Source: Planctomycetota bacterium
GTDB taxonomy: Bacteria > Planctomycetota > Phycisphaerae > Phycisphaerales > SM1A02
NCBI GenBank assembly: GCA_014381305.1
Contig: JACNLW010000024.1
Location: 1-34,228, forward strand
Direction: 5' to 3'
Length of the DNA stretch: 34,228 nt
Of this stretch, positions 1 through 34,228 are shown piece by piece. A model generated the notes under the pieces. That model saw only the letters and a program-made list of their open reading frames with translations, ran no database searches and was not told where the DNA came from. How positions within the stretch are numbered: position 1 is the stretch's first letter; each line of letters opens with the position of its first letter. The position numbers and the translations under genes are program-made.

Positions 1-16
1 TTTATTCACCAACGGG

Positions 17-43
17 AATAAACTCACCCCCGGTGAGTTTATT
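17..43. repeat. Palindrome, 12-bp stem with CCC loop
   Basis: Positions 17-28 are the exact reverse complement of 32-43, separated by CCC at 29-31. The arms carry the AACTCACC / GGTGAGTT boxes also found at 5463-5481 and 5635-5653. No T-run follows on the plus strand, so this copy is not an obvious terminator in that direction. Confidence 0.85.
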
Positions 44-84
44 TACAAGTTAACTGTATTGAGATATGGTGGAATCTCAAAGGA

Positions 85-170
85 GTTGACCCCGGGTGAA
101 ATAATCGTTGATAGCGCAAAACGAGGTGGCCCAAAGCAAATGAATACGATTAATTCACCCGCGGTGAGTT
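85..170. repeat. Hairpin unit, GTTGACCC type, left copy (one outer box changed)
   Basis: The left arm is GTTGACCC (85-92) followed by GGGTGAAATAATCG (94-107). The right arm is CGATTAATTCACCC (147-160), then GC and GGTGAGTT (163-170). The inner arms pair with one A-A mismatch. The outer boxes do not pair here, whereas the right-hand copy (5502-5589) has GTTGACCC/GGGTCAAC, which pair perfectly. The left unit therefore seems to have lost or exchanged an outer box. Confidence 0.75.
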
Positions 171-182
171 TATTTACAATAT

Positions 183-266
183 AACTAACCCGCGGTGAAA
201 TAATCGCTACTACACAACTTGCGTTGTCTATCTCTAGTGATGCGATTAATTCACCCCCGGTTAGTT
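183..266. repeat. 84-bp hairpin unit, AACTAACC type, left copy
   Basis: Outer boxes AACTAACC (183-190) and GGTTAGTT (259-266) are perfect complements. Inner boxes GGTGAAATAATCGC (194-207) and GCGATTAATTCACC (242-255) pair except for one A-A mismatch. The two box pairs are separated by unpaired triplets CGC (191-193) and CCC (256-258). The interior of about 34 nt carries a small CAAC/GTTG hairpin. The outer right box contains the stop codon of the minus-strand gene ending at 265. Confidence 0.85.
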
Positions 267-2019
267 ATGGACGCATCAGCACAGCGTGTGCGACGAATCC
301 TTCATCGTTTGCTTCCATTGTCCATGCAGTTGCGCCAAGGAAAGAAGCGAGCAACTCATTGATTGCTTTCGTTGTTTTCATTTGTGAATCAAAATCTGCT
401 TTCATTTCAGCAGCCATTTCAGGATCAAATGCTTCCATTTCCTTGATCATGTTTGACATTTGAATCTCAGAGAGTTCAGAGCCAGCGAGAAGACTTTCTC
501 CCATGTCAGCATAGCCCCAACCAGTTGCATCGCTCGTTGAAATCACTTGCATCGCACTGTTTGCCGCTCCCTGAGATGTACTTGAATCAGGATCTGCTGC
601 AAGTCGTAATGCATTTTCGACTGATTGCGTCATCCCGAGCATCGCCCAGCCTCCACCAACTGCCATCGACATGGACATGTCCATGCCACCTGTCATCATG
701 CCCCCGCCGGGCATCTCGATCGGATACATTCGATATCCAAGGAACTCTCGAGGTTCTGAGCCTGTCATGGGCATCATCGTTGAGAGGTACGTTTCCATTG
801 CTTCACTGTTTTTGCACTCAACTGCAAGCAAAAATCCCATGCTTTCTGCAGTAAGTGGCAACGACAGCGTGGACACTACGTGCATTGTATCTCCAAGTGG
901 GGCAACTGCTGCAGCAACTGCCTGTTCTATACCTTCAAGTTGCTGAGGTGGCATCGGCATCATTGGGTTCATCGCCATGACGTTCCGAATCCAAGGTGCA
1001 ATTTTTTCAAAATCAACATTGATTTGTGAATAGGAAATTGTGTCTTCACTTACAAAACTAGGTGTTTCCGTTGGTGATGAAACAGCGCTTGCAATACCTA
1101 ACAAACCATCCCGGCCATTTGGCATCCACATCGTGTACTTCGCATTTAAAAACACATCTTCGCTTGGTGCAACTGTTACTGTTTCAGCAAAACCATCTAT
1201 GTCTCCAATTGCACTTTTTAGCCTTGGCAAAAACATACCGACCATTCGTGTCTGATCTGCTTGAATAATAAAATCTGCAAGATTATCCATCATAACAACA
1301 GCTTGGAGATCGCCTTCACCAACTTGGTCCATCATGGATACATACGTTTCATTCGATGCGAGCGTACCGTCTTCAACTTCTCCAGATGTTGCAGCAATCG
1401 CACGACCCACGCCATCTGGCTCAGTACCACAAATCATGTACCCGTTTACGGAGCCCATATACAATCGATCCATTGCGAGTGCTTGTCCAAATCCATTTGG
1501 TATTTCAGCTAGAAATCTTGGGTCAATAAAAGAATTGATCATCCACATCTCTTCACCCGCGATATCAACTGTTTCTACTTCAACACCACACGATTCAGGC
1601 ATATTTTCACATAAAGATGTAGCAATTTTTTCAAACTCGGGGTCATTCAATTCTAAAACCGCGAGCATCGCAATACCAACCGTTCCCGCTTCGTAATCTG
1701 CAACAGGGTAGACGCCAAAACCTGCGTAGCCCGCAGGCGTGGTAGGCTTCCAATCTTCCGAAACTCCAGCCGTTGCCAGTATCTCTTTACATTGCGCTTC
1801 CATAGCAGTGCACATACTGCTTTCTCCGACACCTCCGAATGCTTCGCCTATCACTGTGTGTAATTTTTCCTTTTGCGTATCAGTGATCATCGATTCGCAG
1901 ATGTGATTAAGATTTTCTACCGAACAGGCAAACACTGTTTCGCTAGGCAAGACGTCTTCAATCTTAAAATCGCCTACTGCGATCAATGAAGAACCAACTA
2001 AAATTGTAGTGATTAACAT
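265..2019 (-). CDS. Predicted secreted, methionine-rich hypothetical protein
   Basis: This 584-residue protein is not confidently assignable to a named family. Its general build (a short hydrophobic N-terminus, then a long soluble body of repeated alpha/beta segments) recalls DUF3352-type exported proteins, but that is only a resemblance. The start is supported by GAGG about 8 nt upstream of the ATG. Residues 1-16 form a short hydrophobic segment without a basic n-region, so it could be a weak signal peptide. Methionine clusters stand out around residues 345-360 (NPMMPMPPQQ) and 435-460 (GGGMMTGGMDMSMSMAV); such clusters can bind Cu(I), but this is speculative. It lies 45 bp downstream of the HtrA-like protease on the same strand, probably in one operon. 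Its stop codon lies inside the first box of the left repeat array. Confidence 0.7.
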   Translation of the reverse strand: MLITTILVGSSLIAVGDFKIEDVLPSETVFACSVENLNHICESMITDTQKEKLHTVIGEAFGGVGESSMCTAMEAQCKEILATAGVSEDWKPTTPAGYAGFGVYPVADYEAGTVGIAMLAVLELNDPEFEKIATSLCENMPESCGVEVETVDIAGEEMWMINSFIDPRFLAEIPNGFGQALAMDRLYMGSVNGYMICGTEPDGVGRAIAATSGEVEDGTLASNETYVSMMDQVGEGDLQAVVMMDNLADFIIQADQTRMVGMFLPRLKSAIGDIDGFAETVTVAPSEDVFLNAKYTMWMPNGRDGLLGIASAVSSPTETPSFVSEDTISYSQINVDFEKIAPWIRNVMAMNPMMPMPPQQLEGIEQAVAAAVAPLGDTMHVVSTLSLPLTAESMGFLLAVECKNSEAMETYLSTMMPMTGSEPREFLGYRMYPIEMPGGGMMTGGMDMSMSMAVGGGWAMLGMTQSVENALRLAADPDSSTSQGAANSAMQVISTSDATGWGYADMGESLLAGSELSEIQMSNMIKEMEAFDPEMAAEMKADFDSQMKTTKAINELLASFLGATAWTMEANDEGFVAHAVLMRP

Positions 2020-2064
2020 ATATATTTCCTCTTATTTTGCAACTTAAATGTTGCGTGTGTCTTC

Positions 2065-3027
2065 TTATTGGGAATCTGCCGTTCCCTCTTTCAACTGTGG
2101 TGCAGAACCAAAGTTCTTACGGTTTGGTGGCACCAAATACTTGTGACCAGAGTTTGGGTTCTTCTCATCATAGGCGAAAGCCTCACGATTTCGTATAAAA
2201 TCTTTGACATATCTCGTTGGAATTGCAAAATTTAACGATTCTGCTGCAAGAATGCCCATGTTTGTGATGCCAACAACCTCTCCTTGTGTATTAAAGAGCG
2301 GCCCCCCTGAATTACCAGGATTAATCGCAGTATCTGTTTGAATATATGTCAACCCGTCCAAGCTCCGCTGCTTCGTTGAAATCACACCTTGGCTCATTGA
2401 GCGTTCGAGTCCAAGTGGGTTTCCAATCGCGAACACTGTTTGCCCAACACCGATATTTTCAGCATTTTCCAATACAGAAAAATCAAAAGGTTTCCCTTCT
2501 GGGTGCTCAATTTTTAAGAGCGCCAAATCGAGATGATTATTCACTGCAATAATTTCAATATCTTCAATTGTCGTACGCTTTAGCGTCCCATCAGGTTGTG
2601 GAAGCCAAACAGTTACACGCAAGTCAGTTTCACCTTGGATGACATGCGCGTTCGTAATTGCGAACCCTTCTTCGTTAAGAAGCACTCCTGAACCTAAGCC
2701 GCCGGGTGTTGAAACTTTGATAACTGAAGCGCCAACTCGTTTGGCTTGTTCTCGCGGGCTAAGATCTGGCAGACTCAATCTTGTTCGATACATTGTTGAC
2801 GCATCAGTTGCGGCATTATCCGCATCAATAGAATCTTGAACGACATCGGTAATTTGGTCCATATCAATAGCAATAACTTCAGGGCCAATGTCAATCCAAA
2901 TGCGCTGCTGCGTTCGTTTTAAAATTGTGCCATGCACTTCTGTATCCCCATGCAATCGGACTATATCTGCTTGCACTGAGAAACAGAGAACACCAAAGGT
3001 AAGACATAAAATAGTAATGTTTTTCAT
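2065..3027 (-). CDS. HtrA/DegP-like trypsin-type serine protease without PDZ domain
   Basis: This is a secreted S1C-type serine protease, likely periplasmic. With the start at 3027 (MKNITILCLTFGV, AGAGAG 6 nt upstream) it is 320 residues and begins with a clear signal peptide ending near ADIV. An upstream in-frame ATG at 3138 would extend it into the divergent neighbour and destroy the signal peptide, so it is rejected. Residues about 24-60 form a small beta-rich segment. The protease domain follows with catalytic His128 (TNAHVI), Asp167 (NNHLDLALLKI) and Ser240 (INPGNSGGPL). After the catalytic domain only about 45 residues remain, so the PDZ domains of DegP/DegS are absent. It is the first gene of the minus-strand pair with the Met-rich protein, and it is divergent from the FG-GAP gene. 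Confidence 0.9.
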   Translation of the reverse strand: MKNITILCLTFGVLCFSVQADIVRLHGDTEVHGTILKRTQQRIWIDIGPEVIAIDMDQITDVVQDSIDADNAATDASTMYRTRLSLPDLSPREQAKRVGASVIKVSTPGGLGSGVLLNEEGFAITNAHVIQGETDLRVTVWLPQPDGTLKRTTIEDIEIIAVNNHLDLALLKIEHPEGKPFDFSVLENAENIGVGQTVFAIGNPLGLERSMSQGVISTKQRSLDGLTYIQTDTAINPGNSGGPLFNTQGEVVGITNMGILAAESLNFAIPTRYVKDFIRNREAFAYDEKNPNSGHKYLVPPNRKNFGSAPQLKEGTADSQ

Positions 3028-3106
3028 AATCATCTCTCTACGAAGTAATGTATTCTGCCAACAAGTGATAGCATACAACATCAACGAATGATAGGAATTA
3101 CCAACG
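3028..3106. promoter_or_regulatory. Divergent intergenic region between protease and FG-GAP gene
   Basis: These 79 bp must carry the promoters for both the minus-strand protease operon and the plus-strand FG-GAP gene. AGAGAG (minus strand, 3034-3039) serves the protease, and AGGAA about 12 nt before 3107 may serve the FG-GAP gene. I cannot assign -35/-10 boxes with confidence. Confidence 0.4.
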
Positions 3107-5371
3107 ATGACACTATTTACAATACTTTTCACACTCACAACAGCAACAATGCAAACAGATACCCTGCCTCTTGGCGATTACTTTGGTTTTTCGTCAATTG
3201 ATTCAATTAAGATTGGTGATCACGCCGGTCCCATGTACCAAGGCGATGTTAACGGCGATGGTTTACTTGACCTTCTTATCATCAACAACCACAAAAGCAG
3301 GATAGATCTTCTGCTCCAAAAGCAAAACGCATCGCCTGATGACGAAATCGAAGTGACTCGTGCAAATCAAATTCCAGACCACTGGCGGTTCGACAAGAAG
3401 CGTGTCATGGTTTCTCATAAAGTTTCCGCGCTCACGCTGCATGACTTTAACGAAGATGGCTTAACTGACATTATCTACGCTTCTAATCCTTCAAACATTG
3501 TCTTCCTTTCGCAAAAATCTGATGGTACATTTGAGAAAGAAAGACAACATCGACTACGCAAGTTACACGCCAACAGATCTGGATTTACTGTCACCGATAT
3601 TATTGGCGACGAATCCCCAGAGTTAATTACCCTTGTCGATGGAAATATTCAAGTACTTCCACTTGATAGTGATGCGCTTGGGAAACCTATCACATTTACA
3701 ACCGAAGATAAGATCGGCTGGTTTATCCTTGCAGATTACGATGGCAACGGGCTTCAGGATATTGCGGGAATTGTAAGAGACAGCAGCGAACCAGTACGTC
3801 TTTGGCTTGCAAAGCATGATGGCAGTGCTGTTCGTATGGGACCGCAACTTCGCTTCGAGATGCCGGCGATGCGCGATTTCGCTGCAATTGAATTGCCAAA
3901 CAAAGACAGTGCAATGATGGCAGTCATTGAACGCGCTTCAAAACGCATAGTTCTCTACGAGTTAGCAATTGAAACGATCGAAGCATCAGGTGATCGCGAA
4001 GCATCAATTGAAGTGTTTCCGTTTCAAGGAAAAGAAAAACGCAAACAAACTGTTGCTGACGTAAACGGCGACGGTCTTCTTGATGTTATTGCAACCAACA
4101 CTGACGACAATACGATCGTGATTTATCCACAAACTGCAAGTGAAGGCTTATCCGCCGGAGTCCCCTCTCCTACACTCTCAGGGGTTGAAGGAATCGCAGT
4201 CTGCGATATAGACCAAGATGGAGTCCAAGACCTTTTTGTGCTCAGCGAAGACGAGGGAGTTGTTGGGCGTTCACCACTATCTGTTGTTGACATTCCCTTC
4301 CCAAAACCAATGCCAATTACAACGGGCAACACGCCTGTGTCCCTTGATGCCGTAAAACTAGGTGATACTTGGAAAATTGCAGTCGTTTCAAAACAGAAAC
4401 GGGACTACGTGCTTGATCTCATTGACGCCGAGGGAAACATTGAAACAGTTGACCTTGGAGCACTTTCCCGTGGTCCAAATGAGATTGTTGCTTTTGATGC
4501 AGATCAAAATGGTAATGTTGACCTACTCATTCTTACGAGAGACAAACCAATGATGATGCTACAAGCAACCGACGAAGGCTTTACGCTCTTAGAAGATTCT
4601 GACATGGGGCAGTTTGGACTTGTTCGAGAAGCCTCTGCAGAGAATACTGCAATTCTCGACATCGACAATGACGGTCAACCGGAGCTCCTGATCGCAGACG
4701 ATAATTTTGTTCGCGCCGTACGGTATGAACCAGATACAAAAAGTAGTGTTAGTCCCGGTTGGCAAGTGGTGCAACAGGTCAATTTACTTGATGGAGAATC
4801 AAAACTGGTATCACTTACTGTTTCCGAAGGTCAAATCGTAGTTGCTGATGGTGAAAATGATCGTCTTGTATTGATTGGCCAAAATGACGATGGGAAATGG
4901 AGCGAAGGCGATAGTCTCTTCGTAAGAGGTTTTGAGTTTGGTCCAATTTACGCATCTGATTTTACTTCAGATGGGATTTCTGACATGCTTGCGATTGGAG
5001 ATGCAGGATTTGCAGTGATACAACTTGCAGGTGAACGAGTTACACTTCAAGAAGTGCAATCGTGGCGGAGCGACCGCGAGCGAATGGTCGAACACGAACT
5101 CGCCATTGGCGATGTTAATAGCGATGGTTTTGCAGACATGATTGCCCTTGATGCTGGCGAACAAATGTTAGAAATTTTCACATTTACAGACGGGGGAAAA
5201 ATGTTGTATGCAACGGAGTTTAAAATCTTTGAAACTCGGATATTTTCTAGCGGCGAGCCAAGTGAATATGAACCTAGCCAAGTATTTATCGCAGATCTGA
5301 CTGGTGATGGACACTCGGACGTCGTTTTACTTGCACACGACCGCGTGCTGATCTACCCCCAAGAAAACTAA
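3107..5371 (+). CDS. FG-GAP/VCBS repeat beta-propeller protein, secreted
   Basis: This 754-residue exported protein is made almost entirely of FG-GAP/VCBS-type repeats. At least ten calcium-binding loops of the DxDxDGxxD type are visible: DVNGDGLLD, DFNEDGLTD, DYDGNGLQD, DVNGDGLLD, DIDQDGVQD, DADQNGNVD, DIDNDGQPE, DFTSDGISD, DVNSDGFAD and DLTGDGHSD. That is enough for one or more seven-bladed propellers as in integrin alpha chains. The N-terminus (MTLFTILFTLTTATMQ) is a short signal-like segment lacking basic residues. The protein probably acts in adhesion or ligand binding at the surface or in the periplasm, but no ligand can be named. It diverges from the protease gene. Its TAA stop is part of the AACTAACC box that opens the right repeat array. 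Confidence 0.88.
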   Translation: MTLFTILFTLTTATMQTDTLPLGDYFGFSSIDSIKIGDHAGPMYQGDVNGDGLLDLLIINNHKSRIDLLLQKQNASPDDEIEVTRANQIPDHWRFDKKRVMVSHKVSALTLHDFNEDGLTDIIYASNPSNIVFLSQKSDGTFEKERQHRLRKLHANRSGFTVTDIIGDESPELITLVDGNIQVLPLDSDALGKPITFTTEDKIGWFILADYDGNGLQDIAGIVRDSSEPVRLWLAKHDGSAVRMGPQLRFEMPAMRDFAAIELPNKDSAMMAVIERASKRIVLYELAIETIEASGDREASIEVFPFQGKEKRKQTVADVNGDGLLDVIATNTDDNTIVIYPQTASEGLSAGVPSPTLSGVEGIAVCDIDQDGVQDLFVLSEDEGVVGRSPLSVVDIPFPKPMPITTGNTPVSLDAVKLGDTWKIAVVSKQKRDYVLDLIDAEGNIETVDLGALSRGPNEIVAFDADQNGNVDLLILTRDKPMMMLQATDEGFTLLEDSDMGQFGLVREASAENTAILDIDNDGQPELLIADDNFVRAVRYEPDTKSSVSPGWQVVQQVNLLDGESKLVSLTVSEGQIVVADGENDRLVLIGQNDDGKWSEGDSLFVRGFEFGPIYASDFTSDGISDMLAIGDAGFAVIQLAGERVTLQEVQSWRSDRERMVEHELAIGDVNSDGFADMIALDAGEQMLEIFTFTDGGKMLYATEFKIFETRIFSSGEPSEYEPSQVFIADLTGDGHSDVVLLAHDRVLIYPQEN

Positions 5372-5450
5372 CCGGGGGTGAATTAATCGCGTCCCATAGA
5401 GACAGACAACGCATGTTGCGTAGTAGCGATTATTTCACCGCGGGTTAGTT
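5366..5450. repeat. 85-bp hairpin unit, AACTAACC type, right copy
   Basis: AACTAACC (5366-5373) pairs with GGTTAGTT (5443-5450). GGTGAATTAATCG (5377-5389) pairs with CGATTATTTCACC (5427-5439) except for one T-T mismatch. The unpaired triplets GGG and GCG separate the box pairs. The interior carries CAACGCATGTTG. In the left copy the corresponding interior is CAACTTGCGTTG, so the small inner hairpin is kept although bases differ. The TAA stop of the FG-GAP gene lies in the first box. Confidence 0.85.
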
Positions 5451-5462
5451 TTCTTGTAGATT

Positions 5463-5486
5463 AACTCACCGGGGGTGAGTTTTTTG
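5463..5486 (+). terminator. Possible intrinsic terminator formed by repeat module
   Basis: AACTCACC (5463-5470), GGG, GGTGAGTT (5474-5481) and a run of T to 5485 form an 8-bp stem followed by about six T. That is the layout of a rho-independent terminator for the FG-GAP transcript. This module has no counterpart at the same place in the left array. Confidence 0.5.
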
Positions 5487-5501
5487 TGAAAATTGGTATG
5501 A

Positions 5502-5589
5502 GTTGACCCCGCGGGTGAATTAATCGTATTCATTTGCTTTGGACCACCTCGTTTTGCGCTATCTACGATTATTTCACCCTTGGGTCAAC
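5502..5589. repeat. 88-bp hairpin unit, GTTGACCC type, right copy
   Basis: GTTGACCC (5502-5509) pairs with GGGTCAAC (5582-5589). GGGTGAATTAATCG (5513-5526) pairs with CGATTATTTCACCC (5566-5579) with one mismatch. The interior, read in reverse complement, is almost the same as 108-146 of the left array. Confidence 0.85.
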
Positions 5590-5634
5590 GCCTTTGGGAT
5601 TCCACCATATCTCAATACTGTTAACTTGTAGATT

Positions 5635-5656
5635 AACTCACCGGGGGTGAGTTTTT
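5635..5656 (+). terminator. Second palindromic module with short T-run
   Basis: AACTCACC (5635-5642), GGG, GGTGAGTT (5646-5653) and then TTTC. This is the right-hand counterpart of the palindrome at 17-43. It could act as a terminator, but the T-run is short. Two further GGTGAGTTTTT half-modules follow without a left arm. Confidence 0.35.
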
Positions 5657-5715
5657 CGCGGAGGTGAGTTTTTTGGGGGTGAGTTTTTCGTAAATGAATT
5701 CGCCCGCGGTCTAGG

Positions 5716-6864
5716 TTATCGCTGGGAAATATCTACATACTCTTGATTATGAGGACCCACATAGTCACAGCGTGGGCGAATCAAACGATTGTCTTGCAAG
5801 TATTCAAGACAATGGGCTGTCCAGCCTGACACTCGGCTCATCGCAAAGAGTGGCGTAAAGAGATCAAGGTCAAGACCAAGCGAGAAGTATGTCGTTGCAG
5901 AGTAGAAATCTACATTCGGGTAAATGCCTTTGGCTCCAACTTCGCGATCCATAATATCTTCAATTCGTTTGCTAATGTTAAAGAGATCAATATTTCCTGT
6001 ATCTTGTGCGATACCTTCAGCAAAAGTTTTCAGATAAGTCGCACGGGGATCAACTGATTTGTAGACGCGGTGTCCGAAACCCATGACTTTATCCTTGCGA
6101 GAAAGTTTATCCATCACAAATGATTCAGCATTTTCGATTCCGTTGATTTCTTGCAACATGACCATCACGCCTTGGTTGGCACCACCATGCAGTGGACCCT
6201 TTAATGTACCAATTGCTGTTGTGACTGCTGAATACATATCACTCAATGTAGATATTGTGACGAGTGATGCAAAAGTTGATGCGTTGAAACCATGATCAGC
6301 GTGCAATATGAGGCAGATATCCATCGCCCGAGCCATTCGCTGCGTTGGCTTTTCACCAGAGAGCATATAAAGGAAACTTTCAGCAATGGATGCGGAAGTG
6401 TCAGGTCGAACTAAATCAAGCCCTTTGCGGTGTCGATCAAAACCAGCAATCAATGCAGGCATTTTTGCGAGCATTGCAAGTGATTTTCGTTCGTTCGCTT
6501 CTTCGGATGGATCATCAGCATTTGGATCTTCCAATGCCAACGCTGAGACCAACGTGCGAAGCGCATGCATCGGACTTGCATCTCTTGGAAGTGAGACAAT
6601 CATGTCCCACATCGCATCAGACAAATCGTAATTGCTCTGCAGGCGTGCAGTAAAATCCGCGAGTTCGCTATGGCTTGGAAGGCGCTGTTGCCAAAGGAGA
6701 AAAGTCGTTTCTTCGAAGGTACTGTTTCGTGCGAGGTCATCAATATCAAACCCAACATATTCAAGAACCCCCTTCTCACCATCGATAAATGAAAGGGATG
6801 ATCTTGCGACTACAGTTGAGACGAGACCAATATCAGTTTGCATTTCTTGCATTACAGCACTCAT
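5716..6864 (-). CDS. gltA: Citrate synthase (type II-like, short form)
   Basis: This enzyme condenses acetyl-CoA and oxaloacetate to citrate. The start at 6864 (MSAVMQEMQTD) is fixed by AGGAG 7-8 nt upstream and gives 382 residues, the usual length of the short bacterial enzymes. An in-frame extension to 6957 is unsupported. Family landmarks include HADHGFNAST, GPLHGGANQGVM with the substrate-binding His, and GFGHRVYKSVDPRA with the catalytic His and Arg region. A C-terminal RPRCDYVGP(H)NQEY segment carries a substrate Arg. A 2-methylcitrate synthase function cannot be excluded by sequence alone, but no prp genes are nearby. It is a single gene, convergent with the FG-GAP gene. Its stop codon abuts a degenerate module of the right repeat array. 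Confidence 0.93.
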   Translation of the reverse strand: MSAVMQEMQTDIGLVSTVVARSSLSFIDGEKGVLEYVGFDIDDLARNSTFEETTFLLWQQRLPSHSELADFTARLQSNYDLSDAMWDMIVSLPRDASPMHALRTLVSALALEDPNADDPSEEANERKSLAMLAKMPALIAGFDRHRKGLDLVRPDTSASIAESFLYMLSGEKPTQRMARAMDICLILHADHGFNASTFASLVTISTLSDMYSAVTTAIGTLKGPLHGGANQGVMVMLQEINGIENAESFVMDKLSRKDKVMGFGHRVYKSVDPRATYLKTFAEGIAQDTGNIDLFNISKRIEDIMDREVGAKGIYPNVDFYSATTYFSLGLDLDLFTPLFAMSRVSGWTAHCLEYLQDNRLIRPRCDYVGPHNQEYVDISQR

Positions 6865-6968
6865 TCTAAAGCTCCTAGCGTAGTAAAACGCACCCTGAAA
6901 AAGACCACCTGAGATCTTTGCGTTGATTGAACACCTTATTTTAGCAAAACCTAGCATGGAATCAAGCC

Positions 6969-6974
6969 TACAAT
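6969..6974 (+). promoter_or_regulatory. Putative -10 box (TACAAT) of rhomboid-trpF unit
   Basis: TACAAT lies 7 nt before the ATG at 6982. No Shine-Dalgarno is present between them, so transcription would start at or next to the start codon (leaderless). I see no convincing -35 box. Confidence 0.4.
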
Positions 6975-6981
6975 GTAAAAA

Positions 6982-8136
6982 ATGCTACTTCCAATCGGTA
7001 CAGATGTGCAATTGCGCAAACATCCATCAGTCACATACCTCCTCATTGGAGTAAACATGTTACTTTTCGCTGTTTCTTGGTCCGTAGGGCGGGTTTCTGG
7101 AGATACCAGTACGGGGGGAATGATCGGTGAGGTGCAATCAATTTTGAACGCTTGTGAGCTTTCAAATGCTCATTTTCACATTTGGTCACTCTTTACCTAT
7201 CAATTTATGCATGCCAGTTGGTGGCATGTTATTGGAAATATGATTTTCCTCCTGCCATTTGGAAAAGTCGTAGAAGATCGGCTGGGTCATTTTGGCTTTT
7301 TAGCATTGTTCCTTGGTACTGGCGCCATCGGTGGCGGTTTACATCTCATGTTCTATGACAACCCCGTGATAGGCGCAAGCGGTTCCGTCTGCGCAATTAC
7401 AGCAGCGTTTGCTGTACTCGCACCCCGTTCAAAAATCCGAATACTCTTTGTCTTCTTCCTCATCACTATTATCGAGGTTCCGGGGCTGTTGCTTGTCATC
7501 TTCCAAATCGCATTTGATGCGTTAAACTTGATTGGAAGTATCGCAGGCGCAGATGGTGGGCCGACGGCGTGGGTAGTGCACTTGGGTGGCTACGCTTCTG
7601 GATTTGTAATTGTATACCTGTTACTTGTTACAGGACTGATTGCACGCGGAGAATACGATTTGTTTCGCGTTATAACGCAAGCAAATCGTCGAAGACAGTT
7701 TCGCGCAGTAGTTTCTGATTCTCACGCACCCAAAAAAGAAATGCAAAAACCACTTTCGCAGGTACAGATTGCTCGAGCTTCAATCGCACAATCTATTGCT
7801 TCTGGGCAACACCAAGTTGCTGCAAACGAATACTTGGAAACGCTTTCTAACAATCCGCGTTTTACACTTGACTCGAAAACACGAGTTGAAGTTGCAAACA
7901 CATTACTCCGCTCTAAAAATATAGCAGAGGCAGCAACCTTGTATGAACAACATCTAAACCAAAAATCTCCTCCGGATGACGCGCCTGATGTTGCTCTATT
8001 ACTCGCGGCAAAATACGCTCGTAATTTAGATAACACGAAACGTAGCAAAAAACTACTCGATCAATTTTATGACCAATTTTCTGCTGAACACAAGAATCTT
8101 GCAGATTTATTGCGAAACGAAATGGCAAAAGCATGA
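6982..8136 (+). CDS. Rhomboid-family intramembrane serine protease with long C-terminal tail
   Basis: This 384-residue inner-membrane protein cleaves membrane-spanning substrates. The first 230 residues form a rhomboid core of about six membrane segments. The oxyanion region HASWWHVIGNMIFL comes first, then GASGS with catalytic Ser133, and HLGGYASG with catalytic His200. The rest (about 245-384) is soluble and rich in Ala, Leu and Tyr, with TPR-like helical pairs (NEYLETLSNNPRF, EAATLYEQHL). It resembles planctomycete rhomboids that carry a cytosolic tail. There is no Shine-Dalgarno, and a putative -10 box lies 7 nt upstream of the ATG. Its stop overlaps the trpF start (ATGA), so the two are co-transcribed. 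Confidence 0.88.
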   Translation: MLLPIGTDVQLRKHPSVTYLLIGVNMLLFAVSWSVGRVSGDTSTGGMIGEVQSILNACELSNAHFHIWSLFTYQFMHASWWHVIGNMIFLLPFGKVVEDRLGHFGFLALFLGTGAIGGGLHLMFYDNPVIGASGSVCAITAAFAVLAPRSKIRILFVFFLITIIEVPGLLLVIFQIAFDALNLIGSIAGADGGPTAWVVHLGGYASGFVIVYLLLVTGLIARGEYDLFRVITQANRRRQFRAVVSDSHAPKKEMQKPLSQVQIARASIAQSIASGQHQVAANEYLETLSNNPRFTLDSKTRVEVANTLLRSKNIAEAATLYEQHLNQKSPPDDAPDVALLLAAKYARNLDNTKRSKKLLDQFYDQFSAEHKNLADLLRNEMAKA

Positions 8137-8762
8137 CCTACTCTTTTCTAAATACAAAAAAACCTTCAATTAAAATCTGCGGTTTAAAAACCGAGGAAGA
8201 AGTTGATGTTGCAATTGGCGCTGGCGCTGATGCAATTGGTTTTGTTTTCGCTGAACATTCACCTCGTTTCATTGATCGTTCCCACGCAGAAAGACTGTTA
8301 CTTCAATTACCACCTGAAATTATGCCTGTTGCTGTTCTGCAAAATTATGGTGACTTGCACGATTTTTCAGATTGGCCCGGATGGGTGCAGCTCTGCGGAG
8401 ATGAAACTGAAGATATGATTTCTACATCTCCCCGCCCTGTCATCAGAGCATTGCAATGGGACAGCGAAAAAATATGTGCACTAGATCGGTCATCACACAT
8501 TGAGGCAATTCTCATCGATGGTTCAACTGGCGGACTTGGAGAAATGTTCGACCTTGATGCATTACTTGCTATCAAAGAGAAACTTTCAAAACCAATTATT
8601 GTCGCAGGTGGGCTGACACCAACCAATGTCAGGGATGTTGTGTTAAAACTTCAACCTGCGGCAGTTGATGTAAGCAGCGGCATTGAAGTAAGCCGCGGCG
8701 TAAAAGATCCAACCCTCATCTGCGAATTTATCGAAGCTGCAATTGCTTCAAGATCTACTTGA
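8133..8762 (+). CDS. trpF: Phosphoribosylanthranilate isomerase
   Basis: This enzyme carries out the Amadori rearrangement of phosphoribosylanthranilate in tryptophan synthesis. The 209-residue TIM-barrel protein shows the family start IKICGLKT with catalytic Cys16, then GADAIGFVFAEHSPR. The general-acid Asp lies in the AILIDGSTGGLG segment, and the C-terminal phosphate-binding strands are VAGGLTPTNV and VDVSSGIE. It overlaps the rhomboid gene by ATGA. Other trp genes are not next to it: trpG is 2.7 kb away on the other strand, so the pathway is dispersed. Its 3' end overlaps moaC by 15 bp in convergent orientation. Confidence 0.95.
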   Translation: MTYSFLNTKKPSIKICGLKTEEEVDVAIGAGADAIGFVFAEHSPRFIDRSHAERLLLQLPPEIMPVAVLQNYGDLHDFSDWPGWVQLCGDETEDMISTSPRPVIRALQWDSEKICALDRSSHIEAILIDGSTGGLGEMFDLDALLAIKEKLSKPIIVAGGLTPTNVRDVVLKLQPAAVDVSSGIEVSRGVKDPTLICEFIEAAIASRST

Positions 8763-9221
8763 GGGCGTTTCAGTTTTCGTTTTTTCCACCAGCTCTATAC
8801 CTTCTATATGTAAATCCTTGTCTATCGCCTTGGTCATATCCCAAAGGGTAAGTGCTGCTACAGACACCGCTGTCAAGGCTTCCATCTCGATGCCAGTTTT
8901 TGCAGTTATTGCTGCTGTTCCGGTGATTTTAAGACGGTCATCTGAAACGCGATCAAAATCTACTCCCGCAAATTCAAGGGGCAGTGGATGGCAAAGAGGA
9001 ATAAGGGATCCACAATTTTTTGCAGCTTGTATTCCTGCAATTCGCGCAACTGCCAACGCTTCTCCTTTTGGAAGATTACCGTCCATCACGGCATCAAGAG
9101 TTTCTTTTTTTGCGACAAAAAAACCTATCGCCATTGCCCTCCGATGCATAACGGGCTTTGGGGAAACGTCAACCATTGAAGCTTGGCCCTTATCATCTAT
9201 ATGTGAGAGTTGATCACGCAT
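8748..9221 (-). CDS. moaC: Cyclic pyranopterin monophosphate synthase
   Basis: MoaC acts with MoaA to make cyclic pyranopterin monophosphate for molybdenum cofactor. The 157-residue protein has the typical LSHIDDKGQASMVDVS opening, GIQAAKNCGSLIPLCHPLPL, and TGIEMEALTAVSVAALTLWD followed by MTKAID. The last two segments hold the active-site Asp and Lys. AAGGA lies about 8 nt before the ATG. It overlaps the end of the upstream amidohydrolase gene by 8 bp, so the two are probably one operon, although no functional link is obvious. No other moa genes are present in the window. Confidence 0.95.
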   Translation of the reverse strand: MRDQLSHIDDKGQASMVDVSPKPVMHRRAMAIGFFVAKKETLDAVMDGNLPKGEALAVARIAGIQAAKNCGSLIPLCHPLPLEFAGVDFDRVSDDRLKITGTAAITAKTGIEMEALTAVSVAALTLWDMTKAIDKDLHIEGIELVEKTKTETPSSRS

Positions 9222-10698
9222 GCGCTTGTTCCTTTTGAAATTGTATCACGCCAGCAACAATCGTCATACAGACTGTGGGCACTTGCGTATCCCAATCACA
9301 TTGAAGGGGATTACAACTTAAAACAGTTGCGTCTGCAAAGGAGCCAATCTGCAATTTCCCAGCCAGAGGCTCACGAAGTGATTTTGCAGCATCGGTTGTT
9401 GTCGCAACGAGTGCTTCCTTTGAGGTGAGACCGCTCCTTATTGCTACGGCCATCGCTTCAATAGGAGAATGAGGTGCAATTGGCCAATCTGAACCAAAAC
9501 TTAAGTACGACCCCGCATCAAGCATTGCCCTCCACGCATGAAGCCGATTTGCTCTGTCTTTGCCAACTGCTTGTATTGCAATTGCATCATCCGATTCCTT
9601 ATGCAATGGCTGCACGCCAAACCATTGCCCCTGCAATTTATTTGTGTCCCTCGGATCAATAAATTGCGCATGTTCAATTCTAGCAATCAAATCAGATGGT
9701 ATATGCTCAAGTGCGTTTAACGAAATCCCCACTGCCTCATCTCCAATTGCATGCACAACTGGTGCGAAACCTTCCTTCGCAACTACTTGAACCCAATCGT
9801 CAAGATCTTCTAGTAATGCATGTGCAACTAAAACACCAGAAGAATCAACATCACAGTAAGGCGCATACATCTTCGCCGTTCTAGAACCTAGCGTCCCATC
9901 AATAAATGTTTTAAAACCAGTGACGTGTACAAGTGGATCATTTGCAAAATGGTTGCAGCGATTAATATTTTCTACAGTTGGCTCATCCATGATCATTAAA
10001 CGCATTCGCACTTGCAACGAATCTCTCAAAGGAAACAAATAGTTTTCTACGTCTTGGAGTTCTTCCATCGCTCCAACTAGCGTGATTCCATCTACATGTA
10101 ATGCTCTTGCAAGTTGTTTTAGCCTGCTTGTAACCTGCTCTGCATTTGGCGATGGAACGAGCGGTGCAACAAATTCCCAGAGTGCAGTCTCTTTCACAAT
10201 TCCATATCTGCACGCATTCCCGCCAACAATGTTTTCTAGTGCAGGAAGGTCGAGAAGTTGCAGCGCAGCTGAGTTTACAATTGCCGCGTGAAAATCTGTA
10301 CGCCAACATAAAACGGGGACTTCTTGGATGCAGTCGATCCAATCAATTGTCGGGGATTCTCCTAATGTCTGCTCCGACCAACCAGAAGCGATAAGCCATT
10401 GGTCATCAGCAATTGTTTTTACACCTTGATGCAATGCTTCCTGAAACATATTCCTATCAGTACAGGTGGACAAATCCACATCACCTGCACCGCTGCTCCC
10501 GAGCATGAGATGCAAGTGTGAATCAATAAATCCCGGCGTCATTGTTTGACCATGGAGATCTACTAAAAGTGCACCTTCGGGTGCGTTTTGATCAATTGCA
10601 GAAACTTTTCCATCACTACATGTGATAGTTGAAGCAGTTGTCTCGAGCTCTGGGTCGAGGATGATAATTCCTGAATGTAAATGGATGGTTCTACTCAC
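9214..10698 (-). CDS. Amidohydrolase-superfamily metal hydrolase (YtcJ-like)
   Basis: This 494-residue protein of the amidohydrolase 3 (YtcJ/NfdA) group hydrolyses an amide or related bond of unknown substrate. I choose the GTG at 10698 because GAAGG lies 6 nt upstream. The longer ATG start at 10758 would run into the divergent lipoprotein gene. Landmarks in order are GFIDSHLHLMLGS (HxH metal site), GFKTFIDGTLGSRTA (Lys of the metal bridge), VVHAIGDEAV, RIEHAQFI, and SYLSFGSDWPIAPHSP with the catalytic Asp. A terminal GSFADATVL strand belongs to the composite beta-sandwich. It overlaps moaC by 8 bp and diverges from a lipoprotein gene. Confidence 0.88.
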   Translation of the reverse strand: MSRTIHLHSGIIILDPELETTASTITCSDGKVSAIDQNAPEGALLVDLHGQTMTPGFIDSHLHLMLGSSGAGDVDLSTCTDRNMFQEALHQGVKTIADDQWLIASGWSEQTLGESPTIDWIDCIQEVPVLCWRTDFHAAIVNSAALQLLDLPALENIVGGNACRYGIVKETALWEFVAPLVPSPNAEQVTSRLKQLARALHVDGITLVGAMEELQDVENYLFPLRDSLQVRMRLMIMDEPTVENINRCNHFANDPLVHVTGFKTFIDGTLGSRTAKMYAPYCDVDSSGVLVAHALLEDLDDWVQVVAKEGFAPVVHAIGDEAVGISLNALEHIPSDLIARIEHAQFIDPRDTNKLQGQWFGVQPLHKESDDAIAIQAVGKDRANRLHAWRAMLDAGSYLSFGSDWPIAPHSPIEAMAVAIRSGLTSKEALVATTTDAAKSLREPLAGKLQIGSFADATVLSCNPLQCDWDTQVPTVCMTIVAGVIQFQKEQAHA

Positions 10699-10764
10699 GT
10701 TGACCCTTCTATGAAGCCGAATGTTATGCTGTGCGTATCCTCTCAGATGAGGGACCATCTCGCT

Positions 10765-11445
10765 ATGCCACGCAATGAAACTTATATTTTAATTCTACTC
10801 TTGGGCACGCACTTTTTTGGCTGTGACAAAGCGCCAGAGCATACACCTGTACCTCAGGCAACTTCAGAGCAAGAACAACCCACCCAAGCACCGAGTGATG
10901 CTGCTTCGTTTTTAAATCAACAACGTGAAAAAGTTGACCACGAAGCAAAATATCAACCTAAATTTGAGATAGATCCACACTGGGTTATTTTCATTAATTT
11001 TAAATCTCCAAAACCAGATAATTGGACGTGGACCACGCCGCGATCAAATATGCGAATTGCCAATTACATACTGGCTGCAGTAGAAGAGAAAGATGAGGCA
11101 GAACTATCAATCATCCAGTTTGATAAAGGCGAAGGCGGTGAACTACACAAAAATGTAGAGCGGTGGAAGAAGCAATTTCGCTCTAGTGGTGGGGGGCCTG
11201 TGAAAGCGGTTATCACAAAAACTACAGTCGCAGACTTACCCACTACTATTATAGAAATCACAGGAGAATATATGGGCATGGGTGGTTCATGGCACAGGTA
11301 CAACCACACAATGCTCATCGCTTTAATTGAATATGAAGAAGGAAATCTCTTCTTGAAATTACTTGGGCCCAAAAACACAATTGATGCGCACAGAAACAAG
11401 TGGAATTCTTTTTTAGAGAATGTAACTTTTATCGAAGAAAATTAG
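10765..11445 (+). CDS. Putative lipoprotein of unknown function
   Basis: A 226-residue protein starting at 10765 (MPRNETYILILLLG), with GAGGGA 10 nt upstream. An in-frame ATG at 10681 would lie in the divergent gene and lacks support. The N-terminus is a lipoprotein signal ending in the lipobox LLGTHFFGC, so the mature protein would be lipid-anchored at the Cys. A low-complexity linker rich in Pro, Gln and Glu follows, then a compact domain of about 150 residues (HWVIFINFKSPKPDNWTW; LSIIQFDKGEGG; TTIIEITGEYMGMGGSWH). I do not recognise the family. The layout resembles planctomycete lipoproteins of unknown role. The 3' end overlaps trpG by 17 bp in convergent orientation. Confidence 0.75.
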   Translation: MPRNETYILILLLGTHFFGCDKAPEHTPVPQATSEQEQPTQAPSDAASFLNQQREKVDHEAKYQPKFEIDPHWVIFINFKSPKPDNWTWTTPRSNMRIANYILAAVEEKDEAELSIIQFDKGEGGELHKNVERWKKQFRSSGGGPVKAVITKTTVADLPTTIIEITGEYMGMGGSWHRYNHTMLIALIEYEEGNLFLKLLGPKNTIDAHRNKWNSFLENVTFIEEN

Positions 11446-12013
11446 CGAGCAGTTCGGGGCCAGCAACCGTCATAAAACTTTCAGGATGAAACTGCACACC
11501 TTCAAGCGGTTCACCCTCACCAGTCCAACGGATGCCCATGCAAATACCATCTGCGGTCCACGCGCTTTGCACGAAATCACCTGTAATTGTTTCGGGATCA
11601 ATCACAAGTGAGTGATAGCGTGTTGCTTCAAAACGTTGTGGCAAACCGGCAAACACTCCCTCATTGTCATGATGAATTTCTGACGTTTTGCCATGTACAG
11701 GTGTTGGATATTGCTTCACAGTCATCCCATAGAGATCTGCAATCGCTTGGTGCCCCAAGCACACACCGAGAATCGGTATCTTTCCTCGGAATTTCTCAAC
11801 CAACGAACGACAAATTCCACTCTCAGCAGGAGTGCATGGACCGGGCGACAAAAGCAACCGCTCTGGTTGCAGTGCCTCGACTTGTGCAACTGTCAATTCA
11901 TCGTTGCGAATAACTTTCATATCAGGGATCGAGCCCCGCTCCATTCCAATTTCTCCAATCCGTTGCACCAAGTTGTAGGTGAACGAATCGTAATTATCTA
12001 CAATCAACAACAT
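11429..12013 (-). CDS. trpG: Anthranilate/aminodeoxychorismate synthase glutamine amidotransferase subunit
   Basis: This class I glutamine amidotransferase supplies ammonia to the TrpE or PabB partner; one subunit often serves both. The 194-residue length is typical. It begins MLLIVDNYDSFTYNLVQ and has LLSPGPCTP. The nucleophile is Cys85 in GVCLGHQAI, and the remaining triad is His176 and Glu178 in VQFHPES. No trpE or pabB lies in the window, so whether it serves tryptophan, folate or both cannot be told. TATACT lies 6 nt upstream of the ATG and no Shine-Dalgarno is visible, which suggests a leaderless mRNA. The DUF1444 gene ends 46 bp upstream on the same strand. Confidence 0.93.
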   Translation of the reverse strand: MLLIVDNYDSFTYNLVQRIGEIGMERGSIPDMKVIRNDELTVAQVEALQPERLLLSPGPCTPAESGICRSLVEKFRGKIPILGVCLGHQAIADLYGMTVKQYPTPVHGKTSEIHHDNEGVFAGLPQRFEATRYHSLVIDPETITGDFVQSAWTADGICMGIRWTGEGEPLEGVQFHPESFMTVAGPELLANFLR

Positions 12014-12019
12014 GATGGC

Positions 12020-12025
12020 AGTATA
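12020..12025 (-). promoter_or_regulatory. Putative -10 box (TATACT) of trpG
   Basis: On the minus strand TATACT is followed by six bases and then the trpG ATG. This is the distance expected if transcription starts at the start codon. No clear -35 box is seen. Confidence 0.4.
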
Positions 12026-12059
12026 CGCGGAGTGGGAAGTCGAAACCCTTGGTCAGTTT

Positions 12060-12851
12060 TCAGGCAGCCCTTGTGCCAGCAACACCATCCTGTGTCACAA
12101 GAAAGAGATCCGTAGAGATTGGATACGGGAGCCGTTTGTAATCATGAGCCACTCGCTCTTGGAGTTTTTCAACAAGGGGCACTGGCTCGCATGAGAAAGC
12201 CATAAAGACATCTCGCGCGGGAGCGGCAACATAAAAGTTCCCTTTCAGTTCAGGTGCGAGTCGTCTCCAAAGCGAAGAAAGTAAGATCCTTGAAGCATCG
12301 TATCCGTCCTGCATATTAAAAATAGCAGCTCGTCCGCCACCGGGCGATTCAACAACTTGAATTTTTAAACTTGGCTGATACGCAGCAAGATTTTCTCTTG
12401 CATAAGAATCTAGTTCATCAACCGTAACGCCCCATCGCATCATTTGTTCTACTGTAATACTGACTGTCATTCGCGGAAGATCGATGACATATAAAATCAC
12501 CGTATCATTGACGAATGGTTGATATGCGACCTGTTCACGATCAAGTTGTTCAAAAATGGATTCTGGCTGAATGCGTGGCATAATCCGCCCTTTTGCCATT
12601 GATAATGGCAATGGCATGTGTGAAACTTCATCACCTTCAAGCAATCGATCTAGAAAATCTTCGACAATATCCACGCCTCGTTGTGGCTCACTTTGGACCA
12701 TTCGATAGAGATTTTCAAGACCCAGATGACGACCATCAAGGTAAATATCCATAGGACCTGCAAGTCGAATTTCACGGTCTGGAAAATGACGACGTAAAAT
12801 TCGAACAACTTGTTCACTAAAGGCTTCGGGTTCGCGTGGCATGTGTGTCAT
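12060..12851 (-). CDS. DUF1444 (YtpQ-like) family protein
   Basis: A 263-residue soluble protein with the layout of the DUF1444/YtpQ family. The N-terminal part contains FSEQVVRILRRHFPDR and GLENLYRMV. The centre has FVNDTVILYVIDLPRMTVSIT followed by TVDELDSYARENL, and the C-terminal part has GNFYVAAPARDVFMAFS. The biochemical role of the family is unknown; it is best known from Firmicutes. AGGA lies 9 nt before the ATG at 12851. It is upstream of trpG on the same strand with a 46-bp gap. The upstream intergenic region (12852-12996) contains a perfect 6-bp hairpin at 12892-12906 of unknown meaning. Confidence 0.75.
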   Translation of the reverse strand: MTHMPREPEAFSEQVVRILRRHFPDREIRLAGPMDIYLDGRHLGLENLYRMVQSEPQRGVDIVEDFLDRLLEGDEVSHMPLPLSMAKGRIMPRIQPESIFEQLDREQVAYQPFVNDTVILYVIDLPRMTVSITVEQMMRWGVTVDELDSYARENLAAYQPSLKIQVVESPGGGRAAIFNMQDGYDASRILLSSLWRRLAPELKGNFYVAAPARDVFMAFSCEPVPLVEKLQERVAHDYKRLPYPISTDLFLVTQDGVAGTRAA

Positions 12852-12996
12852 ATATTAAATTCCTATCGTTCGTCCCCCAATTGCAATATCGGGCGTTTAG
12901 AACGCCGCCTGAAGAGCAGACCTCCGATTTCACAAAAAAGGAAGTTTTTTGGCGGTAACTATCGGACTATCACTATCCTTTGGTACGCTATACCGC

Positions 12997-13839
12997 ATGT
13001 CAAAGTTCACATCAATCAACGGTGTCGGAATAGGGAGCGATGCGCCCCTACTCATCATTGCGGGTCCTTGCGTTCTTGAATCTAAGGAACAAGCAATGCA
13101 CATTGCATCAACCCTCCAATCTATTTGCCGAGATTGTGGCGTCGGTTTTATTTTTAAAGGCAGTTTCGATAAAGCAAATCGAACAAGTTTGCTTTCTCAT
13201 CGAGGTCCCGGCATCGACGAGGGTCTCGAAATACTACAGCATGTAAAAGAGGAACTACACGTACCGGTCACAACAGACGTACACGAAGCAGTACAAGCAA
13301 CCAAAGTTGCGAAGGTTGCAGACATTCTGCAAGTTCCTGCTTTCCTTTGCAGGCAAACTGACTTACTTGTTGCATGTGCTGAAACTGGCAAACCAGTGAA
13401 TGTTAAAAAAGGGCAGTTTATCTCGCCTGATGAAATGAAACATGTTGTACATAAACTTGGCGAATCAAATTGCACCGATGTAGTGCTCACCGAACGAGGT
13501 ACGTTCTTTGGATACAACAGACTTGTAAATGATTTCATTGGTCTTGGAGATCTGATGGACATTGGCCCTCCCGTTTGCTTTGATGTAACGCATTCAACGC
13601 AACTCCCCGGCGCTGGCAAAAATCAAACTGCAGGCAGACCCGACCGAGCAGCACTTCTTGCGCGTGCCGCAACCGCTGCCGGCGTCCCCGCCCTGTTCCT
13701 AGAATGCCACCCTGACCCAGTCAATGCTGCGTCCGATGCAAGCACAATGCAGCGACTTGACGTGATGGCTGGTTTGATTAAATCGTGCGCAGCAATCTCG
13801 CAACTCAATAATTCCACTCGTGAAGCGGTGCAATCATGA
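12997..13839 (+). CDS. kdsA: 3-deoxy-D-manno-octulosonate 8-phosphate synthase (metal-dependent type)
   Basis: This enzyme condenses phosphoenolpyruvate with arabinose 5-phosphate to give KDO 8-phosphate for lipid A core. From the ATG at 12997 it is 280 residues, the family norm; a TTG at 12949 preceded by AAGGAAG is an alternative that adds 16 residues. Landmarks are IIAGPCVLES, FKGSFDKANRTS, GPPVCFDVTHSTQLPG, LECHPDP and NAASDASTM. The Cys in GPCVLES sits where metal-independent enzymes such as E. coli KdsA have Asn. The His, Glu and Asp of the metal site are present, so this is the class II metal-dependent type. It heads an operon with mcsA, mcsB, gluQ and a DUF192 gene, away from kdsD/kdsC at 26-28 kb. 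Confidence 0.95.
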   Translation: MSKFTSINGVGIGSDAPLLIIAGPCVLESKEQAMHIASTLQSICRDCGVGFIFKGSFDKANRTSLLSHRGPGIDEGLEILQHVKEELHVPVTTDVHEAVQATKVAKVADILQVPAFLCRQTDLLVACAETGKPVNVKKGQFISPDEMKHVVHKLGESNCTDVVLTERGTFFGYNRLVNDFIGLGDLMDIGPPVCFDVTHSTQLPGAGKNQTAGRPDRAALLARAATAAGVPALFLECHPDPVNAASDASTMQRLDVMAGLIKSCAAISQLNNSTREAVQS

Positions 13840-14330
13840 CTACGTGTGACTATTGCAAGCGCCCAGCGATCTATCACGATACAAGAGTTTCAAACGGCAT
13901 CACAAAAACAGTAAGTCTTTGCGAGGACCATGCCAAAGAAGCGGGTATTGATATTGGTCCAGATGGCATTTCAATCTCACTCACCCCTGAAATGATGGGT
14001 TTTACTTTCACCCCATCAATCAGCACTTGCCCCGACTGTGGGATGGCACTTGCTGACTATAAAGAGAAAGCACTACTCGGTTGCCCCGAATGTTACGTTA
14101 CATTTAAAGAACAACTTATTCCAGTCATTGCGAACTTGCAAGAGAAACATACGCAACACGTAGGTCGATCACCCCGTAGAGCAAGCGCCGATATTGATCG
14201 TCATATTGCAATTCGAAGATTGCTCTCAGACCTTGAACGTGCAGTTACGCAGGAAGCATACGAAGAAGCAGCGGATATCCGAGACACGCTCAGAGATCTC
14301 CACCAAAAGGATGATGACAGTGCACTTTGA
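13836..14330 (+). CDS. mcsA: McsA-like protein arginine kinase activator (zinc-finger, UVR motif)
   Basis: In Bacillus, McsA is a zinc protein that activates the kinase McsB, which marks proteins for ClpCP degradation. This 164-residue protein shows two zinc modules: Cys4/Cys7 with Cys29/His32, and Cys65/Cys68 with Cys83/Cys86. The C-terminal helical UVR motif (about 125-160) reads RRLLSDLERAVTQEAYEEAA. The length and order match McsA. It overlaps kdsA by ATGA, and mcsB starts 17 nt before its stop, so the pair is translationally coupled. No ctsR or clpC is found in the window. Confidence 0.9.
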   Translation: MTTCDYCKRPAIYHDTRVSNGITKTVSLCEDHAKEAGIDIGPDGISISLTPEMMGFTFTPSISTCPDCGMALADYKEKALLGCPECYVTFKEQLIPVIANLQEKHTQHVGRSPRRASADIDRHIAIRRLLSDLERAVTQEAYEEAADIRDTLRDLHQKDDDSAL

Positions 14331-15363
14331 TCCTAATATTAACTGTCCATACGCTAGCGGAACAACTGCTTTTGGAGATGTTGTACTCAGTTCAAGAGCG
14401 AGACTCGCAAGAAATCTTGAAGGTTTTCCGTTTGTCAATAGCGCATCAGTAGGCGACTGCGAAGAAGTAGAACTCCTCCTCGCCCCTGCTTGCAACTGCG
14501 ACGATGACTTTACACTTGTTTGGGTAGATCTTCACAAACTTTCAAAAGTTGAGCGAGCTATGTGCGCAGAGCGCCATCTCATCTCGACGAACTTCGCAGA
14601 TGCAGACAACCCCCGCGGGGTAATGGTTGGACCAGAACTCGCGCGGAGCATCATGATTAACGAAGAAGATCATTTGCGTATCCAATCCATTAAGCCAGGG
14701 CTCGATTTGCTCAACGCACACAATGATGTCATGGCAATGGATCAACGTATGGAAAAGCTTGTCGCGTATGCATTCGATGAACAGCTCGGTTTCCTTACCG
14801 CTTGTCCGACGAACGTTGGAACTGGTGCACGTTTTAGTGTGATGATGCACTTGCCCGCCCTTCGAATTACAAAAGGTTTTAGACAACTCTACAATGCTTG
14901 TGAGGGGATGTCCATTGCCATCCGAGGCTACCACGGCGAAGGTTCAGAAACAATTGCAGACCTGTATCAACTCAGTAATCAAGTAACCCTTGGGTACAAT
15001 GAAGAGGATCTAAGATCGATGCTTGAAGATGAGTTCCTCCCAACTGTCATTGAAAATGAACGCAACGCGAGAATGAAAATCATTGAGAAATACGGGGCAA
15101 AACTCGACGATCGCGTTTTTAGAGCGCAAGGCATTTTAGAAAACGCAACGATTCTTCCACTCGACGAGGCGATGGATTGTTTAGGGCGAGTGCGACTTGG
15201 CGTTTCCCTAGAGCGGATAACAAATCTTGAGATCAACACGATTAACCAACTGTTTATTGACATTCAAAATGGTCATTTGCAATGGCGATATGACGGAAAT
15301 CTCAGCGAAGCCGAATTGCAAGAAAAGAGAGCCACACTTGTCAAAGAGAAATTTGCAGCGTGA
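14314..15363 (+). CDS. mcsB: Protein arginine kinase McsB
   Basis: This phosphagen-kinase-fold enzyme phosphorylates arginine residues in proteins. The start is at 14314, with AAAAGG just upstream; 14311 or a GTG at 14320 are possible. It gives 349 residues, close to Bacillus McsB. Landmarks are VLSSRARLARN (ATP-binding arginines), NEEDHLRIQS (residues 116-125, with catalytic acids), and ACPTNVGTG with the active-site Cys at about 164 (Cys167 in B. subtilis). RGYHGEGSE lies in the usual position. It overlaps mcsA by 17 bp and gluQ by GTGA. An open reading frame extending back to 14194 runs through mcsA and is rejected. Confidence 0.93.
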   Translation: MTVHFDPNINCPYASGTTAFGDVVLSSRARLARNLEGFPFVNSASVGDCEEVELLLAPACNCDDDFTLVWVDLHKLSKVERAMCAERHLISTNFADADNPRGVMVGPELARSIMINEEDHLRIQSIKPGLDLLNAHNDVMAMDQRMEKLVAYAFDEQLGFLTACPTNVGTGARFSVMMHLPALRITKGFRQLYNACEGMSIAIRGYHGEGSETIADLYQLSNQVTLGYNEEDLRSMLEDEFLPTVIENERNARMKIIEKYGAKLDDRVFRAQGILENATILPLDEAMDCLGRVRLGVSLERITNLEINTINQLFIDIQNGHLQWRYDGNLSEAELQEKRATLVKEKFAA

Positions 15364-16286
15364 GCATTCGGCGTTCTCGTTTAGCGCCTTCTCCAACGGG
15401 TGCACTCCACCTTGGGAACGCGTGCTCTTTTCTCATAAATTGGGCGCTCGCCCGTAAAAATGATTGGGAACTCATTTTACGAATGGAAGATCTTGTTGGG
15501 CCGAGAATAAACCTTTCGAGTATCGAAAGTACACAAGCAATACTTTCTTGGCTTGGCATTGATTGGGATGGCGAAACACTACTCCAAAGCCAAGATCTCT
15601 CCCCATACAAAGACGGTCTTGACACCCTCATTAGCCACTCACAAATCTACCATTGCAACCTCACGAGAAAAGAAATTGAACAAGCAGCGAGTGCTCCTCA
15701 TGCAGACGACCCTTTCGGCAAACATGTGATACGACCCAAAGATGTGCAAACCCATAATTCGAATTGGAATAATGAACCAACCAATTGGAGGTTTATAGTC
15801 CATGATCGACAACACGTCCTCAAAGACGAACTTCTCGGGAAAAAACAGTTTGACCATCTCAACGATTTTGTCGTGTGGACAAAAAATGACATGCCTGCAT
15901 ACCAACTTGCCGTTGTCATTGATGACGCAAGGCAAAACGTAACAGATGTCATCCGAGGACACGATCTCCTTGAATCGGCCGCATGGCAATCGCAAATCTA
16001 CACCGCACTTGGGCTCAAAGAACCGACGTGGTGGCACTTACCTCTTGTTATAGGCGAAGATGGACTGCGGTTAGCAAAAAGGCATGGAGATACACGGCTT
16101 CTAACGTATTTTAATAACGGGATGCAACCTGAAAAAATAATCGGACTGATTGCGAAATGGTGCAACATGACAACTCTGCACGAAACACTCTCAACATCTG
16201 AATTCTTGCATGGATTTGACATCCACCAACTGAATAAAGATGATATCGTTTTTACAAAAGAGGATGAACAATGGCTACTCGGCTGA
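15360..16286 (+). CDS. gluQ: Glutamyl-Q tRNA(Asp) synthetase-like protein
   Basis: This resembles the catalytic half of glutamyl-tRNA synthetase. GluQ attaches glutamate to queuosine in the wobble position of tRNA(Asp). At 308 residues it lacks the anticodon-binding domain of GltX. The HIGH-type motif is SPTGALHLGNA, and the KMSKS-type motif is RLAKRHGD. The zinc knuckle normally seen in GluQ (two close Cys plus Tyr and Cys) is degenerate here: only the Cys of IYHCNLTRKEI remains. The start is GTG (15360), overlapping the mcsB stop. Queuosine-precursor genes queD and queE occur at 31.7-32.8 kb, which fits a queuosine-linked role. Confidence 0.85.
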   Translation: MSIRRSRLAPSPTGALHLGNACSFLINWALARKNDWELILRMEDLVGPRINLSSIESTQAILSWLGIDWDGETLLQSQDLSPYKDGLDTLISHSQIYHCNLTRKEIEQAASAPHADDPFGKHVIRPKDVQTHNSNWNNEPTNWRFIVHDRQHVLKDELLGKKQFDHLNDFVVWTKNDMPAYQLAVVIDDARQNVTDVIRGHDLLESAAWQSQIYTALGLKEPTWWHLPLVIGEDGLRLAKRHGDTRLLTYFNNGMQPEKIIGLIAKWCNMTTLHETLSTSEFLHGFDIHQLNKDDIVFTKEDEQWLLG

Positions 16287-16762
16287 TCATAACACTGTTA
16301 TTTTTTATGTTTACTACAGGCTGCACAACTTCAGCGAAACAAACCTCCGTTGAAGTTGCAATTGGGGGTGAAACATTTGTACTTGAACTTTCCACAGATA
16401 TGCCAGCAAGAGTAAACGGGCTCATGAATCGAACGGAGATTCGGGATCATGGAGGTATGCTTTTTGTTTTTACTGAAGCAGAAGAACGATCATTCTGGAT
16501 GGCTCATTGTCTTGTCAATATCGACTTGCTCTTTCTTGATTCACGGGGCACAATCACCGCAACACACGAAATGAAAATTGAAGCACCGCAAGGACCTGAA
16601 GAATCTCAGTGGGAGTACGAGAGTCGCCTTAAACACTATTATTCAAAGGGCCCTGCAAGGTTCGCTATTGAGCTTCAAGAAGGATCAATTGATCGACTAA
16701 ACCTTCAAGTTAACGATCGCATCCCCTTGGAATTACATAACTTACGCGGGATCGCCCGATAA
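16271..16762 (+). CDS. DUF192 family lipoprotein
   Basis: A 163-residue protein with a lipoprotein signal (LLFFMFTTGC) followed by a DUF192 domain. The family signature is ARVNGLMNRTEI, GGMLFVFTEAEERSFWMAH and VNIDLLFLDSRG. DUF192 proteins are small, often exported proteins of uncertain function. It overlaps gluQ by 16 bp and is the last gene of the kdsA operon. The following 155 bp to 16917 hold no gene. They contain a tandem ATAATCGG repeat (16790-16806) and possible promoter elements for the next gene. Confidence 0.88.
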   Translation: MATRLIITLLFFMFTTGCTTSAKQTSVEVAIGGETFVLELSTDMPARVNGLMNRTEIRDHGGMLFVFTEAEERSFWMAHCLVNIDLLFLDSRGTITATHEMKIEAPQGPEESQWEYESRLKHYYSKGPARFAIELQEGSIDRLNLQVNDRIPLELHNLRGIAR

Positions 16763-16917
16763 CCCTCCCTTGCGGCAGTCGATGGCTGCATAATCGGAAT
16801 AATCGGTTCCTGTATGAAGAGCTTGTGTACTTCTAGATATTGGGAAACAATCAATAAACCGAGTTGTTAGTAGAAAGATTTCACACCTATATGTGTTATC
16901 TCATTACAGACCTCACT

Positions 16918-18087
16918 ATGTACCGACCTACTATTTTCATCCAAGAACTTGGCGCTACTCGTTTTCAACCACAGATCGATGTTGCGCGCTGCTGGGCAGG
17001 CACTGCACCACCTAAATTTACAAAATCGTTGAGTGATCATCCAGACGCAGCCTTTCTTCACGCTGCTACTGTTGAAGCATTGCTCGATCTTCTTCCCACG
17101 TTGCTTCAACTCCATGCTGAAAATATCCCAATACTTCTCCTCTGCGACAACCAAGAGCATCTTGCCGAACTTACGTCTGAACTCGATGTCATTGTTGCAA
17201 GTATGCGTACAGATGGAAGCACTGCTTCTGGAATCTTGTATGGAATGCTTCAACGAGAAGATGAATTATCGATTCTACGCAGTAAGGTAGGACTCATGAG
17301 TACGATGCGAACTACATTGCAAGAAGATATTGATCAACTCAATGATGATCTACACTCCGCCGCAATGCTTCAGCAAGAGTTTATGTCGTCCCACACTCAG
17401 GCCGTCCATTCAATATACTTCAACACGCTTTGGCGACCGACAGGTGTTGTCAGTGGTGACATGTACGACATCACTAAACTCGACGATGATCATATTTCAT
17501 TTTTTATCGCAGATGCAATTGGTCATGGCATGCCTGCGGCTATGTTAGCAATGGCAATTTCTAAAGCACTTGCTGGCTGTAGAACGAATGCTGAGGGAAA
17601 CTTCACTTCCCCTTCTGCCGTATTGAGTACGCTCAACAAAGCAATTCTCGATAGGAATGGCGACACCGCAAGATTTGCAACTGCAATGTATGGCGTGATC
17701 AATTGCAAAACTCGTTCACTTACGATTGCCGGAGCTGGGCACCCAGCGGCTTTGTGGATGCAGGGTTCTTCAGGTACAGAAATACTTGAGTCACAGGGTC
17801 CACTCCTTGGGATCTTTGATGATGCAGAATTTCCTGAACAGACCGTTACCATTGGTGATGACGATCGAGTCATTTTCTACTCCGACGGATTCGAAGATGC
17901 ACTCGATGAATGCACAATGAAAACCGGCCTCCCTTCACATCTTCAATCAATTTACAATATCGGTTGTGCTACGAATAACATTGTTGCAGCGGTAGAACAA
18001 TTGTTAGACACTAAAACTACCCATCACGATGATCTCACGATGCTTTGCTTACACGCACCAGCGCATGTCGCAAAGATTGCAGCGTAG
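16918..18087 (+). CDS. PP2C-type SpoIIE/RsbU protein phosphatase with N-terminal receiver-like domain
   Basis: This is a serine phosphatase of partner-switching systems, which dephosphorylates STAS-domain antagonists. The ATG at 16918 is chosen (389 residues); the frame is open back to a TTG at 16864 and the start is uncertain. The first 105 residues resemble a degenerate CheY-like fold (IPILLLCDNQEHL), followed by a coiled coil at about 125-165. The SpoIIE domain contains VVSGDMYD, IADAIGHGMPAAM, FATAMYGVINCKTRSLTIAG, FYSDGFEDALDE and HHDDLTML, so all metal-binding aspartates seem present. A STAS protein is encoded 5 kb away (22915-23325) and could be a partner, though they are not linked. 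The 3' end lies 2 bp from ribE in convergent orientation. Confidence 0.9.
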   Translation: MYRPTIFIQELGATRFQPQIDVARCWAGTAPPKFTKSLSDHPDAAFLHAATVEALLDLLPTLLQLHAENIPILLLCDNQEHLAELTSELDVIVASMRTDGSTASGILYGMLQREDELSILRSKVGLMSTMRTTLQEDIDQLNDDLHSAAMLQQEFMSSHTQAVHSIYFNTLWRPTGVVSGDMYDITKLDDDHISFFIADAIGHGMPAAMLAMAISKALAGCRTNAEGNFTSPSAVLSTLNKAILDRNGDTARFATAMYGVINCKTRSLTIAGAGHPAALWMQGSSGTEILESQGPLLGIFDDAEFPEQTVTIGDDDRVIFYSDGFEDALDECTMKTGLPSHLQSIYNIGCATNNIVAAVEQLLDTKTTHHDDLTMLCLHAPAHVAKIAA

Positions 18088-18089
18088 TT

Positions 18090-18701
18090 TTATTTGCTCA
18101 TATTACGAACGACTCGAACTACAGTCCTTGCGATGATGTCGGTTTCAATATTCACTTGATCTCCAACTTTTGTACTGCCAAGTGTCGTTTCTCGTAGCGT
18201 AGTCGGTACAAGCGCAACTTCAAAAGTATCTGAATCAACAGCGGCAATTGTCAAGGAAACTCCATCAATCGTAATTGAACCCTTCGGGACAACTGTGTCC
18301 TTATCTACATTTCGCATTGAACATCGAACTCGTGTTTCCTTGTCCCCTTCCTCGCTCACTTCTATTACGTCCTCAATAGCATCAATATGACCTTGTACTT
18401 GATGTCCTCCAAGAAGACCATCTGCACGCAGGGCTCTTTCGATGTTGACTGCATCAGCAAGCGTTGCCTCGCCGAGGGTCGTCATTGAGAGTGATTCGGG
18501 GATCACATCAAATGAGAGTACTAACTCCTCGCCATCCAATGCGTGCGAAACGACTGTGAGACAACACCCATTGACACTGATAGACTCTCCTGCGACCAAT
18601 GGCAAATCCCAAGGTTTGCACCTTAAAACAAGCCTTTTTCCGGCTGAAATACTCTCAAATCCTGATATTGTTCCAATTCGTTCCACTAATCCAGTAAACA
18701 T
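18090..18701 (-). CDS. ribE: Riboflavin synthase alpha subunit
   Basis: This enzyme dismutates two 6,7-dimethyl-8-ribityllumazine molecules to riboflavin. The 203-residue protein shows the two tandem lumazine-binding repeats. The first begins MFTGLVERIG with NGCCLTVV, and the second begins GHQVQGHIDAIEDV with IDGVSLTIA and LRETTLGS. AAGGG lies about 9 nt upstream of the ATG. It stands alone on the minus strand. No other rib genes and no FMN riboswitch are visible in the short region upstream (18702-18798). Confidence 0.95.
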   Translation of the reverse strand: MFTGLVERIGTISGFESISAGKRLVLRCKPWDLPLVAGESISVNGCCLTVVSHALDGEELVLSFDVIPESLSMTTLGEATLADAVNIERALRADGLLGGHQVQGHIDAIEDVIEVSEEGDKETRVRCSMRNVDKDTVVPKGSITIDGVSLTIAAVDSDTFEVALVPTTLRETTLGSTKVGDQVNIETDIIARTVVRVVRNMSK

Positions 18702-18798
18702 TGCATCATCCCTTCAGATTGACTTAACTCTTTGGGCTTACTCTTCTATACTGCCCATCTCAGATCTGTAAAGTGTAGATTCTGAAATGGAGTTTTAG

Positions 18799-19974
18799 AT
18801 GCGCAAGATACCCTTACTTTGCTTTTTCGCCACTGTTGGTCTCGTATGTTTTTCGACTTTATCTGATGATAGGTCAAATAGTACCCCAGCAATTGGCTCA
18901 ACCCACGGCGTGAACCTCTCAGATTTACGAGATCTTTCCTATCGAATTGATTGGGTGAACCAACAAACCGCCAAAGATTTACGATTAGCAACATTATCAG
19001 ACGACACGTTATACGCAATCGACGAATACGAGCATCTCGTTTGTTACGACCTAGACTCTGGTGCTTGGCGATGGTCTTCTCCCGTTGGGAACCATGTCTA
19101 TCGACTCCTTGGAATCAACACAAATGAAAAGTCAAGACAGGTTTATGTGAATTCAGATGCAGTGATTTACACATTCGAGTCAGACACTGGCAATCTACCA
19201 ACGCACACTTCAAATCCAATCCAAGGCGCAACTGACAAAGCAGTTCAGAAGTTACAATGGTCCGCCAATACCTCCGCAATTATTACAGGCACGACACTGT
19301 TGTATGGGTCTAGAAATGGCGAACTCGTCTGGCACGATTGCGGCATCGGTTTCTCTTCAAGAACATACTCTATTGCTGATACGATGAGTACAACGCCTGC
19401 ACTAAGTAACGGCATTATTGTTGCAACAGGAGGCAATGGTGCACTCGCCGCAATTGACCTTAAAACAGCACGCGCGCATTGGATGATCCAACTTCTCGAC
19501 GCAGTAGTCGCAACACCAACAATCAGTAACGGAACTGTATACATTGCAGGCACTGACCAATACCTCAGGGCAATTGATTTGCATACAGGGAGACCACGCT
19601 GGAAATATTTAACAACTGCTGAACTCACTGACTCTCCTGTCATTGTTGGGGACGCGTTGTATCAGAGAATCCCCGGAGTTGGTCTTAGTTCGTTTTCCGC
19701 ATTTGCGCCTGATATCACTGGTGAAAAAAGATGGACTGCTGAAAAAGTCCGAGGCACAGTCATTACGACAACTCCAAACAATAGACTCTTATGCTGGGAC
19801 ACCCAAAACCGTATTTTGCAGGAAGTAGATACTAAACATGGGTCGATTACAGGAACAATGCCACTTCCAACAGTGAGAGAAGTTCTTGTAGATGACGATA
19901 AGAACGGCAATCTCATTTTGATCACTGACGACGATGCGATTATTAAACTAATCCCTCGTCTTTCACAAAATTAA
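18799..19974 (+). CDS. PQQ-like beta-propeller protein, exported
   Basis: A 391-residue protein with a good signal peptide (MRKIPLLCFFATVGLVCFS) and GGAG 6-7 nt before the ATG. Several PQQ/BamB-type blades follow: TLYAIDEYEHLVCYDLDSG, GALAAIDLKTARAHW, TPTISNGTVYIAG, YLRAIDLHTGRPRW and LLCWDTQNRILQEVD. Such propellers serve as scaffolds, as in BamB, or as dehydrogenase domains. No quinoprotein active site is evident, so a scaffold role is more likely. It is 16 bp upstream of purH on the same strand, probably co-transcribed. No bam genes are nearby. Confidence 0.85.
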   Translation: MRKIPLLCFFATVGLVCFSTLSDDRSNSTPAIGSTHGVNLSDLRDLSYRIDWVNQQTAKDLRLATLSDDTLYAIDEYEHLVCYDLDSGAWRWSSPVGNHVYRLLGINTNEKSRQVYVNSDAVIYTFESDTGNLPTHTSNPIQGATDKAVQKLQWSANTSAIITGTTLLYGSRNGELVWHDCGIGFSSRTYSIADTMSTTPALSNGIIVATGGNGALAAIDLKTARAHWMIQLLDAVVATPTISNGTVYIAGTDQYLRAIDLHTGRPRWKYLTTAELTDSPVIVGDALYQRIPGVGLSSFSAFAPDITGEKRWTAEKVRGTVITTTPNNRLLCWDTQNRILQEVDTKHGSITGTMPLPTVREVLVDDDKNGNLILITDDDAIIKLIPRLSQN

Positions 19975-19990
19975 GCAGGAAACAAGTGAA

Positions 19991-21571
19991 ATGACATCCT
20001 TACTTCCGATCAACCGCGCGTTGATATCAGTCAGTGATAAAACTGGCATTGTTGACTTTGCAAGAATGTTGTTTGATCACGGTGCTGAACTCATCTCTAC
20101 TGGGGGCACAGCGAAAGTTTTAGAGCAGGCGGGCTTGCCTGTAACTCCAGTTGACAAGGTAACTGGGTTCCCTGAAATGTTAGACGGGCGCGTCAAAACA
20201 TTACACCCACTCATTCATGGCGGGCTTTTAGGCAGAAGAGATACGCCATCACATGTTGAAGCGATGCAAGAATATGGCATCACACCAATTGATTTAATTT
20301 GTATCGATCTATATCCCTTCGAGCAAACTATTGCAAAATCATCTGTCACTGCATCAGAAGCGATCGAACAAATTGATATTGGCGGGCCTGCGATGATTCG
20401 TTCAGCAGCGAAAAATTTTGACTTTGTCACTGTTGTCACAAATCCCACGCAGTACGCATTAGTGAACGCAGATGTCACTGCAACAAATGGAAAAATAACG
20501 CACGAACTCCGCCGCGACCTTGCAACTGCTGCGTTTACAAGAACAGCGGAATATGACACGATCATCAGTGGATGGATGCGCGGAGAAGATGCAGCGACTT
20601 CTACGAACATTCAAATCAATGCAACGCTTGAGCAAACACTCCGGTACGGTGAAAATCCAAACCAAACTGCATATCTCTATAAAAATCATACTCCTTCAGG
20701 AGCGAACGTTGTCACTGCGGATATCGTTGCGGGGAAGCCACTGAGTTACAACAATCTTATCGATGCAGCCGCAGCGCTCGAACTCGTCCAAGATCTGTAT
20801 GCGTACGCCTCGCGCCCTGCTGCAGCAATTATCAAACATACAAATCCATGTGGTGCAGCATTTGGAACTGATCTCATTGAGGCATTTCAGCGTGCTTGGC
20901 AGGGTGACCCGCTTGCAGCATTCGGAGGGATCGTCGCCCTCAGTGGAAAAGTGGATGAAACTCTTGCTCACGCAATTGCGCATGGCGACAAATTTCTTGA
21001 AGTCATCATCGCCCCAACCTTCACTGACGAAGCAAAAGCAGTTCTATCTGATCGTTGGAAAAATGTACGCCTGCTCGCAGTTGGAAATGATGCCCGCCCA
21101 GATCATTGGAGGCAACTTCGTTCCATCGTTGGTGGATTCCTTACGCAAAGCGCACATCCAATCACCGCTGAAGTTTCAAATTGGGATCTCAAGGCTGGTC
21201 CAACACCAAACAAGTCAATGTGTAACGATGCCGCGATTGCTTGGATCACATGCTCCCACCTAAAATCTAATTCGATTTCAATCGTTGCAGATAGTTCACT
21301 CATCGGCGGTGGGATGGGACAAGTTGATCGGGTTTCTGCTGCGAATCATGCAATTCAGCGAGCGGGAACTGCACTTGCCAAAGCGAAAAATCCAGTTGCT
21401 GGGTCAGATGCTTTCTTTCCATTTCCGGATGGTCCACAACTATTAATTGATGCAGGAATTAAATGTATTGTGCAACCCGGAGGCAGTGTTCGAGATCAAG
21501 AAACAATAGATCTCTGTGAAAGCGCTGGTGTCACGCTACTCCACACTGGCGAGCGTTGCTTCCGGCATTAA
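19991..21571 (+). CDS. purH: Bifunctional AICAR transformylase / IMP cyclohydrolase
   Basis: PurH carries out the last two steps of IMP synthesis. The 526-residue length fits the bifunctional enzyme. The cyclohydrolase half shows RALISVSDKTGIVDFA, STGGTAKVLEQAG, DGRVKTLHPLIHGGLL and IDIGGPAMIRSAAKN. The transformylase half shows LRYGENPNQTA, IKHTNPCGAA with the catalytic Lys-His, DPLAAFGGIVAL, IGGGMGQVDRV and SDAFFPFPDGP. AGGA lies about 9-10 nt upstream of the ATG. The stop is one base from the stop of the convergent HNH gene. Confidence 0.97.
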   Translation: MTSLLPINRALISVSDKTGIVDFARMLFDHGAELISTGGTAKVLEQAGLPVTPVDKVTGFPEMLDGRVKTLHPLIHGGLLGRRDTPSHVEAMQEYGITPIDLICIDLYPFEQTIAKSSVTASEAIEQIDIGGPAMIRSAAKNFDFVTVVTNPTQYALVNADVTATNGKITHELRRDLATAAFTRTAEYDTIISGWMRGEDAATSTNIQINATLEQTLRYGENPNQTAYLYKNHTPSGANVVTADIVAGKPLSYNNLIDAAAALELVQDLYAYASRPAAAIIKHTNPCGAAFGTDLIEAFQRAWQGDPLAAFGGIVALSGKVDETLAHAIAHGDKFLEVIIAPTFTDEAKAVLSDRWKNVRLLAVGNDARPDHWRQLRSIVGGFLTQSAHPITAEVSNWDLKAGPTPNKSMCNDAAIAWITCSHLKSNSISIVADSSLIGGGMGQVDRVSAANHAIQRAGTALAKAKNPVAGSDAFFPFPDGPQLLIDAGIKCIVQPGGSVRDQETIDLCESAGVTLLHTGERCFRH

Positions 21572-21572
21572 T

Positions 21573-22205
21573 CTACTCTTCTCGCAACTCCACAGTCCAA
21601 TACGCGTTGTTCAAAAACGTTTTCCAAGATTGATACTGCTGCCTTCCAATACGAAGTCGGAGTGACTCGCACTTTGCAGGCTTAAATGGTTTGGTGATTA
21701 ACGCCATGTTCGCCTGCCGCGGAGTTCGCCCACCCTTTTTGGTATTGCAACGCAAGCATGCACAAACAAGATTCGTCCAAGAGTTTCCCCCACCTTGCAC
21801 ACGAGGCACGACATGGTCTAATGTCAGATCAGAAGACGAAAATCGTTTCCCGCAATATTGGCATTTATTTTTATCACGGGCGTACAAATTGCGCCGAGTT
21901 AAACGCAGCTGCGGCTTAATTACTTTATCAAACGCAAGCAAACGAATAATTTTAGGTATGGCGATCTCTAAACTTGGCAAACGAATCCAAGAATGTGCAG
22001 CAGGCTCGAATTCTTTTTGAATCGCTGCAACGTCAATCCAATTTGCAAGGTTATACGTTGCCCAGTGTCCATCTTCAACTGAAATAATTTCTGCAGCTTC
22101 TCTGCAAAGAAGCGTAAATGCATCCCTCGCAGGGACGACAATAACAGCGCTGTACCCTCTGTTGAGGACAAGAACTTGCTGTTCAAGAGCCGCTGCGTAC
22201 GTCAT
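21573..22205 (-). CDS. HNH endonuclease family protein
   Basis: A 210-residue protein with a central HNH nuclease fold. Cys115/Cys118 (KCQYCG), the Asp-His core LTLDHVVPRVQGG at residues 127-139, Asn145 (WTNLV) and Cys150/Cys153 (CLRCN) form the zinc-supported beta-beta-alpha metal site. The N-terminal 90 residues (VLVLNRGYSAVIVVPARDAF) match stand-alone HNH proteins common in planctomycetes, actinobacteria and cyanobacteria. Its role is unknown and it may act in DNA repair or recombination; nothing around it suggests phage or toxin context. TAAGAT lies 9 nt before the ATG. It is downstream of nuoB on the same strand. Confidence 0.9.
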   Translation of the reverse strand: MTYAAALEQQVLVLNRGYSAVIVVPARDAFTLLCREAAEIISVEDGHWATYNLANWIDVAAIQKEFEPAAHSWIRLPSLEIAIPKIIRLLAFDKVIKPQLRLTRRNLYARDKNKCQYCGKRFSSSDLTLDHVVPRVQGGGNSWTNLVCACLRCNTKKGGRTPRQANMALITKPFKPAKCESLRLRIGRQQYQSWKTFLNNAYWTVELREE

Positions 22206-22269
22206 GCTGACACCATCTTACGTGTAGTTGTAACAGATAATTGTGCTGCTGTGGCGTGATTAAACTTTG

Positions 22270-22836
22270 TTACGCGCCGGAACTGTTGATTGTCACATCG
22301 ATTGGTTCTGTTGCAGATGAAAAAAGTTCGACTCCCAGAGGCATTCGTTTGCCATCCCCGTCGTAGGGAATATTGTCTTCGTCGATGATCTTCTGAATTG
22401 CCATCACACCTTCTATCAACATTTCTGGTCTTGGCGGACAACCCGGCACGTAGACGTCCACTGGCATGAATTGATCGACGCCTTGCACAACGCCGTACGT
22501 ATCGAAGACGCCCCCTGTCGAAGCGCATGCCCCCATTGATATCACCCATTTGGGTTCGGTCATTTGGAGGTAAATGCGTTGTAACACTGGCATCATCTTC
22601 ACTGAAACCCTGCCTGCCACAATCATAAGATCGGCTTGACGTGGACTGAACCGAAACACCTCTGCCCCGAAACGCGCAAGATCGAAGCGACTTGATGCTG
22701 TCGCCATTAACTCGATTCCACAACAAGCCGTTGCAAAAGGCATTGGCCAGACGCTTGAACGTCGTGCCCAATTGATCACTCGACTCATTTGCGTCGTCAT
22801 GTAACCGTCTACTGGAATGGCATCTTCGAGACCCAT
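22270..22836 (-). CDS. nuoB: NADH-quinone oxidoreductase subunit B
   Basis: This complex I subunit carries the terminal iron-sulfur cluster N2, which reduces quinone. The 188-residue protein retains the four cluster ligands: the tandem pair Cys38/Cys39 (ATACCGIEL), Cys104 (MGACAST) and Cys133 (VPGCPPRPE). [20 protein letters not shown] is typical of the family. It is not in a nuo operon: its neighbours are a STAS protein and an HNH nuclease. nuoC lies about 8.3 kb away on the opposite strand. Confidence 0.96.
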
Positions 22837-22914
22837 AATCTATGCATGATACAGGCTGCCACAATGATTTGGAACAGAGTGACAGCCGTAGATACAAGTT
22901 CATACTAAATTTTC

Positions 22915-23325
22915 TTACGCAGCGTTGCCAAATGGCGAGTTTGCAGCGCCGCTGATTTTGAAGAGACGATCAAGTCGCATCATTTCAAAGAGTTCTTGCA
23001 AGTGGCTTGTAAGTCCAACGATTGAAGTCCCTGCTTTGCACTGTTCTGCGGTATTGCGAACATCGATGCACATTCCCAGACCAAGACTAGAGATGAACTG
23101 CACTTCGCTGAAGTCCAATACGAGGTTTTTCACCTTTGATCCGTATTCACGAAGTTTGCCGTTCACTGAGTTTGCGATGATCGCTGCTTCACGTTCACCG
23201 ATTCTTGGACCGACCAACGTCGCATAGACAGTGCCGTTTGAAAATGTGGTTTCGACGAAGAGCGCGCGTCTCTTTGAGGTATTGCTTGTTTTGTTGATTC
23301 CGTTCATGTTTGTGTATTCGGTCAT
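22915..23325 (-). CDS. STAS-domain protein (anti-sigma factor antagonist-like)
   Basis: A 136-residue protein with a single STAS domain at about residues 22-130. The switch segment DFSEVQFISSLGLGMC places Ser80 at the position phosphorylated in SpoIIAA/RsbV, while the conserved Asp before it is Ser79. GGAG lies 7 nt upstream of the ATG. The first 20 residues are polar and probably disordered. No anti-sigma kinase is adjacent. The SpoIIE phosphatase at 16918-18087 is a possible partner by type, not by linkage. The 123 bp upstream to the YihY gene contain no recognisable gene. Confidence 0.88.
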   Translation of the reverse strand: MTEYTNMNGINKTSNTSKRRALFVETTFSNGTVYATLVGPRIGEREAAIIANSVNGKLREYGSKVKNLVLDFSEVQFISSLGLGMCIDVRNTAEQCKAGTSIVGLTSHLQELFEMMRLDRLFKISGAANSPFGNAA

Positions 23326-23448
23326 TTTTGGGCTCCACTTGGGTTAGTACTCAGAAAACCGTCAAAAAAGTGATTCCTTTCAGTAAACATCAAAATAAAC
23401 GCATAATTAGCGAAATTAGGAACCATTGACGAACACACTGAGCGAAAG

Positions 23449-24369
23449 TTATCGGTCTGAAACAGATTCAAGGATGGAAGCAACCTGCAATCCGAGCAAG
23501 ACAATCAACCACATCAGATACAACCAAAACATAAAAATTGGCAGTAATCCAAGAGAACCATACATTTGTTTTAACGAAATTGCGTGATTAAAATAGAACG
23601 CAAGGGTTGCCTGCCCAAGCATCAGGAGGATTGCAGCAACTGCCGCCCCGATCATGACAGGTGTACTACTGAGTTTTACCGTAGGCACTGTTTTAAACAA
23701 GAGTATAAGGACGCCCCAGCAAAGAAGAAAACTCCAAATCTTCTGTGCTATCAAGAGTAGCCACGCCCAGCCAACGTACTCTTGAATAATTGCAGCAACT
23801 TGTTGATCTGCCCAAATACCAACCGCTGCTGCAACTGGTCCAAAAGTCAAGATAAACCAATACGTAGGGATACGTTTGAACCATGATCTCCCCTTCTTGG
23901 CTCTGCAGATCACATTAAAACATGTTTCTACATTGACCATGAGGGCAAGTGCAGAATAAATCAATACAAGCACACCCACCCAAGTCAGGGCGGCGATACT
24001 CACATTCATCCCACTCGTGACAAGATCGCTGAGCCAACTTCCAAGGGAAGAAGTAGGTCCATCTTCAGCGATTTTGACAAGATTAAGTCCTGATATTTCG
24101 ATCGCGTCATGGAGGAATTGTTCGAACCGTTGCTCTCCCATAATCGCCCTCGCGACACCTGCTCCAACGACAGTCATTGGAAGAACACCAAACAGTGTTC
24201 GGTACGTCAGGGCAGCGGCCATTGTGCTTGCACTGTCTTCTGAAAGTTGTGAAGCACCCTGCCGAAGGACTTGCCAGATATAGCGAACCATTTTTTCCCA
24301 ACGCGAAAGTTCTTCAAAAGGGTCATGAATTGCAGATCGTAGCCATTTGATGAGTGGTGATAGTCGCAT
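23449..24369 (-). CDS. YihY/virulence factor BrkB family membrane protein
   Basis: A 306-residue inner-membrane protein of the YihY/BrkB family (once called RNase BN, without proven nuclease activity). The start at 24369 (MRLSPLIKWLRSA) avoids overlap with the divergent pseudouridine synthase gene. Landmarks are ASTMAAALTYRTLFGVLPM near the first membrane segment, FNVICRAKKGRSWFKR, and a final YGSLGLLPIFMFWLYLMWL region. Five to six membrane segments are visible. Function is unknown, with transport or envelope stress suggested in the literature. It diverges from the pseudouridine synthase gene, with 20 bp between starts. Confidence 0.9.
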   Translation of the reverse strand: MRLSPLIKWLRSAIHDPFEELSRWEKMVRYIWQVLRQGASQLSEDSASTMAAALTYRTLFGVLPMTVVGAGVARAIMGEQRFEQFLHDAIEISGLNLVKIAEDGPTSSLGSWLSDLVTSGMNVSIAALTWVGVLVLIYSALALMVNVETCFNVICRAKKGRSWFKRIPTYWFILTFGPVAAAVGIWADQQVAAIIQEYVGWAWLLLIAQKIWSFLLCWGVLILLFKTVPTVKLSSTPVMIGAAVAAILLMLGQATLAFYFNHAISLKQMYGSLGLLPIFMFWLYLMWLIVLLGLQVASILESVSDR

Positions 24370-24389
24370 CTCGTGTAGACTAAGCCTAA

Positions 24390-25211
24390 ATGGCGTGGAA
24401 TGTTGACAAAAAAAGTGGCGATCATGACCCAACTGCGATCTACAAAGACGCATCAAGGGGTGTGCGTCTGCAACGAGTAATGGTTGACGGGGGCATTGCA
24501 TCCCGAAGAAAGTGTGAAGAGTTAATCGAAGAAGGCGAAGTCAGAGTCAACGGCACTGTGGTTGATTTTTTACCTGCTTGGGTTGATATAGCCCAAGATA
24601 AAATTACTGTCAAAGATAGAAAATTGAAATTCAACGCAGAGCCTGTGTACATTATGTATTACAAACCACGAGGGATTGTATGCACAGTGAGCGATCCTGA
24701 GGGCCGACGCTGCGTAGGCGATATTGTGCACCACCATTCTGGGAATCGCATTTTTCCAATCGGCAGGCTCGACATGGAAAGCCAAGGGCTCTTGCTCCTT
24801 ACCAATGATCGACAACTTACAAACCAACTTACGCACCCAAAACACGAAGTTACGAAAGTGTATGAAGTTTCAGTCAAAGGAACCGTTGAGCAGGAAACGC
24901 TTGAAAAATTGCGTAAGGGTATTTTTATATCAGATGTGCATACAAGGCATGACGAACAACAAAAAGCTCGCCGCGCCAAAGTAGAATCAATTGAACTGAT
25001 CCGAACTGATCGGGGAAAAAGTCTCCTGAAAATTGAACTATCAGAAGGTCGAAACCGGCAAATTCGGCGGATGCTGGCAATTGTTGGACATCCTGTGAAA
25101 CGTCTGCGACGCATACAAATTGGACCACTTGAATTAAAGGGTCTCAGTACTGGGCAGTGGCGAGATTTATTACCGCAAGAAATTACAGCTATAAAAAGAG
25201 CGGCTAAATAA
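24390..25211 (+). CDS. RsuA/RluB-family pseudouridine synthase
   Basis: This enzyme isomerises uridine in ribosomal RNA. The 273-residue protein starts with an S4 RNA-binding domain (VRLQRVMVDGGIASRRKCEEL to VRVNGTVV, about 25-60), followed by the catalytic domain. YIMYYKPRGIVCT and GRLDMESQGLLLLTND hold catalytic Asp128, and GRNRQIRRML is the conserved C-terminal motif. RluB (23S rRNA) is more likely than RsuA by sequence pattern, but this cannot be settled by eye. TAGACT sits 8 nt before the ATG with no Shine-Dalgarno. The gene converges with scpA, with a 5-bp gap. Confidence 0.92.
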   Translation: MAWNVDKKSGDHDPTAIYKDASRGVRLQRVMVDGGIASRRKCEELIEEGEVRVNGTVVDFLPAWVDIAQDKITVKDRKLKFNAEPVYIMYYKPRGIVCTVSDPEGRRCVGDIVHHHSGNRIFPIGRLDMESQGLLLLTNDRQLTNQLTHPKHEVTKVYEVSVKGTVEQETLEKLRKGIFISDVHTRHDEQQKARRAKVESIELIRTDRGKSLLKIELSEGRNRQIRRMLAIVGHPVKRLRRIQIGPLELKGLSTGQWRDLLPQEITAIKRAAK

Positions 25212-25216
25212 AGAAT

Positions 25217-25981
25217 CTAAGGAGAGATTTTCTCTATCGTGATCTCGCCCCACTGACTTTCTTGCGCAACTGTTACTTTTCCGGTTCGTACAAGTTCGAG
25301 CGTTGCGAGAAACATTCCAACACGTTCTACAGTTTTCAATCCATCGAATGTTGAATGCAACGTAATCGTGCCGTCAATTGATCGTGATAATCTGTCAAGC
25401 AAATCTTCTTGGCACAATTCAATTGGTGTATCGTCAATTTCAATCCGATGTTCGCCAAGGCGAGCGAAATCAATTGCAGAAGCAATATGTTCATACGCAT
25501 CTGCTAAATCTAAAACATGCACATCATCAAGTTCAAGCGATTGTTCTTCTTCCACTTCTACTTCTTTAATCTGTACACGCGTGCGGTACCGCAAGGCAAA
25601 CAACGACTTTTTCTTTTCTAGTTCCTCAGAAGCAGTGCGGATCCGTTGAAAAGCGAGAAGTTGGCGAATCAAATCCTCTCGAGGGTCTAACTTGGACTCG
25701 CTTGTCGATTCATCGGATTCTTCCTCATTGCGCTGGTCAGCAGGAACGAGGGCTCGAGATTTAATCTCAATCAAAGTCGCTGCCATCACGAGAAACTCGC
25801 CTGCCATATCAATATCAATGGTTGTCGCATGATGGAGCACTGCGAGATACTCGTCTGTGACCTTCGCGATCTCAATGTCCTGAATATCTACTTCTGTACG
25901 ACGCACGAGGTACAGAAGGAGGTCAAGGGGGCCGTCGAAGGCTTCTAATGAGACTCTAAATTGCTCTTGTGGTAAAATCAT
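25217..25981 (-). CDS. scpA: Segregation and condensation protein A
   Basis: ScpA is the kleisin subunit bridging SMC heads in chromosome segregation. From ATG 25981 it is 254 residues; starts at 26014/26017 with AAGGG upstream are possible and would add 11-12 residues. The kleisin N-terminus FRVSLEAFDGPLDLLLYLVR is diagnostic. It is followed by EFLVMAATLIEIKSRALVP, a charged linker rich in Glu and Ser, and a C-terminal winged-helix-like domain. No scpB or smc gene lies alongside. It diverges from kdsD with a short shared promoter region. Confidence 0.93.
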   Translation of the reverse strand: MILPQEQFRVSLEAFDGPLDLLLYLVRRTEVDIQDIEIAKVTDEYLAVLHHATTIDIDMAGEFLVMAATLIEIKSRALVPADQRNEEESDESTSESKLDPREDLIRQLLAFQRIRTASEELEKKKSLFALRYRTRVQIKEVEVEEEQSLELDDVHVLDLADAYEHIASAIDFARLGEHRIEIDDTPIELCQEDLLDRLSRSIDGTITLHSTFDGLKTVERVGMFLATLELVRTGKVTVAQESQWGEITIEKISP

Positions 25982-26024
25982 GTGCTGATTGCCGCTCCTG
26001 CGGTACAATTGCATCATAACCCTT

Positions 26025-27062
26025 ATGAACGCACCACGCCAATATCAAAAATCCGCACCTGATACCGAAGCCTCTTTCATCAGTGAAGTCCTTCAAGCGG
26101 AATCTGACGCGATCCAACGCGTCGCTTATGAAATTGCTGCAAACGCAACTACGCTTGCACAATGGTCCAAAGCGATTGATATTCTCGAATCGTGTACGGG
26201 GCACGTCATTTTTAGTGGCATGGGGAAATCCGGCCTTGTTGGCGCGAAGCTCTCAGCAACATTTTCTAGCATTGGCCAACCTTCCCACGTTGTCCACCCT
26301 TCTGAAGCAGTACATGGCGACCTCGGTTCAATCAAGCCCAACGATGTCGTCATTCTTATGAGTTATTCTGGCACAACTGCAGAAGTCATAAATTTAGCTG
26401 CAATCTTAAGGACAGACAACGTACCACGAATCGGCATCTCTTCTTCAAATGATTCACCCCTTGCGAAACTTTGTGATGTTCATCTGTCAATTGGCGAGAT
26501 AACCGAAGCGTGTCCGCTCAATCTCGCACCGACCGCATCAACAACAGCCACACTTGCAATTGGAGACGCACTTGGGCTCGCCGTTGCGAGAAGACGAAAC
26601 TTTTCCGCAGATGATTTCCACAAGCATCACCCCGGCGGCATGCTCGGGACAGGATTACGTGCAATTACTGAAATTTTACGATTCAAAGTTGGCGACAACC
26701 TTCCAACGGTGCATACTTCAACACTTGTAGGAGAAGCCCTCCGCGTTGCAAGGCCTACAACCAATAAACGAAGGGCGGGAGCTATTTTACTCGTTGATGA
26801 TGATGGCAAACTCGTCGGCATTTTCACCGACGGCGATCTCCGAAGATTAGTTATTGATAATCCTGAACCAATGCATTGTATTATTGGTGAAGTTGCAACA
26901 ACAAATCCAAGACGCCTTCCAACGAGCGCTCTTGTTCGAGACGCCAAACAACTTGTCACTGAACATCGAGTTGATGAAATTCCAGTTGTCGATGAACACA
27001 ACAATCCTATAGGACTGATCGATGTCCAAGACCTTATCGCGATGAAAGTCGTTACGGAGTAA
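26025..27062 (+). CDS. kdsD: Arabinose-5-phosphate isomerase (KpsF/GutQ type)
   Basis: This enzyme converts ribulose 5-phosphate to arabinose 5-phosphate, the first step of KDO synthesis. The start at 26025 (MNAPRQYQKS) gives 345 residues. The SIS domain covers about 40-180, with FSGMGKSGLVGAKLSATF, HPSEAVHGDLG, MSYSGTTAEVI and a HHPGGMLG ending. Two CBS domains occupy about 205-345 (VGIFTDGDLRRLV and HRVDEIPVVDEHNNPIGLI). TACAAT lies 15 nt upstream of the ATG. It starts an operon that continues with an Ntn hydrolase (2-bp gap), kdsC and an LptC-like gene. Confidence 0.95.
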   Translation: MNAPRQYQKSAPDTEASFISEVLQAESDAIQRVAYEIAANATTLAQWSKAIDILESCTGHVIFSGMGKSGLVGAKLSATFSSIGQPSHVVHPSEAVHGDLGSIKPNDVVILMSYSGTTAEVINLAAILRTDNVPRIGISSSNDSPLAKLCDVHLSIGEITEACPLNLAPTASTTATLAIGDALGLAVARRRNFSADDFHKHHPGGMLGTGLRAITEILRFKVGDNLPTVHTSTLVGEALRVARPTTNKRRAGAILLVDDDGKLVGIFTDGDLRRLVIDNPEPMHCIIGEVATTNPRRLPTSALVRDAKQLVTEHRVDEIPVVDEHNNPIGLIDVQDLIAMKVVTE

Positions 27063-27064
27063 CC

Positions 27065-27634
27065 ATGTCAGTAATCGTAGCAATCAAAAAACACAACCAC
27101 GTCGTGATGGCAGCTGACACGCTTACAAGTTTTGGTGATTCTGAACATATGCCACAAGAAAATGCACGCACAAGCAAAGTTGGCCGCATCGGCGACTCAC
27201 TCATTGGAGGCGCTGGCTGGGCTGTGTACGACGATATTCTCAACGACTTTCTTTCGACTCGGCCAACTCCTGATCTTTCAAGTGCCCGCAAAATATTTAC
27301 ATTTTTCTTAGACTTCTGGCGTGCATTGCATGACCATTACACGTTTGTAAATGACCAAGCGGCAAATATCAGTTCACCATTTGGAGATTTGGACTCTACT
27401 TTTTTGATCGCAAATGCGGGAGGCATCTTTACCGTTGCTTCTGACATGGGAGTCACTCCACTCAATAAGTATTACGCAATCGGTTCTGGCGGTGAATACG
27501 CAATCGGTGTTCTCTATACCTTGTACAACAGAACGGATGATATAGAATCAATCGCTACCGACGCAGTCCAAGCAGCCATTGCGATGAACTTACAATGTGG
27601 CGGCGCAGTTGACGTTCTTAAACTATCAATATGA
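27065..27634 (+). CDS. Proteasome/HslV-like Ntn hydrolase with N-terminal serine
   Basis: A 189-residue member of the proteasome-beta/HslV fold. After removal of Met the chain begins SVIVAIKKHNHVVMAADT, which lines up with the HslV start: the nucleophile position is Ser1 (usually Thr), Asp17 is in place, and the catalytic Lys (Lys33 of HslV) corresponds to Lys37 in TSKVGRIGD after a four-residue insertion. IGGAGWAVYDD and YAIGSGGEYAIGVLYTLY follow the family pattern, and the length fits HslV (about 175-185). No HslU-type ATPase is nearby. It sits between kdsD and kdsC, 2 bp after the first and overlapping the second by ATGA, so it is surely co-expressed with KDO synthesis. The substrate is unknown. 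Ser as nucleophile is known in Bacillus HslV (CodW). Confidence 0.82.
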   Translation: MSVIVAIKKHNHVVMAADTLTSFGDSEHMPQENARTSKVGRIGDSLIGGAGWAVYDDILNDFLSTRPTPDLSSARKIFTFFLDFWRALHDHYTFVNDQAANISSPFGDLDSTFLIANAGGIFTVASDMGVTPLNKYYAIGSGGEYAIGVLYTLYNRTDDIESIATDAVQAAIAMNLQCGGAVDVLKLSI

Positions 27635-28161
27635 CAACACTAGAAAACATTTCAGTTCTTGCTCTTGATGTCGATGGAGTGCTCACAGATGGCACAATAA
27701 TTTTCACGCAATACACCGGCGTAGAAAATAAAAAATTCCACGTGCACGATGGTCTTGGGATTTCTCTTTGGCTCAAAGCAGGAAACGAAGTCATTCTTAT
27801 TAGCGGCCGCAAAGCAGATTGCGTAAATATCAGAGCAAAAGAACTCGGCATCAAACATGTCCTCCAAGGGAGCAAGGATAAAATTGCAGATCTAGATAAA
27901 ACGCTTTCCAAAATTGGTGCGATGCCTGCACACACTGCTTTTGTAGGAGACGATCTTGGCGACATCACAGTGATGCAACATGTCGGCTACGCAATTGCTG
28001 TACATGATGCCGCACAAGAAGTAAAAGATATTTCAAATTGGATCACACGCAGAGATGGCGGGCGCGGCGCAGTTCGCGATGCCATAGAACATATTATGAA
28101 AGAAACAGGATGTTGGCAAGATGCCATCAACACAGAACAATCTATAACCGCGCAGCAATGA
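27631..28161 (+). CDS. kdsC: 3-deoxy-D-manno-octulosonate 8-phosphate phosphatase
   Basis: This HAD-superfamily phosphatase releases KDO from KDO 8-phosphate. The 176-residue protein is of the compact, capless C0 type that forms tetramers. Catalytic Asp13 and Asp15 lie in LALDVDGVLTDG. HVHDGLGISLWLKAG, ILISGRKAD, GSKDKIADL and VGDDLGDITVM supply the other HAD motifs, and the C-terminal GGRGAVRDAIEHI is typical of KdsC. It follows the Ntn hydrolase with ATGA overlap and precedes the LptC-like gene by 13 bp. Confidence 0.95.
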   Translation: MTTLENISVLALDVDGVLTDGTIIFTQYTGVENKKFHVHDGLGISLWLKAGNEVILISGRKADCVNIRAKELGIKHVLQGSKDKIADLDKTLSKIGAMPAHTAFVGDDLGDITVMQHVGYAIAVHDAAQEVKDISNWITRRDGGRGAVRDAIEHIMKETGCWQDAINTEQSITAQQ

Positions 28162-28174
28162 ATGGACGCATCGC

Positions 28175-31159
28175 ATGAGCACAAATGAATCTCCTCGAAA
28201 CACACTCCTTCCTGAACCACCACCACACCCAACGAAGTTTGCCGCAAAAAAACTGACTTGGATCATAGTTGGAGTAACAGGATGTTTTTGCATCCTCGTT
28301 CTCGCTTTATTATTTACTCTTTCTGATCGCCAGCCAACAAACCAAAACACAGCGCAAAGTGATGACGTTATTGCTTTATTAGAAGCAGAAACTGAGATTG
28401 TCGACATTGCAGAAGTCACTTCCGAAGATGTAGGTGTTGCGCTTTCCTCTGGTGGTTGGATTCAACAAACAGATGCGCTGGGAAATCTCGCGCAGCAATA
28501 CCGTTGCACTTCGCTTGACCCCGCCCCTGCGAACATGCCAACTGGGTGGATTGAAATGGTTGATCCTGATGTTGAACTTTTTTTAAGCGAAAATCGGGTT
28601 GTACGTATCACAGGAGACACTGCAATTGCCAACGCACCCAACCGTGTGCTTGAATCGGGTGACATCTATGGGAATGTCAAGATTGAATTGTTTGAAGGAA
28701 TCAACATCAACACCCAAACAGACACACCGGCGATTGTAATGACAACACCCCAAGCAAGTTTTGATAACTTTTTAGGTGAAGTTACATGTGAAAGTGAAGT
28801 TCGCATTGTTTCTGCAGATCATTCATCTCTCATCGGCAGGCAACTTGCTATTCGGTTTAACGATACCAATGGTAGAATTGAGTACTTGCGGTTAGAAGAG
28901 GTAGACTCGATCACGTTGTATCAAAACAGCACGCAAACGGCACGCGTTCAGAATCCCCCTTCTGTGCACAAATCTTACAGACCTTCTGCACACCACGTTT
29001 CGGCTGGTGCAATTCAAAATAACGAGCAATACTACTTACTCACTCTTGCAGAGTATGTAGTCATCAAGCAAGGTGACGTTCTTACAGGCAAGGAAGCTCG
29101 CGGCAACGAAATGACCATAGCGTTTGCACTTTCTCGAACGAACAGTGTGCAATCTAACCTTCGTAGACCAAGTGCGCCTTTATCTGCAAATGCAACAATC
29201 ATCGCCTCGCTCATGGGCGCGAACGTTGAACCAACAGATCAATCTAGTTTCTCCACCCCGCTTCCACCAACAAATATCACGCCCACAATTATTACCTGTA
29301 ACGGCGGGCTTACAATGCTGCCACTTGATGATGCCAAATTGACGCCGACGTTTCCTGAGGAAACACGGCTTGAAATTTTTGGTACTCCAAACACTCCTGC
29401 AATTCTCATTGATCATGCATCTGACATGTCCGCTCGAGCCAATGTCGTTCGCTATGAGATAGAGCAGGATCGGATGGATTTGTTTGGAGATGATTCGGCT
29501 CAAGCGGTAGTTACTATGAACGATGCAACTGCGTATGCGCATCATCTTTGGATTTCTCAAAAAACGGGCGTGGGGAAAATTGTAGGCGATGGATCTCTTG
29601 AGCAACATCCAAAAACGGGAATCAAAACAACAATCACTTGGCAAGGTGGAGTTGATTTTACGATGACTCCTGCAACTGATGCATCCGATGGCGGTATTCT
29701 CAAACAAGTAATTTGTAATAAAGATATTCGCATGACAACAGAGGAAAGTGAACTTACTTGCGACATTCTTGATATTCTTTTTACTGCAAATGCTGATGGA
29801 TCATCTTCGCCGGAACTTGCAATTGCAACGGGGAATGTCAAAGGGATCAGTGATACGCAAACCCTTTGGGCAACCAAAGCTGAAGTTACATTCGTTGAAG
29901 CGCCTGATGAAAACAAATCTGAAAATTTTGCTGGTTCAATGCAAGCAGACAAAATGACGGCGACGGGTGATGTGCAAGTGTTACTCAATGATGGCGGAAG
30001 AGCATTTTGCGACACACTTCGTGGAGACATCAATCAATCAATCGCAGAACTTGAAGGCAATGTAGTTGTTGCATATAAGCGGATGCTCATGGATCGAGGG
30101 GACAATGCACGGTTCAAAATCAATCGTTCAACTGGCAAAGGGCTTTGGGAGGGTCCGGGTCAAGCCAGATTCCTCACGCAACCATTACTTGTGAATCAAG
30201 ATCAACGAATAAAGCGTCCCTCAGTCAACGTTGATCCAGATGAAACAGTTGATGACCCAAAAGCACAGCATGTATCAATGCGTGCGACGTGGGAAGATTC
30301 GATGGCAATGGACCAGCATTTCAACAACGACGGAGGTCTCATTGACTTTCGCGGCAACGTCATTGCAAGAAGCAGGCAATCTTCTCTTGAACTCACTGAG
30401 ATACAAAGTGAAAACTTACAGTTTGAATTCACAAACGATCCCTTACCAAACACAACACTTGAAGAGGACCAGAGAAGAGTCCAACGGGTCATCGCACGGG
30501 AAGAAGCGAAGTTTGAACACCGACTATGGTCAAAAGATCGCCCGACTGAACTCCCTGTTTTGTATTACATTGGTGGAGATCATATCGAATACGAAACTGA
30601 TACTTCTGAACTTTACACAGTAGGCAATGGAGAAATGGTTATTAGAGATAATCGCAAACCAGAGAACACTACACACCAGTCGTCACTTGCAGGAAGAGGC
30701 ACAACGCACTTCACGTGGGACGGCAATTTAAGAACAACTAGAATCTCTGACGACTTGTATCGAATTAGAATGACAGACAATGTGCAGATGTTACACAAAG
30801 GGCTCGATGGCATGATTGGAATGCTCACTGCCAACACCATCAACGCAATTTCAAAAAACACAACTGCCCAATCGGAAAAAAATGAATCTACTGTGATGAT
30901 GCGGGGCATGGACGTCAGAGAGATCAAGGCAGAGGACAATGTGTATGTTTCAACGACCACAAGACGAGTGGACTGCGATATCTTTGACTACAACTTACAA
31001 ACTGGGCTGGCGAAACTTTCTGCAATCGAAGGAAAAACTGTCGCGATTGTGACCGAAGGCACACCGTATCCAGTACGAGCTACGAGCATAGTTTGGAACA
31101 TGGACCCTGCTATTGATTCAATCAGAATTGATGGATTACAAGGTTCCTCGACGCAGTAG
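28175..31159 (+). CDS. Very large LptC/LptA (OstA)-like lipopolysaccharide transport protein
   Basis: A 994-residue envelope protein with a cytoplasmic N-terminus of about 26 residues and one membrane helix at about 27-48. A long periplasmic part follows with repeated beta-jellyroll-like segments of LptC/LptA/OstA type. Examples are IANAPNRVLESGDIYGNV, RANVVRYEIEQDRMDLFGDD, TATGDVQVLLNDGGRAFCDT followed by ELEGNVVVAYKRM, IDFRGNVIARSRQSSLELTE, and VDCDIFDYNLQTGLAKLSA. Each pairs a strand of the type xxGNVxx with residues describing a beta strand pair. Classical LptC has about 190 residues and LptA about 180, so this looks like an LptC anchor fused to several LptA-like modules. The position after kdsD and kdsC supports an LPS role. 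No lptB, lptF/G or lptD is in the window. Confidence 0.8.
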   Translation: MSTNESPRNTLLPEPPPHPTKFAAKKLTWIIVGVTGCFCILVLALLFTLSDRQPTNQNTAQSDDVIALLEAETEIVDIAEVTSEDVGVALSSGGWIQQTDALGNLAQQYRCTSLDPAPANMPTGWIEMVDPDVELFLSENRVVRITGDTAIANAPNRVLESGDIYGNVKIELFEGININTQTDTPAIVMTTPQASFDNFLGEVTCESEVRIVSADHSSLIGRQLAIRFNDTNGRIEYLRLEEVDSITLYQNSTQTARVQNPPSVHKSYRPSAHHVSAGAIQNNEQYYLLTLAEYVVIKQGDVLTGKEARGNEMTIAFALSRTNSVQSNLRRPSAPLSANATIIASLMGANVEPTDQSSFSTPLPPTNITPTIITCNGGLTMLPLDDAKLTPTFPEETRLEIFGTPNTPAILIDHASDMSARANVVRYEIEQDRMDLFGDDSAQAVVTMNDATAYAHHLWISQKTGVGKIVGDGSLEQHPKTGIKTTITWQGGVDFTMTPATDASDGGILKQVICNKDIRMTTEESELTCDILDILFTANADGSSSPELAIATGNVKGISDTQTLWATKAEVTFVEAPDENKSENFAGSMQADKMTATGDVQVLLNDGGRAFCDTLRGDINQSIAELEGNVVVAYKRMLMDRGDNARFKINRSTGKGLWEGPGQARFLTQPLLVNQDQRIKRPSVNVDPDETVDDPKAQHVSMRATWEDSMAMDQHFNNDGGLIDFRGNVIARSRQSSLELTEIQSENLQFEFTNDPLPNTTLEEDQRRVQRVIAREEAKFEHRLWSKDRPTELPVLYYIGGDHIEYETDTSELYTVGNGEMVIRDNRKPENTTHQSSLAGRGTTHFTWDGNLRTTRISDDLYRIRMTDNVQMLHKGLDGMIGMLTANTINAISKNTTAQSEKNESTVMMRGMDVREIKAEDNVYVSTTTRRVDCDIFDYNLQTGLAKLSAIEGKTVAIVTEGTPYPVRATSIVWNMDPAIDSIRIDGLQGSSTQ

Positions 31160-31183
31160 ATTCTTGTAGAATGCGCCACGCTT

Positions 31184-31735
31184 ATGTCTGTAACAGATAA
31201 CAACCTTATTCTTGAACGAGTGCGAGTAGGTCTTTCCGATCTTTCTCTTAGATCAACAGATTTTCGCGACGAGTTATCACTCATCGCAAATCCTAAAGAG
31301 GTCCACCGCCTCTTACGATTTCTTCGCGATGATCCAGAATGCAACTTTGATTTACTTTGTGATGTCACAGCAATAGATTACCTCGACTACCCCGCTCAAA
31401 CCCTTGGTCGTTTTTCCGTAGTGTGGATTCTCGCCAACACAGAAACTGCTTACAGAGTACGGGTAAAAACTTTTCTTGACCCTTCAATCCCTACTTCAGG
31501 AATAGTTGAAGACGAAGCCCTAGTAGTGGATTCCTCCACCGACATCTGGGAAGGTGCTGAATGGAGAGAGCGGGAAGTGTTTGATATGTTTGGAATCAGA
31601 TTCCGCAACCATCCTGATCTCCGCCGCATTCTGATGTGGAAAGAGTATCCCGCACATCCACTTAGAAAAGATTATCCACTGCAAGGTCGCGGGGAACGAA
31701 TCAACTTGGCAATTGTCGATAGAGACGACGTGTAA
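31184..31735 (+). CDS. nuoC: NADH-quinone oxidoreductase subunit C
   Basis: This complex I peripheral-arm subunit is the 30-kDa protein. At 183 residues it has FDLLCDVTAIDYLD, GRFSVVWIL, TDIWEGAEWREREVFDMFG, NHPDLRRILMW and HPLRKDYPLQGRGE, all diagnostic. It stands alone, 24 bp after the LptC-like gene. TAGAAT 11 nt before the ATG may give it its own promoter. nuoB is 8.3 kb away on the other strand, and the usual partners nuoA and nuoD are absent. The end of the gene abuts the end of queD with no gap. Confidence 0.96.
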   Translation: MSVTDNNLILERVRVGLSDLSLRSTDFRDELSLIANPKEVHRLLRFLRDDPECNFDLLCDVTAIDYLDYPAQTLGRFSVVWILANTETAYRVRVKTFLDPSIPTSGIVEDEALVVDSSTDIWEGAEWREREVFDMFGIRFRNHPDLRRILMWKEYPAHPLRKDYPLQGRGERINLAIVDRDDV

Positions 31736-32089
31736 TCAACCTCGATACACACACCGACAAGTACAAGTTTCTTCAACAACCACTTCAAAAAGTGAAGGCA
31801 GAGCTTCGATGAGCCGATCCCAAATCCAGATCGACAACATTTCACTTGTAGGATTTTCAAGCCCTTCGATCTCGTTCAACAGATAATGATCAAGTTGTGC
31901 ATCAAGTGGCGCAAAAGCTGCAGAAATAATTCCGTAATCCATCACCCATCCTGCTTCAGGGTCAACTTTCCCATCAACAACTACTGTGACTCGAAAAGAA
32001 TGGCCGTGCATTCGCCTGCATTTGTGACCTTCAGGCACGTTGGGCAACCAATGCGCTGCTTCGAAACGAAATGTTTTTTCTATACGCAT
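31736..32089 (-). CDS. queD: 6-carboxy-5,6,7,8-tetrahydropterin synthase
   Basis: QueD makes 6-carboxytetrahydropterin from dihydroneopterin triphosphate for 7-deazaguanine (preQ0, queuosine) synthesis. The 117-residue protein carries the zinc ligands His13 (FEAAHWL), His28 and His30 (MHGHSF), and catalytic Cys24 (GHKCRR). VMDYGIISAAF and LDHYLLNEI match the family, and ENPTSEMLSIWIWD is the conserved C-terminal helix. It is 9 bp downstream of queE in the same operon. queC and the queF/tgt genes are not in the window. The short family with catalytic Cys argues against a eukaryote-like 6-pyruvoyl synthase. Confidence 0.95.
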   Translation of the reverse strand: MRIEKTFRFEAAHWLPNVPEGHKCRRMHGHSFRVTVVVDGKVDPEAGWVMDYGIISAAFAPLDAQLDHYLLNEIEGLENPTSEMLSIWIWDRLIEALPSLFEVVVEETCTCRCVYRG

Positions 32090-32098
32090 CGTAGTATT

Positions 32099-32785
32099 TT
32101 ACACACCTCGAGTCGTTGCAGGCCAAATGTATTTATGGATTTGCAATTGAAGTCGTGCCCATGGTGCATCAGCAATGATCCATTTCGAGAGTAACTTGGT
32201 ATCGAGCGCTTCGCAACCTTGTATTTCATTATTGCTTTCTTGGAACATGACTGGCGAAAAGTGGATTGCATGAACTTTTTCTACGAGGCTACGGTCTTCT
32301 ACTATTTGTACTGACCAATCAAAATCCTCACGATTCGTAATCACAAATTTAACTTCGTCATTTATCGAAAGACAATCGTAGTTAGATTCTTTGAATGAAT
32401 TTTCAGCCCCGCTGTTTGGAGTTTTAATATCTACAATTTTGTGTGACCTTGGATCACAATTCGACAAACTGCACACCCCGCTTGTTTCTATCAATACTGT
32501 GTAATCCAAATCACATAACTGCCTGATGAATGAATAGACAGCTTCTTGAGCAAGTGGCTCACCCCCAGTAATTTGGACAAGGGGAATGTTCAATTCTTTT
32601 ACTTTATCGATGATCTCATCAAACGAGAATGCACTCCCTTCTCGAAAGGCATAAGACGTATCGCAATAGTGGCAACGCAACGGACAACCTTGCAATCGAA
32701 CAAAAGTACATGCTTGTCCCGACCAAGAAGATTCCCCTTGGATTGATGAAAATATTTCATTAATTTTGAGTTTGTCACCTGACAT
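32099..32785 (-). CDS. queE: 7-carboxy-7-deazaguanine synthase (radical SAM)
   Basis: QueE contracts 6-carboxytetrahydropterin to 7-carboxy-7-deazaguanine using S-adenosylmethionine and a 4Fe-4S cluster. The 228-residue protein starts with INEIFSSIQGESSWSGQ, typical of QueE. The cluster-binding CxxxCxxC follows at Cys34, Cys38 and Cys41 (GCPLRCHYCD). ITGGEPLAQ is the radical-SAM GGEP motif, and HKIVDIKTPNSG is the expected next element. It is upstream of queD, and both genes would feed queuosine, which is also the substrate context of the gluQ product at 15360-16286. The 70 bp between its start and the tRNA gene hold both promoters. Confidence 0.95.
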   Translation of the reverse strand: MSGDKLKINEIFSSIQGESSWSGQACTFVRLQGCPLRCHYCDTSYAFREGSAFSFDEIIDKVKELNIPLVQITGGEPLAQEAVYSFIRQLCDLDYTVLIETSGVCSLSNCDPRSHKIVDIKTPNSGAENSFKESNYDCLSINDEVKFVITNREDFDWSVQIVEDRSLVEKVHAIHFSPVMFQESNNEIQGCEALDTKLLSKWIIADAPWARLQLQIHKYIWPATTRGV

Positions 32786-32836
32786 TCGCGACCATTCTAC
32801 AAGGAGATGAGCAGAGACGAAGATGTTTTTCCCTGC

Positions 32837-32842
32837 TACAAT
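32837..32842 (+). promoter_or_regulatory. Putative -10 box (TACAAT) of tRNA-Leu
   Basis: TACAAT lies 13 nt upstream of the first tRNA base, a suitable distance for a short 5' leader. The expected -35 region (about 32814) is not close to the consensus. Confidence 0.45.
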
Positions 32843-32851
32843 CCCATCCCC

Positions 32852-34225
32852 TTAAGCGCGAGTGGCGGAATTGGCAGACGCGCCAGCTTGAGGTGCTGGT
32901 GGGAGTAAAATCCCGTGGAGGTTCGAGTCCTCTCTCGCGCATTGAGTAACACCTACCTGTTCCTGCATGTGGGTGTTTCTTCTTGCACCATCTACACTTA
33001 CAGATTCACTGCGAAAACGCTGTGCAACACGATTCATGCCCAAACCGCTGGGTACTGATGCGCATTTGGATGCACTTTTTGATCCTTCATTTTTACCCAT
33101 AGAATCATCCAACACCGCACGCATCCAGTGTTCATCCGTTACTTGGAAATAGTGTTCTTTTGCAACCTTTGGAGTATTGCCTAGCCACTTGGTAAGTACA
33201 TGCTCTGGATACTTATCTGCCAACTCAGTAGCACAGGATGACCGAAGGTTCTGCCATAACTTTACCCAAGGTTCAACTCCTGCCCTTTTGATGATCCGTT
33301 GAAAGTGGGTTCGAAGGTTTTGCGTCGGATTCCTGTAGCGTTGAAGAACGAATTCACAATCCGTTGGTGCCGCTTCTCTCGCATCTTCAATCAATGGACG
33401 CAATGCTGGGAAGATTGGACAAACCCGATTCCCCTTGCCGTGGTGTTCTGTCTTGGGGCTCGTTATCGTCATTGTGTTGCCATCTAAGGAGATGTCCTCC
33501 CACTTCAACGCAACCACTTCTGACGGAATCCGCAGCCCAGCATACCGAGCCAACCCAACAATCAAACGCCATTCTGCACTTGGACATGCTTCGATTACCT
33601 TCTCAATAGTTGGTCTGTCTACAAAGTGGTAACGGTCGTGATTGCCACGCACAACTACTGGCAATCCCTTGAATGGGTTCATAGTGATTGCCTTCATATC
33701 GATTGCTTCATTGAAAAACTGAATAGCAGTCGCACAAGAACGGTTTGTCGTTGCCTCAGACAATCCACTATCAAGCAATGACCTACGCCACTGTTTTGCG
33801 TCACCAGTTGCAATGTCTGAAAGCCTACGATCTTTACCAAAGTAGTCAACAAGACGCCTTCTAATTTGCCCATAAAATCTACGCGTTATGCTTTTTACAT
33901 CAGTACGACTTTCGATGTACGAGCCAATGAACGCGTCGAGCGTATTCGCGACATCAGGACGATACTCGCGATGGATCAAATCCAAATCTGCAAGTTTTTC
34001 AATCAAACCTGTTTTGCCTTTTCGTTGCTGAACTATCCATTCCTGAGTGGCGGGTGATGGCTGATGACCAGCCAACTTTGCAGCCAAGATATCCTCCACT
34101 TTTGTTTTTACTTCGTTTGCAAGTTTCATTGTCATCTTGCCTAAAGAAACATAATGCCTTTTATTCGCAAATCTGAAATCAATTCGCTTACAACCGTTAA
34201 TTTTATTTTTTGTAATGCTTGCCAT
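32852..34225 (-). CDS. Tyrosine recombinase (integrase) reading into tRNA-Leu
   Basis: A 457-residue tyrosine recombinase. The N-terminal 60 residues resemble the arm-binding segment of planctomycete phage-type integrases (KRHYVSLGKMTMKLANEV). The core-binding domain is at about 90-185 and the catalytic domain at about 200-375. The catalytic set is Arg232 (YAGLRIPSE), Lys258 (SPKTEHHG), Gln325 in place of the first His with Arg328 (WQNLRSS), Asn350 in place of the second His (WLGNTPK) and Tyr359 (KEHYFQVTDEH). The Q/N substitutions are usual for the planctomycete clade. Residues 429-457 (starting CAREDSNLHG) are the antisense translation of the tRNA, so the true element-encoded protein may end differently before integration. 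The start lies 3 bp from the window edge, so no Shine-Dalgarno can be judged and the start is provisional. Confidence 0.9.
   Translation of the reverse strand: MASITKNKINGCKRIDFRFANKRHYVSLGKMTMKLANEVKTKVEDILAAKLAGHQPSPATQEWIVQQRKGKTGLIEKLADLDLIHREYRPDVANTLDAFIGSYIESRTDVKSITRRFYGQIRRRLVDYFGKDRRLSDIATGDAKQWRRSLLDSGLSEATTNRSCATAIQFFNEAIDMKAITMNPFKGLPVVVRGNHDRYHFVDRPTIEKVIEACPSAEWRLIVGLARYAGLRIPSEVVALKWEDISLDGNTMTITSPKTEHHGKGNRVCPIFPALRPLIEDAREAAPTDCEFVLQRYRNPTQNLRTHFQRIIKRAGVEPWVKLWQNLRSSCATELADKYPEHVLTKWLGNTPKVAKEHYFQVTDEHWMRAVLDDSMGKNEGSKSASKCASVPSGLGMNRVAQRFRSESVSVDGARRNTHMQEQVGVTQCAREDSNLHGILLPPAPQAGASANSATRA
32856..32941 (+). tRNA. tRNA-Leu (anticodon GAG)
   Basis: A full cloverleaf is visible. 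The acceptor stem GCGCGAG (32856-32862) pairs with CTCGCGC (32934-32940), followed by discriminator A. The anticodon arm CCAGC-TTGAGGT-GCTGG gives anticodon GAG (reads CUC/CUU). There is a long variable arm (TGGGAGTAAAATCCCG region), as expected for leucine, and a T arm GAGGTTCGAGTCCTC. CCA is not encoded. The distal end is the likely attachment site of the integrative element whose integrase lies on the opposite strand. Confidence 0.95.
32915..32941. other. Presumed attachment site (att) in 3' part of tRNA-Leu
   Basis: The integrase gene lies directly 3' of an intact tRNA-Leu and its ORF crosses the T arm and acceptor end. This is the usual layout of islands that integrate into a tRNA 3' end and restore it. 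The exact core cannot be delimited because the second copy would lie beyond 34228. No partial second copy is seen between 32942 and 34228. Confidence 0.5.
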
Positions 34226-34228
34226 TGT

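Follow-up and report, generated by a model that had tools for sequence, protein, structure and literature searches.

The window analysed here is a stretch of 34,228 nucleotides (contig JACNLW010000024.1 of assembly GCA_014381305.1) from a member of the Phycisphaerales, and it carries a gene for a proteasome-family Ntn hydrolase between kdsD and kdsC. The features referred to below are as follows, with the active-site residues of the hydrolase numbered from the serine after the initiator methionine.

12949..13839, + strand: kdsA, KDO-8-phosphate synthase (TIGR01362 335.2 bits, over cut-off; PF00793)
25217..26017, - strand: scpA, divergent, upstream neighbour of kdsD (named from the protein sequence alone; synteny)
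26025..27062, + strand: kdsD / kpsF, arabinose-5-phosphate isomerase with SIS and CBS domains (TIGR00393 255.9 bits, cut-off 203.7)
27065..27634, + strand: BPH gene, Ser-type proteasome-family Ntn hydrolase of 189 aa, the initiator Met presumably cleaved off so that Ser1 comes first
27068..27070, + strand: codon of Ser1, predicted nucleophile (ORF residue 2), aligned to Thr1 of BPH 5ovs/5ovt
27116..27118, + strand: codon of Asp17 (ORF residue 18)
27176..27178, + strand: codon of Lys37 (ORF residue 38)
27215..27217, + strand: codon of Gly50 (ORF residue 51), predicted oxyanion hole
27338..27403, + strand: pore-loop region YTFVNDQAANISSPFGDLDSTF (ORF residues 92-113), carrying the Ser-type motif VNDQ...SPFGDLD
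27631..28161, + strand: kdsC, KDO-8-phosphate phosphatase (TIGR01670 153.2 bits, cut-off 106.95)
28175..31159, + strand: large LptA/LptC-like protein of 994 aa (PF03968, LptA/LptD-N domain, over cut-off)

The longest open reading frame of kdsD opens with TTG at 25989, and the ATG at 26025 is the likely start. The kdsD and kdsC calls are based on subfamily models, the stricter equivalogs NF008141 and NF007019 scoring under their cut-offs, and LptC models match the 994-aa protein weakly and under cut-off. The kdsA gene is also on this contig, 12 kb ahead of kdsD, and LpxC is present elsewhere in the genome; the two together fit a functional pathway for KDO and lipid A. The kdsD stop codon TAA ends at 27062, leaving a 2-bp gap before the ATG of the BPH gene, whose TGA overlaps the ATG of kdsC as ATGA (27631-27634), so that the tight placement in a KDO operon described in the sequence-only reading is borne out. 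By eye, a GGAG lies just 5' of the BPH ATG, within the end of kdsD, and no obvious site of the GGAG type is seen 5' of kdsC; from this, kdsC is likely translated by coupled re-initiation. The neighbours of the BPH gene at the locus (scpA, kdsD, kdsC and the Lpt-like gene) include no AAA+ ATPase, in agreement with the earlier remark that no unfoldase is nearby. About 12 kb away, at 14194-15363 (+), the window also encodes an ATP:guanido phosphotransferase with a domain like that of the protein arginine kinase McsB. In Firmicutes, McsB tags proteins for degradation.

The open reading frame 27065-27634 (+) is not a chance one, given its Pfam score, its match to BPHs in the PDB and its full-length relatives in the genus. 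Its 189-aa translation opens with MSVIVAIKKHNHVVMAADTL, the part directly after Met being SVIVAIKKHNHVVMAADTL; the protein and its relatives start with MS-, i.e. they have no propeptide. In mature numbering (Ser = 1) the window protein has Asp17, Lys37, Gly50 and Ser140. The active-site set published for BPH, the betaproteobacterial proteasome homologue, is Asp17, Lys37, Gly50 and Ser139 (PMC5777263), and all of it is present here, with the equivalent of Ser139 shifted by one. Among 48 aligned relatives, Lys37 and Gly50 are invariant (48/48), residue 17 is Asp in 47 and Glu in one, and residue 1 is Ser in 45 and Thr in three. The proposal, made from the letters of this stretch, of a proteasome-family protein that has serine as its nucleophile and keeps its active site intact stands, as does the aspartate at position 17; the "Lys near Lys33" is indeed a lysine, but its position is 37, which is exactly that of the BPH lysine (PMC5777263).

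The Pfam Proteasome model scored 31.3 bits on the window protein (cut-off 22.4). In a phmmer search of the PDB the best matches were BPHs (E 1.6e-21 and 1.8e-20), aligned over nearly the whole chain, followed by a proteasome beta subunit at E 4.3e-5 and HslV at 6e-3. The HslV model reached 28 bits, far below its cut-off of 157.75, and proteasome beta models likewise stayed under theirs (archaeal beta 34.5 vs 224; another 13.3 vs 191.9). A 62-row tree split HslV from all BPH-type rows, the two crystallised BPHs included, with support of 100/100; AAH, CPH and PPH were outside this tree, which therefore excludes HslV only, the remainder of the assignment resting on the sequence and fold searches. 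An AlphaFold2 monomer model built from 48 relatives had a mean pLDDT of 92.5. Foldseek placed BPH chains at ranks 1-6, and the VIA-align Z scores were 26.9, 26.6 and 22.5 with BPH, the best HslV reaching 20.4. The alignment to 5ovt (Z 26.9, rmsd 1.4, 178 residues) puts model residue 2 (Ser) onto chain residue 1 (Thr1). The model has helices at 53-64 and 74-90, and its last element is a strand at 182-188; H5, the C-terminal coiled coil of Anbu, is missing. Anbu was absent among the phmmer PDB matches to E 10 and among the fold matches listed, the latter absence deciding nothing. On sequence and predicted fold, the window protein is thus assigned as a Ser-type BPH, a family with solved structures. 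An identity as HslV is rejected on the model score, the phmmer ranking, the tree split and the VIA-align Z scores, and the label "HslV-like" that the protein had carried gives way to this assignment.

According to Fuchs et al., BPH forms a double ring of 14 subunits, derives from HslV and has neither a propeptide nor a known unfoldase (PMC5777263). Epoxomicin is bound at Thr1, a proteasome-like binding of peptide-epoxyketones, and the two BPHs tested showed no proteolytic activity on peptides or casein; Ser1 was present in all the BPHs that these authors found outside Betaproteobacteria, serine reportedly being a less efficient nucleophile in the proteasome, and the operon contexts (argG, PDC, Hsp33) gave no clear clue (PMC5777263, 2018). 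A 2021 survey records BPH from the PVC group and finds no informative context for its homologues (PMC8665760). The Ser nucleophile and the absence of unfoldase and propeptide are accordingly already known BPH traits. The window protein resembles the solved BPHs of Thiobacillus denitrificans (5ovs/5ovt) and Cupriavidus metallidurans (5ovu) in its fold, its length of about 190 aa, a nucleophile at residue 2 without a propeptide, the Asp17-Lys37-Gly50-Ser139/140 set, the position of the pore loop and the lack of an adjacent unfoldase, and Ser1 variants are on record outside Betaproteobacteria (PMC5777263). It differs from them in having about 30% identity, Ser1 for Thr1, a kdsD-kdsC-lpt operon rather than argG, PDC or Hsp33, and a pore loop of the form VNDQ...SPFGDLD rather than the acidic GEDKEDDLE type. 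This loop is similar in length to that of BPH but holds only three acidic and no basic residues; many Ser-type relatives outside the window's family have 5-7 acidic residues there. The VNDQ...SPFGDLD motif, common to the Ser-type group and unlike the acidic Thr-type loop, suggests a manner of substrate admission different from that of the Thr-type. HslV (ClpQ), a double-ring relative, shares the proteasome beta-like Ntn fold and Asp17, but has Thr1, an HslU partner and weak sequence similarity, forms the separate clade (100/100) and was undetected in the genome. PPH of phages and their hosts (PMC8665760) is a Group I relative, but has about 140 residues, no helix H2 and a phage context. Connectase shares the proteasome-like Ntn fold and differs as an archaeal monomeric protein ligase without H1-H2.

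Thr1-type BPHs with an acidic Thr-type loop were also seen in a planctomycete family (f38; loci L068, 1501-2073; L069, 1477-2052; L071, 1501-2076), and two of them, L068 and L071, cluster with the Thiobacillus BPH (97/96); Thr1-type BPHs in planctomycetes contradict the 2018 statement that Ser1 is universal outside Betaproteobacteria. Locus L066 (1501-2073) encodes a Thr1 BPH on a long branch with a Ser-type-like loop (VNTQ...SPWGQFD), perhaps an independent Ser/Thr switch, and L067 (1477-2058) encodes a protein resembling BPH in which Ser1 is combined with Glu at position 17 and a loop of the Thr type, possibly an intermediate.

Of the 12 other genomes in the window's genus, 11 hold a full-length BPH relative. 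Across the whole genomes of 151 relatives, BPH occurs in 30, belonging to 13 genera that all fall within the window's own Phycisphaerales family. At every same-family locus besides the window (29/29), kdsD, kdsC and/or an lptC-like gene lies near the BPH gene on the same strand, whereas none of these three genes was found at the 12 BPH loci of other planctomycete families, within a 1.5 kb flank each. Among named genome records, 42 Phycisphaerales/Planctomycetota loci have at least one of kdsD, kdsC and lptC near BPH, with kdsD at most 500 nt upstream in 36 of the 41 that have sequence there and kdsC at most 200 nt downstream in 28; a further 20 named BPH loci, other Phycisphaerae included, have none of the three nearby. 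Context itself defined the division into 42 and 20, which is circular in part; the independent comparison is 29/29 against 0/12. The family placement of some named records was taken from matching contigs and tree position. The kdsD-Ntn-kdsC arrangement, which had been put forward for a check across planctomycetes, is therefore conserved within the window's family and not elsewhere in the phylum as sampled; as a general planctomycete arrangement it is rejected. Among the papers searched, none ties an Ntn hydrolase to arabinose-5-phosphate isomerase, and the main texts of PMC5777263 and PMC8665760 make no mention of Planctomycetes or kds genes for BPH; the kdsD-BPH-kdsC-lpt context appears to be unreported. 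What appears to be new is this conserved KDO-operon context in one lineage, the BPH family itself being already known and not a new kind of system.

In other lineages the neighbours of BPH differ and no common partner gene was found. In gammaproteobacterial bins they include mnmE and a PF10023 aminopeptidase, in KSB1 a 2-oxoacid dehydrogenase E1, and in a Spartobacterium an MFS transporter together with LptF/G; M23 peptidases occur as well. In gammaproteobacterial or Pseudomonadota bins, at two loci (L123, L142), BPH directly precedes the putative PF10023 aminopeptidase, a possible two-step peptide degradation unit, and at L132 and L142 it follows mnmE. A search of plasmids gave no BPH relatives and a search of phages two weak matches (29-30% identity), which may belong to PPH; a phage or plasmid origin is rejected on these results. 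The BPH tree is compatible with a single origin. On the kdsD tree, BPH presence needs about seven changes, for which one gain with subsequent losses and repeated gains are indistinguishable.

Within the window's family of 101 genomes, BPH is present in 26 (full-length matches) and HslV over cut-off in 35, both occurring together in 18 and HslV alone in 17, so that mutual exclusion of BPH and HslV is rejected. In the window's own genome, where BPH is present, HslV was not detected in a search with the family cut-off; a PF00227 search of this genome was empty, falsely so, as hmmscan does assign the window protein to that family, and the absence of HslV rests on the other search. No HslU over cut-off was found there either, the best match being 86 bits against 362 in a genome about 95% complete, in which the gene could be missed. 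Within the family, then, the active-site residues are well conserved and the arrangement recurs, and no hslV-hslU pair was detected elsewhere in the genome, the points on which the sequence-only reading had staked its case. KdsC over cut-off is present in 89 of the 101 genomes. Strict co-occurrence of BPH and KdsC is thereby rejected; BPH is optional in the family, most members having KdsC without it, and KDO synthesis is therefore independent of BPH. Same-family genomes without BPH retain scpA-kdsD, with kdsC still downstream of kdsD in 5 of 23 loci. In genus g34, three genomes (G045, G073, G242) have no KdsC over cut-off, yet kdsD-BPH-lptC is retained. The genomes are mostly metagenome bins in which single absences may be gaps, as perhaps in G002, where kdsD, BPH and an over-cut-off KdsC are all absent together. 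Measured against the nearest relative, dN is 0.031 for BPH, 0.084 for scpA, 0.087 for kdsD and 0.102 for kdsC, and BPH ranks lowest of these four proteins in each of the five within-genus pairs; dS is mostly saturated, and dN/dS ratios were set aside.

The reading favoured here, with moderate confidence, is that of an ATP-independent barrel peptidase whose substrate range is not tied to KDO and whose gene became fixed in the kds operon in a single lineage. It builds on the observed family identity, active-site residues, predicted fold, operon position and conservation, and to these we infer the following steps by analogy with the solved structures of BPH and the chemistry of the proteasome. 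Removal of the initiator Met would expose Ser1, which would attack the peptide bond with the assistance of Lys37 and Asp17, Gly50 lying in the oxyanion hole. The subunits would assemble into a closed tetradecameric double ring, in which the pore loop, not an AAA+ unfoldase, would control substrate entry, and the resulting self-compartmentalised, ATP-independent peptidase would most likely trim or clear unfolded polypeptides. In one Phycisphaerales family the gene would have been fixed in the kdsD-kdsC-lpt operon, probably via translational coupling and vertical inheritance, and from this fixed position BPH would be made together with the KDO enzymes. Because BPHs of other lineages adjoin unrelated genes, the core activity probably has no specific tie to KDO; slow evolution and the long-kept linkage could instead reflect a KDO-specific role. 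As the tested BPHs are inert, the term "peptidase" is taken from the labelling of Thr-type BPH with epoxomicin and MG132; the reportedly lower efficiency of Ser as a proteasome nucleophile also counts against this reading.

A dedicated regulator of the envelope, degrading a specific KDO, lipid A or LPS-transport enzyme such as KdsD, so that co-expression would set the level of the pathway, by analogy with the degradation of LpxC by FtsH in E. coli, is a real though minor possibility. The linkage to kdsD, kdsC and/or lptC at all same-family loci in 13 genera, its persistence in the genus g34 after kdsC had gone, the lowest dN among the operon genes tested, the joint absence in G002 and the presence of KdsA and LpxC all agree with it. 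It sits poorly with the excess of KdsC over BPH in the family, with the BPHs outside the family, which were never seen in a kds operon, and with the persistence of scpA-kdsD synteny without BPH, which makes the linkage partly inertia; G002 is possibly an assembly gap. The kdsD-BPH-kdsC-lpt linkage alone does not demonstrate that BPH acts on the KDO pathway, and the "dedicated envelope-regulating protease" suggested from this stretch is still a guess, given the many family genomes with KdsC and no BPH and the one genus that keeps BPH after loss of kdsC. The narrower claim, that the BPH encoded here is a dedicated ATP-independent KDO/lipid A regulator whose physiological substrate is an enzyme from the operon around it or from the pathway, is rather unlikely; if true, it would give a BPH its first known function.

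A non-proteolytic Ntn hydrolase or transferase, an amidase or ligase acting on a small molecule or a specific protein, would account for the inertness of the crystallised BPHs in protease assays (PMC5777263) and has a precedent in connectase, a family member turned ligase. It is improbable in view of the whole-chain match to a barrel-forming BPH (Z 26.9, 178 residues), the helices at 53-64 and 74-90 where connectase lacks H1-H2, and the proteasome-like binding of peptide-epoxyketones by BPH (PMC5777263). That the protein is an orphan HslV partnered with ClpX or another AAA+ ATPase is highly improbable: the superfamily is the same and the genome does have AAA+ ATPases (partial hslU-model matches, 86 bits, under cut-off), but the HslV model score, the tree split and the true HslV in 18 of the 26 same-family BPH genomes, which makes them two separate genes, all oppose it. 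Published accounts (PMC5777263, PMC8665760) give no substrate or function for any BPH, and the long-kept linkage in one family, some genomes of which have no detectable HslV, offers a concrete starting point for a substrate hunt.

Two minor features were seen at related loci. A partial second BPH copy comprising the first 50 residues occurs, in addition to an intact copy, in the genome of L014/L034 (G048:C205:11931-12080). At five same-family loci without BPH (L153, L158, L164, L165, L172), kdsD is followed by a small gene; the proteins so encoded are related to one another and judged from sequence to be STAS-like (anti-sigma-antagonist-like).
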